Positions 1 to 64,000 of a DNA stretch of 64,000 nt are shown piece by piece. A model generated the notes under the pieces. The model made no database searches, had not been told where the DNA came from, and saw only the letters and a program-made list of their open reading frames with translations. The position numbers were made by a program, and so were the translations under genes. The stretch comes from Pseudomonadota bacterium (GTDB lineage: Bacteria; Pseudomonadota; Gammaproteobacteria; Steroidobacterales; Steroidobacteraceae). Within the stretch, counting starts at the first letter, position 1, and the number at the start of each line of letters is the position of its first letter. The stretch spans positions 62,001 through 126,000 of the forward strand of contig JAFEDS010000002.1 in NCBI GenBank assembly GCA_018241505.1. The letters are read 5' to 3'.

Positions 1-154
1 CGGCGGACAGCCGGGCCTCACTATCCATCAGGAATTCGGCGGCGGAAGCGAACAGGCGCGTAGCGTGACCCGCAGAACGCAGCAGCCGCGAGAGTGCCTT
101 GCGGACATCCGGATCGTCATCAACGATGTAGACAATGACGGGGATTGCACTCAC
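1..154 (-). CDS. FixJ/NarL-type response regulator, N-terminal part (cut by window edge)
   Basis: Receiver domain of a two-component response regulator; the C-terminal part lies outside the window. The visible 51 residues contain the acidic cluster VDDDPDVRKALSRLLRS, typical of the first beta-strand and helix of CheY-like receivers, and the FASAAEFL stretch common in FixJ-family regulators. The phosphoacceptor aspartate and output domain are off the edge. Translation starts at GTG (152-154), which overlaps the TGA stop of the upstream histidine-kinase remnant (151-153) as GTGA, so the two genes are translationally coupled. FixJ-type output is inferred from the receiver sequence only. Confidence 0.8.
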   Translation of the reverse strand, partial: MSAIPVIVYIVDDDPDVRKALSRLLRSAGHATRLFASAAEFLMDSEARLSA

Positions 155-405
155 TCGGGACGCCCCTTCTCCTTCCGATCGTCGTCCGGGCGATCCTGCA
201 ACAACATGGCGCCGATGCTGCGCACGATTCCTGCCGCGCGCTTATCATCAGTTATGATATCGCTGAGAATCTCCCGGAGCTCTTGCAGATCAACAGGATC
301 GGCGGCAAGAAAACGCTGCGCCGCCTGTGCGTTGCTCAGGATGGCCGTCAACGGCTGGTTGAGCTCGTGAACCAGCGCCGCTAATACAGAAGGCGAGTCC
401 GGCAC
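151..405 (-). CDS. HisKA-only histidine kinase remnant
   Basis: An 84-residue reading frame that is almost entirely a histidine-kinase dimerisation/phosphoacceptor domain. The H-box reads LVHELNQPLTAILSNAQAA around residues 12-30, followed by the second helix of the hairpin (RAAGIVRSIGAML). There is no PAS or sensor domain before it and no HATPase domain after it: the frame ends in a charged tail after residue 70 and runs directly into the response regulator start. An in-frame TGA lies at 418-420, just before the GTG start at 403-405. It may be a decayed kinase or a free phosphotransfer/dimerisation module. No strong ribosome-binding site is visible, which slightly favours decay. Confidence 0.6.
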   Translation of the reverse strand: MPDSPSVLAALVHELNQPLTAILSNAQAAQRFLAADPVDLQELREILSDIITDDKRAAGIVRSIGAMLLQDRPDDDRKEKGRPE

Positions 406-529
406 GAAACACCACTTTCATCGGGCGGATGAGTCCGCCGTTCCTTGATATCGGGCGCATCTATCCCCGCGATGCACCAGTACCGATTGTGCAGCGGGGG
501 TGCGTATGGCTCAAGAGGCGTGTGAGCCT

Positions 530-1378
530 TCAAACAAAAAAATCCGGTAACAGATCCTCCTCCCGTACGCCCTCGTAGCGATAGCGGGACAGGTCGGTCT
601 GTCCCGCACTGCGCAAGACTTCATCGTCCACACAAAAGCGCCCGGTCATTTCGCGGCTGTTGGCGCTCAGAATAATGTGGGCCGCGTCTGCCACGATCTG
701 CGGCTTGCGGACACGCCGACGCTCGTTGTTGTCATATTTTGCCAGGGCAATTCGCAATGCCGCCGTGTCGATGACCGTGCGTGGCCACAGAGCGTTTACA
801 GCGATTCCTCGTGGACGTAACTCGCCGGCCAATCCGAGCACACACAGGCTCATGCCGTATTTCGCGATGGAATAGGCAACATGCGGCGCAAACCAGCGCT
901 CTTCCATGTTGAGCGGCGGCGAGATCATGAGGATGTGGCCGTTCGCCGAGCGCGCAAGATGGGGCAAACACAACTTGGAGCAGAGGAACGTGCCGCGCGT
1001 GTTGATCTGGTGCATCAGATCGAAGCGCTTCATGTCGGTGTTTGGCGTCAGTGTCGGACTGATGGCGCTGGCGTTATTCACCAGAATGTCGATGCCACCG
1101 AAGGTTGCCACCGTCTGTGCCACGGCTTGGGCGACCTGCTCGTCATCACGGATATCAACTGCCAACGGCAGGGCCTTACCCCCCGCCGCTTCAATCTCGG
1201 CCGCGGCCGTGTAAATGGTGCCCGGCAGCTTCGGATGGGGTTCGGTGGTTTTGGCTGCGATTGCGATATTGGCACCGTCGGCCGCCGCACGCAGGGCGAT
1301 TGCGAGGCCGATCCCCCGACTGGCTCCCGTGATAAACAGCGTCCGCCCGGCCAATGAGGCGGCTCCAGACTGGCTCAT
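530..1378 (-). CDS. Short-chain dehydrogenase/reductase (HSDL2-like)
   Basis: Cytosolic NAD(P)-dependent oxidoreductase of the classical SDR family, about 282 residues. The dinucleotide-binding TGASRGIG motif lies at residues 17-24, the NNAS motif follows VNIL-type beta-4 sequence, the catalytic serine is in the MISPP segment and YSIAK supplies the Tyr and Lys. The sequence AAKTTEPHPKLPGTIYTAA after the first fold unit is characteristic of the HSDL2-like branch, often annotated NAD(P)-dependent oxidoreductase; the substrate is unknown. The ATG at 1376-1378 is chosen over one nine codons upstream because GAGGGAG sits at a good distance before it. It is divergent from the reductase gene at 1508. 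Confidence 0.85.
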   Translation of the reverse strand: MSQSGAASLAGRTLFITGASRGIGLAIALRAAADGANIAIAAKTTEPHPKLPGTIYTAAAEIEAAGGKALPLAVDIRDDEQVAQAVAQTVATFGGIDILVNNASAISPTLTPNTDMKRFDLMHQINTRGTFLCSKLCLPHLARSANGHILMISPPLNMEERWFAPHVAYSIAKYGMSLCVLGLAGELRPRGIAVNALWPRTVIDTAALRIALAKYDNNERRRVRKPQIVADAAHIILSANSREMTGRFCVDDEVLRSAGQTDLSRYRYEGVREEDLLPDFFV

Positions 1379-1507
1379 GGCTGCACTCCCTCTTTTTGCA
1401 GGCATTTCCTATAACCAAAGAGAATTAGGGTAGGTCCCAGAAAGCCCCCAGATCGGTCACGGTCCGGTAACATTCTGCCTCATGGGAATAGCACAGGTGA
1501 CTTTATC

Positions 1508-2284
1508 TTGGCGGCGATAGGAACGGAGCGGGTCCTCAAGGTTCATCATTGGACGGACACACAATTCACGTTCACCACCACACGCGATTCGGCCCTCCGT
1601 TTCGAGAACGGACAGTTCGTGATGGTGGGATTGCAGGTCGATGACAGACCGCTGCTGCGCGCATACAGCATCGCGAGCGCGAACCACGAGGAACACCTGG
1701 AATTCCTGAGCATCAAGGTTCCTGACGGTCCCCTCACCTCCCGCCTGCAGCACATCCGCAAAGGTGACGCGGTCCTCATCAGCAAGAAGCCAACGGGCAC
1801 GTTGGTTCTGCACGACTTGAAGCCCGGCAAGCGTCTGTACCTGCTGAGCACCGGCACCGGTGCCGCTCCCTTCATGAGCGTCATCAAGGATCCGGAAGTG
1901 TACGAGCGCTTCGAGCATGTCGTTCTGGTTCACGGCGTCCGCTGGGTGCGCGAAAGCGCTGTTGTAAAACACAAGATCGAAGATCTCCGCGAACACGAGT
2001 ATCTCGGTGAGATGGTGCGCGAGAAGCTGCACTACTACCCAACAATCACTCGCGAGCCGCACCCGAACTACGGGCGCCTGACAACCCTGATTCAGTCGGG
2101 CAAGTTGTTTGAGGATCTCAATCTGCCAAAGTGGGATGCGAAGGAAGATCGCGTCATGGTCTGCGGCAGCCCCGGGATGCTGGCGGACACTCGCCACCTG
2201 CTCGATTCGAGTGGGTTTCAAATCTCGCCGCATATTGGCGAGCCTGGGGATTATGTGATTGAGCGGGCGTTTGTTGAAAAGTAA
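1508..2284 (+). CDS. fpr: Ferredoxin-NADP reductase
   Basis: FAD enzyme that passes electrons between NADPH and ferredoxin or flavodoxin. The 258-residue protein has the FAD-binding RAYSIAS motif (about residues 57-63), the pyrophosphate/nicotinamide region LLSTGTGAAPFMSV (around 115-128), VVLVHGVR and the CGSPGML motif near the C-terminus, ending VIERAFVEK as in bacterial subclass I enzymes. Length matches the family. It starts with TTG at 1508; AGGTGA at 1495-1500 is well spaced, and bacterial homologues begin with a similar MAAxxTERVL sequence, so this rare start is preferred over out-of-frame ATG 1482. Confidence 0.92.
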   Translation: MAAIGTERVLKVHHWTDTQFTFTTTRDSALRFENGQFVMVGLQVDDRPLLRAYSIASANHEEHLEFLSIKVPDGPLTSRLQHIRKGDAVLISKKPTGTLVLHDLKPGKRLYLLSTGTGAAPFMSVIKDPEVYERFEHVVLVHGVRWVRESAVVKHKIEDLREHEYLGEMVREKLHYYPTITREPHPNYGRLTTLIQSGKLFEDLNLPKWDAKEDRVMVCGSPGMLADTRHLLDSSGFQISPHIGEPGDYVIERAFVEK

Positions 2285-2502
2285 CGGCTGCTGAACGTGG
2301 GGTGAGCGGCTGGGGCGGCCACCATAGGGCCCGCTCCGGCCCCATTGGCGCTCCAACCCCCGCCCGGTTTTGTGCTCCACCTCACCCGGAACCGTCAACG
2401 CTCCCGTTCAGTTAACGTTGCCATGGTTAGCGTAGATTGCTTTTGGAATCTACTGAGATTGACGGCATTCAGCCGCCGTTCAGCCAACGCAACGAGGTCA
2501 TC

Positions 2503-4194
2503 ATGGATAACAAATCGCGTCGCCTCACTCCGGCTCGAGCCGCTATCGCAGGTCTCGCGCTGGCGGCACTTCCGATGGCGTCTTTCGCGTTCGTTTCCGT
2601 GGGCGTTTCCATCACCGTCGCGCCACCCGCGATACCGGTGTATGTACAGCCGCCCTGCCCGGCTGTTGGCTATATCTGGACACCTGGCTACTGGGCGTAC
2701 GGCGACGAGGACTACTACTGGGTGCCTGGCACTTGGGTGCTCGCTCCCTCCCCCGGTCTGTTGTGGACGCCTGGCTACTGGGGTTGGGGTGATGGCCTCT
2801 ATGTCTGGCACGCAGGTTACTGGGGCCCTCACGTGGGCTTCTATGGTGGCGTGAACTACGGTTACGGATACGGCGGTGTTGGTTTTGAGGGCGGCTACTG
2901 GCGTGGCGGCGCTTTCTACTACAACCGGTCAGTTTCCAACCTCGGTGGGGTACATATCACCAACGTTTACAACAAGACCGTGATCAACAACGTCAACGTG
3001 ACTCGGGTGAGCTACAACGGTGGTGAAGGTGGCCTGCGTGCACGACCCAACTCCAGAGAGTTGTCAGCCGAGCACGACCGGCACGTTGCTTTCACGTCGA
3101 TGCAACGGAATCAGGAGCATGCTGCGTTTAATAACCACGATTTGCGTGCGTCTGTGAATCAGGGTCGGCCACGGATCGCTGCTACTCAGCGTCCGGGCGC
3201 ATTTACGGGTCACGGCGTGGAGGCCGCGCGTGCTGGCGAGTGGCACGGTGGCGGTGACCGCGGAAGCGCTGGGCGCGGCGCGGATGCCCGCGTTGGTGGC
3301 GACCGCGGAGGCCCCGGGCACGGAGCCGAAGTCCATGCCGCAGATCGCGGACCTGGCCACGTTGGGCCGGACCGCGTAGCCAACCGTAACGACCGGCCGT
3401 CTGGAGCGTCGGGAAGCAATGAAGTGCGCAACGGCGCGAGCGGCAGGCCGGACCGTATGGCAAACCGCAGCGACAGGCCGCCTGGAGCATCAGGTGCCGC
3501 TGACGTGCGCAGCGGCACAGGAGGTAGCGGCCCGGCCGCCAACAGTCGCGCCGCAGAAAGCCATGGCGCCCCGGCCTCTGTAAGCAGCCATGGTGGCCCG
3601 GCCACTGTTGGCAGCCACGGTGGCCCAGGTAACGGTGGGCGTGGCGGTGAGCCTGTTGTGCGTAACGACCGACCTTCGATGGGCGCCGGCAATCGCGGCG
3701 AGCCCACGACGCATTTTGCCACTCGGAACGACCGCCCACCCGGTGCAGGTAGCTCCGAGGTTCACGGTGGTACTGGCGGCCGCGAAATGCACAGCATGTC
3801 GCCCGGCCCGCATCCAGGCGGATCGCCGCAGGCATCGCCACGCGAGTTCAATGGAGGGGGCGCTTCCGCCCCTCGCCAGCAGATGGCTCCGCGGCCGCAG
3901 ATGATGACCCCACGTGCTGAGGCCGCGCCACACGCGCAGATGGCTCCGCGTCCGGAGGCCGCGCCAAGGCCGCAGATGATGGCCCCACGCGCTGAGGCCG
4001 CGCCACACGCGCAGATGGCTCCGCGTCCGGAGGCCGCGCCAAGGCCGCAGATGGCTCCGCGCGCCGAGGCTGCACCACATCTGCAGAGCGCGCCCCGGCC
4101 TGAAATGCACCGTGGTGGTGGCGAACCGCACGGCCAGGGCGGCGGGCGTCCGCAGGCTCCGCAGGGACGCGGTGGCGATCACGGACGGCGGTAA
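2503..4194 (+). CDS. YXWGXW repeat-containing secreted protein with long repetitive C-terminus
   Basis: Exported protein of unknown role, 563 residues from the ATG at 2503, which has GAGG before it. Residues 1-30 form a signal peptide (hydrophobic core ARAAIAGLALAALPMASFAF). A Tyr/Trp/Gly-rich segment follows with WTPGYWAYGDEDYYWVPGTWV-type YXWGXW repeats, a domain common in secreted proteobacterial proteins. From about residue 170 onward the protein is low complexity: Gly/Arg/Asp-rich blocks with repeated NDRPxGA-like motifs, then exact Ala-Pro-Arg repeats near the end. This C-terminal half is predicted disordered and probably extracytoplasmic. It stands alone between fpr and the phosphatase. 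Confidence 0.8.
   Translation: MDNKSRRLTPARAAIAGLALAALPMASFAFVSVGVSITVAPPAIPVYVQPPCPAVGYIWTPGYWAYGDEDYYWVPGTWVLAPSPGLLWTPGYWGWGDGLYVWHAGYWGPHVGFYGGVNYGYGYGGVGFEGGYWRGGAFYYNRSVSNLGGVHITNVYNKTVINNVNVTRVSYNGGEGGLRARPNSRELSAEHDRHVAFTSMQRNQEHAAFNNHDLRASVNQGRPRIAATQRPGAFTGHGVEAARAGEWHGGGDRGSAGRGADARVGGDRGGPGHGAEVHAADRGPGHVGPDRVANRNDRPSGASGSNEVRNGASGRPDRMANRSDRPPGASGAADVRSGTGGSGPAANSRAAESHGAPASVSSHGGPATVGSHGGPGNGGRGGEPVVRNDRPSMGAGNRGEPTTHFATRNDRPPGAGSSEVHGGTGGREMHSMSPGPHPGGSPQASPREFNGGGASAPRQQMAPRPQMMTPRAEAAPHAQMAPRPEAAPRPQMMAPRAEAAPHAQMAPRPEAAPRPQMAPRAEAAPHLQSAPRPEMHRGGGEPHGQGGGRPQAPQGRGGDHGRR
3901..4104 (+). repeat. 75-bp in-frame tandem repeat in the YXWGXW gene
   Basis: Two near-identical 75-bp units (3901-3975 and 3976-4050) and a diverged partial third copy encode 25-residue repeats beginning MMxPRAEAAPHAQ and continuing MAPRPEAAPRPQ. 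Within the unit a shorter 33-42 bp submotif (PRxEAAP) also recurs. Copies differ by only a few bases, so the array is probably prone to slippage while keeping frame. Confidence 0.85.
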
Positions 4195-4440
4195 ACGAGG
4201 CGGCAAAATCAACCGGCGGGCGCGCCTGTGAGCCCGAGGCGGCGACCGCGACCATCGAGCCGCGGCACCGCCACGGTTTTGGGGGCGATGAAGTCGCTGG
4301 CAACCGCGGTGCCGACGCCAACCGACGGGGCCGCGAGATGAGACCGACCGACCCGCTCAAGCGGCGGACGGCAGGCGCTTGCACTGGCGCTCGTGGCAAG
4401 CTGGGACGCCCACGCAGGACCAGCCAGGTGCTCCACGCTC

Positions 4441-6537
4441 ATGGATCAGCTCTCACGCAGGGACTTTATCCAAACAGCCTTCGCCTTGGGGGCGACCGCA
4501 GCAGTAGCCGCGGTGAGCGGCAAGCCTTCTACGACGACGTGGCGCGAACGTCGCGACCTGTTTCCCGAGGGCGTTGCGTCGGCTGAACCCACATTCGACA
4601 GCATACTGTTGTGGACGCGCTATCCGCCCCCGTCCGCTCCCGGCGCACACTCAAAGGTCACCCTCAAAGTCGAGCTCGCGAAAGATCCTCACTTCCAGAA
4701 CGTAGTCTCGACCTCCACCACCACGGCCTTGGGAGCCAGTGATTGGACATGCCGAGTACTGGTTGGAGGTCTCGAACCCTCTCACGAGTATTGGTACCGC
4801 TTCACCGATAGCGCCGGCAATGGCAGCCGAGTTGGCCGCACGCTGACAGCGCCCGCGGAAGACGACCCCCGCCCCGTCAAATTTGCCTTCGTGAGCTGCC
4901 AGAACGCCAACCAAGGTGCTCAACACGCCTATCGGCGAATGATCTTCGAGGACGAGAAAGCCGCAGCGGCGGAGCGGCTGGGATTTGTCCTGCATCTCGG
5001 CGACTTTATTTACGAGATTGTCTGGTATCCGGAAGACCGGCCTCAGGGTATGTACGACCGCCGGCTGCGCGACATCGTGCGCTACGAGCACGGCGAGAAG
5101 ATCAGCGACTTCCACATTCCCACCACGCTCGACGACTATCGCGCAGTGTATCGAGCGTATTTGCGCGACCCCGATCTGCAGGACGCGCGTGCCCGTTGGC
5201 CATTCATCAACATGTGGGACAATCACGAGTTTTCCTGGCTCGGCTGGCAGGCAATACAGGACTTTGAAGGCAAATCGCGCCCGGCGCAGACGCGCAAGGT
5301 CGCAGCGAACCAGGCATGGTTCGAGTACCAGCCCGCGCGCGTTACGCGTCCCGGTGTTGGGGTCATCGAATCATTCGAGCCACCGAAGCTGCGCGATGCG
5401 CCTATCGACAAGTTTGATGAGGACGGCTTCGGCCAGGAGCCCAACAACATCGCCGCCGTCGAAAGCCTGACAGGCTATCGGCGTGTCCGATTCGGCCGCA
5501 ATGTCGACCTCATCATCACCGACCAACACAGCTACCGCTCGCACGAACCCACCGCTCGACCCGAAGCGACGGCGCTGGACGACAGTGATTTCCCGCAATT
5601 GCTGCCCGAGGAAGTGCTGCAGGTCCTCGATGCGGGGCGCGAATACAATTCGCGCAAGCCGCCGCCGTTCATTGAGCTCGGCTCCAGGCAGGTTGCCAAC
5701 TTCTGCAAAAACGATCCCCCGCAGACCATTTTTGGCCGGAAGCAGAAGGAATGGTTTTTAGAGCAACTGCGCACGTCGCGGGCAACCTGGAAAATCTGGG
5801 GCAATACCGAAGGAACGCTCGATGGCCGTGCCGATCCGCAGAATCTGCCGCCAGGCATCACCAAGCCGTGGGCGGGTGCCGGTTACGCGGTGTTTGGTGG
5901 CGGAGGCGATCACGCCACAGCCTATCTGGAGCGCGCCGAGATTTACGATTTCGTTCGTCAGCACGGCATTACCGGCTTCGCTACCGTGGCAGGTGATCGC
6001 CACAGCTTCTGGGCAGGCCTTGCGTCGAAAGCGCTTCCGCCGCAGCCGTTCGATCCCGTGGGCATTGTCTTTGTGACCGGCTCCATTTCCGCGCCCGGTC
6101 TGGTCGAGGCTCTCGAGCACAAGTTTCCCGCCGTTCACCCGCTTCGCCCGCTCTATCTGGCGGACTCGCCGGTAAAGAGTGGGCCGGGGAAGCCGAAACC
6201 GGCGGTCAATATGCTGCTGAAGCACGGTGTGAAATCCTGCCTGGAATACGCTCGCAGCGCCGACATCGCCCAGGCGCGCAAGCTTTCCAACCCGCACCTG
6301 GCCCCGCACCTGTCGTTCATTGACATGGGCGGTCATGGCTACGCTACCGTTCGCGCAACCAGCCAGACCTTCGAAACCGAATTCGTCTGCATTCCGCGGC
6401 CACTCGAGCGGATCGAGCGTGCGGATGGTGGGCCACTGTTGTATCGGGTGGCTCACCGTGCACAATTGTGGACTAAGGACGGGCACCCGCGGCTCGAACA
6501 GACGGTGCTCGAAGGCAATCCCGAATTCAGTCTCTGA
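4441..6537 (+). CDS. phoD: Alkaline phosphatase D family protein (Tat-exported)
   Basis: Metal-dependent phosphodiesterase/phosphatase of the PhoD family, 698 residues, probably periplasmic. The N-terminus has a twin-arginine signal (SRRDFIQ followed by a hydrophobic Ala-rich stretch), then EGVASAEP, the start of the PhoD N-terminal domain. Catalytic-domain metal-binding motifs are visible: FVSCQ, GDFIYE (Asp188), WDNHEF (Asp260, Asn261, His262) and AGDRHSFW (Asp519, His521). The internal ATG at 4441 is chosen because it places the Tat motif at the N-terminus, and AGGTG lies upstream. The 246 bases before it are GC-rich non-coding sequence with no clear feature. Confidence 0.88.
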   Translation: MDQLSRRDFIQTAFALGATAAVAAVSGKPSTTTWRERRDLFPEGVASAEPTFDSILLWTRYPPPSAPGAHSKVTLKVELAKDPHFQNVVSTSTTTALGASDWTCRVLVGGLEPSHEYWYRFTDSAGNGSRVGRTLTAPAEDDPRPVKFAFVSCQNANQGAQHAYRRMIFEDEKAAAAERLGFVLHLGDFIYEIVWYPEDRPQGMYDRRLRDIVRYEHGEKISDFHIPTTLDDYRAVYRAYLRDPDLQDARARWPFINMWDNHEFSWLGWQAIQDFEGKSRPAQTRKVAANQAWFEYQPARVTRPGVGVIESFEPPKLRDAPIDKFDEDGFGQEPNNIAAVESLTGYRRVRFGRNVDLIITDQHSYRSHEPTARPEATALDDSDFPQLLPEEVLQVLDAGREYNSRKPPPFIELGSRQVANFCKNDPPQTIFGRKQKEWFLEQLRTSRATWKIWGNTEGTLDGRADPQNLPPGITKPWAGAGYAVFGGGGDHATAYLERAEIYDFVRQHGITGFATVAGDRHSFWAGLASKALPPQPFDPVGIVFVTGSISAPGLVEALEHKFPAVHPLRPLYLADSPVKSGPGKPKPAVNMLLKHGVKSCLEYARSADIAQARKLSNPHLAPHLSFIDMGGHGYATVRATSQTFETEFVCIPRPLERIERADGGPLLYRVAHRAQLWTKDGHPRLEQTVLEGNPEFSL

Positions 6538-6554
6538 TCGAAAAAAGGCCCGAC

Positions 6555-6968
6555 ATGTTGTACACGATTCTCTGTTATCACTCGGAAAAAGTCGTTGGTA
6601 GCTGGACGCCCCACCAGGACAAGACGGTGATGGAAAAACTCGCCGGCATCCAGACGAAGCTGGCGCAACAGGGGAAGCTGGGCCCCGTGGTGCGGCTGAT
6701 GCCCACCGGCACCGCGACCACGCTTCGCAAGGAGCCGGCGCCTGTTGTGTTGGACGGGCCGTTCGCCGAGACAAAAGAACAACTGCTGGGGTTCTATGTT
6801 GTGAATGTCGGGTCACAGGACGAGGCCGCGGCGATTGCGCGCGAGCTGGCGGCGGTGAACCCGGGTGGCGGCTGTTACGAAATCCGGCCGGTGATGGTCA
6901 TCAACCCGGTGCACTCCGGGCTGCTGCCGGCTGGGGCGACGACCCAGGCGGCGGCCGGCGCCACCTGA
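6555..6968 (+). CDS. YCII/DGPF domain protein
   Basis: Small cytosolic protein (137 residues) of the YCII-related, ferredoxin-like fold family. It shows the hallmark VLDGPFAETKEQLLGFYVV segment at about residues 61-80, and the downstream E-x-RPV strand. The last 25 residues are Ala/Thr-rich and not part of the fold. Such proteins are often encoded beside ECF sigma factors, but none is adjacent here. It follows the phosphatase stop by 17 bases with AAAGG ahead of the ATG, so the two are probably cotranscribed. The biochemical role is unknown. Confidence 0.8.
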   Translation: MLYTILCYHSEKVVGSWTPHQDKTVMEKLAGIQTKLAQQGKLGPVVRLMPTGTATTLRKEPAPVVLDGPFAETKEQLLGFYVVNVGSQDEAAAIARELAAVNPGGGCYEIRPVMVINPVHSGLLPAGATTQAAAGAT

Positions 6969-7025
6969 AGCAGCCGCGAGGTTGGGCGCGCGGTCGAGCG
7001 GAGCCGGCCGCGCGCATCCAGCGCC

Positions 7026-7117
7026 GGCGGGATGAGTGGTGCCGGACGCGCGCCCAGCGGCGGCGGGATGAGTGGCCGGGCGGCGGGATGAGTGGGCCGG
7101 CCGCGCGCCCAGCGGCG
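7026..7117. repeat. Short intergenic minisatellite (GGCGGGATGAGTGG copies)
   Basis: Three exact copies of GGCGGGATGAGTGG lie at 7026-7039, 7062-7075 and 7082-7095, mixed with repeated GCGCGCCCAGCGGCG blocks. The array sits in the 186-bp gap between two convergent genes and contains no plausible gene. Confidence 0.7.
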
Positions 7118-7154
7118 CAGGCCGCGACCGTTGCGCCGCCACCGTCGTGCGAAG

Positions 7155-9794
7155 TCACCGCGCCGGCTCAATCGCTATCGCCGACACCACGGCATCACCC
7201 TTCACCGGCTGAAACTCAATCGCCAGCACCCCATCGCGCGATGCAGCCCGCACCGTCTTCTCCACACCCTTCAACTTGCCGCCGGCAGTGGCGAAGACGT
7301 CCATCCGCTTCAACAATCGCTTGCCGTTGACGGACACATCAAACACCCGCTCGCCTGCAGCGGCGGCTGCGGGTTCGACGAATCGAAGCGTGATCTCATA
7401 TTTGCCATCGGGCACCGGCACGCGGTACGAGAACCGCCCCACGCGGTAGCTGTCATATAAAGGGGCGTCGACGGCTTCGACGTTGATTCGCTTGTCAGTG
7501 GGCGAGTCAGGCGCATTGATGCCCTTCCCTTCACCCCCTGAGAAGTACATGTCAGATCCGTAGCGCACGTGGTCCGCCGTGACGTAACCAGTCAGATCCC
7601 CCGCTTTGATCCGCACCTCCGTGGGCTTGCCCGCAAAGGTCCACTGCACGGAATCGCTGGCCGCCGCGCCGCCGATGTCGGCGACAGCCCGCAGCTCGTT
7701 CGCGCCTGACTGAAGATGCACTGCATGCCATAGACAAACGCCATCAGCACAGGAAGCGGCACCGACATCCGTACCGTTCACTGACAGTTGCACCTGAGTT
7801 GCGTTGCTATAAGCCTTTACATCGAGCACGCCGTAAGGGCGATCGACATATCGCCGGCCCACGAGGTGCAGCGTGGGCCGCGAGCTCCAGTTGGCGCGAT
7901 AGTAATAGAACGCATCCTTACGAATCGCCCTGTTGTAGCTGACGAGTCCCTTCTCATTGATGTCGGTCAGGTCACCCTCGCGGCGCGAATCGCTCGCGAA
8001 ATCGAACAAATTCCAGATGAACGACCCCCACAGGTAAGGCCGCTGGCGCAAGGTGCTCCAGGCGGCTTCATGATAGAGATTCTGGTATTCCTCCGGATGC
8101 GGCCGGCCATGCGGGTTGATCTGGCCGCCGGCCGGATCGTCACTATGTTGGGTCAGCGCGGCACCGGCTCCGTACTCCGATAGCGAAATCGGCGTCCGCG
8201 GATGTCGAGTGTGTGCCTGATCCAACATCGCGCCCAGGTCCGCAAAATGACCACTGTACCAGCCGAAATAACGGTTGTAGCCGATGGTGTCCGCGATGCC
8301 CACGATGGGCTCGCGCGCATGCGCGCCTGCAGGGACCTCGCAGCAGTCAGCGAAGGTCGTGGGACGGTCGGGATCCTGCGATTTGGCCAACGCATTCAAC
8401 TCCTCGAGCAGTGACGCAGGTCGGCTGGGGCCCTGCGATTGAGTCGCGGTCAGATCGATTTCGTTGGCAATCGACCACAAAGCCACTGAAGGATGGTTAC
8501 GGTTCTGTTGGATGAGCTCGAGCAGTTGTTGGCGCGCGTTAGCGGAAAACGCCGCGTTCGCTGCAGATCCATTGAATGAAACTTCGTTCACCAGCGGAAT
8601 CTCCGCCCATACGATCACGCCGGCGGCATCGGCAAGCTCGTACGAGCGCTGATCGTGTTGGTAGTGGGCCAGGCGGGTCGCGTTCGCGCCCAGATCGGCG
8701 AGTATCGCGAAGTCTTCCTCCTGGTCCGCATCCGACACCGCCCATCCTTTGACGGGCCGATCCTGGTGCATGGAGGCACCCCGGAGGTATAGGTGCTTGC
8801 CGTTCAGGAAAAAACCCTTGTCGGGATCGAACGTGAGCGTCCGCAGCCCGAGCGGCTGGATTACGCGGTCGAGCACCGCCCCCTTTGGAGATCGCAGCGT
8901 CACAACCGCTCGGTAGAGATAGGGATCGCTGACACCTTGCCACAGGTGCGGGTTGGCGATGTTCAGGTTCGCTTGCACAACTGAAACCGCTCCGGTCGCA
9001 ACCAGTCCCGTATCACTTGTGTTGGAAGCGACTACTTGGTTTGCCGCGCTGAGAATGGTTGTTTCGACGCGCACGCGCCGCGGGACTGATTCGCTGTTGG
9101 TGACGCGAGCGGTGATCTGTACAGCCGCGGTGTCAGAATGGATATCCGACAGTCGTCCGTAGATGCCGGGGCCACCGAAGTCCAGCATGTCGACATGGAT
9201 CGGTTGCGTGACAATGAGTGACGCCTTTCTATAGATGCCACCAAACATGAAGAAGTCGCCCGACAGCGGGGGCACATTCTCCGTGGGGGCACCTGGCGCC
9301 GGACGCGTGTTGTCGGCCTTGACGACCAGCAGATTGTCGCCCGATGGAATCATGGCGGCGGTGGCGTCAAAGCGGAACCGGGCGAAGGCGCCCTCGTGCT
9401 TGCCAAGGTAGTGGCCATTCAGCCAGACATCGGCAACGGTGCTAATGGCATCGAATTGCAGGAAGTAGCGACTGCCTGGGGCGGCCGGGGGCGCTGGGAA
9501 TCTCAGGCGATACCAACCCGGCCCCTGGATGTTGTTGGATTGCGGCGAGCGCTCGAGGCCCTCATTGCCGATGCGGTTCCAGGTGTGCGGGACAGTGACC
9601 GTCGCCCACGTGGAGTCGTCAAACTGGGGCGCCTCCACACCAGTGAGCCCAGCGGCCTGCTTAAAGCGCCAACCGGAGGCCAGCGGCACCTGCACGCGCC
9701 CGGTATCCGCAGCTCCAATTGCCGCCCCCGCACCCCACAAGCCAACCATCGCCGCCAGAACAACCGTACCCCGCACCGACGCCAACATCCTCAT
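7155..9794 (-). CDS. Glycoside hydrolase family 2 enzyme (beta-galactosidase/beta-glucuronidase type)
   Basis: Secreted exo-glycosidase, 879 residues, with a signal peptide (AAMVGLWGAGAAIGAAD). The order of domains is a jelly-roll sugar-binding domain (PHTWN, GWYRLRF), an immunoglobulin-like domain, a TIM barrel and C-terminal beta domains; the last ~150 residues resemble a malectin-type carbohydrate-binding module (YRVPVPDGKYEITLRFVEP). The acid/base is Glu445 in WSIANEID and the nucleophile Glu540 in LSEYG. An N-x-K-G motif (Asn613-Lys615) follows WNLFDFAS; in beta-glucuronidases this motif binds the substrate carboxylate. It lies 13 bases downstream of mannonate dehydratase on the same strand, which supports a uronic-acid substrate. 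Beta-galactosidase remains possible. Confidence 0.85.
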   Translation of the reverse strand: MRMLASVRGTVVLAAMVGLWGAGAAIGAADTGRVQVPLASGWRFKQAAGLTGVEAPQFDDSTWATVTVPHTWNRIGNEGLERSPQSNNIQGPGWYRLRFPAPPAAPGSRYFLQFDAISTVADVWLNGHYLGKHEGAFARFRFDATAAMIPSGDNLLVVKADNTRPAPGAPTENVPPLSGDFFMFGGIYRKASLIVTQPIHVDMLDFGGPGIYGRLSDIHSDTAAVQITARVTNSESVPRRVRVETTILSAANQVVASNTSDTGLVATGAVSVVQANLNIANPHLWQGVSDPYLYRAVVTLRSPKGAVLDRVIQPLGLRTLTFDPDKGFFLNGKHLYLRGASMHQDRPVKGWAVSDADQEEDFAILADLGANATRLAHYQHDQRSYELADAAGVIVWAEIPLVNEVSFNGSAANAAFSANARQQLLELIQQNRNHPSVALWSIANEIDLTATQSQGPSRPASLLEELNALAKSQDPDRPTTFADCCEVPAGAHAREPIVGIADTIGYNRYFGWYSGHFADLGAMLDQAHTRHPRTPISLSEYGAGAALTQHSDDPAGGQINPHGRPHPEEYQNLYHEAAWSTLRQRPYLWGSFIWNLFDFASDSRREGDLTDINEKGLVSYNRAIRKDAFYYYRANWSSRPTLHLVGRRYVDRPYGVLDVKAYSNATQVQLSVNGTDVGAASCADGVCLWHAVHLQSGANELRAVADIGGAAASDSVQWTFAGKPTEVRIKAGDLTGYVTADHVRYGSDMYFSGGEGKGINAPDSPTDKRINVEAVDAPLYDSYRVGRFSYRVPVPDGKYEITLRFVEPAAAAAGERVFDVSVNGKRLLKRMDVFATAGGKLKGVEKTVRAASRDGVLAIEFQPVKGDAVVSAIAIEPAR

Positions 9795-9807
9795 CCCCCA
9801 GGTCCGC

Positions 9808-11055
9808 TCACCAATTGGTCATCGAGCCGTCCTCCAGCCGGTTCACCGGCAGGTAGGCGCGTTTGTAAGGATACTTCGCGGCCAGCGGCTCATCGATGTC
9901 AACGCCCAGTCCCGGCTCATTGCCAGGGTGCAGGAATCCATTTGCGAATGAATAGGCGTGCGGAAACACGGCATCGGTCTCCGATGTGTGACGCATGTAC
10001 TCCTGCAAGCCGAAGTTGGGTATCGACAGATTGAAGTGCAGCGCCGCGGCCATGCACACCGGCGACAGGTCGGTAGCGCCGTGGCAGCCGGTCTTCACGG
10101 CATAGAGGTCCGCGAGGCTGGCAATGCGCCGCAGGTGTGTGATGCCGCCCGCATGCACGACGGTCGTGCGGATGTAGTCGATCAACTGGCCTTCAATGAG
10201 ATCTTTGCAATCCCAGATGGAGTTGAATACCTCACCGACCGCCAACGGCGTCGTGGTGTGCTGGCGAATCAGGCGAAAATTCGCCTGGTTTTCCGCGGCC
10301 ACCGAATCCTCCAGCCAGAACAACCGGTACGGCTCGAGATCGCGGCCCAGGCGCGCCGCCTCGATCGGAGTCAAGCGGTGGTGAACGTCGTGCAGCAGGT
10401 CGACATCCCAACCCAACGCCGCCCGCGCGGCCTCGAACAACTTCGGTACCGAGGGCAGATACTTGCTCGTCGACCAGCGATTCTCCGTCGGCAAGGCGCC
10501 ATCAGCAGGTTCGTAGTACATCTTGTCCCGCGAGACGCCGTAAGTGGTCGGCAAGCCCGGCACACCCGCCTGCAACCGGATCGCGGTGTAGCCCATCTGC
10601 CGATACCGCTGGGCCTCGGCGATGGTTTCTTCAATCGATTCACCGTTGGCATGTCCATAAACACGCACACCGGTGCGGCAAGCGCCGCCCAACAACTGGT
10701 ACAGCGGCATTCCCGCTGCCTTGGCCTTGATATCCCATAACGCCATATCGACCGCGGCAATGGCGGTCATGGTGACCGGGCCCCGCCGCCAATAGGCGCC
10801 ACGATAAAGGTACTGCCAGATGTCTTCGATCTGATGGGCATCCCGCCCAATCAGCGTCGGAATGATGTGATCGGTGAGATAGCTGGCCACCGACAGCTCG
10901 CGCCCGTTGAGAGTGGCATCACCGAGTCCGTACGAGGCACCTGCCCCGGTACCGGTCTCGATTTTCAGGGTGACGAAATTGCGCCCGGGGCAGGTCACGA
11001 TCACGCGCGCGGCCGTGATGGTCAAAGCCGCTGCCTTGGGCTGAGTGTCCGACAT
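9808..11055 (-). CDS. manD: D-mannonate dehydratase, enolase superfamily
   Basis: Converts D-mannonate to 2-keto-3-deoxygluconate in hexuronate breakdown. The 415 residues align along their length with Man[13 protein letters not shown], the [23 protein letters not shown] capping region, the active-site loop [12 protein letters not shown], and metal ligands in LLHDVHH (Asp), FWLED (Glu) and AVGEVFN (Glu), then HGATDLSPV. The C-terminus keeps the [17 protein letters not shown] sequence of the family. Start ATG 11053-11055 has GGAAGAAG upstream. It is the first gene of an operon with the GH2 gene and is divergent from the GntR regulator, whose likely operators lie between them. Confidence 0.92.
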
Positions 11056-11075
11056 GATCGATCTTCTTCCGCGAT

Positions 11076-11090
11076 ATTGGTAAGGCCAGT
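11076..11090. promoter_or_regulatory. Candidate GntR operator, site 1 (manD-proximal)
   Basis: ATTGG-TAAGG-CCAGT, an inverted repeat with a 5-base spacer and one mismatch, 21 bases upstream of manD. It shares arms and spacing with sites 2 and 3. Confidence 0.5.
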
Positions 11091-11161
11091 TGAGCGCACC
11101 CGATGGCTTCCGTCAAGGTGTGAAGTGCCTTATTTTCCAGATCCCTGGCTGAATATCCGCC

Positions 11162-11180
11162 AAATTGGCCTGACCAATTT
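11162..11180. promoter_or_regulatory. Candidate GntR operator, site 2 (perfect palindrome)
   Basis: AAATTGG-N5-CCAATTT, a perfect 7-bp inverted repeat with spacer CCTGA in the manD/GntR divergent intergenic region. UxuR/ExuR-type FadR-family operators have a similar ATTGG...CCAAT core, so the divergent regulator is the likely binder. Confidence 0.7.
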
Positions 11181-11237
11181 TGAGAGCGCCCCGCACGCCT
11201 CCGGAAGCGAAAAGCGAGGGCAGTCGGGTGGCCAGCG

Positions 11238-11252
11238 ATTGGACCGACCACG
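11238..11252. promoter_or_regulatory. Candidate GntR operator, site 3 (regulator-proximal)
   Basis: ATTGG-ACCGA-CCACG, a degenerate copy of the same 5-base-spaced repeat, ending 12 bases before the regulator start. Its position suggests autoregulation. Confidence 0.4.
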
Positions 11253-11264
11253 TAATATCGGCTC

Positions 11265-12011
11265 ATGGCCGACACCCGCAGACTTTACGAGCAAATCGCG
11301 CAAAAGCTGGCGCGCGACATTGCTATCGGCCGCTACGAGCTGGGCCAACGCTTACCTTCGGAGCGAGAGCTGGCTCAGACCTTCGCGGTGTCCAGGCCTA
11401 CGATTCGTGAGGCCATTATTGCGCTGGAGTTGGACGGACTCGTGGATGTGCGCATCGGGTCCGGCGTCTATGTCATGAACAAGAAGCCGCCGAGCGGCAA
11501 AGCGGGCGCGACCGACATCGGCCCCTTTGAGTTGCTGGAGGCCCGCCGTGCCATAGAGGGCGAAGCTTGCGCGTTGGCCGCCCCCCGCATCGACGAAAGC
11601 CAGCTCGTGGAGCTCGAAGTCCTCATTGCCGAGATGTTCGATGAGAACGAGCACGATGTTGTGAAAAGCGAGGATGCCGATCGTCGCTTCCACGAGCTGA
11701 TTGCGCGCTCGACCCAGAACAGCGGCATCATCGCGGCGGTACAGATGTTATGGGACGCTCGCACCCGCTCGCCACAGAGCCGGTCGATGAGCACCAAGGT
11801 TCGCGCCAAGGGCGTCAAGCCGCGGATCGATGAGCACACGGCCATTGTGGATGCCTTGCGGCGGCGAGATCCGGATGCGGCGCGGGCCGCCATGCGCGAC
11901 CACCTGTCGCGTGTGATGACCGTGCTGTTGGAAGCAACCGAATTCGAAGAGATGGAACGAACCCGTGCCCACATCGCCGAGCAGCGGCGCCGGTACGCTT
12001 CGTCCAAGTAG
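11265..12011 (+). CDS. GntR family (FadR/FCD) transcriptional regulator
   Basis: Probable repressor of the uronate genes, 248 residues. The N-terminal winged helix has the GntR signature PSERELAQTFAVSRPTIREAIIALELDGLV (around residues 31-60) ending in the wing RIGSGVYV. The FCD ligand domain follows with FELLEARRAIEGEACALAA, DRRFHELIARST, and the conserved metal/ligand histidine region (EHTAIVDALRRRDPDAARAAMRDHL). It resembles UxuR/ExuR-type regulators that respond to hexuronates or aldonates. It is divergently transcribed from manD with three matching palindromes in the 209-bp gap. Confidence 0.9.
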   Translation: MADTRRLYEQIAQKLARDIAIGRYELGQRLPSERELAQTFAVSRPTIREAIIALELDGLVDVRIGSGVYVMNKKPPSGKAGATDIGPFELLEARRAIEGEACALAAPRIDESQLVELEVLIAEMFDENEHDVVKSEDADRRFHELIARSTQNSGIIAAVQMLWDARTRSPQSRSMSTKVRAKGVKPRIDEHTAIVDALRRRDPDAARAAMRDHLSRVMTVLLEATEFEEMERTRAHIAEQRRRYASSK

Positions 12012-12016
12012 GAATC

Positions 12017-12340
12017 ATGACCCAATCCCGTACAGACCTGGCCTGCTCACACCTGGCCGGCATCAAGAAAGTCACTCCCAGCGCCCTGGGCTGTGAGGAG
12101 TGCCTGAAGACCGGCAGCCCCTGGGTGCACCTGCGCCTGTGCCGGACGTGCGGCCACGTCGGTTGCTGCGATGATTCGCCGAATCGGCATGCGCACAAAC
12201 ATTTCCATGCTACTCAACATCCCATCATCGAAGGCTACGATCCGCCGGAGCACTGGGGTTGGTGTTATGTGGATGAGTTTGCGTTCGACCTGTCGGATGA
12301 CGCTACGCCCCAACGCGGACCGATTCCCCGCTTCTACTGA
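12017..12340 (+). CDS. UBP-type zinc finger protein
   Basis: Small protein of 107 residues made of one UBP (ubiquitin-hydrolase-type) zinc finger. Zinc ligands are visible as CSHL near residue 10, CEEC around 26, CRTCGHVGCC around 42-51 and H-AHKHFHATQHP around 58-68, followed by GWCYVDEFAF. Bacterial versions are common and stand alone; their role is unknown. It begins five bases after the GntR stop, so it is probably cotranscribed with the regulator, although no functional link to uronate use is evident. Confidence 0.85.
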   Translation: MTQSRTDLACSHLAGIKKVTPSALGCEECLKTGSPWVHLRLCRTCGHVGCCDDSPNRHAHKHFHATQHPIIEGYDPPEHWGWCYVDEFAFDLSDDATPQRGPIPRFY

Positions 12341-12360
12341 GGCCCGCGGCTGCGCGGCAC

Positions 12361-12924
12361 TCAGTGGGTGGTCCCGCTGATGGCAATTTCAACCTGATCC
12401 CCGCCGCTCCAGAAGCCGTGCGGCAGACCAAACTCCGAGCGCCGGATCCGGCCGCGAGCGGCAAACTGACAGTCACCGCCGGTGGGGCAATCCAGGAAAG
12501 TGACCGTCAGCATCACCGGCCGCGTGACGCCATGTAATGTCAGCTCGCCGTCCGCCATCGCCTGACTGCGCTCGAGCTCGATGTGCCCTGAGTGATACGA
12601 CATCTGCGGAAAGCGCGCGGCATCCAGCCATGCGGGGGACGTCAGCCGGTCATTCCAACGCGGCTCACTGCACTGCAGAGTGGCAATCCCCACGGTGACA
12701 TCGACTCGGCTCTGCGGACCACTGCGATCCAGAACGAACTCACCGGCAATATCCGGAAAGCGGGCACTGACCCATTGAAAGCCCAGGTGGTGAATCTCGA
12801 AGGAGACCTGTGTATTGGTCGAGTCCAGGCGATAACGCTCGGCGGCGCGGGTTGCCGGCCCCACGCTGGTTGCGGCCATCAGCAACAGAACCCATCCAAT
12901 TGATCTTTTGGCCGCCATCCGCAC
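12361..12924 (-). CDS. YceI family periplasmic lipid-binding-like protein
   Basis: Exported lipocalin-like beta-barrel protein of 187 residues. A signal peptide (SIGWVLLLMAATSVGPATRA) precedes YRLDSTNTQVSFEIHHLGF, the conserved YceI opening, and GELTLHGVTRPVMLTVTF, the conserved central strand pair. Family members bind isoprenoid-type lipids in the periplasm; the ligand here is unknown. GTG at 12922-12924 is chosen because AAGGTGG lies about ten bases before it; an ATG two codons later is possible. It is convergent with the zinc-finger gene, 20 bases apart. Confidence 0.88.
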   Translation of the reverse strand: MRMAAKRSIGWVLLLMAATSVGPATRAAERYRLDSTNTQVSFEIHHLGFQWVSARFPDIAGEFVLDRSGPQSRVDVTVGIATLQCSEPRWNDRLTSPAWLDAARFPQMSYHSGHIELERSQAMADGELTLHGVTRPVMLTVTFLDCPTGGDCQFAARGRIRRSEFGLPHGFWSGGDQVEIAISGTTH

Positions 12925-12993
12925 TCACACTGCCACCTTTGTGCAACGTGAGTAGGCTGCCAGCAGTTCCCGGTTCAGCACCGGGAACTGTCA

Positions 12994-13725
12994 CTATTTT
13001 CGGGCGCCCCGGGCCAGGATGCGGGCGATCTCGGTATCGCCGAGAACGCGCAGGCGTTCCGTGTCGCCCGTCGGTTTGCGGATCTCGACCTCGCGCCACA
13101 CTTTCGCGGGACGCCAGGCCATGCTGAGAATTTCCTGCCGCGCTTCGGCAAGCTGCTTCTTCAACAAGGGCTGCAGCAGGCGCATGGGCGCCACCGCCTG
13201 CTGTTCCGACTCGCTCTCGGCGAGCTCCACATCACAGTGAACGCGGAAGAAATCGGTGTAGCGCTCCTGGTAAAGCAGCAGCGGCTCGGCGAATGCGCTG
13301 TCCTTCATCAACCGCCGGGCCAGATGGTGTGAGCACCAGTAGCTGGAGGCGCCCCGCAGGTAATTGCCGTGTTCCGCAATCAGGGAGGCGGAATACTCCT
13401 TGAGACTGTGGAACATCGCCATCAGCTTGTGACGCTGCGGACGGGTGAGCTGCCGCTCCTGCAGATATTCGAACACCGCCTTCCGATGTAACAAGTTCAG
13501 AGCCGTGGAGCGCAGCGCCACGACCTGGCGATTGAGATATCGATGCTCCGACACCCGGCGCATGAGCTGAGAGTGCTCGGACTCCCAGCGCCGATAGGCA
13601 TCCGGGTGGGACAGGAGACGTGAGGCGACCAGCATCTGCGCAGGCGTGCCAAACTTCGCCGATTCGGCGATGCACAGCTCCGATTCCTCCATGAGGCGCG
13701 CCTGCTTGATTCCCTGGATGCGCAA
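12994..13725 (-). CDS. Unrecognised helical protein
   Basis: About 243 residues, not recognised. The sequence is predicted almost entirely helical, charged and without membrane segments or signal peptide; the only patterns are an Arg/His-rich central part (RRVSEHRYLNRQVVALR, TRPQRHKLMAMFHSLKEY) and a Trp/Arg stretch near the C-terminus (MAWRPAKVWREVEI). The start is uncertain: TTG at 13723-13725 gives the longest version, and the first ATG is eleven codons later. It is divergent from the ROK kinase gene at 13863. Confidence 0.6.
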   Translation of the reverse strand: MRIQGIKQARLMEESELCIAESAKFGTPAQMLVASRLLSHPDAYRRWESEHSQLMRRVSEHRYLNRQVVALRSTALNLLHRKAVFEYLQERQLTRPQRHKLMAMFHSLKEYSASLIAEHGNYLRGASSYWCSHHLARRLMKDSAFAEPLLLYQERYTDFFRVHCDVELAESESEQQAVAPMRLLQPLLKKQLAEARQEILSMAWRPAKVWREVEIRKPTGDTERLRVLGDTEIARILARGARK

Positions 13726-13797
13726 AGGGGCCCTCGGACGGCTTATGTAAGGACGACTGGGGAGTGTGCACCGCAGGGCGGACGAATTACAACTTTA

Positions 13798-13811
13798 GTC
13801 GCTTTTGCGAC
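13798..13811. promoter_or_regulatory. Palindrome in the divergent promoter region
   Basis: GTCGC-TTTT-GCGAC, a perfect 5-bp inverted repeat in the gap between the unrecognised gene (minus) and the ROK kinase (plus). It could be an operator; no cognate regulator is adjacent. Confidence 0.3.
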
Positions 13812-13862
13812 AGTTCTATTCGGTGCTTGCCCCCGACCCGCTCAGTGCGCTAATAAATAAAA

Positions 13863-14825
13863 ATGAAATATGAATCCAGCGTTGGCGTCAGCGTAGGCGA
13901 ATCGGCCCGTTCCCTGCTTGCCGGTGTCGAGCTCGGCGGTACCAAATGCGTCTGTATCCTCGGATCCGGTCCCGACGATATCCGCGATCAGGTGTCGGTA
14001 CCTACCGGCGAGCGAGACTCCACGCTCGCGCGAATCAACTCAATATTGGATGGCTGGCGCGACACCCACGGGCCCTTTGCCGGGCTGGGGCTCGCCTCTT
14101 TCGGGCCGCTCGACCTGCGGCGCGAATCGAAGACCTTCGGACACATCACCTCGACCGTGAAACCCGGCTGGGAAGGCACCGACGTGCTCGGGAGATTGGG
14201 CGGACATAGAAATCTGCCTGTAAACATCAACACCGATGTCAATGGCGCGGCTTTGGCGGAAGGCCGCTGGGGCGCGGCGCGCGGCTTGGATGACTTTGCA
14301 TACATTACGGTGGGCACCGGCATCGGTGTTGGATTGATTGTCGCGGGACGGACCGTGTTCGGTTGCAATCACACCGAGCTGGGCCACATCCGCATCGCGC
14401 GCCTTCCCGGCGACACCTGGCCGGGCATCTGTCAATTTCACGGCGACTGCCTCGAAGGCCTCGCCTCGGGACCCGCGATCGGCGCGCGCGCGGGCCTGCC
14501 GGGAAGCGCCATTCCGGCCGACAGCCCTGTCTGGGAGCCGGTCACGGCGGCACTGGGGCAGTTGCTGCAGACAATCCTGCTGGCCACCGCCCCCAGGCGA
14601 ATTCTCATCGGCGGCGGTGTTGTAGTGTCGCGCCCGGAGCTCATGACACGGCTGCGAGCACAGCTCGTCAAGAGCTTGAACGGTTACCTGGATCTCGACG
14701 ATTTGACGGGCGGAGTTGATCACTACGTCGTGCCGCCGGGCCTGGGCGCCCTCGCCGGCCCGCTGGGCGCACTGGTCCTGGCCGCAGATGCCGCCTGCGT
14801 CGCAAACAACCAGCCCGGTTGCTGA
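13863..14825 (+). CDS. ROK family sugar kinase (fructokinase-like)
   Basis: Cytosolic ATP-dependent hexose kinase, 320 residues, in the normal ROK order: phosphate-1 motif ELGGTK (residues 23-28), sugar-binding NTDVNGAA (123-130) with the catalytic Asp, phosphate-2 GTGIG (151-155), ELGHIRI, the fructokinase-type zinc region CQFHGDCLEGLASG (190-203) and adenosine motif GGG (250-252). The CxFHxDC variant is typical of the fructokinase/manno(fructo)kinase branch. An AT-rich TAATAAATAAAA tract precedes the ATG. Inorganic pyrophosphatase follows 42 bases downstream. Confidence 0.88.
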   Translation: MKYESSVGVSVGESARSLLAGVELGGTKCVCILGSGPDDIRDQVSVPTGERDSTLARINSILDGWRDTHGPFAGLGLASFGPLDLRRESKTFGHITSTVKPGWEGTDVLGRLGGHRNLPVNINTDVNGAALAEGRWGAARGLDDFAYITVGTGIGVGLIVAGRTVFGCNHTELGHIRIARLPGDTWPGICQFHGDCLEGLASGPAIGARAGLPGSAIPADSPVWEPVTAALGQLLQTILLATAPRRILIGGGVVVSRPELMTRLRAQLVKSLNGYLDLDDLTGGVDHYVVPPGLGALAGPLGALVLAADAACVANNQPGC

Positions 14826-14867
14826 TAGAATACCGGCATCCCCCTCGCATCCGCTCAAGGAGAATGC

Positions 14868-15416
14868 ATGCGTCTCGATGCTGTTTCGGTCGGCCGTGAT
14901 CCACCCAATGAAGTCAATGTCGTGGTGGAGGTGCCTGTAGGCGGCGAGCCGATCAAATACGAGATGGACAAGGCATCCGGCGCACTGATTGTGGATCGCT
15001 TCCTGTATACCGCGATGCGGTATCCGGGCAACTACGGGTTCATTCCGCACACACTGTCCGACGACGGCGATCCGTGTGACGTCCTCGTGGCCAACCAGCG
15101 CGGCGTCATTCCAGGCGCGGTGCTCGCTGTACGTCCGGTCGGCGTGTTGAAAATGCAGGACGAAGCGGGCGGTGATGAGAAGATCATCGCTGTTCCCGTG
15201 CCACGCCTGACACGGCGGTACGAGAAGGTGCAGAACTACACCGATCTGCCGGAGATCACCATCAAACAGGTGCAGCACTTCTTCGAGCACTACAAGGACC
15301 TGGAGTCCAGCAAGTGGGTGAAGGTGACCGGCTGGGGCGATGCGGCCGAGGCGCGCGCCTACATCCAACGGGCCATGGACAAGTCCAAACAGGCCAGGGC
15401 CGCGGAAAAGGCCTGA
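14868..15416 (+). CDS. ppa: Inorganic pyrophosphatase, family I
   Basis: Hydrolyses pyrophosphate to phosphate and pulls biosynthetic reactions forward. The 182-residue protein has the family I features: [18 protein letters not shown] with catalytic Lys, [13 protein letters not shown], and the signature DGDPCDVLV with its three metal-binding aspartates, then the KxxxY pair ending in FFEHYKDLE and [19 protein letters not shown] gives a strong ribosome-binding site. The C-terminal tail is Lys/Ala-rich. Size is normal for bacterial PPase. Confidence 0.95.
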
Positions 15417-15603
15417 ATTTCCAGGGGCGATTGCGGCTGGTGCAACCGGCCTTCATGACAGTCGCAACCGTTGAATGGATGTTGGGCCAAGCGGAGCCGT
15501 TTCAATACCCCTAAATGAGTACGGCCGCAGACTCTCCCGAAATCTGGCGGCGCGGCGTAGGACTCGTAAACTACGCGGCGTCCAGACTAACGGAGACAAC
15601 TTC
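15417..15603. other. Intergenic region downstream of ppa
   Basis: No gene is evident. The stretch contains a 6-bp stem (GCGTAG...CTACGC) at about 15555-15577 but no T-run, so a standard terminator is not clear. Confidence 0.4.
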
Positions 15604-15702
15604 ATGGAAACCCTTGCTGCATTGGAAATCGGCGCCACCGTGGTGCTGTTGGTTGCGCATCTGAGCATCGTCGTACGTAACCGCTTCAGCGCGCGCGCGT
15701 AA
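15604..15702 (+). CDS. Possible small single-span membrane protein (32 aa)
   Basis: A 32-codon frame starting METLAALEIGATVVLLVAHLSIVV and ending in a basic tail RNRFSARA. It has a GGAGA ribosome-binding site nine bases before the ATG and one hydrophobic helix with positive residues after it, as in many bacterial small membrane proteins. A 7-bp hairpin lies 46 bases downstream. Nothing identifies its role. Expression is unproven. Confidence 0.35.
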   Translation: METLAALEIGATVVLLVAHLSIVVRNRFSARA

Positions 15703-15747
15703 ACGGATCTGACAGTCGCTCATCGTAATCCTTCGGTGAGTTGACTC

Positions 15748-15766
15748 GCGTACGCCCTCCGTACGC
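15748..15766. repeat. Perfect 7-bp hairpin
   Basis: GCGTACG-CCCTC-CGTACGC, a perfect inverted repeat after the small open frame. It has no T-run, so it is at best a weak terminator or transcript-end structure. From here to 16028 no gene is supported. Confidence 0.35.
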
Positions 15767-16028
15767 ACGCAATCACACTTCCGTGGCTACGGTCTCAACA
15801 CCGCACCCGCACCTGCATCCGCCGCACCACCCTCGAGCCAGACAACGCTAGTCCGCCGGGCATCAGGATGGGAGGCATGCGGTGGCGGGAGCCGGCCGCC
15901 CGAAAAGCACCCAGGCCGCATTACCCGGTCTGCACGCGGCCCGTGCCGCGCCCATAAGACGATATGGCTTGATTGCGCTGTCGGTGACATAATCCGGCAT
16001 TGTCTACCGTCCGCCGGAGCGCCGTTCA

Positions 16029-16241
16029 ATGAGACCATTGTTCGTGTTGGTGGCCTGGTTCCTGCTGCTCGTCCTGTGCTGGCCACTGGCCATCCTGGTG
16101 CTCGTCCTGTGGCCACTGGCGTGGCTGCTATCCCTGCCATTTCGCCTGGTAGGCATCACTTTCGAGGCTGTTTTCGCCTTCTTCCGCGCGCTGCTCATGC
16201 TGCCGGCGCGGTTGCTGGGCGGCAGCCAGCGGAGCGTCTGA
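16029..16241 (+). CDS. Small hydrophobic membrane protein
   Basis: A 70-residue protein dominated by two closely spaced hydrophobic helices (LFVLVAWFLLLVLCWPLAILVLVLWPLA and FRLVGITFEAVFAFFRALL), ending in GGSQRSV. It is probably an inner-membrane protein; the family is not recognised. It is convergent with the next gene, with a hairpin between them. Confidence 0.55.
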   Translation: MRPLFVLVAWFLLLVLCWPLAILVLVLWPLAWLLSLPFRLVGITFEAVFAFFRALLMLPARLLGGSQRSV

Positions 16242-16248
16242 GAGGCTC

Positions 16249-16280
16249 GGACCCCGATCGGGCCGCTAACCGATCGGTCC
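16249..16280. terminator. Bidirectional hairpin between convergent genes
   Basis: GGACCCCGATCGG pairs with CCGATCGGTCC across an 8-base loop, leaving one bulged C, in the 40-bp gap between two convergent stops. There is no long T-run on either strand, so it may act as a transcript-end structure rather than a strong intrinsic terminator. Confidence 0.5.
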
Positions 16281-16281
16281 G

Positions 16282-16626
16282 CTAAAAGGGCCCGTCTACC
16301 TGGAACATCACCCGAATGGTCCATTTCGCGACCAGGTAGATGAACGCGACCTGCAGGGCGAAAATGAAATAACCCACCACGGTGAGGCCGATCTGCGCCC
16401 GCCGCGTCGGCGCCGTTACAATTTTAGTGCTCACCAGCGCATGCGTGAGGCCGCGGACACCCGCGTACGAGAGATTGCCGAGAATGGCGCCTGCCGCGAA
16501 CATCCCCAGGACGAAAAATACGGGCGTCTGCCAGGAAAACAGTTTCGCTTCGGGCTCCGTGTTGTACAGCAGAGCCCCCGCGACGATCCAGACAATGGCC
16601 GCGAAAGTGCCATGGCTCGACTTCAT
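16282..16626 (-). CDS. Integral membrane protein, three helices
   Basis: A 114-residue protein with three predicted membrane helices: GTFAAIVWIVAGALLY near the start, TPVFFVLGMFAAGAILGNL in the middle and IGLTVVGYFIFALQVAFIYLVAKW near the end. The family is not recognised. The short charged loop RGLTHALVSTKIVTAPTRRAQ is likely cytoplasmic by the positive-inside rule. Confidence 0.6.
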   Translation of the reverse strand: MKSSHGTFAAIVWIVAGALLYNTEPEAKLFSWQTPVFFVLGMFAAGAILGNLSYAGVRGLTHALVSTKIVTAPTRRAQIGLTVVGYFIFALQVAFIYLVAKWTIRVMFQVDGPF

Positions 16627-16665
16627 CGGGTCATCAATTGCAACGTGTAACTAGTTCCGCGAACT

Positions 16666-17343
16666 TCAGTCTAAGCGCTTTTCGGGCAGTGCGGACACTT
16701 TCTGGCCGAAAAGCAGCTCCGGCAGTCGCACCATGTCTGTGAACGTGACCTCGGCTCCTGCTGACAGCAACTGCCGTGCCGGGGTATGGGCGCAGTATCC
16801 ATACACGCGCATTCCGGCAGTCACTCCCGCACGGACACCGGCCGCGCTATCTTCGATCACCGCGCAGCGCTGCGGTTCCACACCGCATCGGGCGGCCGCA
16901 TACAGAAATATATCCGGGGCCGGCTTGCCATGCGGCACTTCGGTGGCACTGAACATCCTGTCACGGAATCGCGGCAGCAGTCCCGTCGCACCCAACGTGG
17001 TGGCCATCTTGTCGTGGCCGCCGCTCGAAGCCACGCAACAGGGCACGGGGAGCGAATCGAGAACGGTCACGACACCCGGAACGGGTTGCACCTGCGCGCG
17101 CAAAGCGGCCAGCGAGCGAAGTTGAAATTCGTCGCGGAAGGCCGCGGGTACCTCGTGGCCCAACAGGCGGCCGACCTGCTGCCAGCAGTGTTGCATCGAG
17201 CGTCCGACAAAATGCTCGAACAGGTAATCGATACCCAGCGGCAGGCCGATCCCGGCCAGCATGTCGGCAAAGACTCGGTTGGTGATGAGCTCGCTGTCCA
17301 CCAGCACGCCATCACAATCAAAAATAATCAGTTCCGGGGTCAT
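16666..17343 (-). CDS. HAD-superfamily hydrolase, subfamily IA
   Basis: Phosphatase of about 225 residues. Motif I is DCDGVLVDS with nucleophile Asp9 and acid/base Asp11, motif II is ASSGGH, motif III is the Lys in HGKPAPDIF, and motif IV is VIEDSAAG. A helical cap sits between motifs I and II. It resembles YieH/beta-phosphoglucomutase-like sugar-phosphate phosphatases; the substrate is unknown. The start is 38 bases from the divergent ROK-like gene, so they may share a control region and perhaps a sugar-phosphate theme. Confidence 0.85.
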   Translation of the reverse strand: MTPELIIFDCDGVLVDSELITNRVFADMLAGIGLPLGIDYLFEHFVGRSMQHCWQQVGRLLGHEVPAAFRDEFQLRSLAALRAQVQPVPGVVTVLDSLPVPCCVASSGGHDKMATTLGATGLLPRFRDRMFSATEVPHGKPAPDIFLYAAARCGVEPQRCAVIEDSAAGVRAGVTAGMRVYGYCAHTPARQLLSAGAEVTFTDMVRLPELLFGQKVSALPEKRLD

Positions 17344-17381
17344 TGAGTGGAACGTAACCGCGACCCAGGTATTTCACCATC

Positions 17382-18464
17382 ATGGCGGAGTCCTCCGAAA
17401 CCCCTTCTCCCTCGCTCCTGGCACATGGCGCGGAGCAACTGAGCCTCGTGAGCGTGGACACTTACAACGCGGAGCTGCGCACCGCGGATGGATTTATCGG
17501 GGACCGGGCCAGCAAGCGCGCCTTTCAGTCCATTCTCGACGACTGGCGCGAGCGCATGCGCAAGGCGGGCGAGGATCCGCTGGGGGATACGCCCAGCGAG
17601 GAGCTGAGCAAGAAGCAGCTCGATAAGCTGCTGGCCGACGGCGATGCGGAAGCCGCCGGCATGATCCACGGCGCCATCGAAGAATTTGCGCAGGAGTTCG
17701 CCGCGGTGGTGCGCCGCTTGTTGCGCCTGAAGTGTTGGAAAGACGCCCAGCGGATCGTGGTGGGTGGCGGGCTGCGGCAGAGCCGGATCGGCGAGTTGGC
17801 GATCGGGCGCACGGCCGTGCTGCTCAAGGCCGACGGCCACGACCTCGAGCTGAAACCCATTCGTTACGATCCCGACCATGCGGGCCTGATCGGCTGTGTG
17901 CAACTGGTCCCGGCGTGGATCCTGGCCGGTCACGACAGCATCCTTGCCGTTGACATCGGCGGCAGCAACATCAGGGCCGGTGTGGTGGAGCTGCGCGCGA
18001 AGAAAAAGGCGGACTTCTCCGAGGCCGAGGTGGGCCGCTTCGAATTGTGGCGGCATGCCGAGGATGATCCGAAGCGCGCGGCCGCCGTGGCCCGCTTGAT
18101 CGACATGCTGAAGGATCTCATCAAGCGCGCCGCGAAGGATGGCCACGAGTTGGCGCCCTTCATTGGGATCGGCTGCCCCGGTGTCATTGAGGCGGACGGC
18201 TCGATTGATCGGGGCGGCCAGAACCTGCCGGGCAACTGGGAGCACAAGAGCTTCAACCTGCCGCACCTGCTGCGCGAGGCCATTCCGCGCATCGGCGATC
18301 ATGACACCGTGGTGGTCATGCACAACGATGCGGTGGTGCAGGGTTTGAGCGAGCTGCCGTTCATGCAGGACATCGAGCACTGGGGCGTGCTGACAATCGG
18401 TACGGGCCTGGGCAACGCCTGTTTCACCAATCGCAAGTCCGCCAAGGAATCGGCCCGCAAATAG
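17382..18464 (+). CDS. ROK-like protein with circularly permuted motif order
   Basis: A 360-residue ASKHA-fold protein related to ROK sugar kinases but arranged in a different order. The motif that normally ends ROK proteins, RIVVGGGLRQS (GGG at 128-130) with the following AGLIG helix, comes first. The phosphate-1 motif AVDIGGSN (191-196), normally at the N-terminus, comes second, then IGCPG, and the phosphate-2 motif GTGLGN (340-345) lies at the very C-terminus. The ROK zinc motif is absent. The order contrasts with the canonical ROK protein at 13863. Kinase activity and substrate are unproven. It is divergent from the HAD phosphatase and followed by a GST gene. Confidence 0.8.
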   Translation: MAESSETPSPSLLAHGAEQLSLVSVDTYNAELRTADGFIGDRASKRAFQSILDDWRERMRKAGEDPLGDTPSEELSKKQLDKLLADGDAEAAGMIHGAIEEFAQEFAAVVRRLLRLKCWKDAQRIVVGGGLRQSRIGELAIGRTAVLLKADGHDLELKPIRYDPDHAGLIGCVQLVPAWILAGHDSILAVDIGGSNIRAGVVELRAKKKADFSEAEVGRFELWRHAEDDPKRAAAVARLIDMLKDLIKRAAKDGHELAPFIGIGCPGVIEADGSIDRGGQNLPGNWEHKSFNLPHLLREAIPRIGDHDTVVVMHNDAVVQGLSELPFMQDIEHWGVLTIGTGLGNACFTNRKSAKESARK

Positions 18465-18509
18465 CCTCCGCACGATAGAATCCGAACGGCTCTACCGGAG
18501 GTTCCATCG

Positions 18510-19229
18510 ATGACCGACGCAGGCGCGGTGCTCGCCGCATTCCCCATCACGCGCAAGTGGCCTGCCCACCACCCGGACCGCCTGCAGCTCTATTCACTGC
18601 CGACGCCGAACGGAATCAAAGTTGGCGTGATGCTCGAGGAAACCGGCCTCCCCTACGAGCCGCACCGGGTCGACTTCGATACCAACGAGCAGTTGTCCCC
18701 GGAATTCCTCTCGCTCAATCCCAACAACAAGATTCCGGCCATCATTGATCCCCACGGCCCCGACGGCCGGCCGCTCGCACTGTTTGAATCGGGCGCGATC
18801 CTCGTCTACCTCGCCGAAAAAACCGGCCGCTTCATGCTGCCCACGGCGGCGGGCCGCTACGAGACCCTGCAGTGGCTCATGTTCCAGATGGGGGGCATCG
18901 GCCCGATGTTTGGCCAGGTGGGCTTTTTCAACAAGTTTGCCGGCAAGGACTACGAGGACAAGCGGCCCCGCGACCGTTATGTTGATGAGGCACGGCGCCT
19001 GCTCGCGGTTCTCGAGCAGCGGCTGGCGGGCCGCGCCTGGATGATGGGCGAGCTGTACACCATCGTGGACATGGCCATATTCCCCTGGGTCCGCAACCTC
19101 ATCGGCTTTTACGAAGCCGGCCCCCTGGTGCAAATAGAGAGGTTTCCGAACGTGACCCGGGTCCTGGAGGCCTTCCTGGCCCGCCCCGCCGTGATGCGGG
19201 GGCTCGATATTCCCAGGCGCCCGCGATGA
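18510..19229 (+). CDS. Glutathione S-transferase (YfcG/nu-class-like)
   Basis: Cytosolic GST-fold protein, 239 residues. The thioredoxin-like domain has LYSLPTPNGIKVGVMLEE, NPNNKIPAI with the cis-proline, and FESGAILVYLAEK, the glutathione gamma-Glu binding segment; the all-helical domain has YTIVDMAIFPWV with the N-capping box. The TPNG sequence in place of a catalytic Tyr/Ser, and NPNxKIPAI, match the YfcG/YghU-type disulfide-bond reductases. GGAGG stands before the ATG. No substrate can be assigned. Confidence 0.88.
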   Translation: MTDAGAVLAAFPITRKWPAHHPDRLQLYSLPTPNGIKVGVMLEETGLPYEPHRVDFDTNEQLSPEFLSLNPNNKIPAIIDPHGPDGRPLALFESGAILVYLAEKTGRFMLPTAAGRYETLQWLMFQMGGIGPMFGQVGFFNKFAGKDYEDKRPRDRYVDEARRLLAVLEQRLAGRAWMMGELYTIVDMAIFPWVRNLIGFYEAGPLVQIERFPNVTRVLEAFLARPAVMRGLDIPRRPR

Positions 19230-19377
19230 ACTCAGGACTCATGACAGATACAGGCAAGGAAGCCAGTATCGCGCGTTCCAGGAGAGCCGATGTCCAGACA
19301 GCGCCGCCACCCCGCCACGGGAGGGGTCACCGCAGGCAGGCCCCCGCCCAGCGGGGCGCCGGGTTACGCTACGCGCC

Positions 19378-20031
19378 ATGAGCAACGACCGAATCGAGGG
19401 GCGGGTCGAAGGCGATGCTTCGCGCAACCTCGAAGCGCCCCCCGGCACCCCGGACGAGACTCGGCCACACGTTGCTCCCCTTTCCCAAGCCGCCGTTGCA
19501 GCCCTCATCGAGCAGAACTACGTGGGTCTGCGGCTGCTCGTCGCGCGCCGCTGTCGTGACCCGCACGTGGCTGCCGATCTTCTCAATGAAGCCGTGGTTA
19601 CCACCTGGACCAAGTGGCAGGCCGGGAAAATCGAGCGTCCCGAGCAAATTGCCGGGTACGTGTTGCAGGTCACGATGAACCTGTTGCGCAACCATCGGCG
19701 CGCGATCGCCGAACGCCCAGAAAAACGCGCGGATGCCGCCAAACTCCAGGAGCTGGCCATTGAGCGGGAGCCGGGCGATGAGACCATTGAGCGGGAAATC
19801 GCCGTACAGGTCAAAAAGGTGATTCGCGATTTGTCCTCGCCGCGCGATCGAATGATTCTGGTGAGGTTTTACCTGGACGAAGAGGAGAAAGAGACCATCT
19901 GCCGCGACATGGGATTGAGCCCCCTGCAGTTCGACAAGATCCTGCACCGGGCCCGCGGACGGCTGCGCAAGCTGCTCGAATCCGGCGGCCTGGGACGCAA
20001 CGATCTGCTGTGCCTGCTGCCCTTCCTGTGA
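19378..20031 (+). CDS. ECF-type RNA polymerase sigma factor
   Basis: Alternative sigma factor of 217 residues. Region 2 is visible as LIEQNYVGLRLLVARRCRDPHVAADLLNEAVVTTWTKW, with the usual helix pattern of ECF sigma-2, and region 4 as LSSPRDRMILVRFYLDEEEKETICRDMGLSPLQFDKILHRARGRLRKLL, a helix-turn-helix. The first 35 residues are a variable extension. The stop is 20 bases before the probable anti-sigma start, and the downstream CHAT/caspase genes lie on the same strand, so they are plausible targets. Confidence 0.88.
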   Translation: MSNDRIEGRVEGDASRNLEAPPGTPDETRPHVAPLSQAAVAALIEQNYVGLRLLVARRCRDPHVAADLLNEAVVTTWTKWQAGKIERPEQIAGYVLQVTMNLLRNHRRAIAERPEKRADAAKLQELAIEREPGDETIEREIAVQVKKVIRDLSSPRDRMILVRFYLDEEEKETICRDMGLSPLQFDKILHRARGRLRKLLESGGLGRNDLLCLLPFL

Positions 20032-20051
20032 ACCGGTGTGACCCCGCGCCC

Positions 20052-20771
20052 ATGAATACTCACAGCCTCATTGACGATCCCACGAGGGCCAGCCGCTACC
20101 TGGCAGGCCAACTCTCGGACGCGGAGAGCGCGGCCTACGAAGCCCGTTTCGCCGAGGACCCCGACGCGCTCGCGGAGCTCGAGGCCACGGCACGGCTCAA
20201 GATCGGTCTGCACCGGTTGCGCCGCGACGGCGAGCTGTCCGAGTTGCTGGCCAGCACGAGCTCGCCGTCACCCAACCGGACCTGGATGTTGGCGATGGCC
20301 GCCGGCATCGCCGCCGCGGTCATTGGGATCGGCTTGTGGTTCCCGCGCACCGCGCCCATCAGCGCGCCGGTGCTGGCTTCCGCTGCGAGCGTGTTCAAGG
20401 ATCACAACGGGCACTCGCTGTCGGTCATGGCAACCGCGCCGCTGTTTCGGACGCGGGCGGAGAAATATGACGCGGTCATCGAGTTGCCGCGCGAGCGCGG
20501 CGCGATCAAACTGCGGGTGTTGCCTTCGAGTCCAACACCGGCAGCACGCTATCAGGCCGCCCTGTCCCGTATGAAGGATGATGACACCGCGGAACGCGCA
20601 GTTACGGTGACGGACTTGAAACCGAGCGCGGACGACGGCTTCATTGATGTGTTTGCCGACAGCTCGCTCCTGGCGCCGGGACGTTATCGACTCACACTGA
20701 CACGCGCGCCCGGTGGCACGGACACCGGCGAAAGCGACACCTTTGTCATCAAGGTGAACAGCACTCACTGA
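20052..20771 (+). CDS. Probable membrane-anchored anti-sigma-like protein
   Basis: A 239-residue single-span protein. The cytosolic N-terminus (TRASRYLAGQLSDAESAAYEARFAEDPDALAELE) has the pattern of anti-sigma N-terminal domains, YLxGxLsxxExxxFExxLxxdp, though without zinc-binding Cys/His. A membrane helix follows at about residues 80-100 (WMLAMAAGIAAAVIGIGLWF) and the rest is a periplasmic beta-rich domain. It is encoded directly after the ECF factor, as expected for a partner. The ATG at 20052 is chosen; the longer frame would overlap the sigma gene without gain. Confidence 0.65.
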   Translation: MNTHSLIDDPTRASRYLAGQLSDAESAAYEARFAEDPDALAELEATARLKIGLHRLRRDGELSELLASTSSPSPNRTWMLAMAAGIAAAVIGIGLWFPRTAPISAPVLASAASVFKDHNGHSLSVMATAPLFRTRAEKYDAVIELPRERGAIKLRVLPSSPTPAARYQAALSRMKDDDTAERAVTVTDLKPSADDGFIDVFADSSLLAPGRYRLTLTRAPGGTDTGESDTFVIKVNSTH

Positions 20772-20820
20772 CGAGCGAACGCCGCGCGGCGTCTCTCGAG
20801 AGCGGACGTGAACGGCGCGC

Positions 20821-23800
20821 ATGGGAAATCGAGTGAATCGCTCATCTACCTGGCGTTTGACTACCGGGCGCTCGTTGATCCGGCGCCCGATGCTCTGGCA
20901 CTCAATGGCCTGCGTGGTCGGCACGATGCTGTGCATGGGCAACGCATCTGCGGCCAACTGTGATGCGAACCTGGCCAATACGCCGCCGCTGTACCAGGTC
21001 AATGTGCAGATTCGGGGTCAAAACCCCGTTCGTAACACCTTCACTGTCAGCTCCAACGCCAGTCTGATGATCTTCGCCCAGGAGCGCGGCGCGGATATCA
21101 CCCTGGAAGTGCTGGATTCCTCAGGACAACTGCTGGGCCGCGGCGACAATCCGGTACGGCGAACCGGCATTCAGCGCGTAGCCCTGGCCGCGCAATCGGG
21201 CCAGCGTTTCTACATTGCGGTAACAGGCAAGGACCACGCGGACTCCCGGGGCTCCGTTGACTTGCGCGTAGTCGACATGAACGGCGCGGGCGCAACAACC
21301 TGTATCGAGGCGCAGAAACACCTTGCAGCAGCCGACGCGGCCTATGCAACAGGACAGGCGGTGACGCGCGCGGTCGCGGGAAATGCGCCTGCCACCAGCT
21401 CCGAAGAAGCCTACAAGGACGCTGCCCGCGGCTATCGCGAAGCCGCCACGAGCCTCGCGGGCGCAGGCCCCTCCCCTTTGCTCGCTGCAACTCAACTCGC
21501 GCTCGCGACCTTGCTCGATGTTGACGGCGACGGCTATGCGGAAGCGCGTACATGGGCGGCCAAGGCCGCTGAAACCCATGCGGCGCTCGGCGATGACTAC
21601 GGCGGGGCCCGGGCGCGAGCCATTGAAGGGGCGTCCGAATTCGACGTTGCTGTTTCCGTAAAGAAATCTGGAAGCACTGACGCAGCCAAACAGGCAGAGA
21701 CCCTGTTGGCGGATGCCCGTCACCAGCTCGATGCCGTGGTGAGCTTTCATCTGGCCCGGAAGGAATTCCACGACGCGGCCTGGGCACAGAATCTCATCGG
21801 ACTCACCTTCTACTACCAGAGCCGCTATGACGAGGCGATCCGCGCCTATCGACGGGCGTTCCCGCTGTACGAACGTTCACACGAACGCATGCGCCAGGCG
21901 CAGGTGCTGCAAAATCTCGCCCTGGTCGAATACGAGCTGGGCCGGCTGTCGGATTCCCTGCCGCATTTCAAACAGGCGCTGGACGCCGTCAAGGCGGAGG
22001 ACAATCCCAAGTTCGTCGCCACCCTGCTCAGCAACTATGCCCTGGCGAACTGGGCGAGCGGCGCCGACGATCTGGCGCTGCGCCAGTTGGGAGATTCGCT
22101 GGCCCTGACCCGTACGATCCAGGACACCGCCCAGCAGGCAGCGGGCCTGCACAACATCGCCACGGTTTACGCCAGCCTGGGTGATGACGAGCGCGCTCTG
22201 GATTTCTATGGGCAGGCGCAGACCCTGTTGGATGTAACACCCAATGTCCGGACCCGGACCGCGTTACTGCGGGCCAAGGCCAACATTTTGCGCCAGCAGG
22301 GACACGCCGAGGATGCACTGAAAATGGACCGTGACGCGCTGGCGCTTGCCTCAACCTACAGCAAACCGCGGATCATGGTGCAGATTGCCAGGGACCTGCT
22401 CGTCCTCGGTCGCTCCGCGGAAGCGGACGAACAGCTCGAAGCAGTGTTGAGTACGGGCTCGGGCAGTGATGAAGTACAGCGCGCGAAAGCGTTGGCGGTG
22501 CGTGCACAGATGCGTTCCGCCGCCGGTAATTTCGCCGCGGCCGAGGCGGACTCGCGCACTGCCCTGGAGACTTTTGCAGCCTATGAGTTGCCCGTCGACC
22601 AGTTTGAAGCGTGGCTGACCCTGGCGGACCTCCTGCGCCATCGCGGCGCGACCGACGATGCATTCGCGGCTGTCGATCGCGCGTTGGCACTGGCGGAGGA
22701 AGTGCGGCTGCAAAGCGCAAATCCCGAGCTGCGCTCCACCCTGATGCAACCGCTGCGTCCCGCGTTCGATCAGAAGATCGCAATGTTGGCCGAGCGCTAC
22801 CAGGCAGCGGCCGGCAATCCCGGGGTGCAGGCCGCCTTTGCGCTTCGCGCCCTGGAAACGGCCGAGCAGGCCCGCGGCCGGGCACTTGCGGACTATCAGA
22901 CACTGGACGTCACGGCGCCGGGCCTGGATCCAACACTCCTCACGCATCGGCAGACGCTGTACCGGGAGCTGGCGGCACGCCGCTTCCGGCTCGAAGCCCG
23001 ACTGGATCGCACCGGCACCGCCGACTCGGAGAGCCAGGCCATCCGCGGTGAGATTGCCAACCTGCGCCAGGAGATCGACCAGATCGATGCCAGGATCGGC
23101 GCCGCTTCCCAGAACGCCCGCGGCCGCCGCCGGGAGCGGCCGAAGCCGGCATCATTGGCTCTCAGCCGCATCCCCGCGGGCCTCGCCATCATTGAATACT
23201 GGGTGGGCAACGCGGGTTCGTTTGCCTGGGTCGTGAGCCGCGACGGCGTGAAGATGCGCAGGCTCGAGGCGAGCGCGGCCAACATCAACTCCGAGGCGAG
23301 CTCAATGCACGCCGCGTTGCGCAGCTTCGGATCGGTTCCCAAGGCACAACGGCTGGAGGCCGGTGAGCGGCTGTACAAGCTGGTGATGGAGCCCCTGGAA
23401 GCGGACATCAAAGGCGTCCACACGTTGATATTCGCGCTCGACGGCGCTTTGCACTATGTTCCATTTGCAACCTTGCGGTGCGCCGACGCCGGTAAGAGCG
23501 TGTTCCTCGTGCAGCGCTATGACATTGCTGTCACGCCGTCAATCCAGATGTTTCTGCAACCGGCCCCGCCCACAACCCCACCTGCCAAACAGATGTTGTT
23601 GGTGGACGATCCGGTCTACGGCCGGTTCGATCCTCGTGTAGGCAACATGACCGCCGCCGCCACCTCCGAGCCCGCGCCGACGTTGGTACGAGGTGCCACT
23701 CCCGGCGTGAACCTGCCGCGCCTTCCGGGTGCCGCCCGGGAAGCTGCCGCGATCGCGGCGTTGATGAACACTGGGACCGTCGACCGCCTGGATGGGTTCG

Positions 23801-24306
23801 CCGCCAATCGCGATCGATTTCTCGCCTCGGGCCTGGATCGCTATCGGCTCATTCACGTCGCCACCCACGCGCGGACCGACTCCGAAATTCCGCAAGCCTC
23901 CGCGCTCATCCTGAGCACCGTCGATGCTTCCGGCAAGGAAGTCGATGGCCGGGTGTTGGCTGCCGACTTTGTTGGCGTGCGGCTGCGCGCCGACACCGTG
24001 GTGCTGAGCGCTTGCGACACGGCGTTGGGAAAACGCGTCGCCGGTGAGGGACTGATCGGCTTGCAGTACGTCGTGCTTGCCCGCGGCGCGCGCTCGGTCA
24101 TCTCCTCGCTGTGGCCCGCAATCGACCGGGCCACAGCGGATGTCATGGTGAAATTCTATTCGGTGCTGCTACATCAGCATACAACAGTGATTTCGGCGTG
24201 GAGCGCCGCAAGCCGTGCGACATTGGAAGGGCCGTACGGCGACCCGGGGATCTGGGGGGCCTTCATGCTGACTTTGAGCCACGTCGATGACGTGAGCTTG
24301 CAATGA
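20821..24306 (+). CDS. Secreted TPR-CHAT (caspase-like) protein
   Basis: Large exported protein (1161 residues). A signal peptide with an Arg-rich n-region ends near SAANC (about residue 46). Residues 50-160 form a beta-sandwich resembling pre-peptidase C-terminal domains. Residues ~190-700 are TPR repeats (for example AQNLIGLTFYYQSRYDEAIRAYRRAFPLYE). A coiled coil with EIANLRQEIDQIDARIG follows near 740-770. Residues ~790-1160 are a CHAT domain, a caspase-fold protease, with catalytic His1016 in HVATHA and Cys1065 in VLSACDTALG. It sits after the ECF/anti-sigma pair. Substrate and activation signal are unknown. Confidence 0.85.
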   Translation: MGNRVNRSSTWRLTTGRSLIRRPMLWHSMACVVGTMLCMGNASAANCDANLANTPPLYQVNVQIRGQNPVRNTFTVSSNASLMIFAQERGADITLEVLDSSGQLLGRGDNPVRRTGIQRVALAAQSGQRFYIAVTGKDHADSRGSVDLRVVDMNGAGATTCIEAQKHLAAADAAYATGQAVTRAVAGNAPATSSEEAYKDAARGYREAATSLAGAGPSPLLAATQLALATLLDVDGDGYAEARTWAAKAAETHAALGDDYGGARARAIEGASEFDVAVSVKKSGSTDAAKQAETLLADARHQLDAVVSFHLARKEFHDAAWAQNLIGLTFYYQSRYDEAIRAYRRAFPLYERSHERMRQAQVLQNLALVEYELGRLSDSLPHFKQALDAVKAEDNPKFVATLLSNYALANWASGADDLALRQLGDSLALTRTIQDTAQQAAGLHNIATVYASLGDDERALDFYGQAQTLLDVTPNVRTRTALLRAKANILRQQGHAEDALKMDRDALALASTYSKPRIMVQIARDLLVLGRSAEADEQLEAVLSTGSGSDEVQRAKALAVRAQMRSAAGNFAAAEADSRTALETFAAYELPVDQFEAWLTLADLLRHRGATDDAFAAVDRALALAEEVRLQSANPELRSTLMQPLRPAFDQKIAMLAERYQAAAGNPGVQAAFALRALETAEQARGRALADYQTLDVTAPGLDPTLLTHRQTLYRELAARRFRLEARLDRTGTADSESQAIRGEIANLRQEIDQIDARIGAASQNARGRRRERPKPASLALSRIPAGLAIIEYWVGNAGSFAWVVSRDGVKMRRLEASAANINSEASSMHAALRSFGSVPKAQRLEAGERLYKLVMEPLEADIKGVHTLIFALDGALHYVPFATLRCADAGKSVFLVQRYDIAVTPSIQMFLQPAPPTTPPAKQMLLVDDPVYGRFDPRVGNMTAAATSEPAPTLVRGATPGVNLPRLPGAAREAAAIAALMNTGTVDRLDGFAANRDRFLASGLDRYRLIHVATHARTDSEIPQASALILSTVDASGKEVDGRVLAADFVGVRLRADTVVLSACDTALGKRVAGEGLIGLQYVVLARGARSVISSLWPAIDRATADVMVKFYSVLLHQHTTVISAWSAASRATLEGPYGDPGIWGAFMLTLSHVDDVSLQ

Positions 24307-24347
24307 GCCGCGCCCGCGGCACCAAACCAACAACGAGGATTGTTAAC

Positions 24348-24911
24348 ATGACCGATTCCACATCCGATCCCTGGCGGCCGGCACGGCCCTGGCAGATCGT
24401 CCGGGCCGACCTGGACCTGGCGCATGTCTTCATGCCCCTGAGCAGCTTCCGCTTCGAACCGGTTCAGGACGCGAAGCGCGGCAGCGGCTACAAGATCGTG
24501 CACAACTTCCAGGCACCGCATCCGAATTGCTTCGGCGATACATTCCTGCGCCCGGTCGGAACCAGCCGGCCCTCCTTCGAGACCGCCGCGAAGCGTAAGA
24601 CGTTGCCGGCCTATGATGCGAAGACGGCAGCCGACTACGCGACCATCAGCGATCATCTGGTCGAATTCCTCGACCGGGACCACGAAGTGCGGCGCCTGGA
24701 GGGCATCGTGCGGGTGCCCTGCCATGCGCATGGCGGAACACTGCCCAAAAATGCGCTCCACGGGCACACACCGCTGTGGATCAAGACAACCATTCACTTT
24801 TACCAGTTTGACAAGGTGATTGACGGCGATCGGCCCCTGTTGCTGGTGCGCGCGCCGCTGTCGCCGCTGTGCCCGACCAACACCGACGGTACCGCGGTGG
24901 GCTTGGCCTGA
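24348..24911 (+). CDS. Unrecognised protein between two caspase-like genes
   Basis: 187 residues, not recognised. It is a soluble-looking protein rich in aromatic and His residues: FMPLSSFRFEPVQ, YKIVHNFQAPHPNCFGDTF, RVPCHAHGGTLPKNALHGHTPLWIKTTIHFYQF. The Cys/His concentration around residues 45-60 and 125-145 could bind metal, but no standard motif is visible. The ATG at 24348 is preferred to one at 24303 because ACGAGGA stands nine bases before it. It is 41 bases after the CHAT gene and 28 before the small caspase-like gene, so all three are probably one operon. Confidence 0.55.
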   Translation: MTDSTSDPWRPARPWQIVRADLDLAHVFMPLSSFRFEPVQDAKRGSGYKIVHNFQAPHPNCFGDTFLRPVGTSRPSFETAAKRKTLPAYDAKTAADYATISDHLVEFLDRDHEVRRLEGIVRVPCHAHGGTLPKNALHGHTPLWIKTTIHFYQFDKVIDGDRPLLLVRAPLSPLCPTNTDGTAVGLA

Positions 24912-24939
24912 CGCGGACAGGCCGCCGGCGCGGACTTCG

Positions 24940-25680
24940 GTGCCGGCGGTTCACATTGCCTTGCGCTACGCTATTTTGTTTTCCGGTATGTCATTCCGGC
25001 GCCACGTGAATGGGCTGGAGCTTTGCTATCGCGCGTTGCTGGAGCACCTCGGTTTCGAGGCCCGGAACATTCACGTACTCAACTACGACGGCTCCCGGCG
25101 CGCCTTCGGCGATCCGGACGACGGCACTGAACCCCTCTGGCCGGGCGATGGCTCGCCGTTTCGCATGGTCGTCCGGGCCCCGGGTAGCCGCGCGGCATTC
25201 CAACAGACCATTGCAACCATCGCGGCGCAACTGACACCGGATGATCATCTGTTCATCAACACCATGGGTCACGGCGGACACCATGGCGATGAGCGCGGCC
25301 CGGACCTGATCACCTACCCCCACTCGAGGCGATTCTCGCGGGACGATTTCTCCGCGACACTGGCGACGTTGCCCCCGCACCGCGCGCTCGTCGTTTTGAT
25401 GGCGCAGTGCTTTGCCGGCGGATTCAACCAGGCCGTGTTGGAAGCGAGCCCTGCCGCCTCCACCTTCATAACATCCGCGGCCTCCGCGACCCGTCAATCA
25501 TTCATGGCGCTCGAGAACGGACTCTGGGATTCGTTCCAGGTGAATTGGCTCACGGGTCTGACGAGCGGGCTCAACGTGGGCAGTGCATTTCGCCATGCCT
25601 GCAGTTGTGAGGGCCGCAATCCGTACGACTCCCCTGAGTTCGCCGCCCGGCCCGATGATGCCACCGAGCTGACCCTGTGA
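24940..25680 (+). CDS. Caspase-fold (C13/C14-like) cysteine peptidase
   Basis: Small protein of 246 residues with caspase-hemoglobinase features: an opening strand RYAILFSG, a helix with LLEHLGFEARNIHVLNYDG, the catalytic His111 in INTMGHGGHHG and catalytic Cys157 in LVVLMAQCFAGGF. The Cys motif resembles C13/C14 peptidases (A-C-x-S/A-G). It has no signal peptide and no extra domains. The GTG at 24940 is chosen because it puts the family's first strand near the N-terminus and clears the upstream stop; no strong ribosome-binding site is visible. It shares an operon with the CHAT gene. Confidence 0.65.
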   Translation: MPAVHIALRYAILFSGMSFRRHVNGLELCYRALLEHLGFEARNIHVLNYDGSRRAFGDPDDGTEPLWPGDGSPFRMVVRAPGSRAAFQQTIATIAAQLTPDDHLFINTMGHGGHHGDERGPDLITYPHSRRFSRDDFSATLATLPPHRALVVLMAQCFAGGFNQAVLEASPAASTFITSAASATRQSFMALENGLWDSFQVNWLTGLTSGLNVGSAFRHACSCEGRNPYDSPEFAARPDDATELTL

Positions 25681-25722
25681 GACCCATTGCCAGAATCCCA
25701 TTTCTTCACTATTGTAGAAGTT

Positions 25723-26058
25723 ATGAGGAAGCGCGATTACCTGAGCCAGCTCGAGCTGATGGTGCTGCTGGCGGTCATGAGCTCGGGACGGGACGCCTAT
25801 GGGGTCCTCGTCTCGCGCAACATTGCTGAGAAAAGCGGCCGGGAGGTCGCTCTTGCCAGCGTCTATGCGACGCTCGAGCGGCTGGAACGCAAGGGATTCG
25901 TCAAATCGGCCCTGGGCGAACCCACCGCTGAACGGGGCGGCAAGGCGCGAACGTATTTCACGGCTACGGCCACCGGCATCCAGGAGGCCCGCGAGGCCCA
26001 TGCAACCCTACTGCGGCTCAGCGCCGACCTGCCGGCGTTGAAAGGGGGCGCAGCATGA
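25723..26058 (+). CDS. PadR family transcriptional regulator
   Basis: Winged-helix regulator of 111 residues with the PadR-type sequence LELMVLLAVMSSGRDAYGVLVSRNIAEKSGREVALASVYATLERLERKGFV and the wing containing GGKARTYF. PadR proteins usually repress a nearby gene and respond to small molecules. The ATG at 25723 is preferred to the TTG at 25687. Its stop overlaps the start of the next gene as ATGA, so the small protein and signal peptidase downstream are likely cotranscribed with it. Confidence 0.88.
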   Translation: MRKRDYLSQLELMVLLAVMSSGRDAYGVLVSRNIAEKSGREVALASVYATLERLERKGFVKSALGEPTAERGGKARTYFTATATGIQEAREAHATLLRLSADLPALKGGAA

Positions 26059-26348
26059 GCGTGCGTATTCCGCCACGCATGGCGGCGTGGCTCCTCAAAT
26101 ATCTCGGACCTCGCTACCGGCGTGACTCGCTCGTCGGTGACCTGTTTGAGGAGTACCAACAGGGCCGCAGCCGTGCCTGGTACTGGCGGCAGACCGGCAT
26201 GGCCGTGCTCATGGGCCTGCGCGTGCGGCTGCCGAAGTTTGTGCTGACTGTGGTGCTGCGCGTGCTCATTGAAATGGGGATCATTGTTGGCGGCATCGCC
26301 CTGGCGCAAAGCAATGTTCCGCAACATCACAGCGAGCACATGCGGTGA
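26055..26348 (+). CDS. Small single-span protein with permease-prefix-like N-terminus
   Basis: A 97-residue protein. The N-terminal half RYRRDSLVGDLFEEYQQGRSRAWYWRQTG matches the short domain that precedes ABC permeases of the ADOP type and often accompanies PadR regulators. One membrane helix follows (FVLTVVLRVLIEMGIIVGGIALA). It overlaps PadR and the signal peptidase gene by four bases on each side, showing tight translational coupling. Function unknown. Confidence 0.65.
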   Translation: MSVRIPPRMAAWLLKYLGPRYRRDSLVGDLFEEYQQGRSRAWYWRQTGMAVLMGLRVRLPKFVLTVVLRVLIEMGIIVGGIALAQSNVPQHHSEHMR

Positions 26349-27112
26349 CCAGCATGGACCTGACAGCGATCATGCTCATCGTCTGCGTGGTTTCCGGTGT
26401 ACTGTTGCTGCTGGATGCCTACGTTCTGAAGCGCCGGCGTAGCGACGGACGGCCCGAGCCCTATCTCGTGGACCTCGCCCGCACCCTGTTTCCCGTATTG
26501 TTGATTGTGTTGGTGTTCCGTTCGTTTCTGTTCGAGCCGTTCCGCATCCCTTCGGCCTCCATGATGCCGGGGCTCGTCGACGGCGACTTCATTCTGGTCA
26601 ACAAATTCAACTACGGGCTGCGGCTGCCGCTGCTGAACACGAAGATCCTGCCCACCTGGTCGCCCCAGCGCGGCGACGTCATCGTGTTCCGCTCAACCTC
26701 GGGTCCGCCCATCAACCTGATCAAACGGCTCGTCGGCCTGCCGGGCGACCACATCGTGGTGCGCGACAATCACGTGACTATCAATGGAGTGCCGGCGGCG
26801 CTCGCCCCCGATGGCCAATACACCGACGGTTATGGATTCAGCGGCGCGGAGCTGGCCAAGGAATCCTTTGGCAACCGCCAGCACGTGATCATGCTCGCCC
26901 AGAACCGCTACGCCGCGGATTTCGACGGCGTCGTGCCCGCCGGACACTATTTTTTCATGGGCGACAACCGCAACGACAGCGAGGACAGCCGCTTCGCGCA
27001 GGTGGGCTTTGTCCCCGATGACCACCTGGTGGGCCATGCCATCCGTATCTGGATGAACTGGAAGATCCCCGGCTGGCCGCGGCTCGGCCGGATCGGCACG
27101 CCCATCCGCTGA
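26345..27112 (+). CDS. lepB: Signal peptidase I
   Basis: Membrane serine peptidase that removes signal peptides on the periplasmic face; 255 residues. Two N-terminal helices (IMLIVCVVSGVLLLLDAYV and TLFPVLLIVLVFRSFLF) precede the catalytic Ser72 in IPSASMMPG; box D Lys127 is in LIKRLVGLPGD and box E is GDNRNDSEDSR. The start GTG at 26345 overlaps the upstream stop as GTGA; an ATG three codons later is possible. It is not next to lepA or rnc, the usual neighbours, so it may be a second, locus-specific copy. Confidence 0.92.
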   Translation: MTSMDLTAIMLIVCVVSGVLLLLDAYVLKRRRSDGRPEPYLVDLARTLFPVLLIVLVFRSFLFEPFRIPSASMMPGLVDGDFILVNKFNYGLRLPLLNTKILPTWSPQRGDVIVFRSTSGPPINLIKRLVGLPGDHIVVRDNHVTINGVPAALAPDGQYTDGYGFSGAELAKESFGNRQHVIMLAQNRYAADFDGVVPAGHYFFMGDNRNDSEDSRFAQVGFVPDDHLVGHAIRIWMNWKIPGWPRLGRIGTPIR

Positions 27113-27197
27113 GCGGCGTTTCCGCACCCGTGCGATAGGTTCCCGCGTGGTTACAGAGTACTCGTGTCACCTGCTGGGCAGGCGGGCGCGAGGATCC

Positions 27198-27872
27198 ATG
27201 AGCCACTTTCTGACCATCCCGCAATCGATGCGTTCGCAAGGACCGACCGGCAATCTCGCCGTCCCGGTGGACCAGCGCTTCGATGTCTCGGACGAGCACG
27301 TGCCAACATTCACTGAACGGTTGGGAGTAGCCAACCTGACACCCTCTGCTCCCCCGGTTTTTCGCACAATGATGTTGCGCGCCTACGCTGTGACGGCAGA
27401 TGCGAACGGCCAATTCCAGGCGGCCGCGGCGAGTTATGAAGCGGCGCTGCTGTCGGACCCCACGGACGTGGAGACCACGGTCAATCTGGCGGTGTTGTAT
27501 TGGCGTGCCGGCAGGTCGGCCCAGGTGAGCGAATTCCGCGACCACGCCCGGGAGCGCCTGGCACAGCTTCTGGAAACGGCCAGCACGCGGTTTGCCGGCC
27601 GGGCGGAGCTGCGCTTCTGGAAACACCACATTGCCGCCACCGAGGCCGGCGAAACGCTCGAACCGGACGAGTGCCGGCGCCTGTTGCATGAATGGCCCGA
27701 CTATCTCGAACCCGCCTTCGTCGTATTCATGAACAGTGCCGGCGAGGAGGCCGAGCCGCAGGCCATGCGCCTCCTGGTCGACTACTCCGAGCAGCCCACC
27801 GCCCGCGGCCGCTACGTTACTTCCGTCATTCACGCCGTCATGCAAAAGCGGCGCCGGCAGTCGCGCCCCTGA
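27198..27872 (+). CDS. TPR-like hypothetical protein
   Basis: 224 residues from the ATG at 27198, with AGGA just before it. The middle carries a tetratricopeptide-like pair (AYAVTADANGQFQAAAASYEAALLSDPTDVETTVNLAVLYWRAGR) and later helices (FWKHHIAATEAGETLEPDECRRLLHEWPDYLEPAFVVFM). No signal peptide or catalytic motif is seen. It may be a partner or scaffold for neighbouring proteins; the family is not recognised. Confidence 0.6.
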   Translation: MSHFLTIPQSMRSQGPTGNLAVPVDQRFDVSDEHVPTFTERLGVANLTPSAPPVFRTMMLRAYAVTADANGQFQAAAASYEAALLSDPTDVETTVNLAVLYWRAGRSAQVSEFRDHARERLAQLLETASTRFAGRAELRFWKHHIAATEAGETLEPDECRRLLHEWPDYLEPAFVVFMNSAGEEAEPQAMRLLVDYSEQPTARGRYVTSVIHAVMQKRRRQSRP

Positions 27873-28130
27873 CCCAACGGCCGAGCTTGCCCGAGCTGAA
27901 CGTTCCCTGAACCAACATGCCGTTCCAACTCGCGCCAACACGCGGGTGACGCTTGGCACCTTGCGGGCGTAGGACAATTGGAAGATCGGAAAGCGTCTAC
28001 GAATAGCGACAAAGACGCGCAGCAAGCGGCTTTTCAGTCATTTTTGCGCCTCTTGCGCCCCACGACCGCGACCTCGGCCTGCGGCGGGCACCAACATTGC
28101 AACTGCAGCAGGAGAGCTCCGGAGAGTTGC

Positions 28131-28490
28131 ATGAAACATTCGTTGCGGCACCGCCCCTTGAGGTTAGCAACACCGCAGGCGTACGATGCTCCGCTACAGG
28201 GTGCAGGAATATTGTGGGTGGAACGGTCGGTAGAAGAATTTTCACTGGATGGGCCGATCGGTACCTCACACGAGCGCGCCGCCGATGCGGCGCCTGACAG
28301 TGCCGATACGGCCGAACGGCCGTATATTCATGGGGAAAACCCTACTGTCTGCACCAATCCGTTCCGTGACGAGCCGAGCCCTGTCGCCATCGGTGCCGTC
28401 AAACGCCTGGGTGTGGTTGGATTGGTCGGCTATGCGGTGGGCACGGGCATTGCCCGGTGGTGGCACTCACTGAGCAAGCACAGCCATTAA
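28131..28490 (+). CDS. Hypothetical protein with C-terminal hydrophobic helix
   Basis: 119 residues from an ATG preceded by GGAG at seven bases. The N-terminus is basic (MKHSLRHRPLRL), the centre acidic and Ala/Asp-rich, and the end has a hydrophobic stretch (AVKRLGVVGLVGYAVGTGIA) followed by RWWHSLSKHSH, which may anchor it in the membrane. No family is recognised. The 258 bases upstream hold no other supportable gene. Confidence 0.4.
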   Translation: MKHSLRHRPLRLATPQAYDAPLQGAGILWVERSVEEFSLDGPIGTSHERAADAAPDSADTAERPYIHGENPTVCTNPFRDEPSPVAIGAVKRLGVVGLVGYAVGTGIARWWHSLSKHSH

Positions 28491-28615
28491 CGCCGGTTAA
28501 TTTAACAGTTGGAATCGGCACCGCGCGCCGGCGCGGAAGTGACCGGTATTTTTTACCGCACCGTGTAAGCTTTGGCGCATCTGCAGCAAGACCTGACAGG
28601 AGCGTCGCAACAACC

Positions 28616-30445
28616 TTGGCCTATCTTCCCACCAGGCGCCTGACCGTGCTGGCGCTCGACCCGGGTGTGCGCAGCGGCGGCCGCATCCTGCGCGCCGAAA
28701 TCGAAATTCCCAACGAGCCGTTGGCGGCCGGCCCGCGCGGTCACCGGGTGTCGGTGGTCGACTATGACTCGAGCGCCGACGCATTGCGGACCCCGGGGAC
28801 TGCGCCGGCGGCGGACCGTTTCGCGGCCATGAGCGATGAGGAGTTGCTCTCGAGCCCGGATTTTCATGCCTGCATGACATTCGGCATCGTCATGAAGACC
28901 CTTGCCCGGTTTGAATACGCTCTGGGCCGGCGTGTGAAATGGCGTTTCCCCTCGCACCAGCTCCAGGTATCGCCGCACGCCTTCGAACAGGCGAATGCCT
29001 ACTACTCGGATGAAGCCCAGGGCCTGTTCTTCGGATACTTTCCCAGTGCCGATGGCCAACAGGTGATCTACACCTGTCTGTCACACGAAATCGTTGCTCA
29101 CGAGACCACGCATGCCCTGCTGGACGGGCTGCGAGAGCGTTATACCGATCCGTCCTCCGCCCAACAGGCCGGCTTTCACGAGGGTTTCGCGGACATCGTC
29201 GCCCTGTTGTCGATCCTGTCGGCGCCGTCGATTGTCGCGAAGGTCGTGGACCTGGGATTGCCTGCCGCCGCGGACGGCACCATCAACCGCGCCAGTGTTT
29301 CGGTCGATGCCTTGAAGGAGTCAGGGCTGTTCGGCCTCGCCGAGCAGATGGGAGCGGAGCTCGCCGGGGTCCACGGTCACGCACTGCGGCGCTCGATTGC
29401 GTTGCCACCACAGAGTAGCTCACTCAGCAGTGCGAGCGCGGCCGAGCCTCACAATTGCGGCGAGGTGTTGGTGGCCGCCGTGCTGAATGCGTTTCTCGCC
29501 GTCTGGGTGAGCCGCCTGGAAGCCCTTGGCAGCGAGTCGAAGCTGGATCGCGCACGGGCGGCGGAAGAAGGCGCCGAACTAGCCGACCATCTGCTGAACG
29601 CGTGCATCAGGGCGCTCGATTATTGCCCCCCGACCGATATTGAGTTCGGTGACTTCGCGAGCGCCCTGCTCACCGTCGATGCCGAGCTCAATCCCGCGGA
29701 CGACAAATACTCGCTGCGCGCACAGTTGCTGGACGCGTTCACCCGCTACGGGATTACCCCCACCAGCGCGGGATTGCCCGGACGGCAGCCGGGCTCCTGG
29801 AATCCACCCCCGCCTGGGGTCGAGTTTGTTTACGACCGGACGCACTTTGAGAGCCTGCGCTCGGACCCGGACGAGCTGTTCAGGTTTCTGTGGGAAAACC
29901 GGGCCGCTTTCCGTCTCCACGATGAAGCACACACGCGCGTGCTGTCGGTCCGCCCGTGCATGCGAACGGGCCGTGATGGATTCATCCTCAGGGAGACTGT
30001 CGTCGAATACCACCAGACTCTGAAACTATTCGCACGCGAGCTGCACACACTCGGGGTTGAGAAGCCGGATGGCATGCCGGATGACTCCTCGGTTACGTTA
30101 TATGGTGGCAACGCGGTCATCTTTGATGAATACGGGCACGTCAAATACAACATCGGCAAGTCGATTCTGGATGTCCGGCGGCAGAGCGCTCGTCTGGACT
30201 ACTTATGGAAACGAGGTGCGTTCGATAGTAGTGCGAACCCATCGCGGGCCTTCGCGTGCCTGCATCGCAAGCGCAGGGAACAATTTGCGCGGCCCACACC
30301 GGCCGATGGCGCTGCGTTGAACCCCGCGGCCGCCGCGGCACTTCCCCGCGCCAACCCGCGCACGGACCCTCCAGCGGCTGCGCGCTGGTTCATCAACCAG
30401 TCCCGTCAGCTTCATGACGAGGACAGCGGCCCCGGGCAGCGTTAA
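28616..30445 (+). CDS. Gluzincin-type zinc metallopeptidase
   Basis: About 609 residues. The zinc motif HETTH (His162-His166) is in SHEIVAHETTHALLDGL and the third ligand is probably Glu189 in GFHEGFADIVALL, the E-x-x-x-D pattern of thermolysin-like gluzincins. No signal peptide is seen, so it may be cytosolic or exported with help. The C-terminal 60 residues are Ala/Pro-rich. The start is uncertain: the long frame from 28457 would overlap the previous gene and begins with unconserved sequence; TTG 28616 lies 13 bases after AGGAG. A 145-residue protein follows ten bases downstream and may be its partner. Confidence 0.7.
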   Translation: MAYLPTRRLTVLALDPGVRSGGRILRAEIEIPNEPLAAGPRGHRVSVVDYDSSADALRTPGTAPAADRFAAMSDEELLSSPDFHACMTFGIVMKTLARFEYALGRRVKWRFPSHQLQVSPHAFEQANAYYSDEAQGLFFGYFPSADGQQVIYTCLSHEIVAHETTHALLDGLRERYTDPSSAQQAGFHEGFADIVALLSILSAPSIVAKVVDLGLPAAADGTINRASVSVDALKESGLFGLAEQMGAELAGVHGHALRRSIALPPQSSSLSSASAAEPHNCGEVLVAAVLNAFLAVWVSRLEALGSESKLDRARAAEEGAELADHLLNACIRALDYCPPTDIEFGDFASALLTVDAELNPADDKYSLRAQLLDAFTRYGITPTSAGLPGRQPGSWNPPPPGVEFVYDRTHFESLRSDPDELFRFLWENRAAFRLHDEAHTRVLSVRPCMRTGRDGFILRETVVEYHQTLKLFARELHTLGVEKPDGMPDDSSVTLYGGNAVIFDEYGHVKYNIGKSILDVRRQSARLDYLWKRGAFDSSANPSRAFACLHRKRREQFARPTPADGAALNPAAAAALPRANPRTDPPAAARWFINQSRQLHDEDSGPGQR

Positions 30446-30454
30446 ACTGTCATT

Positions 30455-30892
30455 ATGGACTACATCGAGATCGATCCAATCACAGGAGTCGTGAGCTGGG
30501 ACGCGTATTTCGATTATCTCTACACCGTCCGCACCCAGATTTCCGCTGACTTGTATGCGTACGCCGCTAATCGCGAGCACTACAAGCCTGAAGGCAGGAA
30601 CTCCCTGCAGGGTGCGTGGCTCATTGGCGTGCAGTTCGGCTACCGGGCGCAGGAAGTCGTGCTCGCTTTCCTGGGCGCCTGGCAGGATCGCAAACACGTG
30701 TTGACTTATACCGGTGTGTCCGCGTACTCCCTCGACGTCGATGTCGAATACCGCTCAGGCGACCGGGACCTGTTGACCCACGAATTCCGCGTTGAAAAAC
30801 AGATCATCACCCACGAGCTCGCGTTCAGGACCGGCAGGGTCATTCGAATCGTCGCGAAGGATGTGATTCCGACGACGGAAGTGCTGAGCTGA
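30455..30892 (+). CDS. Hypothetical protein cotranscribed with the metallopeptidase
   Basis: 145 residues, not recognised. It begins MDYIEIDPITGVVSWDAYFDYLYTVRTQI, contains a Trp/Tyr-rich central part (GAWLIGVQFGYRAQEVVLAFLGAWQDR) and ends in alternating beta-like sequence (YSLDVDVEYRSGDRDLLTHEFRVEKQIITHEL). No signal or membrane helix. Only nine bases separate it from the peptidase stop, so an inhibitor, chaperone or regulatory subunit is possible; this is inference from position. Confidence 0.6.
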   Translation: MDYIEIDPITGVVSWDAYFDYLYTVRTQISADLYAYAANREHYKPEGRNSLQGAWLIGVQFGYRAQEVVLAFLGAWQDRKHVLTYTGVSAYSLDVDVEYRSGDRDLLTHEFRVEKQIITHELAFRTGRVIRIVAKDVIPTTEVLS

Positions 30893-30947
30893 CGGCCGCC
30901 CCGGCCGCGGATGTCACACGGCTTCGAGCTGTCTCGTCCCTTTCGGT

Positions 30948-31814
30948 ATGGAACAGAAACTGAACCTGGAGGCGGCGGCGGTCTTCGACCCGCTGCGTCC
31001 CCGCCTGATCCGGGCGGCTTATCGGATGCTGGGTTCCGTCGCCGACGCGGAAGATGTGGTGCAAGACGCCTTCCTGCGGTGGCTGGCGACGGACCGCAGC
31101 GCAGTGCGAGAGCCCGAAGCTTTTCTGCGTCGCGTGGTCACCCGGCTCTGTCTCGATTTCCTCAAGTCCGCGCGCAATCAACGCGAGACGTACGTCGGCA
31201 CCTGGCTACCGGAGCCCATCGTGGAACCAGACGATCAGGAGGTCGACGAGGACGTCACCCTGCCCTTGATGTTGGCGCTCGAGCGCCTGTCACCGCTGGA
31301 GCGGGCGGCCTTTCTGCTGCATGATGTCTTTGGCATCGAATTCGATGAGATCGCGGAAACCGTGGGGCGCGAGCCGGCCGCCTGCCGCCAGCTCGCCAGC
31401 CGGGCCCGAACTCAGGTGCGGGCGTCACGGCCGCGGTTTCCGGTTCCGAAGCAGCACGGGCTCGAGATCGCGGAAGCGTTTTTTGCGGCCTCGCGGCAGG
31501 GAAACATGCAACAACTGCGCTCGCTGTTGGCGAACGATGTTGCCATCTATTCGGATGGTGGCGGCAAGCGCCCGGCGGCTCCGCAACCCATTGTCGGAAT
31601 CACCCTGGTGATGCAGGCGCATAGGGGACTTGCGCGCATTTTCGCCAAGGGGCCATCGCAGATGCTGCGCTACGGACTCATCAACGGGCTGCCGGGATTT
31701 GTCACCCGCGAAGCCGACAACGAGCTGCAGACCACGAGCCTGCAGATCGAGGCCGGCAAGATCGTGGCCATCTATGTGATGCGCAATCCGGACAAACTGC
31801 GGCGCATTCACTGA
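30948..31814 (+). CDS. ECF41-family sigma factor with SnoaL-like C-terminal domain
   Basis: RNA polymerase sigma factor, 288 residues. Sigma regions 2 (RAAYRMLGSVADAEDVVQDAFLRWL) and 4 (LSPLERAAFLLHDVFGIEFDEIAETVGREPAACRQLASRAR) are followed by a ~100-residue SnoaL-like extension. The hallmarks of the ECF41 group are present: TWLPEP after region 2, DGGGK in the extension and NPDKL near the C-terminus. In this group the extension acts as a built-in anti-sigma/activator domain. ECF41 factors usually neighbour a COE gene (carboxymuconolactone decarboxylase, oxidoreductase or epimerase); none is adjacent here. It overlaps the convergent flavin-binding gene by seven bases. Confidence 0.9.
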   Translation: MEQKLNLEAAAVFDPLRPRLIRAAYRMLGSVADAEDVVQDAFLRWLATDRSAVREPEAFLRRVVTRLCLDFLKSARNQRETYVGTWLPEPIVEPDDQEVDEDVTLPLMLALERLSPLERAAFLLHDVFGIEFDEIAETVGREPAACRQLASRARTQVRASRPRFPVPKQHGLEIAEAFFAASRQGNMQQLRSLLANDVAIYSDGGGKRPAAPQPIVGITLVMQAHRGLARIFAKGPSQMLRYGLINGLPGFVTREADNELQTTSLQIEAGKIVAIYVMRNPDKLRRIH

Positions 31815-32422
31815 CCTTCGCGGATCACTTCATCGCGGTCGGCGGCCGCATAACCTTCCGCATCCAACGCGGCCCGGACCGATTGCCGCTCGTCGCTGTC
31901 GCGGTGTTGGCTCGCCTTGAACTTGCCAATCAGCCGCGTCACGTTGATCTCGAAAGCCACGATCCGGGACAGCGCCCCCTCGATGTATTTCTCCGGCGCA
32001 TCGGTGACTCTCCAGGGTTGTTGCCGCGTGCCCTCCTGGGAGTCCGTCAGGTCGGTCACAATGGCGAGTTTCTGCGACTGCACCTCGCTGAAGCGGATCG
32101 TGCCGTGCGCATGCACCACCGAGTAGTTCCAGGTCGGCACGACCTTGCCGTGCTCCTGCTTGGCCGGATACCACGAGGGCGACATGTAGTGATTGGCGCC
32201 CCCAAATATAACGAGCACCGGTGCATCCGGCCCGAGGCTCTTCCAGAGGCTATTTGCGCGCGCCACGTGGCCGCGCAGTCTGCGCTCGGCCAGGAGCATC
32301 GGAATGTGGTTGGCGGTCAGTCCGTCCGCTGTCGTACAGATCAGTGCCGCCAGCGGATGGCGGCGGATGAATGCCTCCAGCACGTCCTGGCGCTCTTCTC
32401 GAAAGGCCTCCGGGATATACAC
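31808..32422 (-). CDS. FMN-binding PaiB-like protein
   Basis: 204-residue flavin-reductase-like split-barrel protein of the PaiB/transcriptional-regulator family. It begins MYIPEAFREE, then HPLAALICTTADGLTANHIPMLL and HVARANSLWK, the characteristic FMN-site segments, and VPTWNYSVVHAHG. The GTG at 32420-32422 is chosen because GGAG lies six bases before it and homologues begin xYxPxxF; the longer frame would cross the upstream palindrome. Related proteins repress sporulation/protease genes in Bacillus, but a DNA-binding role is not established here. Confidence 0.85.
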   Translation of the reverse strand: MYIPEAFREERQDVLEAFIRRHPLAALICTTADGLTANHIPMLLAERRLRGHVARANSLWKSLGPDAPVLVIFGGANHYMSPSWYPAKQEHGKVVPTWNYSVVHAHGTIRFSEVQSQKLAIVTDLTDSQEGTRQQPWRVTDAPEKYIEGALSRIVAFEINVTRLIGKFKASQHRDSDERQSVRAALDAEGYAAADRDEVIREGQ

Positions 32423-32433
32423 ACCACGCTCCG

Positions 32434-32459
32434 ATACTCGGGACTGACGGACCGAGTAT
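32434..32459. promoter_or_regulatory. Perfect 8-bp inverted repeat upstream of the PaiB-like gene
   Basis: ATACTCGG-N10-CCGAGTAT, perfect arms 12 bases upstream of the PaiB-like start in a divergent promoter region. Arm length and the 18-bp centre-to-centre spacing fit a dimeric regulator contacting adjacent major grooves. The binder is unknown. Confidence 0.5.
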
Positions 32460-32571
32460 GCCCGGCGGCGCCCACCCGGGGCAGTGGCTGCCACGGACCC
32501 CCGAAAGTGGCCCTTTGGGCCCCTCCGGCAGCCTCCTAGCATGCGCGCAACCGTTCACCAGGAGTCCTGTC

Positions 32572-33123
32572 ATGAAAGGGGTTCAGCTCGGGATAGTGGC
32601 CGCGGCCCTGCTGGCGACGAGTCTGCTCGCGCAAAGCGCCCCGCCGGCGCCTCGCGACGGCAGCCACGACTTCGACTTTCTCATTGGGGACTGGAAAGCC
32701 CACGTCCGGCGCCTGCCGGAGCGGCTGGTGGGCTCTCACAAGTGGGTCGAGTACGACGGCATCTCCAAGCACAAGAAGATCCTGGACAGCAACGCCAACT
32801 TCGAGGAATTCGAGGTGTGGACCGCCGATAAGAGCGAGCACCTGAAAGCGCAGACCCTGCGCCTGTACGACCCCGAATCACGGCAGTGGCGCATCTACCT
32901 GGTGGATGTGGACAAGGGCACCCTCGGGCTGCCGCCGGTCACGGGCCGGTTCAACGGCCGCGTGGGCGAGTTTTACGACCAGGAGGAATGGAAGGGCCAG
33001 GCAGTCATTGTGCGTTACCAGTGGACGGACCTCTCGCCGCATGCCTCGAAGATGGAGCAGGCGTTCTCGGCGGACGGCGGCAAGAGCTGGGAAGTCAACT
33101 GGATCTGCGAATTGTCGCGTTGA
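32572..33123 (+). CDS. Exported DUF1579-like protein
   Basis: 183 residues with a signal peptide (LGIVAAALLATSLLAQSAPPAP). The mature part starts HDFDFLIGDWKAHVRR, the DFDFLxGxW pattern of the DUF1579 family, and ends DGGKSWEVNWICELSR. Family members are lipocalin-like or beta-barrel proteins of unknown function. CCAGGAGTCC provides a ribosome-binding site. It precedes the patatin gene by 60 bases with a long hairpin between. Confidence 0.75.
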   Translation: MKGVQLGIVAAALLATSLLAQSAPPAPRDGSHDFDFLIGDWKAHVRRLPERLVGSHKWVEYDGISKHKKILDSNANFEEFEVWTADKSEHLKAQTLRLYDPESRQWRIYLVDVDKGTLGLPPVTGRFNGRVGEFYDQEEWKGQAVIVRYQWTDLSPHASKMEQAFSADGGKSWEVNWICELSR

Positions 33124-33145
33124 AGCTGCGATGAAGGGCCGTGCC

Positions 33146-33177
33146 ATAACAGTTGTTGAGGGGGCAACAACCGTTAT
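33146..33177 (+). promoter_or_regulatory. 13-bp hairpin directly upstream of the patatin gene
   Basis: Arms ATAACAGTTGTTG and CAACAACCGTTAT pair with a single A-C mismatch around a six-base AGGGGG loop, ending six bases before the patatin ATG. The purine loop is the only Shine-Dalgarno-like sequence for that gene. No T-run follows, so it is not a standard terminator; it could be an operator or an RNA element controlling translation. Confidence 0.55.
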
Positions 33178-33183
33178 GAGTAC

Positions 33184-36087
33184 ATGTCCACAGCGGGCGG
33201 CCGGCAGACTCTGAATGAAGTCCTGGTGACGGAGTTGGGATGTTTGCGCCCGCAACTGCAGCGCAACGCACCTCCCGCGACGTACCAGTCGACCGACGCG
33301 CAACGCGCCGAGGATCTCAAGGGAATCTACCAGTCTATCGACAGCTCCCGGCTGGAGCTGTCCGCCCTGTGCCTGTCCGGCGGCGGAATCCGCAGCGCAA
33401 CATTCAACCTCGGTGTCATCCAGAGCCTCGCCCGGATCGGCCTGCTCGGAAAATTCGACTACCTGTCGAGCGTCTCCGGTGGCGGCTACATCGCCTCCTG
33501 GCTGCGGGCCTGGATGCATCGCCGCGGTGTCGCTGAGGTCGTACGGGAGTTGGGTCAAGGGGCGAAAGGCTCCGACCCACTGAATATCGAGCCCCGGCCG
33601 GTCGTCAACCTGCGCGAGTACAGCAACTACCTGACACCGGCGGTTGGCTTGTTTTCCGGTGATACGTGGGCGGCGGCGGCCACCATTGTCCGCAACCTGC
33701 TTCTCAACTGGCTGGTCCTGTTGCCGTTGCTGTCGGCCGTGGTGGGAATTCCACTGTTGTTCCTGCTGGCCATGCGCACGACCGGGATTTCCAACCTGTC
33801 GCAGGTTTGCCTGGCGCTCGCCCTGCTGACGGAATTCATTGCGAGCCTGCTCGTGTTCGGCTCCCGGCGCCTTGCCAAGAAACCCGAGATACCCCAGGGC
33901 TACTTCATCTGGACCTGTGTCTTGCCGATCTGCCTCGCCGGCGGGCTTCTGTCCACGGCCGGCGTGGGCCTGGATCCCAGGGTGACCGACAATAGTGCCC
34001 CCTGGCAGTTTGCCGCCCTCTGGTCGATCGGCGTGCCCATCCTCGGCTGGGGCCTCATTGAGCTGCTGACCCGCTCCAGCCGCCGCGCCCAACAAAAGAC
34101 CACCGGCAAGGACGATACCGGCCCGCAGACTCGAGAGCAGATCAAGAAGGAATCGCGGCAGGTGGCCCCTCTCGTGGAGCTCGCCGCGCTGGTGGTCTCG
34201 GGACTGGTGGGAATGAGCCTGCTGGCGAAAACCACCCAGTGGTGGTTCTCCTATCTCTACAACCATCCGGCCCTTTACGCCGTGCTGGTGTTGCCTCTGC
34301 TGCTCGGCGAGTACCTGTTGTCGCGCGTGCTGTTCATCGGGCTCCTGAGCCTCAACGACGAAAGATCCGACCAGGTCCCCGGCGAGGCGGGCGTGCGCAG
34401 CCGGATTTCCAGCAACGACTCGGACCGGGAGTGGTGGTCACGGCTGTCCGGATGGCTGCTGCTGGTGATGGTGTGCTGGGTGGCCGTGACGGGTGTATGC
34501 CTCATCGGCTGTTATCTGCCGAGCGTGTTGTTCAGGTTGTTCAAGCAGGACTATGCGACTGTCAGCTATTGTGTGAAGCTGACTGTCTCCCTGCTTGGCG
34601 CCATCACGGGCGCAATATCCGCACTCACCAGCAGCAGCGCCAGGACACCGGGCCCGGGGGCCGCGGCGACCCAACCCACGCCGGGCGCGATGAAGAGCCT
34701 CATGGCCTTGACCGGCCCGGTGTTTGTCATCTGCCTGATCATGATGTTGTCATGGGCATTGAAGGCGCTCGGCGAGGCCCTCATCCCGGATCCCTCACGC
34801 GCCTTTGTGCTGCATTTCTACGAGTCCATCGGCGCACAGCCGGTGCCGTGGCGGATCACGCTCGGGTTTATGGGGATCCTGGCCTGGCTCGCGGTATTGG
34901 GCATGGTGGCCAGCCGGTTCGTGAACGTAAACCGGTTCTCGTTGCACGGCATGTATCGCAACCGGCTCGTGCGCGCCTACCTGGGCGCTTCCAACGTGGA
35001 GCAGCGCACGCCCGACCCGTTCACCGGGTTCGCGCTGAATGACAACTTCGCTTTGCATGAGTTGTGCTCGCCGTTGCAGGCCCCGGGGGCCGTGGTCCCG
35101 CCCCTGTCGATCATCAACACCACTTTGAACCTCGTGAACGGCAACAAGCTCGCGTGGCAGCAGCGCAAGGCCGAGTCCTTCTCCATGTCGCCGCTGTTCT
35201 GCGGGAGCTGGCTGGAGGGCTACCGCAAATCCACCGAGTACGGCGGACCGGGCGGCGTGACCGTCGGCACCGCGGTGACCATTTCGGGTGCCGCCGCGAG
35301 CCCCAACAGCGGCTACTCGTCCTCACCGGTGTTGGGCTTTCTCATGGCCATGTTCAATGTGCGCCTGGGAGCGTGGCTGGGCAACACCAACGAGCACGGC
35401 AACCGCACCTACACGCATCCCGGCCCGCGGTTTTCCATTGTGCCCATGATTGCCGAGATGTTCGGACTGACGAATGCCAACCGCGGCTATGTCAACCTGT
35501 CGGACGGGGGCCATTTCGACAACCTCGGCCTGTACGAGGTGGTGCTGCGGCGCTGCCGCCACGTGCTGCTGAGCGATGCCGGCCAGGACGGCGGCTTTTC
35601 CTTCGAGGACCTGGGCAACTCCATCCGCAAGATCCGCATCGATTTCGGAATCAACATTGTGTTTGAGAAGATCCAGATTCTGCCCAACACACCGGAGAAG
35701 GAAGGGTTGTGCTGCGCGACCGCGCGGATTCGCTACAGCGACGTCGATGACACGCCGCCGGAGCGCGATGGCCTGCTGGTATATATCAAGCCGACGCTCC
35801 GCGGCCGCGGTGCCCAGGTTCCGTACGACATCTACAGTTATGCACGCGAATGCGAAGCATTTCCCCATGAGCCCACCGCGGACCAGTGGTTCAGTGAGTC
35901 GCAATTTGAGAGTTATCGCGCGCTCGGGGCGCACATCATGGAACAGTTGACCCAGACGTTGGGGGACAGCAACCAGGCGGGCTTTGCCGATTTCCACGCG
36001 AGTGTGAAGGCGTACCTGGAGACCAGGGCCGCCCCGCCGGCGCCGTTGGGGGGCTACGCGCCGCCGGAGGTCGCCACCGCCTCCTGA
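33184..36087 (+). CDS. Patatin-like phospholipase with inserted membrane domain
   Basis: 967-residue membrane protein. The patatin start is near residue 60: oxyanion motif CLSGGGIRS (63-71) and nucleophile Ser98 in SSVSGGGY. The partner Asp774 lies in [16 protein letters not shown]. Between them, roughly residues 170-580, are about ten hydrophobic helices (for example [20 protein letters not shown] and [21 protein letters not shown]), so the catalytic dyad is split by a membrane domain. In soluble patatins the two residues are about 150-250 apart. The C-terminus ends in cytosolic helical sequence. Its 3' end overlaps csrA on the other strand by 34 bases. Acyl-hydrolase activity on membrane lipids is inferred. 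Confidence 0.85.
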
Positions 36088-36308
36088 GCTTCGCCTTCTC
36101 TTTTTGGCTGCGCGGCGGCGGCCTGCGCCCGCTCGGCCTGCGCCGCCTCGCGTTGAATGCGCTCGAAAATCTCTTCCCGATGCACCGCGACATGCTTGGG
36201 CGCCTTGATGCCAATCCGGATCTGATTGCCTTTGACGCCCAGGACGGTCACATCGACGTCACTGCCGACCTTCAAGGTCTCGCCAACTCGTCGAGTAAGA
36301 ATCAACAT
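36054..36308 (-). CDS. csrA: Carbon storage regulator CsrA (extended C-terminus)
   Basis: RNA-binding global regulator that binds GGA-containing leaders. The core [52 protein letters not shown] is complete, including the Arg44-type surface (VHREEI). A ~30-residue Ala/Gln/Glu-rich tail follows, so the protein has 84 residues against about 61 in E. coli. The ATG at 36306-36308 has AAGGAG upstream. Its last 34 bases are antisense to the end of the patatin gene. A palindrome lies 36 bases upstream. Confidence 0.93.
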
Positions 36309-36343
36309 CGTCCGTCTCCTTGTCTTCCGCACTCCTAATGTAC

Positions 36344-36359
36344 TGAGACGTTCGTCTCA
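36344..36359. promoter_or_regulatory. Palindrome upstream of csrA
   Basis: TGAGACG-TT-CGTCTCA, perfect 7-bp arms, between the amidohydrolase stop (36402) and csrA. It could be an operator for csrA or a transcript hairpin after the amidohydrolase gene; there is no T-run. Confidence 0.4.
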
Positions 36360-36401
36360 TGGGAATCCGTTATCCTGGTTTTTTCAAGCCCCAAAAGCCA
36401 T

Positions 36402-37661
36402 TCAATCCTGCTTGTAGATCCGGCCCTCCTTCATCACGAACTGCACGTTTTCCAGCAAGCGCACGTCGGCGAGCGGATCGCCCCGCACTGCAACCAGGTC
36501 CGCCAGCTTGCCCGCTTCGATCGAGCCCACCCGCGCGGCGACTCCCAACAGATCCGCCGCGCTCACGGTCGCCGAGCGGATTGCCTGCATCGGCGTCATC
36601 CCGTTCTGGACCATGAAGTTAAATTCGCGGCTATTGCGCCCGAACGCACAGACACCAATGTCCGTACCAAAGGCAATCCTGACGCCCGCCTGCACCGCTT
36701 TGCGAAAATTCTGCAACTGCGCCGCCATTACCTGGTTGGCCTTCTCAACAAACTCCGGCGGATAGTTGGTTCCCACGCACTCGCGGACCTCCAGCGTCGG
36801 CACGAGATACGTACCGTGCTGCTTCATGAGCGCTCGTCCTTCATCGTCCATGAGAGTCCCGTGCTCAATGGAAGCAACTCCGGCACGGATAGCCGCCTTG
36901 ATGCCCTCCGCGCCGTGCGCATGTACGGCAACCTTCAAGCCGAAGTTGTGCGCCTCATCCACCGCAGCCGCCAACTCATCCGGTGTCGCCTCACGGCCAC
37001 CCGGATTGCTGTTGTGAGTGAGTATAGCGCCGGTGGCAAACATCTTGATAACATCGACACGCTGCCCTGCAAGAGTGCGAATGCGCTCGCGCACCTCCGT
37101 CGGCGAGTTTGCCGTGCCGTAACGTAAATCCCATGGAAGTGTCACGTCCGGCGCGAACCCGGTGACAGCCCCTGCACCTCCGGTGATTGTTACATACGCA
37201 CCGGCGACCAACATGCGCGGCCCGACCACATCGCCACGGTTAATTGCATCGCGCAATGCGACGTCAACCAATGCGCGATAGCTGCCCAGGTCTCGAACGG
37301 TCGTAAATCCCGCCAACAACACCGCACGCGCGTTCGGCAGCGACCCGAACGCTCGCTCCGCGGCGGTGTGCTCGAGCTCCGCCAGTGGATCCTGGTTGCC
37401 GGTGGATATCGTGAGATGGGTATGAGAGTCAATGAGACCGGGGAGGACCGTGTAGTCGCTCAGGTCAATGAACTGCGAGCCCGGCGGACGCTCCAGATTC
37501 GCGGCCACCGCCACAATCCGGCCGTCTTTGATGGAAATGAGGGTCGGACCCAGTTGCTTGCCGGCCGCGGTGTCGATGAGATGCCCGGCGCGGATCACCA
37601 GCTCCTGCGCCTGGGCTGCCTGCAGACAGAACAGGCTCGCCATGAGCACTCGCAACTTCAT
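36402..37661 (-). CDS. Secreted metal-dependent amidohydrolase
   Basis: 419-residue amidohydrolase-superfamily enzyme of the imidazolonepropionase/prolidase-like branch, exported (signal MKLRVLMASLFCLQAAQAQ). Metal ligands are visible in GLIDSHTHL (HxH), VIKMFATG (Lys that is typically carboxylated), VAVHAHG, SIEHGT and FGTDIG (Asp). C-terminal GSIEAGKLADLVAVRGDPLADV is the usual closing beta-sandwich. Homologues hydrolyse dipeptides or N-acyl amino acids; the substrate cannot be named. Its ATG overlaps the stop of the upstream DUF2007 gene by four bases. Confidence 0.87.
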   Translation of the reverse strand: MKLRVLMASLFCLQAAQAQELVIRAGHLIDTAAGKQLGPTLISIKDGRIVAVAANLERPPGSQFIDLSDYTVLPGLIDSHTHLTISTGNQDPLAELEHTAAERAFGSLPNARAVLLAGFTTVRDLGSYRALVDVALRDAINRGDVVGPRMLVAGAYVTITGGAGAVTGFAPDVTLPWDLRYGTANSPTEVRERIRTLAGQRVDVIKMFATGAILTHNSNPGGREATPDELAAAVDEAHNFGLKVAVHAHGAEGIKAAIRAGVASIEHGTLMDDEGRALMKQHGTYLVPTLEVRECVGTNYPPEFVEKANQVMAAQLQNFRKAVQAGVRIAFGTDIGVCAFGRNSREFNFMVQNGMTPMQAIRSATVSAADLLGVAARVGSIEAGKLADLVAVRGDPLADVRLLENVQFVMKEGRIYKQD

Positions 37662-37915
37662 TTGGATTCGTCTCCCATGCCGGTCGCAAGGTAAGTGAGC
37701 TCACTTTCGGACACCGGCTCCTGTTTCAGGATCCAGTGGGCCCGATGCAGCAGGGGCGGCGGAACCAACACCGAGAAACTCCAGGCCAATCCCGGAATGG
37801 GTTCATCCGGTGCAATGTAGGCCGGCACACCCTCGCCGGCCAGCAGCCCGACGAGCGCCTCCGCGGAAAATCGATCCGGGAAGGTCTGCACATTGACCCA
37901 GTCTGCGTCATTCAC
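37658..37915 (-). CDS. DUF2007-like small protein
   Basis: 85 residues with the pattern WVNVQTFPDRFSAEALVGLLAGEGVPAYIAPDEP, the DUF2007 (putative signal-transducing, ACT-like) fold: a strand, a helix covering AEALVGLL and a second strand. It overlaps both neighbours by four bases (ATGA) inside the methyltransferase-DUF2007-amidohydrolase operon. Function unknown. Confidence 0.7.
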   Translation of the reverse strand: MNDADWVNVQTFPDRFSAEALVGLLAGEGVPAYIAPDEPIPGLAWSFSVLVPPPLLHRAHWILKQEPVSESELTYLATGMGDESK

Positions 37916-38766
37916 AGCGGTCTGCCTCCGGTCAGGAGCGTAAAAGTCTGCAAAAAGTGAAAGTCGGGCCGCCGCAAGGCGAACTCCGGGCTGTGCGGGT
38001 CACACAGGCGCTGCAGCGCCTGGTAGTCGTCCGCGGCCAGATAGGGCCGCAGGCGCTCGCCCCAGGTGTCCCGAAAGATCGTCTGATACAGATAGTCCGC
38101 GTCGAGCTTTGACAGCGGTGCAACTCGTTCAATGACGAGAGTGCGGGCCTGAACATTCTGCAGGCCCGCACTTCGCAACAGTCCCACGAGCCCCCGGACG
38201 GCGGTTGTGTCACGTTCTTGCAAACCGTAGCGGTCGAGGTAGTACGCCCGATCCGCCTCTCGCGTTACTCGTTCCAGGCGCGCATCCCACGCGAAGTACA
38301 TTTCCGGGAGGAAGCCACCCTGCCCCAACGCCATGCGCCCTCCGGGCCGCAGCAGATCGACCAGGGTTAGTATGCCCGCCAGCCGATCACGCAGATGATT
38401 GATGGTGTTGACACACCAGATGAGGTCAAACGTCCGGGGCGCGAACGGCGGCTTCAACATGTCGGCCTGGGCGATGACAGCGGTCCGTGGCGCTGTCGTC
38501 CGGGCTGCATGCACATGCGCCGTTGAGAGATCAACACCGGCAACGAGGCCGGTGCGACCCGTCAACTCTGCAAACCAGCTCAGCGCTTCGCCCGTTCCGC
38601 ACCCCGCGTCCAGCACTCGCGCGCCCTCGTGGACGTTGAGAGTGTCGATGGAACGCTTCAACTCCGATTCGGCGAAGGCGTTGAAATGACGCAGCTTGGA
38701 GGTGTAGTCGCGGCTGGCGCTATCGCCCAGCAAGGCGGTGGTTCTTTTTGTGTCGAGTGACGACAT
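37912..38766 (-). CDS. Class I SAM-dependent methyltransferase
   Basis: 284 residues. SAM-binding motif I is VLDAGCGTGEALSWF (around residues 50-64), motif II VAGVDLSTAHVHAA, motif III AQADMLKPPFAPRTFDLIWC and a later LVDLLRPGGRMALGQGG. The C-terminal ~120 residues are a helical substrate domain. The acceptor is unknown. It is the first gene of the three-gene operon. It starts 34 bases from the stop of the LysR gene on the same strand. Confidence 0.85.
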   Translation of the reverse strand: MSSLDTKRTTALLGDSASRDYTSKLRHFNAFAESELKRSIDTLNVHEGARVLDAGCGTGEALSWFAELTGRTGLVAGVDLSTAHVHAARTTAPRTAVIAQADMLKPPFAPRTFDLIWCVNTINHLRDRLAGILTLVDLLRPGGRMALGQGGFLPEMYFAWDARLERVTREADRAYYLDRYGLQERDTTAVRGLVGLLRSAGLQNVQARTLVIERVAPLSKLDADYLYQTIFRDTWGERLRPYLAADDYQALQRLCDPHSPEFALRRPDFHFLQTFTLLTGGRPL

Positions 38767-38800
38767 CGGTTCGGATCATTGCGGCCGATTGCCCGTCAGT

Positions 38801-39748
38801 TTACACATTCGGCCGGCTGCCGGGCCTCTCACCCAGCACCGTGTCAATAAACACCCGCAAGGCCGGCGCCATTTGCCGCCGGGCGGGAAAGCACAGGAAG
38901 AAGCCGGGAAAAGGCGCGGACCAGGCTTCCAGCAAGCGCACGAGACGGCCCGCCTCGACATGCGGTGCACTCACCTGCTCGGTCGGAAAGGCGATACCGA
39001 GACCGTCGATTGCCGCCTGCAGACAGAACTCCTTGCTGTTCGCAATAATCGGCCCCTGCACGGCCACTTCAAACCACTGCCCGGCCTCCTGGAACTCCCA
39101 TTTATAAGGCCGCTCGTGACCCGGCCAGCGCCAGCCGATACACGCATGGGAAACGAGATCGCGGGGGTGTTGCGGGGTACCGCGCCTCGCCAGGTACTCG
39201 GGTGCGGCAACTGCAATCTGCCGCAGGTCCGGACCGAGTCTCATGGCCACCATGTCTTTCTCTATCACCTCGCCAATCCGGATCGCGGCATCGAATCGGC
39301 CCGCGACGAGGTCCACAACCTCATCATCCACGGTGATGTCGAGAACCACGTCGGGCCAGGCTTCGTGAAAGGACTTGAGAACCGGTCGCACGTAGAGATC
39401 CGCGGCGGTGCGAAAACAGTGAATGCGCACGGGCCCGATGGGTTGCTCGCGCAAATGACTCGTCTGCCCCAGAGCGGCCCCGATCTCCTCGACTGCCGGC
39501 TTCACGCGCTGAAACAGTTGTTGTCCGCCCTCGGTGAGCGACACATTGCGCGTGGTTCTGTGCAGGAGGCGAACCCCCACGCGTTCCTCGAGCGAACGCA
39601 CCAGTTGGCTGAGTGCCGACGAGGACACGCCCAGCTTGTGCGCCGCCCGCGAAAAGTTGAGGGCTTCGGCAACAGCAATAAACGCGCGCAGTTGACCGAA
39701 ATCACTGCTCGACAGCAGTGAGTCCCCTGTGTTCGACGGCTGATTCAT
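38801..39748 (-). CDS. LysR family transcriptional regulator
   Basis: 315 residues. Residues 17-75 hold the winged helix-turn-helix (FGQLRAFIAVAEALNFSRAAHKLGVSSSALSQLVRSLEERVGVRLLHRTTRNVSLTEGG); the rest is the periplasmic-binding-like effector domain. The sequence resembles the subgroup that controls divergent SDR or oxidoreductase genes. The SDR at 39844 is divergent and a 20-bp palindrome with T-N11-A geometry lies between them. Confidence 0.92.
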   Translation of the reverse strand: MNQPSNTGDSLLSSSDFGQLRAFIAVAEALNFSRAAHKLGVSSSALSQLVRSLEERVGVRLLHRTTRNVSLTEGGQQLFQRVKPAVEEIGAALGQTSHLREQPIGPVRIHCFRTAADLYVRPVLKSFHEAWPDVVLDITVDDEVVDLVAGRFDAAIRIGEVIEKDMVAMRLGPDLRQIAVAAPEYLARRGTPQHPRDLVSHACIGWRWPGHERPYKWEFQEAGQWFEVAVQGPIIANSKEFCLQAAIDGLGIAFPTEQVSAPHVEAGRLVRLLEAWSAPFPGFFLCFPARRQMAPALRVFIDTVLGERPGSRPNV

Positions 39749-39799
39749 GAGCCCAGCTTACAAGAGCAATTAGCGCCGGGCCATTAATCGCGCGCCGGC

Positions 39800-39819
39800 G
39801 TGCGCTTAGAGTAGCGCAC
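39800..39819. promoter_or_regulatory. Candidate LysR box between LysR and SDR genes
   Basis: GTGCGCT-TAGAGT-AGCGCAC, perfect 7-bp arms with a 6-base spacer; it contains a T-N11-A pair as in LysR-type boxes. It lies 24 bases before the SDR start, close to its promoter, and 52 bases from the regulator start. Confidence 0.6.
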
Positions 39820-39843
39820 GTGGTTGATTTGAGGATTTCCCCT

Positions 39844-40665
39844 ATGAAGAATTGGTTGATTACCGGCGTTTCCCGCGGCTTGGGAAAGGCGTTGGCTGAG
39901 GCTGCACTAGCGCGCGGCGACACAGTGATAGGAACTGTCCGCGAAGGCAATCCGGATATTGCCCAAGGCAACGGTGCGTTCCACCCCTTACTTTTGGACG
40001 TGCGCGATCCCAAGGCGATTGAGACAGCCGTATCGCGCGCCTTCGATCTCGTTGACCGCCTGGATGTAGTAGTCAACAACGCAGGTTACGGACTGCTGGG
40101 ACCTGTCGAAGCCGTAACCGACACCGACATGACTCGCTTGTTCGAAGTCAATGTGTTTGGTCCGCTACGGGTGATCCGGGCGGTGTTGCCGCGGCTGCGC
40201 GCGCAGCGCTCGGGGCACATCATCAATATCACATCGATCGCAGGCCGGGCGCCCAATGCCGGATCCGGTGTGTATTCGGCGACCAAGGCGGCTCTCGAGG
40301 GACTGTCGCAATCTTTGTGGCAGGAGCTGCGGCCGCTCGGCATCCATGTGAGTGCGGTTGCCCCAGGCGCCTTCCGGACCGACTTCCTGACCGACCATTC
40401 CATTCGCCAGACTTCGCTCCGCTCGGAAGACTACGCTACGTCGGTGGGTACAATCGTAACCGCCCTACGCCAGACGGATGGCCGGCAAATCGGCGATCCT
40501 GAGCGCTGTGCGCAGGGTATTCTCGCTGTTGTGGATTCCAACACGCCGCCTCTGCACCTGCTGCTGGGGTCGGATGCGTTACGGCGCGCGCGTGTGAAGC
40601 TCGACCAGGTGATTGATGAAATGGATCAGTGGGAGCAGGTAACCCGCTCGACTGACTTTCCGTGA
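39844..40665 (+). CDS. Short-chain dehydrogenase/reductase
   Basis: 273-residue classical SDR. GVSRGLGKAL near residues 8-17 is the cofactor motif, NNAGYG and INITSIAG give the core and the catalytic serine, and YSATKAAL the Tyr/Lys pair. The N-terminal MKNWLITGVSRGLGKALAEAALARGDTV matches a common group of uncharacterised oxidoreductases controlled by divergent LysR or AraC regulators. The ATG at 39844 is preferred because GAGGA lies 9 bases before it and an earlier GTG adds unconserved residues. Confidence 0.9.
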   Translation: MKNWLITGVSRGLGKALAEAALARGDTVIGTVREGNPDIAQGNGAFHPLLLDVRDPKAIETAVSRAFDLVDRLDVVVNNAGYGLLGPVEAVTDTDMTRLFEVNVFGPLRVIRAVLPRLRAQRSGHIINITSIAGRAPNAGSGVYSATKAALEGLSQSLWQELRPLGIHVSAVAPGAFRTDFLTDHSIRQTSLRSEDYATSVGTIVTALRQTDGRQIGDPERCAQGILAVVDSNTPPLHLLLGSDALRRARVKLDQVIDEMDQWEQVTRSTDFP

Positions 40666-40678
40666 GCACGGCGGCAGG

Positions 40679-41158
40679 CTATGGCCGCAGGAAATCCTGC
40701 GTCACTTCGCGAATCTGGCGCTCGAGCCAGTCGGCCATGGCCCGCTCCTGCTGCACGTGTTCCTCACACATGCGGACCACCTCCGGCTCTTCGAGCACCG
40801 CGGCTGCCGCCCCCAGCGACAGATAGGCGCCGATCTCGAAGTGCCTCCAGGAGTAGTCGGCGAGACAATCCTTCACCGGCTCATCCGGGGTAACTTCGAC
40901 CGCGAAGGCCCGCGCAATGCCAATGAAACGGCTTGCCAGGTCCTTGACGGTCGAGGTGTCGGAGCCTATCTGCTTGAGGCACACCTCGATCCGTTGCACC
41001 TGGGCGAGCGAGACGCGCCAGTGCTCGCGAAATCCCGCGGCGAGCTCAGGAAAGCGCCCGAGGCGGTCAGCCATCCGGTCCAGAGTATCGACACTGGCGC
41101 GCTCCATCGCGTGTGCATCGCGCAACCAGGCTATGAGCGTCTGTTTGCTCTTGGTCAT
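40679..41158 (-). CDS. Ferritin-like DUF892 (YciE-type) protein
   Basis: 159 residues, all helical. The sequence LIAWLRDAHAMERASVDTLDRMADRL opens the first helix of the DUF892/YciE family, and YSWRHFEIGAYLSLGAAAAVL and VVRMCEEHVQQERAMADWLERQ give the third and fourth helices with the Glu/His ligands of a ferritin-like four-helix bundle. Such proteins are often stress-induced. The ATG at 41156-41158 with GGGAGTGGGA upstream is chosen over a longer frame. It is convergent with the SDR, 13 bases apart. Confidence 0.75.
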   Translation of the reverse strand: MTKSKQTLIAWLRDAHAMERASVDTLDRMADRLGRFPELAAGFREHWRVSLAQVQRIEVCLKQIGSDTSTVKDLASRFIGIARAFAVEVTPDEPVKDCLADYSWRHFEIGAYLSLGAAAAVLEEPEVVRMCEEHVQQERAMADWLERQIREVTQDFLRP

Positions 41159-41238
41159 GGTCCCACTCCCGACGGCAATCGCCGCAAATCGGCGCATCAC
41201 CGAATTGGTTGAAGGCGATTCAGTCAACTCACACCACG

Positions 41239-41754
41239 TTATTTGTGCACGGGGGCACCCTCCGAGGCCACGGTCGTCGCCTCCTCCGGCGACACGTTCA
41301 CAGCCTCCGACACCACGCTGTCGGGACTGAACATGTCACGGTAGAGCTTCCAACCGCCGTTGGTTTTCTTCCAGATACGCAGGTACTTGCCGGTTTCCAC
41401 ATCCTGGCCCACTCGAACGTTTCTAACCTTGTAGACACCCTGCTCGATGCCGACGTCCCCGCGCACCACGCTCCAGGTCGTTTCGTTGCCAAAACCGATG
41501 TACTTGTCGATGTTGGCTTCGAAAAAGGCGGCAATGGCCGGCTTGCCTTCTATGAGCGGATGCCGGGGTGGAAGGATCTGGGCGTCGTCGGTGTAGTGCG
41601 CCGCTGTGCGAAGAGCATCGCCTTGGTTGAAGTCGCGCGTGACGGCGGTGGTGACCGCCGATGGCAGGCCGTCTTCAATTTTGCCGCAGCCGCTGAGACT
41701 CGCGCAGCCAATCGCTATCAGCATCGAGGTGGTCGCCACTGTACACGTAGTCAT
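41239..41754 (-). CDS. SnoaL/DUF4440-like lipoprotein
   Basis: 171 residues. A short signal peptide ends in a lipobox-like LSGC (TSMLIAIGCASLSGC), so it is probably a lipoprotein. The mature part has the NTF2-like pattern AVTRDFNQGDALRTAAHYTDDAQILPPRHPLIEGKPAIAAFFEANI with YLRIWKKTNGGWKLYRDMFS, as in the SnoaL/DUF4440 family of small ketosteroid-isomerase-fold proteins. GGAGGACG gives a ribosome-binding site. It is divergent from the ELWxxDGT protein. Confidence 0.78.
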   Translation of the reverse strand: MTTCTVATTSMLIAIGCASLSGCGKIEDGLPSAVTTAVTRDFNQGDALRTAAHYTDDAQILPPRHPLIEGKPAIAAFFEANIDKYIGFGNETTWSVVRGDVGIEQGVYKVRNVRVGQDVETGKYLRIWKKTNGGWKLYRDMFSPDSVVSEAVNVSPEEATTVASEGAPVHK

Positions 41755-41978
41755 GTGTGCGTCCTCCAAAGAGCTTCGGCGCTATTTTGGACCCTCTGCG
41801 CGCAGATCCCAAGAGCGGCCGGAGTCGGTTTGCAGTGCAAAGTCACCCCCAGCTAGGGCGCGAGCCGGACATAATCTGCCCCACCGGCCGGCCGGCCGGG
41901 GGTCCGCTACCGTCGGTCCCCGCCAATATGCTAGCTTTGCAGTCGCGCCCCCAGAACAACAATAACTCGAAGGGATTC

Positions 41979-44900
41979 ATGTTCGTCGCTTCCGATCTCC
42001 ATGCCCGCGGCATCTGGCGGCGGTTCCTGTGCCTGTTGTTGCTCGGACTCGGATACCTTGGGTCCGCACAGGCCGCGCAATTGCTCCGCGACATCAACAC
42101 CTCGGTCGAACAAGCCAGCTCCTCGCCGCACCAGTTCGCCTTGATGGGGGACATCGCCTTCTTCGTCGCCCAGGACGACGACCACGGGGCCGAGCTTTGG
42201 CGCAGCGACGGCTCAGAGGCAGGAACCTACCTTCTGGCCGACATCCGACCCGGTCCGGACACCAGCTATCCGGAAGACCTGGTAGTCGTCAATGGGACGC
42301 TCTATTTCTCTGCCGATGATGGCGTCAACGGCCGCGAGTTGTGGCGTTCCGACGGTACGATTGCCGGAACGTACATGCTGGCCGATATCGCTCCGGGATC
42401 GGCCAGTGGCTTCGTTGGCACCACGGTCAACATCACCAACGGCCCCCTTTTCCAGCTAATCACCATCTCGTCGCTGTATCCGATCGTCGCCAGCGGGCCC
42501 TATGTGTATTTCATCGCCAGCGACGGGGTCACTGGCGCCGAGCTGTGGCGCACGAATGGCATGCTGGCGGGAACCATCCGATTGACTCAATTGGCGGCGG
42601 CCGGCGCCAGCACCACATCAATCAAACACATGACGGCCTTCGGCTCGCATCTCGCATTCACGGCGAGCGATGCGTCCGCGGGGGAAGAATTGTGGATCAC
42701 CGACGGCACTCCGGGCGGCACGAGCCGCGTCACCGACATCAACCCCGGCACCGGCGGCTCGTACCCGGATCAACTCACGGTCGCGGCCAATCAACTGTTC
42801 TTCACCGCAACCGATGGCCAACATGGCCGCGAGTTGTGGCATAGCGATGGCACTGCCGGCGGCACGCACATGGTTGCGGACCTGACAGCCGGGGCCGCAG
42901 ACACCCTCATCAGTGATCTCACATCGACCGGCGAGCAGGTGTTCTTCGCAGCGAATTCCTCGCTGTGGCGCAGCGATGGAACCCCAGCCGGGACCATCGC
43001 CCTGAGCAACTCTCAAACTCCGAAGTACCTGAGCGCCTTCGGACATCGCATTGTCTATCGGACCGGCGACGCGTTTGTGAATTCGACGGCCGAACTGTGG
43101 ATCAGTGACGGCACAGTCGCGGGCACCACGCGATTGTTTCAGAGCTCTACTCCGGACAACTACAACCGCCGCGCCTCCGCGCCGCTGATCGCCGGCAATC
43201 ACTTCTACTTCATGGACCAGACCGACGCTGACGGACTCGGCATCTGGGCAAGCGACGGAACGAGCTCGGGGACTGTCGCAGTTGACACCGTAGTACCGCC
43301 GCCTAACAGTACGTCCGACGCAAATCTGCTCCGCGCGCGCCTGGCAGGCGCTTCCGGGAATGGTGTCGTTTATTTCATTGATACGGACGCGCAATACATG
43401 ATCCAGTTGTGGCGCACGGACGGCACGCCGGGCGGCACTTTCGAGCTTGGCAGTGTAGTTGGTGTAACCCAATCCGGTGGGGCTACGCCGGTCGCTACGG
43501 GTCAAACGGTGGCCTACTTCACTCCCTACAGCAGCACCATCGGAACCGAACTGAGCATCACGGACGGCACGGTCGCGGGGACCCGCACGGTGAAGGACAT
43601 TGCACAGAGCCACATCAATGGCTCCAGCTCACCGCTCGACTTCACGCTCATGGGCAACGCGGTCCTGTTCACAGCTACACCCGCGGACAACGCCCCTGCC
43701 CAATTGTGGTCCACCGATGGCACGTCCGCTGGGACTCAAATGCTGGTGGATGTCAGTGCCGGCTCTACTACCGGTGGCATATCCCAGCTCGTCAAGTTGG
43801 GATCGAAGGCCCTGCTCACGGCCACCACGCCGGCCGCCGGGAATGAGCTCTGGATTACGGATGGAACTGTCGCGGGCACTCAACTCGTCAAGGACCTCGT
43901 GCCAGGACCGGATGGCTCGAACCCCTGGCTCGATGGCGGCACGCTGTTGAATTCCAGCCTCATCTTTCCGACCACCACCGGCTCAGGCACCGTGGCATCT
44001 ATTTGGGCAACAGATGGCACCCCTGGCGGGACGGTGCTGCTCAAAGCCGCTCCGCCAAATACATTCGGTCCTTTCCTGACTGCAGGCGTTTACGCTTACT
44101 TCCCGCTTCCTAACACAAACAGCGGCAACGTTCTGTGGAAAACGGACGGCACCCCCGGCGGAACGCAAACGGCGTTGCCTGCCACTATGACTTTCGACAG
44201 CATTGCGGGCTCCGCCGGCGGATACCTGTTCTTCGGGGCAAGCGACAACGGTGGCGGACTACAACTGTGGCGCACCGATGGCACTGCCGCCGGAACCATC
44301 CCGCTCACCAATCTCTCGTTGGGTACTGGCGCGATATCACGCGGCACGGCGCTGGGTTCGCGATTGATATTTACAATATGCCCGTTTTCCGGCACCTGCG
44401 GTATCTACGCATCGGATGGCTCCGCCAACGGAACCGTAAGGCTGGCGGATGGGTCGTTGCAGTACTACTTGCGTGGCTATGCCGTTGTTTCAGGCAATCA
44501 GCTCTATTTCTCGGGAGTGCGCCCCGGCCAGTCACAACCTGAGATCTGGGTAACCGATGGAACGCCCGGCGGTACCCATCCCGTCGATCCGGGCAATGCG
44601 GCCGGTCTCTCCTACCCCAACAACTTCGTGTCATTCGCCGGCGTGGTCCTGTGCACGGTCAACTCGCCGAAGTATGGTGGAGCGATATTTCGCACCGACG
44701 GCTCGCCGCAAGGCACCTGGCTGGTCGCCACAGGCCCCCTGTTTCCAGGCCCCTTCTCGGCCCAAATGCCCAATCCACCGGGCTTTGCCGCGAATGCACT
44801 GACCGCCATAGGCAACCGCGTTTATTTCAACGGCGCCAACTGGAGCTCGGGAAGCGAACCGTTTGTTCTCAACGCGACCGATCCGGTGGCGAACGACGAC

Positions 44901-45407
44901 CGCTACATCATCTCGCCGCCGGCGCTTACGCACCTCGAGGTGTTGGAAAACGATGGAATCGTCACTGGAGCGATCGATCCGGCCACCGTGTCGATCGTGT
45001 CCACTCCCACGTTTGGGACTGCGACGGTTGACAGCAGCACGGGGCAGATTGTTTATACACCCCATGTTGTGGTGGGGCGGGACTCACTGACTTACACCGT
45101 GCGAAGCGCATCGGGGGCGGTGTCCAACACGGCGCGGGTTGATGTGATTATTGGAGGCGCTGATGGGGGGACCGTGCCGGCTAGCGGCACTGGGTCTGGG
45201 GGCACCGGGGGCACTGGCGCCGGAGGCACCGGCACCGGAGGCACCGGCACGGGAGGCACGGGTACCGGCGGCACGGCCGGGAGCGGCGACGCAGGCAGCG
45301 AGGGCGGCAAAGGTGGCGGCGGGGCGTTTGGCTTCGCGGAGTTGCTTTTGTTGAGTTTGTTGGGATGGTCGTCCCGAAGACCGAGCCGGGCGACGCGAGC
45401 GTTCTGA
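41979..45407 (+). CDS. Secreted ELWxxDGT-repeat protein with GlyGly-CTERM-like tail
   Basis: 1142-residue exported protein. The signal peptide (FLCLLLLGLGYLGSAQA) precedes about 18 copies of an ELWxxDGTxxGTxxxxDI motif (GAELWRSDGSEAGT, GRELWRSDGTIAGT, NELWITDGTVAGT and others), each on a ~50-residue unit, as expected for stacked beta-propellers. Near the end is a cadherin-like beta domain (VLENDGIVTGAIDPATVSIVSTPTFGTATVD), then a Gly/Thr linker, then GGGGAFGFAELLLLSLLGWSSRRP: a Gly-rich motif, hydrophobic helix and basic tail resembling GlyGly-CTERM sorting signals cut by rhombosortase. The ATG at 41979 has AAGGGA upstream. Confidence 0.85.
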   Translation: MFVASDLHARGIWRRFLCLLLLGLGYLGSAQAAQLLRDINTSVEQASSSPHQFALMGDIAFFVAQDDDHGAELWRSDGSEAGTYLLADIRPGPDTSYPEDLVVVNGTLYFSADDGVNGRELWRSDGTIAGTYMLADIAPGSASGFVGTTVNITNGPLFQLITISSLYPIVASGPYVYFIASDGVTGAELWRTNGMLAGTIRLTQLAAAGASTTSIKHMTAFGSHLAFTASDASAGEELWITDGTPGGTSRVTDINPGTGGSYPDQLTVAANQLFFTATDGQHGRELWHSDGTAGGTHMVADLTAGAADTLISDLTSTGEQVFFAANSSLWRSDGTPAGTIALSNSQTPKYLSAFGHRIVYRTGDAFVNSTAELWISDGTVAGTTRLFQSSTPDNYNRRASAPLIAGNHFYFMDQTDADGLGIWASDGTSSGTVAVDTVVPPPNSTSDANLLRARLAGASGNGVVYFIDTDAQYMIQLWRTDGTPGGTFELGSVVGVTQSGGATPVATGQTVAYFTPYSSTIGTELSITDGTVAGTRTVKDIAQSHINGSSSPLDFTLMGNAVLFTATPADNAPAQLWSTDGTSAGTQMLVDVSAGSTTGGISQLVKLGSKALLTATTPAAGNELWITDGTVAGTQLVKDLVPGPDGSNPWLDGGTLLNSSLIFPTTTGSGTVASIWATDGTPGGTVLLKAAPPNTFGPFLTAGVYAYFPLPNTNSGNVLWKTDGTPGGTQTALPATMTFDSIAGSAGGYLFFGASDNGGGLQLWRTDGTAAGTIPLTNLSLGTGAISRGTALGSRLIFTICPFSGTCGIYASDGSANGTVRLADGSLQYYLRGYAVVSGNQLYFSGVRPGQSQPEIWVTDGTPGGTHPVDPGNAAGLSYPNNFVSFAGVVLCTVNSPKYGGAIFRTDGSPQGTWLVATGPLFPGPFSAQMPNPPGFAANALTAIGNRVYFNGANWSSGSEPFVLNATDPVANDDRYIISPPALTHLEVLENDGIVTGAIDPATVSIVSTPTFGTATVDSSTGQIVYTPHVVVGRDSLTYTVRSASGAVSNTARVDVIIGGADGGTVPASGTGSGGTGGTGAGGTGTGGTGTGGTGTGGTAGSGDAGSEGGKGGGGAFGFAELLLLSLLGWSSRRPSRATRAF
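45198..45278 (+). repeat. GGxGGCACCGG tandem repeat in the linker
   Basis: Six to seven imperfect copies of a ~15-bp unit (GGAGGCACCGGCACC) encode the GGTGT linker between the last domain and the C-terminal membrane anchor. Slippage-prone but always in frame as Gly/Thr. Confidence 0.7.
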
Positions 45408-45413
45408 TTCCTG

Positions 45414-45460
45414 GCAGGTCGGACAGCGGATCACAAACCTCCAGCCGCTGTCCGACCTGC
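45414..45460. terminator. Perfect 16-bp inverted repeat between convergent genes
   Basis: GCAGGTCGGACAGCGG and CCGCTGTCCGACCTGC are perfectly complementary across a 15-base loop. It sits in the 83-bp gap between two convergent stops and probably acts as a bidirectional terminator or 3'-end protecting hairpin. The flank has only TTCC, not a T-run. Confidence 0.65.
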
Positions 45461-45490
45461 TTCCATCGGGCCCGCGGGACCCGCGTGGTA

Positions 45491-46006
45491 TCAGTCCCAG
45501 CAGAGCTCGCCGGAAATCTGCGCGACCAATTGTCCGTTGATTGTCTTGCCGACGGAGAAAATGCTGCCGGTCGCATTCTTGAAGCGGCCCGTAGCGCCTT
45601 CAATGCGCTCGAATGCCGCAAAGAATCCGCCGGTGGGGGTGCCGGTTGCCGTATCAAACACGCCCGTGTCCCGCAAGGTGATTGTTTCGTGCGAGGCGAG
45701 CGTAATATGCAGTACCCCGCTGTACGCGAGGGTCGCCGGCGCATCGGGAGCGGTTGTCAAACCAGCATCGAGACTGTCAGCCACAAATGACGTCACTCCG
45801 TTGAGGCCCAGATTCCCTTTGATCGTCCCCATGGTGCACAAGCCCACCGCGCTCGTGCAACCTTTAGCAAACTGAGTCGCTACAATCTCTGCATGTAGCG
45901 GCGCGCAGATGGGGCCCTTGAGCTCGGCTGCAAAGAGACTGCCTGGCAACGCAACGATCGCCATCGACACGATGGCGGCGCGCATGCGCGCACTGGTGTT
46001 GGACAT
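45491..46006 (-). CDS. Exported hypothetical protein
   Basis: 171 residues with a signal peptide (MRAAIVSMAIVALPGSLFAAE). The mature part has four cysteines (CAPLHAEIVATQFAKGC, GLCTMG, LCWD) that could form two disulfides and a beta-rich pattern ending in RFKNATGSIFSVGKTINGQLVAQISGELCWD. The sequence TGRFKNATGSI resembles beta-barrel/allene-oxide-cyclase-like fold proteins, but no family is assigned with confidence. The ATG at 46004-46006 has GGAG before it; the longer frame is not supported. Confidence 0.65.
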   Translation of the reverse strand: MSNTSARMRAAIVSMAIVALPGSLFAAELKGPICAPLHAEIVATQFAKGCTSAVGLCTMGTIKGNLGLNGVTSFVADSLDAGLTTAPDAPATLAYSGVLHITLASHETITLRDTGVFDTATGTPTGGFFAAFERIEGATGRFKNATGSIFSVGKTINGQLVAQISGELCWD

Positions 46007-46240
46007 ATTTGTATCTCCGTTACGATTGAGTTTTAGAAGACAGACGCGGCCGTTTTGGCGTGCGGACTCGATAGGCCGACTGCATGTCTGCTCTGGTAAT
46101 CGTAATGGGCGCAACGATGGCGACGGGCCGGCGCCGTTTCCCTCGTTCCCGCGCGGGCGCAACGGTGCCGGCATGGGCGGAAGACTGCCCGGCCCGCTCA
46201 ATGTGCCATTATGTCAGGTGTCACAAGTTGAAGCCGTCAC

Positions 46241-48163
46241 CTAGTGGTCCGTCTGTGTGACCGGCTGAGCCTGAGCGAACTGCGGATACCGCGAGCGGAT
46301 TCGAGCGGCCATCCGCAGCGCGCCGGCCGTGTTGAAATGCTCCTGGTCGAACACTTCCGGCCATTCCGTTTCACCGTCCCGCATGCACGGCGCCTGCGTG
46401 CACTCGAACTCGAGAAGCGAAATGTAAGCAGCGCCGTGACGTTCGACCAGCGGCTTCATTACGCCATCGAGCGTAAACACGCTGGCATCCATATGGCGCG
46501 TCAGCAGCTTGGGATCCGATTTCCGCATTGAAAACAACACCAACCTCGGTACGGGCGCATCGTAGATGGCTGACGGCCCGAGCACCGTGACCCGGATGGC
46601 GCGCAACCTCAACCACTCCAACGTTTCCTCCAACGCTGGCAACATCGACTCTTTCCAACGCGCAAGCAAGATCACCTCGTCAATTCGTCTGTTCCCCTCC
46701 AAATCTCGCAACGTCCGCACCATGACGTCCGCGCATTCCGGCGACTCATTGAACGCATGAGTCAGCGTCGGGAAGCAATTGCTTGCCGAGGCCTGCAGGA
46801 AATTCACCCCTGCAAACGTCGCGCTGAATCCGCTCCAGAACTGGGCTGCGTGGCTGTCCCCGAGAAGCAGATAGTTTTTGCGGACCGGATCGGTTTGCAT
46901 GCACTCAGGCGCAAGCTGATCGCCGTGCTCGTCATAAAGGAAACAACGGTTGGGGCGCCAGGAATCATCCTCGAAGGTTTTCAAGTGCGCGACCATGGCC
47001 AGCTCCGCGGGCGCGAATCGGCCGGGCAATCCGTCCGTCGCCAGCGCGGCGGACGCCACGCACGCAACCACGGCCAGGCTCGCCGCGGCCCAGCGCATCA
47101 GTGTCGGCCGAGAGGCGCCCAAGCGTCGATTGCGAAAGGGCTGTTCGATGAACGCGTAGGAGACAATTGCCGCTGCGAATGAAGCTGCAACAATCACGAG
47201 CTTGATCATCCCACTCGACCGACCTGTGATCAGCAACGCATCGGATCTTTGAAACACGGTCAGCGGCCAGTGCCACAAGTAAAGTGAATACGAAATCGCG
47301 CCCACGAAGGCGATCGGGCCGAAGGCGAGCACCTTGCCCACCAGGGTATTGCCGTCACGGCCGGCAAGAATCACGAGCGCAGCGCCCAGGCAAGGCGGCA
47401 CGGCGAGCAGTCCTGGGAAGGGCATCGAAGAACGTATGAGGAAAACGGAACCAACTATGAGCGCCACTCCCAGGGCGCCCATGAGCTCGCGCACGCCGCG
47501 CGAGCTCATCACAGCCGGTATCGCTCCGAGCGCGAGCAACCCACCAGCGGACAACTCCCACAGCCGAGTGAAGGGCAGGTAGAACGTGGCAGTTGGATGT
47601 TTGAATGCGCCCCAGGCGCTCGCGGCCAACGACACTACGGTGAGGGCGATCGTCAACAGAAGGAATCGTGACTTCAAGTAACGCTGGACCAGATAGAGAT
47701 ACAGCGGCCAGCCGATGTAGAACTGTTCCTCAACAGCAAGCGACCAGGTGTGCAACAGTGGATTGGAGGCCGAGCCGCCGTCGAAGTAGCCCGATTTCGT
47801 CCAGAAGTAGAAGTTTGAGACGGAGCCGGCCGCCGCCAGGAGGCTTTTTGCCAGGTCCGCGAGCTCTTCCGGCAGGTCGAAATACATCGCCACGGCAAAG
47901 GTGACGAGCAGCATCGCGACCAGGGCCGGCGCAATCCGCCGGATGCGCCGTTCATAGAAGCCCCACAGCGAGAACCGGCCTGCCTCGATATCGCGCTGCA
48001 GAAGTTGAGTAATCAGAAAGCCGGAAATCACAAAGAAAATATCGACTCCGACAAATCCGCCGGGGACGATGGTGAAACCGACGTGGAAGGCCAGGACCGG
48101 TAGAACCGCGACGGCACGCAGGCCTTGGATGTCCGCCCTGAGGACGGATTGCCCTGACGGCAT
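46241..48163 (-). CDS. OafA/YrhL-type O-acyltransferase with SGNH domain
   Basis: 640-residue membrane acyltransferase that probably acetylates a surface polysaccharide. The acyltransferase-3 domain has RADIQGLRAVAVLPVLAFHVG at the start with the catalytic His, FFVISGFLIT and about ten membrane helices to near residue 370. The periplasmic SGNH domain begins about residue 400 with LLLGDSHAAQFWSG (Ser nucleophile) and ends with the FDQEHFNTAGALRMA Asp-His segment. The ATG at 48161-48163 is preferred because GGAG lies five bases before it; a GTG two codons earlier is possible. No polysaccharide genes are adjacent. Confidence 0.88.
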   Translation of the reverse strand: MPSGQSVLRADIQGLRAVAVLPVLAFHVGFTIVPGGFVGVDIFFVISGFLITQLLQRDIEAGRFSLWGFYERRIRRIAPALVAMLLVTFAVAMYFDLPEELADLAKSLLAAAGSVSNFYFWTKSGYFDGGSASNPLLHTWSLAVEEQFYIGWPLYLYLVQRYLKSRFLLLTIALTVVSLAASAWGAFKHPTATFYLPFTRLWELSAGGLLALGAIPAVMSSRGVRELMGALGVALIVGSVFLIRSSMPFPGLLAVPPCLGAALVILAGRDGNTLVGKVLAFGPIAFVGAISYSLYLWHWPLTVFQRSDALLITGRSSGMIKLVIVAASFAAAIVSYAFIEQPFRNRRLGASRPTLMRWAAASLAVVACVASAALATDGLPGRFAPAELAMVAHLKTFEDDSWRPNRCFLYDEHGDQLAPECMQTDPVRKNYLLLGDSHAAQFWSGFSATFAGVNFLQASASNCFPTLTHAFNESPECADVMVRTLRDLEGNRRIDEVILLARWKESMLPALEETLEWLRLRAIRVTVLGPSAIYDAPVPRLVLFSMRKSDPKLLTRHMDASVFTLDGVMKPLVERHGAAYISLLEFECTQAPCMRDGETEWPEVFDQEHFNTAGALRMAARIRSRYPQFAQAQPVTQTDH

Positions 48164-48230
48164 TGTCACTCCGTGGTGGGTCGTCCGATTGCGGCCTTGC
48201 TGAGCGGAGCGGGGTCAGTGTTTGAATGAT

Positions 48231-48307
48231 TGGTCGGGACGCCGAGATTTGAACTCGGGACCCCTTGCACCCCATGCAAGTGCGCTACCAGGCTGCGCCA
48301 CGTCCCG
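48231..48307 (-). tRNA. tRNA-Pro (anticodon GGG)
   Basis: 77-nt cloverleaf on the minus strand with acceptor CGGGACG/CGTCCCG, discriminator A and encoded CCA. The anticodon stem CTTGC/GCAAG holds loop ATGGGGT, giving anticodon GGG (codon CCC). T-loop GTTCAAATC is standard. Confidence 0.95.
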
Positions 48308-48403
48308 CCGACCGTTTCGATTGGGCTCAACTGCCGCACGAGTGGGGAGGATTCGCGCGAGCCGGTCATCATACCCCGTTTTGAGAGCTCAGTAAGTAGA
48401 CAA

Positions 48404-48760
48404 TTAGCGCCGCAAAACTTTCAGCAGCTCTTCGAGCTCCAGCCGCACCTGCTTCACAATCTGCTGGCTCTGGCTCACGTCCACCCGCGCCTCTTCGCCA
48501 CCCAGCTTCTGGCGAGCACCACCGATCGTGAAGCCCTGCTCATAGAGCAGGCTGCGGATCTGGCGGATGACGATCACGTCCTGGCGTTGGTAATAACGCC
48601 GGTTGCCGCGCCGCTTCACGGGCTTGAGTTGTGGAAACTCCTGCTCCCAGTAACGCAGCACGTGAGGTTTGACGCCGCACAGGTCACTGACTTCACCAAT
48701 GGTGAAGTAGCGTTTACCGGGGATAGCCGGTAACTGGGCGTTATTCTTTGGCTCCAACAT
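48404..48760 (-). CDS. MerR-like transcriptional regulator next to ihfA
   Basis: 118-residue MerR-family protein: [68 protein letters not shown] is the winged helix, followed by a coiled-coil dimerisation helix. The small MerR homologue directly downstream of ihfA is a conserved gammaproteobacterial arrangement; its role is not established. It overlaps ihfA by 20 bases, so the two are coupled. Confidence 0.9.
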
Positions 48761-49040
48761 AGGCTTCGACCCGTGCTTTCAGCTTTTGGCCGGGACGGAA
48801 GGTCACCACGCGACGGGCGCTGATGGGGATCTCTTCGCCTGTCTTGGGATTCCGCCCGGGACGCTGGTTTTTGTCTCGCAAGTCGAAATTTCCAAATCCG
48901 GACAGCTTGACCTGCTCCCCGTTCGACAGCGCGGCCCGAACCTCTTCGAAGAACAGATCAACGAGCTCACGCGCTTCACGCTTGTTGAGCCCGAGCTGAT
49001 TGAACAGCGCTTCCGCCATCTCCGCCTTGGTCAGGGCCAT
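48741..49040 (-). CDS. ihfA: Integration host factor subunit alpha
   Basis: Nucleoid-associated DNA-bending protein, 99 residues. [52 protein letters not shown] is the HU/IHF core and [29 protein letters not shown] the DNA-contacting beta arm with its conserved proline (RNPKT). It lies four bases after pheT and forms heterodimers with IhfB (encoded elsewhere). Confidence 0.97.
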
Positions 49041-49044
49041 TTCT

Positions 49045-51522
49045 TTATTCTCGTATCTTAGCGTTCAAGCTCGTACGCAAATCCGTGACAATGGAAGCAA
49101 TCGCCTGCTCCACGTCCTCGTCAGTTAGGGTGCGAGAAATGTCCTGAAAAATCAAGCCCAAAGCGACGCTTTTTCTACCCGCTTCTACCCCCGGGCCGCG
49201 GTACACGTCGAATATTCTTAATTCGCACAATAGGCTGGACGCGGACAAGCGTACACGCTCGGCGAGGGCACTTAAAGCGACTGTTTCGTCTACTACCACC
49301 GCCAGGTCGCGACGGACCTGCGGAAAGCGCGAAATTTCGCGATATTGGGGCTTTTCCACCCCCAAACCGTCCATTTCCAGCTCAAAAAGCACCGGGGCCT
49401 GGCTGAAATCGAGCTCCTTGACCCACGAGGGGTGCAGCTCGCCCAGCCAGCCGACTTCCCGGCCATGGCGCAGTATCCGGGCCGTCCGCCCGGGATGCAG
49501 GCACGCGAGGCCCGCCTTCGGGGCCTCGAACACAATGGAATCGCCCAGACCGGTGGCCGTGAACAGGGCCTGCAGATCGGCCTTCACATCGTAGAAATCC
49601 ACAGGCACACGGGTCTCGCGAGGGATCCCCCACTGTTCCGGTAAGCGCGTACCTGTTGCAACACCTGCCAATGAATCAATCTCGCGTATACCACCGTTTT
49701 CAACAGCAAACTTCGCACCGTGCTCGAACAGCCGGACGCGGTCCTGTTGACGGCGTTGGTTTTCCAAGGCAGCACGAAGCAGTCCCGGCCACAGCGACAC
49801 GCGCATCACCGCCAGGTCGCTGGCGATAGGGTTGGCCAACGGCAGGCCGTCGACGTCTGGAAAGAGCTTCTTCTGCAATGTCGGATCGACAAACGCGAAG
49901 GTAATTGCTTCTTCGTAGCCGCGCATGGCGAGGGCTTCGACAATCACATGTTCGCCGGCCCGCTCTTCGGGCGAGGGACGGAAAACCTGCGGACCGATTG
50001 CATCGGCTTCAGGAATCGCCTGGTATCCGATGATCCGGGCCACTTCCTCTATGAGGTCCGCTTCGATAGTGATATCGAACCGATGCGGCGGCGGCGTCAC
50101 CACCCAACCCTCGGTATTGGCGACAACCTTCATCTGAAGAGCCGAGAGCGTGGCAGCAATTCGCTCGTCGGGTAAACCGACCCCCAGAAGCCGCTCCAAC
50201 CGCGCACGGCGCAAAGAAACGGGTTTACGTACGGGTTGGTGTTCCGCGGATTGTGTAACACTGATCCGCGAGGCAGTTCCGCCAGCGATCGAGCGCAGCA
50301 GGCTCAATGCCCGTTCCATCGCGCGCTGCTGCAGCGTTGGATCGACGCCGCGCTCGTACCGTTGGCTTGCGTCGGTCACCAGGCCCCAGCGACGGCTTCG
50401 GCCTGCGATGGCACTCGGGGCGAACCAGGCAATCTCAAAGAAGACGTCGACTGTTTCGGCGCTGACGGCGGTTCGTTGACCGCCCATGATGCCGGCAGCA
50501 CCTACGGGACCTTCAGCGTCGGTGATCAGCAGGACATCCGGAAGAGCTTCGACGGTCTTGCCGTCCAACAGCGTGATTGACTCACCCGGTTGCGCTGTTC
50601 GCACGCGGATGTCGCCTTGCAACTTTGCGAGATCATAGGCATGCATTGGCTGGCCCAGCTCGAGCATTACGTACTGGGTCACATCAACAACGGGACTGAT
50701 TGATCGCACGCCCGCACGGCGTAGGCGTTCGCGCATCCACATGGGTGTCGAGGCTCGATTGTTGACCCCGTGGACGACACAGCCGACAAACGTTGGGCAG
50801 GCAGCGGGGGCACCCAAGTGCACCACGACCGAATCGCGCGCCGAAGCGCGGGTGGCACCGGTGCTCGCGAGCCCAGCGGTGGTCGCGTCGGCCCCGGCGG
50901 GTCCACCAGCAGTCGCGCCAGCTCCAGCGCGTCCACCGGCGCTCGCGCCAGTGCCCTCCCTCAAGCCCTTGCCAGTCAGCGCAGCCACTTCGCGCGCAAT
51001 ACCGAGAACTGACATGGCATCGCCGCGATTGGGGGTGACAGCCAGGTCCAACACGTAATCATCCAGCGCGAGGTACTCGCGCAATGGCTTCCCAACCGGT
51101 GCATCGGCAGGCAGCTCAATGATACCGGCCGAAGTCTCCGCCAGCCCAAGCTCCTTGGAGGAAGCGAGCATTCCCTGTGACTCAACCCCACGCAGCTTCG
51201 CAGCCTTGATGTTGAGGTCGCCGGGCAACTTCGCGCCGACGGTGGCGAGGGCGCTCTTGAGGCCGGCACGCGCGTTGGCAGCGCCGCAGACAATCTGCAC
51301 AGGCTCACTCGAGCCCACAGACACCTTACAAACCTGGAGTTTGTCAGCCTGCGGATGGCGCTCGGCGCAGAGAATCTCGGCGACCACGACCCCGCTGAAT
51401 TCCGGCGCCGCCGGCTCCAGCCCATCCAGCTCAAAACCCGCCATGGTCAGCCGCGACCCGAGCTCCGCGGCATCCCAAGGAATATCCACCCAGTCCGCCA
51501 GCCAGGAATAGGGAACCTTCAT
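49045..51522 (-). CDS. pheT: Phenylalanyl-tRNA synthetase beta subunit
   Basis: Beta chain of the alpha2-beta2 synthetase that charges tRNA-Phe; 825 residues. [33 protein letters not shown] opens B1; the tRNA-binding EMAP/OB domain has [27 protein letters not shown]; the B3/B4 editing domain, catalytic-like core ([22 protein letters not shown]) and C-terminal ferredoxin anticodon domain ([19 protein letters not shown]) are all present. Residues 193-230 are a low-complexity Gly/Ala insertion made of 10-residue repeats, absent from E. coli PheT. It follows pheS by five bases. Confidence 0.96.
50857..50946 (-). repeat. 30-bp coding minisatellite in pheT
   Basis: Three consecutive 30-bp units encode [20 protein letters not shown] and [10 protein letters not shown] (residues 193-222), with a fourth degenerate unit after them. 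They form a Gly/Ala-rich linker between B1 and the following domain. Confidence 0.8.
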
Positions 51523-51527
51523 AACTT

Positions 51528-52565
<1,038 letters not shown>

Positions 52566-52928
52566 TTAAGCGATTCCGAGAGCTGCTTTCGCCTGGGCGG
52601 CGATGGCGCCAAACGCCGCCGCGTCGTGAACAGCCAGATCGGCGAGCATCTTGCGGTCGATTTCGACTTCGGCCTTCATGAGCCCGTTGATCATGCGGCT
52701 GTAGGACAGGCCATGCAGACGTGCGGCGGCGTTGATACGCGCAATCCACAGAGCGCGGAACTCGCGCTTTTTCTGCCGGCGATCGCGGTAAGCGTACTGA
52801 CCCGCCTTGATGACCGCCTGCTTGGCCGCACGGAAGACTTTGCGCCGGGCGTTGTAGTAACCCTTCGCCTTGCCGAGAATTTTCTTGTGACGGCGACCCG
52901 CCATCACACCACGTTTTACTCTTGCCAT
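52566..52928 (-). CDS. rplT: 50S ribosomal protein L20
   Basis: 120 residues: [83 protein letters not shown] is the full L20 sequence. Assembles early on 23S rRNA and in many bacteria represses its own operon. Nine bases after rpmI. Confidence 0.98.
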
Positions 52929-52937
52929 GATGTCCCC

Positions 52938-53141
52938 TTACTTGTGATTCGGTAGAAGTGCAATGACACGCCCGAGATCACTTTCGTGGACGAGGCTCGA
53001 GCCGCCTGAACGCGCATGGCGTTTCACCTTGCGGTCCTTGTGACCGAGGTTGTGGCGACGCTTGGACTTGTAGTGCTTGAAGCTCTTGGCCGTTTTACGG
53101 AAACGCTTCGAAGCCCCACTGTTGGTTTTCAACTTGGGCAC
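52938..53141 (-). CDS. rpmI: 50S ribosomal protein L35
   Basis: 67 residues: MPKLKTNSGASKRFRKTAKSFKHYKSKRRHNLGHKDRKVKRHARSGG is typical L35, highly basic. In the standard infC-rpmI-rplT order. The 94-base gap before it is where autoregulatory L20 sites occur in E. coli; a defined structure is not obvious here. Confidence 0.97.
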   Translation of the reverse strand: MPKLKTNSGASKRFRKTAKSFKHYKSKRRHNLGHKDRKVKRHARSGGSSLVHESDLGRVIALLPNHK

Positions 53142-53235
53142 GATCTAACTCACTCCTGTAGCTACCGTTCGCAAGCCGCACGATGCGCACCGCTCCCGGG
53201 CGAACAGCGTCAGGCCACCACGGCCTGTTGCGCTG

Positions 53236-53757
53236 TTACTTCTTTTTTGGTGCAAACACCATGACCATCTGCTTGCCTTCCATCAGCGGGTTCTGCTCCA
53301 CCACGCTATGCGCGGCAAGATCAGTCGACACCCGCTCCAGAAGTCGGCGGCCGATATCCTGGTGCACCATCTCGCGGCCGCGGAACCGTAAGGTCACCTT
53401 GGCCTTGTCACCCTCGGTCAGAAAGCGGATGAGATTACGCACTTTGATCTGGTAATCACCCTCTCCCGTACCGGGACGAAACTTCACTTCCTTGACTTGT
53501 ATCTGCTTTTGCTTGCGCTTGGCAGAGTGGGCTTTCTTGTTCGCTTCGAACAGGAACTTCCCGTAGTCCATGATGCGCACGACCGGCGGTTCCGCCGTCG
53601 GCGACACTTCAACCAAATCCAACTCCGCCGATTTAGCCATGTCCAAGGCATCGAACCGCGACATGACACCGGCCTGCGATCCATCTGCGGCAATCACACG
53701 CACTTGTGGCGATGTGATGTCCTCATTGCGCCGTACGCGCTTACTTGCACTAGCGAT
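53236..53757 (-). CDS. infC: Translation initiation factor IF-3, with AUC start
   Basis: IF-3 checks codon-anticodon pairing at initiation. The 173 residues contain [67 protein letters not shown], the linker of lysines, and the C-terminal [41 protein letters not shown]. No ATG, GTG or TTG gives a full N-terminus: a GTG at 53701-53703 would drop the conserved NEDITSPQ. The in-frame ATC at 53755-53757 with GGAGGG seven bases before it is therefore the start. The ribosome-binding site lies in the 3' end of thrS. Rare infC starts allow IF-3 to repress itself. Confidence 0.93.
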
Positions 53758-53760
53758 GCG

Positions 53761-55689
53761 TTATCCCTCCAACGTCTGGCGCCCGCGGCTGTTGAGCTCG
53801 ATGCGAAGGCGTTCCGCGAACGTCTCCGGGGACATCGTGCCCAGGTCCTTGCCGCTTCTTGTGCGCACTGAAAGTAGGTTTGCGGCCACTTCCTTGTCGC
53901 CCGCGACCAATAGATACGGCACGCGCTGTAGCGTGTGCTCACGAATTTTAAAGCCGACCTTCTCGTTACGCAAGTCGAACGAAACTCGAAACCCCTGATT
54001 TTTCAGGGATTCCGTCACGCGCCGGACATAATCGTCCTGGCGGTCGGTAATGCTCAGGACAACGGCTTGCACGGGCGCGAGCCAGGCGGGCAGCTTCCCG
54101 GAGTGGTGTTCGAGCAGGATGGCGAAAAAGCGTTCCAGGGAGCCGAAGATGGCCCGGTGAAGCATGACGGGGGTCTTCTTCCCACTATGCTCATCAATGA
54201 AGTACGCGCCCAGCCGGCCCGGCATGTTCAAGTCCACCTGCAGCGTGCCGCACTGCCAGTCGCGGCCGATGGCATCGCGAAGGACGAATTCCAGCTTCGG
54301 ACCGTAGAAAGCGCCCTCGCCCGGGTTCAGGGTGTACTCGACCCCGGCGGCCTTTGTCCCGGCGATCAGGGCCTTCTCGGACATGTCCCAGATCTCGTCC
54401 GAGCCGACGCGCTTGGGCGGCCGATCCGCGAACTTGATGCGCACGTCATCGAAGCCGAAATCCCGGTAGATATCCAGAATCAGCCGGGTGACGGCCGCCG
54501 CTTCGGCGGTGATCTGGTCTTCGGACACGAAGACATGGGCGTCGTCCTGGGTGAAGGCCCGAACCCGCATCAGGCCGTGGAGCGAACCTGACGGCTCATA
54601 CCGGTGCACCTTGCCGAATTCGCACAAGCGCACCGGCAGCTCGCGGTAACTGCGCAAGCCGTGCTTGAAAATCTGCACGTGACCCGGGCAGTTCATGGGT
54701 TTGATGCAATAGGTGCGTTCGTCCGGGGTCTTGGTGAGAAACATGTTCTCCCCAAAGGCCTCCAGGTGCCCGGACTGAGCCCACAGGCTCGAGTCCATCA
54801 ATTCGGGCGCGCTCACTTCCTCGTAGCCGGCTTCGAGCTGACGCTGGCGCATGTAGGCAATCAAGTTCTGAAACACCTGCCAGCCCTTCGGGTGCCAGAA
54901 GACGGCACCGGGTGCTTCTTCCTGCAGGTGAAACAGATCCAACTCGCGGCCGATGCGCCGATGGTCGCGCTTTTCCGCCTCTTCCAGGCGGTGCAGATAG
55001 TCATCGAGCTGCTTCTTGTCGGCCCAGGCGGTGCCATAGATCCGCTGCAACATCTCGTTGCGCGAATCGCCGCGCCAGTAGGCGCCCGCGACTTTCGTCA
55101 GCTTGAACGCCTTCAACTTGCCGGTGGACGGCACGTGAGGGCCGCGGCACAGGTCCACCCAGTCGCCTTGGCCGTAGAGACTGATCTCATCCTTGTCAGG
55201 AATGCCGGCAATGATCTCGGCCTTGTAGACCTCGCCCTGGTGTTTGAAAAACTTCACCGCCTCATCGCGGGTCAACACGCGGCGAGTCACCTTCTGATCC
55301 GCCTTGGCGAGCTCGGTCATCTTCGCTTCAATCGCCGCGAGATCTTCAGTGGTGAAGGGTCGCTTGTACGAGAAGTCGTAATAGAAGCCGTCCTGGATCA
55401 CAGGCCCGATGGTGACCTGCGCGTCCGGAAACAATTGCTTCACGGCCTGCGCCAACAGGTGAGCCGTGGAGTGACGGATGACCTCGATGCCATCCGGATC
55501 CCTGTCCGTGACAATCGCGAGCGAGGCGTCGCTCGAAATGAGGAAGGACGTGTCCACGAGCTTCCCGTTGACGCGTCCAGCCAGCGCTGCTTTGCGCAGT
55601 CCGGCGCCGATATCGGCGGCGACTTCGTCAACCGTTACGGGATTATCGAAACGGCGCTGACTGCCATCCGGCAGAGTCACGACAGGCAT
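53761..55689 (-). CDS. thrS: Threonyl-tRNA synthetase
   Basis: Class II synthetase, 642 residues. The TGS domain ([31 protein letters not shown]) is followed by the editing domain ([19 protein letters not shown] with the HxxxH zinc site), then catalytic motifs [46 protein letters not shown] and [31 protein letters not shown], and the anticodon domain to the C-terminus. Length matches the family. infC begins three bases downstream. Confidence 0.98.
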
Positions 55690-55810
55690 GGGAAATTACA
55701 GGGGTTATGCGACCGTGGATCGGCCGCGAACGATACAAGAGCGTGCCGGGTGGTGCAAGGAAGCCCACGGCCGGCTTAAATTCAGGCGGCCTTCAAATCA
55801 GGGAGCTGAA

Positions 55811-56368
55811 ATGGACGACCACAAGCGAAACTCGCCCGAATTTCTGCAGGTGCTGCGTGAGGGGATGGCAGTAGCCATCAGCACCGTCATCCTCGCCCTC
55901 GCGGCGTGGACCATTGGACAGACGTTCCTGTCCGCCCGTGGCGAAAACGTAGAGGCATACAACCGGCAGAAGGACATCATGCTGTATGTCGTGTCGCTGT
56001 TCGGGACGGTGACGGGTTACTACCTTGGGCGCGTTCCTGCTGAGGTGAATGCGCGGCGCGCCGAGAAGGCAGCCAATGTGGCTCAGCAGCAGTTGTCCGT
56101 CAGCCAGGAGAAGCTGGGTGAGGCTTCAGCGGGAGCGGCCACCGCGCGTGAACAGAAGGCGCGAGCTTCGAAGCGGCTGAGTCAGTCGACCACAGAGCTT
56201 CGCAACGTATCGGAGGCTATTAGTAAGTTGCACCGGATTCCACGCAACGTGGGCGGTATGGGGATCCGCGCTGAGGATTCTGCGTCGGAGGCAGGTGGTG
56301 AACCGGAACTCAGAGAAGCCAAGCGGCGAATCGACCTGCTGCTGGCACAGTTGAGCGACGAGGACTGA
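55811..56368 (+). CDS. Two-helix membrane protein with coiled-coil tail
   Basis: 185 residues, family not recognised. A short cytosolic head (DDHKRNSPEFLQVLREG) precedes two predicted membrane helices (MAVAISTVILALAAWTIGQTFL and LYVVSLFGTVTGYYLG), and the rest is a long cytoplasmic coiled coil (NARRAEKAANVAQQQLSVSQEKLGEASAG and later). The final segment ELREAKRRIDLLLAQLSDED is also helical. AGGGAGCTGAA precedes the ATG at 55811. It stands six bases before the permease gene, suggesting an operon. Confidence 0.6.
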   Translation: MDDHKRNSPEFLQVLREGMAVAISTVILALAAWTIGQTFLSARGENVEAYNRQKDIMLYVVSLFGTVTGYYLGRVPAEVNARRAEKAANVAQQQLSVSQEKLGEASAGAATAREQKARASKRLSQSTTELRNVSEAISKLHRIPRNVGGMGIRAEDSASEAGGEPELREAKRRIDLLLAQLSDED

Positions 56369-56374
56369 AGACTA

Positions 56375-58264
56375 GTGCAGCGCCCTCGCCGGGTGTCCGT
56401 GCCCATGCCCCCACTGATCGGTAGCGGCACGATTCCTGCGATATCGGTCTACATGAATGGCCGAGTCCAAGTCTCTGGAACCACCCGCATGGCGCTCTTC
56501 ACGACCGTCATTGTGGTGGTGGTATTAAAGCTCGCGCAGGAGGTTTTCATCCCGCTGGCGCTGGCGATCCTGTGCACCTTCCTGCTGGCCCCACTGGTGG
56601 TGCTGCTCACCCGGATTGGGACTCACCGGATCATTGCCGTGGTGCTGTCCATGTGCCTCGGCCTGGCTACCATCGGGGGACTCGGCACCTTGGTTTTCAA
56701 TCAGTTCGCGGATCTTGCTCGCGAGCTTCCTAGCTACCAGCACCAGCTCCGAACGAACCTGGCGCAGTGGGGAGGCCTGTTACGGGGCGGCGTCGCGGAG
56801 ACGACGGCCGCATTCGATCAGCTCACCAAGGAAATCGACCGCGTTGCGCCAACGGAGCCTAAGCCTCGCGGCGTATCGAGGGTTCAGGTCGTCGACGCGC
56901 CCGTAACAGCGCTGGAGAGGATTCGTGACGTCGTGGGTCCCGTCATCCGACCACTGGGTACCACCCTGGCGGTGATTGTCCTGGTGGCGTTCATGCTGCT
57001 GCGCCTTCCGGATCTGCGCGACCGAATCCTGCGACTTTTAGGACCGCGCTATCTGCACCTGACCACAGAGGCGCTCAATGATGCCGCAGGAAGGGTTAGC
57101 CGCTATCTGTTGATGCAGATTGTCATCAACGGATGGACGGGTCTCGCTGTCACCGCAGGGTTGTGGGCCCTGAACGTACCCAACGCGGTGCTATGGGGCG
57201 CACTGACGCTGGTGCTGCGATTCATTCCTTATGTCGGCGTGTGGATGGCCGCTGCCATTCCACTGGCGTTGTCATTTGCTGTCTTCGACGACTGGACTCG
57301 CCCGTTGATGGTCTTCGGGCTGTTCGCTGTGTTGGAACTATTCGCCTGGTCGGTCCTCGAGCCCTGGCTTTACGGCACTCACACGGGCGTATCGCCGGTG
57401 GCACTCCTGCTTGCGGCGGGCTTTTGGACCTGGCTCTGGGGTTTTGCGGGCTTGTTCCTCGCGGTGCCAATGACCGTGTGTGCGGCGGTAATGGGAAAAT
57501 ACATCCCGCAACTGAAATTTCTGCAAGTACTTCTGGGCGATGAGCCTGTGCTCGAGCCGTTCGAGCGGCTCTACCAGAGATTGCTGTCGAGCAACCGAGA
57601 TGAAGCGGACACGGTGTTGGAAGCGGCGCTTCGGGAGAGCTCGATCATCGACGTCTGCGACGCGGTCATTGTGCCGGCGATCATGAGGGCGGAAGAAGAC
57701 CATTCCCGGGGCACGTTGAACGACGTGAAGCGCCAGCACATCTTGGAACATGTAAATGAATGGGTGGATGAGCGCCTCGAAATGCTGGCACCCGAACGGT
57801 CCGGATTCGCCAATCGGGACATCGCGGACGCGCAGTCCCTCGTCTTGTGCGTCCCTGCGTCGGATCGTGCCGACGAGATTATCGCCAAGCTGCTCGAAGC
57901 AGCGCTGATCGAACACAAGCTGGAAGCGAAGATTGTGGGTCCGCGCGATGCCATCGAACTTGCATCGAATGGCCGCGTCCCGCGCGCTATCGTCATTTCG
58001 GCGTTACCGCCGGAAGCAGTCACCGCGGCCCGCACTGTCTGCAAGGAGCTGCGGAAGGACAACACCGGCGTGCCCGTCATAGTGGGGCTCTGGTCCGCGG
58101 CGGGAGAACTGGATCGATCCCGGCAAAGGCTCGCAGCCGCTGGGGCGACCCGCACCGTGATTACCTTTGCGGAGTGTTTCGCACTGCTTGAAGGCTCGCT
58201 GTCACCGGACGTGGCGGCACGGGTGGCGCCGGTGTCTGAGCCCCGGGAGGCGACTGAGGCATGA
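56375..58264 (+). CDS. AI-2E family permease with C-terminal cytosolic domain
   Basis: 629 residues at most. About eight membrane helices in the first 370 residues include the family patterns LALAILCTFLLAPLV, FIPYVGVWMAAAIPLAL and GVSPVALLLAAGFWTWLWGFAGLFLAVPM, as in AI-2E/PerM transporters. The C-terminal ~230 residues are cytosolic and look like a Rossmann-type, cobalamin-binding-like fold (LVLCVPASDRADEIIAKLLEAALIEHKLEAKIVGP), a fusion seen in some proteobacteria. Start is uncertain: GTG 56375, ATG 56405 and ATG 56453 are all in frame. Confidence 0.8.
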   Translation: MQRPRRVSVPMPPLIGSGTIPAISVYMNGRVQVSGTTRMALFTTVIVVVVLKLAQEVFIPLALAILCTFLLAPLVVLLTRIGTHRIIAVVLSMCLGLATIGGLGTLVFNQFADLARELPSYQHQLRTNLAQWGGLLRGGVAETTAAFDQLTKEIDRVAPTEPKPRGVSRVQVVDAPVTALERIRDVVGPVIRPLGTTLAVIVLVAFMLLRLPDLRDRILRLLGPRYLHLTTEALNDAAGRVSRYLLMQIVINGWTGLAVTAGLWALNVPNAVLWGALTLVLRFIPYVGVWMAAAIPLALSFAVFDDWTRPLMVFGLFAVLELFAWSVLEPWLYGTHTGVSPVALLLAAGFWTWLWGFAGLFLAVPMTVCAAVMGKYIPQLKFLQVLLGDEPVLEPFERLYQRLLSSNRDEADTVLEAALRESSIIDVCDAVIVPAIMRAEEDHSRGTLNDVKRQHILEHVNEWVDERLEMLAPERSGFANRDIADAQSLVLCVPASDRADEIIAKLLEAALIEHKLEAKIVGPRDAIELASNGRVPRAIVISALPPEAVTAARTVCKELRKDNTGVPVIVGLWSAAGELDRSRQRLAAAGATRTVITFAECFALLEGSLSPDVAARVAPVSEPREATEA

Positions 58265-58447
58265 CGGCCCACGCTGGGTGGGTGCGCAGGCAGATGGGTG
58301 GGGACGCTGGCGCGTGGGTGACGGACTGGGACCGCGCGGGCAAATGGCTCGGACCGCATGGGCCCCAGTGCGCTGTCGCGCGCAGCACAGCTCAGGCTCG
58401 CGAGGGCCTAAGACTCTGAATCAGAAGGGCTAAGCGCTCCAGTTGGC

Positions 58448-58476
58448 TTGATTCGCCCCGGAACCTCTTGTATCGT
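58448..58476 (+). promoter_or_regulatory. Sigma-70-like promoter for tRNA-Val
   Basis: -35 TTGATT (58448-58453) and -10 TATCGT (58471-58476) at 17-bp spacing, followed by a GC-rich discriminator (TCGCGCCCC) typical of stable-RNA promoters. The region 58265-58447 before it is GC-rich with no supportable gene. Confidence 0.5.
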
Positions 58477-58503
58477 TCGCGCCCCCTGTTCGCATGCATT
58501 TGT

Positions 58504-58578
58504 AGTCGCGTAGCTCAGTGGTAGAGCACCTCCTTGACATGGAGGTGGTCGGTGGTTCGATCCCACTCGCGACTACCA
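58504..58578 (+). tRNA. tRNA-Val (anticodon GAC)
   Basis: 75-nt cloverleaf with acceptor AGTCGCG/CGCGACT, discriminator A and encoded CCA. The anticodon stem CCTCC/GGAGG encloses TTGACAT, giving anticodon GAC (codon GUC). T-loop GTTCGATCC is standard. Confidence 0.95.
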
Positions 58579-58591
58579 TCCCACCGTGCGT

Positions 58592-60619
58592 CTAACCGGC
58601 CGCCTTGGTGGGGAATCCCAACTCCAGTTGTTTGAGCCGCTCGATTTCATCGCGCAGCTTCGCCGCCTGCTCAAACTCGAGATTGCGCGCGCGTTTGAAC
58701 ATCTCCGCCTCGAGCTTCTTGATCTGACGGACAATCGTCTCCGGCCGCATGTCCGCAGGAGCCGCCAACTCCCCGCCCTTGCCTTTCTTGCGCCCGGCGG
58801 GCGTCGGCGCGGTTGCCCGTGCTCCTTCCATGATGTCCGCCACGGACTTGATAATGCCGCGCGGCGTGATGCCGTGCTCCTTGTTGAAATCCATCTGCCG
58901 CTGGCGGCGGCGAGCGGTTTCATCGAGTGCCCGCTGCATCGAGCCGGTTACCTTGTCGGCATACAGGATCGCCTTGCCGTTGATGTGCCGCGCCGCGCGT
59001 CCGATCGTCTGGATGAGCGAGTTGTCGGAGCGCAGAAAGCCCTCCTTGTCCGCATCCAGAATCGCCACCAACGACACTTCCGGCATATCGAGGCCTTCGC
59101 GCAGCAGGTTGATGCCGACCAGCACATCAAACTTGCCCAGGCGCAGATCGCGGATGATTTCCGTGCGCTCCACGGTTTCAATGTCCGCGTGCAGGTAGCG
59201 CACGCGCACGCCGTGCTCGTGCAGGTATTCGGTCAGATCCTCCGCCATCCGCTTGGTCAGAGTTGTAATCAACACGCGCTCATTCAACTCGACACGCTTG
59301 TTGATTTCCGACAGGACATCGTCGACCTGTGTGCCCACGGGGCGGATCTCGACCTCGGGATCGACCAGGCCCGTGGGGCGCACGAGCTGCTCGACCACCT
59401 GCGCCGAGTGCTCCGACTCGTAGTGGCCCGGCGTCGCGGACACAAAGATCATCTGCGGCGCGAGCTTCTCCCACTCTTCAAACTTGAGCGGACGGTTATC
59501 GAGCGCCGACGGCAGACGAAAACCATATTCCACGAGCACTTCCTTGCGCGAGCGGTCACCCCGGTACATGGCGCCCAACTGCGGCACCGTCTGGTGGCTT
59601 TCATCAATCACCAGCAGCGCATTGCGGGGCAGATAATCGAACAGGCACGGCGGCGGCTCGCCTTCCTGGCGGCCCGACAGATATCGCGAGTAATTCTCAA
59701 TACCGGCGCAGTAACCGACTTCCTTCATCATCTCCATGTCGAACATGGTTCGCTGCTCGAGCCTTTGCGCTTCCAGCAGCTTGCCCGTGTCGCGCAGCTC
59801 CTTCAGGCGAACGCGCAAATCCTCACGCACCTTGTCCACTGCCCCAATGAGCCGCTCTTTCGGCGTCACATAGTGAGTGCCGGGATAGACGGTAAAACGC
59901 GGAACCTTGCGTGAAATCTGACCTGTCAGGGGGTCGAACAAGGCGATGGAATCAATCTGATCATCGAACAGCTCAATGCGCACCGCCTCCCGCTCGGATT
60001 CGGCCGGAAAAATGTCAATAACGTCGCCGCGGACGCGATAGGTGCCCTGGGTGAGATCGAGCTCATTGCGCGTGTACTGCATGTCCGCGAGCCGGCGCAG
60101 CAATCGGCGCTGGTCGGTTTTGTCACCGCGAACCAGGTGCAGGATCATGGCCAGATAGGCCTGCGGGTCGCCCAGACCGTAGATGGATGACACAGTGGCG
60201 ACGATGATCGAGTCCCGACGCTCCAGGAGCGCTTTGGTTGCGGACAGGCGCATCTGTTCGATGTGCTCGTTTACGGACGAGTCCTTCTCTATATACGTGT
60301 CCGACGAGGGTACATACGCCTCTGGCTGGTAGTAGTCGTAGTACGAGACAAAATATTCCACGGAGTTGTGCGGGAAGAACTCCCGGAATTCGCCGTAGAG
60401 CTGCGCTGCGAGGGTTTTATTGTGCGCCAGCACCATCGTGGGGCGCTGGACGCGTTCAATGATGGCCGCAACGGTCATCGTCTTGCCCGATCCCGTGACC
60501 CCCAAAAGCGTCTGATGCGCCAATCCATCGTTGAGGCCCTCAATGAGCTTCTCGATGGCCTGCGGCTGATCGCCTGCAGGTGAGAACGGCGCGACGAGTT
60601 TGAAAGGGGTAGGTTCCAT
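58592..60619 (-). CDS. uvrB: Excinuclease ABC subunit B
   Basis: DNA-helicase-like subunit of nucleotide excision repair, 675 residues. Walker [13 protein letters not shown] near residue 39-50, motif [14 protein letters not shown], the beta-hairpin [24 protein letters not shown], motif V-VI ([45 protein letters not shown]) and the C-terminal UVR helix ([34 protein letters not shown]) are all present. Convergent with tRNA-Val. Confidence 0.98.
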
Positions 60620-60699
60620 CGGCGAGATTGGTGAGCAAGGGCGTGATCCCGTAATATAGCCGGGCCGCCCGATTTAAAGCGATCTACAGGAAATCCCTC

Positions 60700-61908
60700 G
60701 TGACCCCACCCGTTTCACGACGCGTTCAGCGCGTCAAGCCCTCGCCCACGCTGGCCGTGACAGCTCGCGCCGCCAAATTGAAAGCGGAAGGCAAGGACGT
60801 GATCGGTCTCGGCGCCGGAGAGCCCGACTTCGATACGCCTGCGCACATTCAGCAAGCCGGTATCGACGCCATCAAGAACGGCTTCACGCGCTATACCAAC
60901 GTGGATGGCATCAATGAGCTGAAGGATGCGATTGCCGCGAAGTTCGAACGCGACAACGCGATCAAGTACGACCGCTCGCAGATTATGGTGTCGTCGGGCG
61001 CGAAGCAGACGATATACAACCTGTGCATGGCGGTGCTCGATCATGGCGATGAGGCCGTGATCCCTGCGCCGTATTGGGTGTCGTATCCGGATATGGTGAT
61101 GCTGGCGGATGGGTTGCCGGTGATGCCGTTCGCGGGTTATGCGCAGGGTTACAAGATTACGCCGCGCCAGCTTGCGGCTGCGATTACCCCGAAGACACGC
61201 CTGGTGTTGCTCAACAGCCCCTGCAATCCGACGGGCGCTGCGTACACTCGCGCGGAGCTTCGTGCTCTGGGCGAAGTGTTGCTCGAATTCCCGCGCGTGA
61301 TTATCGGCACCGATGACATGTACGAGAAGATCTACTGGTCGTCCGAGCCGTTCTGCAGTCTGCTGACAGCCGTGCCGGAGTTGTACAACCGGACCATTAC
61401 GATCAACGGTGTGTCGAAGGCCTATGCCATGACCGGCTGGCGCATCGGCTACTGCGGTGGACCGAAGGAAATCATCACCGCAATGTCCACTATCCAGGGA
61501 CAGTCAACTTCGAACGCATCGAGCATCTCGCAGCGTGCCGCGGTCGCCGCATTGAACGGTGACCAGGAATGTGTCACGAAGATGAATGAGGCATTCAAGC
61601 AGCGTCACGACTACGTCGTGCACTCGTTGAACTCGCTGCCTGGAATTAGCTGCCTGCCCGGTGCCGGGACGTTTTACGCCTTCGCGGAGTGTTCACGCGC
61701 TATTGCCGGCCTCGGCTGCCGTGACGATAACGAGTTCGCCGAGCTCCTGCTCAACCAGGGCGGCGTCGCCGTCGTCCCTGGCTCCGGGTTCGGTGCACCG
61801 GGACACATCCGCATCTCGTTCGCCTGCAGCATGCAGACGCTGGAGAAGGCGATTGAGCGCATGAGCCGGGTGCTGGAAGTCGGCCGGCCGGTGGCTCAAT
61901 CGGCCTGA
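60700..61908 (+). CDS. Pyridoxal-phosphate aspartate/aromatic aminotransferase (class I)
   Basis: 402-residue fold-type I aminotransferase. GAGEPDFDTPAHIQQAGIDAIKNGFTRYTNVDGINELKDAIAAKF is the family I-gamma opening, SSGAKQTIYNLCMAVLDHGDEAVIPAPYWVSYPDM holds the substrate-binding region, LVLLNSPCNPTGAAY and IGTDDMYEKIYW provide cofactor contacts, and TINGVSKAYAMTGWRIGY has the PLP-lysine. Similarity to I-gamma enzymes such as thermophile/rhizobial AspC suggests aspartate or prephenate transamination. It starts with GTG and has AGGAA upstream; divergent from uvrB. Confidence 0.92.
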   Translation: MTPPVSRRVQRVKPSPTLAVTARAAKLKAEGKDVIGLGAGEPDFDTPAHIQQAGIDAIKNGFTRYTNVDGINELKDAIAAKFERDNAIKYDRSQIMVSSGAKQTIYNLCMAVLDHGDEAVIPAPYWVSYPDMVMLADGLPVMPFAGYAQGYKITPRQLAAAITPKTRLVLLNSPCNPTGAAYTRAELRALGEVLLEFPRVIIGTDDMYEKIYWSSEPFCSLLTAVPELYNRTITINGVSKAYAMTGWRIGYCGGPKEIITAMSTIQGQSTSNASSISQRAAVAALNGDQECVTKMNEAFKQRHDYVVHSLNSLPGISCLPGAGTFYAFAECSRAIAGLGCRDDNEFAELLLNQGGVAVVPGSGFGAPGHIRISFACSMQTLEKAIERMSRVLEVGRPVAQSA

Positions 61909-61954
61909 GCCTCACCACCGGGGCCACGGATTTCGCGGCGCGTTCATGCGCGCC

Positions 61955-61983
61955 TTGACTAACCGGGCCCCGTTCTAGAGAAT
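61955..61983 (+). promoter_or_regulatory. Sigma-70-like promoter for tRNA-Asn
   Basis: -35 TTGACT (61955-61960, five of six consensus bases) and -10 GAGAAT (61978-61983) at 17-bp spacing, 30 bases upstream of the tRNA. Confidence 0.45.
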
Positions 61984-62012
61984 TCGCGGCCTTCGCGAAT
62001 CCCACCGTGTGT

Positions 62013-62087
62013 TCCCCGGTAGCTCAGCGGTAGAGCGTCGGACTGTTAATCCGTTGGTCGTTGGTTCGATTCCAACCCGGGGAGCCA
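62013..62087 (+). tRNA. tRNA-Asn (anticodon GTT)
   Basis: 75-nt cloverleaf with acceptor TCCCCGG/CCGGGGA, discriminator G and encoded CCA. The anticodon stem holds CTGTTAA, giving anticodon GTT (codons AAC/AAU). T-loop GTTCGATTC. The 3' half is a common attachment site for integrases, and gene content changes downstream. Confidence 0.95.
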
Positions 62088-62579
62088 ATTAAATCAAGCA
62101 CTTACCGCCTCATGCCGGTTCGCACGGCGTGTTGGTTTTCACCCGCTGTTGCAGTTCTGTTGCAGTTTCGACAGCGCCTGGACGTGGCCGCGATCCCTGA
62201 GGGCAGCGCCCAGATCTTGCCCGCGACAGACGGTTATCCGGTCGGTGGGCGCGCCGCCGTTCGTTCGCCGTCCCGGCGCAGACGCGTCGCGCTATCCCGG
62301 CCGACGACATTCGCCCGCCACCCCGGCTCATCCCATCCGGACACACTCTCTAGGCCGGGTGCGACCGCTGTCCCGTAGGTGACTTGCCTAGGTCGTCCCA
62401 GTGTATCCGCGCCGTTTCACTGGCAAGAGCGTGTTTGATGACCTCACCCCGATTCAATCGATGGGGCGCGTGCCTCAAGAGAGGTCCGTCCGAGTGACCG
62501 CCCGCTTGACAGCGAACTGCGGCGCTGGGGGACAGGACGCCCGAGGCAAGTCGCCTCGATTGAACCAAGGATGACGATC
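62088..62579. other. Gene-poor segment after tRNA-Asn
   Basis: About 490 bases with no gene that can be supported on either strand. It contains two close copies of GTTGCAGTT (62150-62169). It may be the left end of an integrated element whose attachment site overlaps the tRNA; the other end is outside the window. Confidence 0.4.
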
Positions 62580-63410
62580 ATGACCACGCTGTATGTACTC
62601 AACAATGACGGCGAGTTTTGCGTCGCGAATGCCGAAGATGTTCTGGCCTGCGCGTTTCACTGGATCGACTATGACTACCGGTGTGGTGAGCCGGTGTTGG
62701 CTGACTATCCCAAGACGGAAGCGTTCCTGAAATTGCACTTGGGTTTGAAAGACTACGAAGTGTTTGGACTGCTGCATTTGAACCGGGCCCACCGATTGAT
62801 TGCGATGGAGGATCTGTTTCGCGGCACGGTGGATGGCGTGTCGGTCTATGCCCGCGAGGTCGTGAGGTCGGTCCTGCACTTCGGAGCCGCCCAGGTCGTG
62901 TTGTATCATAACCATCCGTCCGGAGACTCGCGCCCGCGTGCGAGAGACATCGCGGTGACAAACAAGATGGTGGAGGCGCTGAAACTCATCGATGTCGAGA
63001 TCCTCGACCACCTCATTGTCGGCGATCGGGTCTTCTACACGGCGAAGCAACTCGTGTCCGCCCTGGGCCCGAAATACCCTCTCGGCAGCTCCCGCGCCGA
63101 ACGCCTGCTCCGAGCCTGCCGCGCGGCCGCGGCCCAGCGCAGCGCATTGTATCGGCGCGTCGGTTGGCCCATCGATCGTCGCACGAGCGCCCGACTGCGG
63201 ATCGGACGGCAGTGGCAACGGCGCCCGAGCATGACGGCCCGCCAAGTCATTCAAGCCCTCGGTCCCGGTCCCTTCCTGACCGTGCATTGGGTTCAACAGG
63301 TCATGCGCGAATGTTGGCAGGCCTGCGGCCGGCACACCCCCGATCAGTGGCTGATCGGCCGGCGCGGATCCCACACTCGATGCCCCCCCTCTTCCCATCG
63401 CCGATCCTGA
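62580..63410 (+). CDS. RadC-like JAMM-domain protein, altered active site
   Basis: 276-residue protein of the RadC/MPN type found on mobile elements. The core EDLFRGTVDGVSVYAREVVRSVLHFGAAQVVLYHNHPSGD and VEILDHLIVGDRVF are RadC hallmarks, with Glu in AMEDLF and the H-x-H pair. The conserved Ser of the H-x-H-x7-S-x2-D motif is Arg here (HNHPSGDSRPRARD); the Asp is kept. The usual N-terminal helix-hairpin-helix domain is replaced by a short unrelated segment, and ~110 Arg-rich C-terminal residues are unrecognised. The start may instead be ATG 62571, but AAGGA fits 62580 better. Confidence 0.8.
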   Translation: MTTLYVLNNDGEFCVANAEDVLACAFHWIDYDYRCGEPVLADYPKTEAFLKLHLGLKDYEVFGLLHLNRAHRLIAMEDLFRGTVDGVSVYAREVVRSVLHFGAAQVVLYHNHPSGDSRPRARDIAVTNKMVEALKLIDVEILDHLIVGDRVFYTAKQLVSALGPKYPLGSSRAERLLRACRAAAAQRSALYRRVGWPIDRRTSARLRIGRQWQRRPSMTARQVIQALGPGPFLTVHWVQQVMRECWQACGRHTPDQWLIGRRGSHTRCPPSSHRRS

Positions 63411-63478
63411 CATCGACCGTGCCCGCGAGGGCAGGACCGCCCGATGCGAGTTGAATCGTGCGCGCAGTGCCGTACGAT

Positions 63479-63802
63479 ATGCGAATGACTCTTCACCAGT
63501 ACATTCTTCGGCGCAGCCGAATCGTGTGGATCACGGGCGGAAGCGGCGTGCTGACCGTGTGGATCGTGGCGGCGCGCGCGCCGAAAGACAGCCTGTGGGC
63601 GCTCGCCGCTTCGGTTGCCCCGCCCCTCTTCTTTCTCGTGGTAGCGAACTTCTCGGGCGGCCTGCGATGCCCGAGATGCCATGCGCGGCTGGGTTATCTC
63701 GATGTCGGCAGCCGCCGATTCGGGCGTGCCCCGCGGCCGGGACTGGACCGGTGTTTGAATTGCGGGCTGCACCCCCGCGAAGAGATCCCGACGGGGTCGT
63801 GA
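63479..63802 (+). CDS. Small membrane protein with C-terminal zinc ribbon
   Basis: About 107 residues. Two hydrophobic helices (IVWITGGSGVLTVWIVAA and LWALAASVAPPLFFLVVANF) precede a CPRC...CLNC pair about 27 residues apart, a treble-clef or zinc-ribbon arrangement on the cytosolic side. The start is uncertain among GTG 63458, ATG 63479 and ATG 63485. Not recognised as a known family; probably part of the same mobile region as the RadC-like gene. Confidence 0.55.
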   Translation: MRMTLHQYILRRSRIVWITGGSGVLTVWIVAARAPKDSLWALAASVAPPLFFLVVANFSGGLRCPRCHARLGYLDVGSRRFGRAPRPGLDRCLNCGLHPREEIPTGS

Positions 63803-63888
63803 AACGCCGCGCCGGCTCGCCCACCGGCTATACGGTGTTTCGCCACCGCGTTTGCTGAGGCCCCTGCCCGCAGCGGTATGTTGGGGAC

Positions 63889-64000
63889 ATGCGGCTGCTC
63901 CCCCACATCCAGCGACTCTGCGACGAGGGTAGCCAAGGTTGGCTGCTGGACATCCACTGCCCTTGCGGCCACTCGGGCTGGATCCCGCCCCAGCGCTTTG
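63889..64000 (+). CDS. Small zinc-ribbon-like protein, N-terminal part (cut by window edge)
   Basis: The visible 37 residues begin MRLLPHIQRLCDEGSQGWLLDIHCPCGHSGWIPPQRF. CPCGHSG resembles one knuckle of a zinc ribbon; the second Cys pair would lie past the edge. GGGGA stands just before the ATG. Function and family unknown. Confidence 0.45.
   Translation, partial: MRLLPHIQRLCDEGSQGWLLDIHCPCGHSGWIPPQRF

Follow-up and report, generated by a model that had tools for sequence, protein, structure and literature searches.

A family of predicted ROK-type kinases with exchanged lobes, probably under general stress control in Alphaproteobacteria

The kinases of the ASKHA fold are built from two lobes that close on ATP, and the order of their motifs along the chain is usually assumed to be fixed. 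In the ROK family, the ExGH signature is the motif that contacts the sugar substrate, and a zinc motif, CxCGxxGC, is found in addition, although it is absent from some ROK proteins. ADP-dependent glucokinase and 2-keto-3-deoxygluconokinase have a different, ribokinase-like fold. A permutation has been described between these two enzymes (PMC2213659), and thousands of permuted protein pairs have been reported in a survey whose main text contains none of the words "ROK", "kinase" and "hexokinase" (PMC12667903). The sigma factor EcfG, which is described as exclusive to the Alphaproteobacteria, has GGAAC-N16-CGTT as its published motif (PMC3892343), with GCAAC and TGTT as frequent variants (PMC7083833), and its regulon in B. 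diazoefficiens contains trehalose genes (PMC8092242). No ROK protein is named as an EcfG target in the main text of five reports (PMC3892343, PMC3420878, PMC7083833, PMC3616915 and PMC8092242), the regulon tables of which are in the supplements.

The stretch of DNA analysed here (64,000 nucleotides, hereafter the window) carries a single open frame at 17382..18464 (+ strand, as are all the protein features below) encoding 360 aa followed by a stop codon. Taken together, the open frame, Pfam matches, predicted model, hhalign comparison and family alignment point almost with certainty to an ASKHA-fold architecture of the ROK kinase type, circularly permuted in nature. The initial annotation had placed the ATP-site motifs of this protein and those of a canonical ROK kinase encoded elsewhere in the window (13863..14825, +), which serves here as a yardstick, and every position proved exact when the motifs were located again. 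The canonical protein has GGTK at residue 25, GTGIG at 151 and GGG at 250; the permuted protein has the adenosine motif GGG at residues 128–130 (17763..17771), the phosphate-1 motif DIGGSN at 191–196 (17952..17969) and the phosphate-2 motif GTGLGN at 340–345 (18399..18416). The Pfam match and the conservation in homologues place this order beyond chance. Residues 1–184 (17382..17933) are the counterpart of the canonical ROK C-terminal lobe, placed first, and residues 185–351 (17934..18434) that of the N-terminal lobe, placed last. In the secondary structure of the model, the linker (residues 177–187, 17910..17942) connects what was the C-terminal helix with what was the first strand, and the junction that had been read from the sequence, an AGLIG helix running into a LAVDIGG strand, is recovered as a helix (164–175), a short helix (178–181) and a strand (186–192). 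Sequence and prediction thus show a chain that begins with the old C-terminal lobe and passes, by way of a short linker, to the old N-terminal one, with both new ends situated just past the phosphate-2 hairpin. The two lobes may close over ATP as in an ordinary hexokinase or ROK kinase.

Conservation of the order in homologues, proposed initially as a check, was found throughout the family: all 81 aligned members have the order GGG < DxGG < GTG, with 13–51 residues from GTG to the C-terminus, and none of them has the canonical linear order of phosphate-1, phosphate-2 and adenosine motifs. By contrast, 27 of 28 canonical proteins have the order DxGG < GTG < GGG/S, with 164–192 residues after GTG. 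This canonical set (26 distinct proteins and two duplicates) consists of the window kinase and proteins from 27 of 35 loci, the other eight having no frame identified by the search pattern. Apparent internal stops in three permuted members (G071, G614 and G785) were rejected as such, the frame being open from upstream and the stop directly following GTGLGNA being the terminal one.

Pfam ROK (PF00480) matched residues 188–352 with positions 2–143, only half of the profile (34.6 bits, cut-off 22.9), and it matched 75 of the 81 members at E values up to 0.1. Family profiles detect only half of a permuted protein because they assume a fixed chain order. The other half was seen weakly with the NCBIfam ManNAc-kinase model (residues 101–174 on positions 212–284, E 0.0019, 17.8 bits, cut-off 450) and with an HMM of the canonical set, which placed ROK positions 203–298 at residues 73–175 and positions 7–146 at residues 189–352. 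Matches to Hexokinase_1 (PF00349; residues 186–249, 18.5 bits) and to polyphosphate glucokinase (NF045942; 30.2 bits) were below their cut-offs of 24.3 and 250 bits, respectively, and a search with a profile of the first half matched no ROK. Comparison of the family and canonical alignments with hhalign paired residues 183–355 with 3–154 (probability 93.7, E 1.9e-7) and residues 61–184 with 160–303 (probability 76.2, E 2.2e-5), so that each ROK half was found once, in swapped order. The protein is therefore not a canonically ordered ROK in which the C-terminal half is doubled, the arrangement that would have overturned the initial annotation; the genome search with a rearranged profile, described below, points the same way. 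This arrangement, or a frameshift, misassembly or wrongly joined contig, can practically be dismissed as the source of the rotated order, since the same order and ends occur in 81/81 members, in many genera and in named plasmid records, with a single open frame, a confident single-chain model and each half present once.

When the profile was rearranged to the canonical order (for the PDB search, from seven rearranged sequences), the best PDB matches crossed the new junction (1woq, positions 2–188, E 0.00041; GNE, positions 1–220, E 0.00086), whereas the native profile gave pieces only (best E 0.00054). Rearrangement raised the Pfam ROK score little, from 34.6 to 37.7 bits, and joint alignments obtained by hhalign with a rotated alignment were muddled. 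Rotation of whole sequences gave no gain with the canonical ROK HMM (medians of 12.1 and 12.1 bits), since HMMER splits the protein into two domains, one per lobe, in both arrangements. The rearranged profile matched 28 of 200 genomes searched from the phylum. Nine of these contained family members, the native proteins of which matched in two separate pieces in all nine and as one piece in none; no unpermuted sister was found among the other 19, in which matches were confined to positions 2–167 with at most 33.6 bits.

The predicted model is a confident single chain, in which structural comparison maps the C-terminal half to the ROK N-lobe and, more weakly, the N-terminal half to the ROK C-lobe, so the model has both lobes of the ROK fold. 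It had been recognised at the outset that motifs lying outside the ATP and phosphate sites of an ASKHA fold would speak against a permutation; examined by halves, the model instead places its two halves on the two ROK lobes, in support of the initial reading. With the whole model, human hexokinases led the Foldseek matches (E 3.7e-6), but with an rmsd of 30–36 A over both halves. The ROK repressors Lmo0178 and Mlc were also among the structural matches, and a BFVD search returned distant Hsp70-like rows.

Residues D191, G193, G194, N196, C265, P266, G267 (CPG, 265–267, 18174..18182), H314, N315, D316 (HNDA, 314–317, 18321..18332), G340–N345 and G128–G130 are each invariant in 81/81 members. 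However, ExGH was found in only one of the 81 (L014, at residue 220, in the wrong place), as opposed to 26/28 canonical proteins, and CxCGxxGC in none, as opposed to 22/28. The rearranged profile aligns the ELGH of 1woq and GNE with a stretch containing neither E nor H. A further motif, Nx[EM]...FxGD (residues 29–41, 17466..17504), is present in 80/81 permuted and 0/28 canonical proteins; we presume that it is similar to a glucose-binding segment of hexokinases, which is a lead only. From the sequences, therefore, the family has retained the ATP site and the catalytic pair and has a rebuilt sugar site, and, with Nx[EM]...FxGD in the lobe lacking ExGH and the zinc motif, the substrate or its binding mode probably differs from that of ROK proteins. 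Because the linear order, ExGH and the zinc motif all fail to conform, the family is not counted as an ordinary ROK member: on its sequence features it is ROK-like and ROK-derived, yet set apart. D316, which we take to be the catalytic base, would activate a hydroxyl of a sugar-like substrate, and an ATP-dependent kinase acting on such a substrate is, on balance, the function that the motifs favour. The protein might instead be a ROK-derived sensor or regulator for a sugar or nucleotide, permuted but without catalysis, as ROK repressors sense; the loss of ExGH and the zinc motif, the lack of a conserved adjoining sugar pathway and the presence of Lmo0178 and Mlc among the structural matches would fit such a role. 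We consider this unlikely, as a non-enzyme would not need phosphate-1, phosphate-2, adenosine and ND motifs that are invariant in 81/81 members, and the Pfam search gave no DNA-binding domain above threshold.

A pattern search of genome contigs yielded at least 596 stretches; among the matches listed, 540 code for relatives (E 1e-3), a number that may include ordinary ROK genes. The best 80 loci, which were kept, come mainly from Bradyrhizobium, Rhodopseudomonas, Rhodoplanes, Acetobacteraceae and other Alphaproteobacteria, with three from Gammaproteobacteria and two from Myxococcota (metagenome bins in each case). The PLSDB search gave 207 matching records, with 111 from Rhizobium and 79 from Sinorhizobium; 204 of the 207 cover 80% or more of the query. 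No relatives were found in phage records, IMG/VR or PHROGs. A plasmid of Bradyrhizobium barranii (NZ_CP121645.1:362176-362481, H70) has a match that covers no more than 31% of the protein and may be a remnant. In a phylum sample, the profile matched 51 of 398 genomes, 22 at full length and 29 weakly in the N-lobes of ordinary ROK proteins only, and the gene was present in one of the 36 other genomes of the window's genus, many of which are incomplete. Identity to the window protein is 58–78% for members of alignment A2 and 45% for one divergent member.

A quick tree, limited to the N-lobe that all rows share (72 rows, 65 different, with long branches among the canonical rows), separates 22 permuted rows from 50 canonical rows (SH-aLRT 100%), and the rearrangement seems to go back to a single ancient event, the simplest reading of these sequences. 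A chimera, with halves taken from two separate ROK genes or from the pieces of a split one, would give a very similar end product, and the halves do differ in the strength of their hhalign match to canonical ROK. The window's own genome contains tandem ROK genes (L093/L094, contig C8:583812-585668), a repressor, as judged from its N-terminal extension, followed by a kinase-like ROK, and such a pair is a possible starting point for a chimera or a permutation. Nevertheless, the halves complement each other exactly once, the first half matched no particular other ROK subfamily in searches, and the tree gives a single origin for the N-lobe, making a chimera improbable relative to permutation of one gene.

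The permuted gene is flanked by a divergent HAD-type phosphatase gene (16666..17343, -; PF00702, 84.5 bits) and a downstream glutathione S-transferase gene (18510..19229, +; PF02798, 53.9 bits), which provide context only; a glutathione S-transferase also lies downstream in the congener L002 (ORF 2334-3038). Further along the window (19378-24306, +), a protein with a sub-threshold match to sigma-70 region 2 (22.6 bits, cut-off 24), a 253-aa ORF and a 1161-aa ORF, with TPR-like repeats and a CHAT-like end by eye, occur in succession and are perhaps one cassette. Neighbourhood clustering found no conserved operon, although it picked up the gene itself in only 51 of 88 loci; in the remainder, longer antisense ORFs took its place. 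In Rhizobium leguminosarum WSM1689 (L011, locus 5098-5877), the trehalose-phosphatase gene otsB is divergent to the permuted kinase gene, an adjacency consistent with a connection to trehalose in this one lineage. Tetronate and threonate genes are nearby in Phyllobacterium, and in Bradyrhizobium the gene lies in a chromosomal stretch with, by eye, ribosomal L21, Obg and glutamate 5-kinase as neighbours.

The pattern G.AAC-N16/17-[CT]GTT, widened after inspection of the Bradyrhizobium sequences, was found between −120 and −10 relative to the start in 54 of 85 genes, where the remaining parts of the same loci predict 0.33; the 85 regions are the 86 with a known start minus one near a contig end, and include a few from outside the Alphaproteobacteria. 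Controls gave 4/85 on the opposite strand and 0/85 with spacings of 12–13 and 20–21. Other forms of the pattern gave lower counts: G[GC]AAC occurred in 28/85, GGAAC-N15-18-YGTT within 300 bases in 11/83, GGAAC-N15-17-YGTT in 10/86 and GGAAC-N16/17-CGTT in 7/86 (0.09 expected), with GGAAC alone in 23/86 (7.48 expected). When the regions were reduced to 50 groups by common 10-mers, 27 representatives had the box, as did 13 of 24 in a second set (two of the 24 are the window's gene or had been included before, and species may recur among the others). The box is perfect in the copy of S. meliloti 1021. These sequences make stress control of the gene likely in Alphaproteobacteria, where EcfG, the general stress sigma factor, probably switches it on for a role in stress-time sugar metabolism. 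The window gene has a promoter-like GGAAC-N16-TATT (17349..17373, +) 33 bases 5' of its start codon, one base off the YGTT of its relatives; four gammaproteobacterial loci (L002, L012, L013 and L014) have GGAAC at −54 to −68 and, after 16 bases, TATT, AATT, TGTT and TGTT, respectively. Since EcfG is described as exclusive to Alphaproteobacteria, another ECF factor would be needed in these relatives and in the host of the window. No EcfG-type box lies upstream of five divergent permuted members from other genomes of the same class (L146-L150: G785, G632, G795, G614, G071).

As a whole, the observations are very probably best explained by a permuted ROK-type kinase; ATP-dependent action on a sugar-like substrate is somewhat more likely than not, and stress control in Alphaproteobacteria is likely. 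A bolder reading, to which we give slightly less than even confidence, is that the ROK/hexokinase branch of ASKHA has here its first natural circular permutation, fixed once and spread through Alphaproteobacteria and some Gammaproteobacteria as a general-stress kinase with a rebuilt sugar site and a substrate used by no known ROK protein. Such a large conserved family shows that a rotated order is tolerated by the ASKHA fold in nature and provides a natural test of the effect of lobe connectivity on folding and closure, and it points to a probable uncharacterised kinase in the rhizobial general stress response.

Among known systems, the ROK kinases (PF00480: human GNE ManNAc kinase, 2yhy; Streptomyces griseus glucokinase, 3vgk; polyphosphate/ATP glucomannokinase, 1woq) share with the window protein both lobes and the phosphate-1, phosphate-2, adenosine and ND motifs, and Pfam ROK is above cut-off, but the window family has a rotated motif order and lacks CxCGxxGC and, with the one misplaced exception, ExGH. 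Hexokinases (PF00349) have in common with it a weak sub-cut-off match and the leading Foldseek rows, but the order is rotated in the window protein. The described ADP-dependent glucokinase case is similar in that segment order changed with the ATP/ADP site conserved; however, it is a local segment swap in another fold, whereas two lobes are exchanged in the window family. With the EcfG (RpoE2, RpoE4) regulon, as described (PMC3892343, PMC7083833), many relatives, including the S. meliloti 1021 copy, share GGAAC/GCAAC-N16-CGTT/TGTT.
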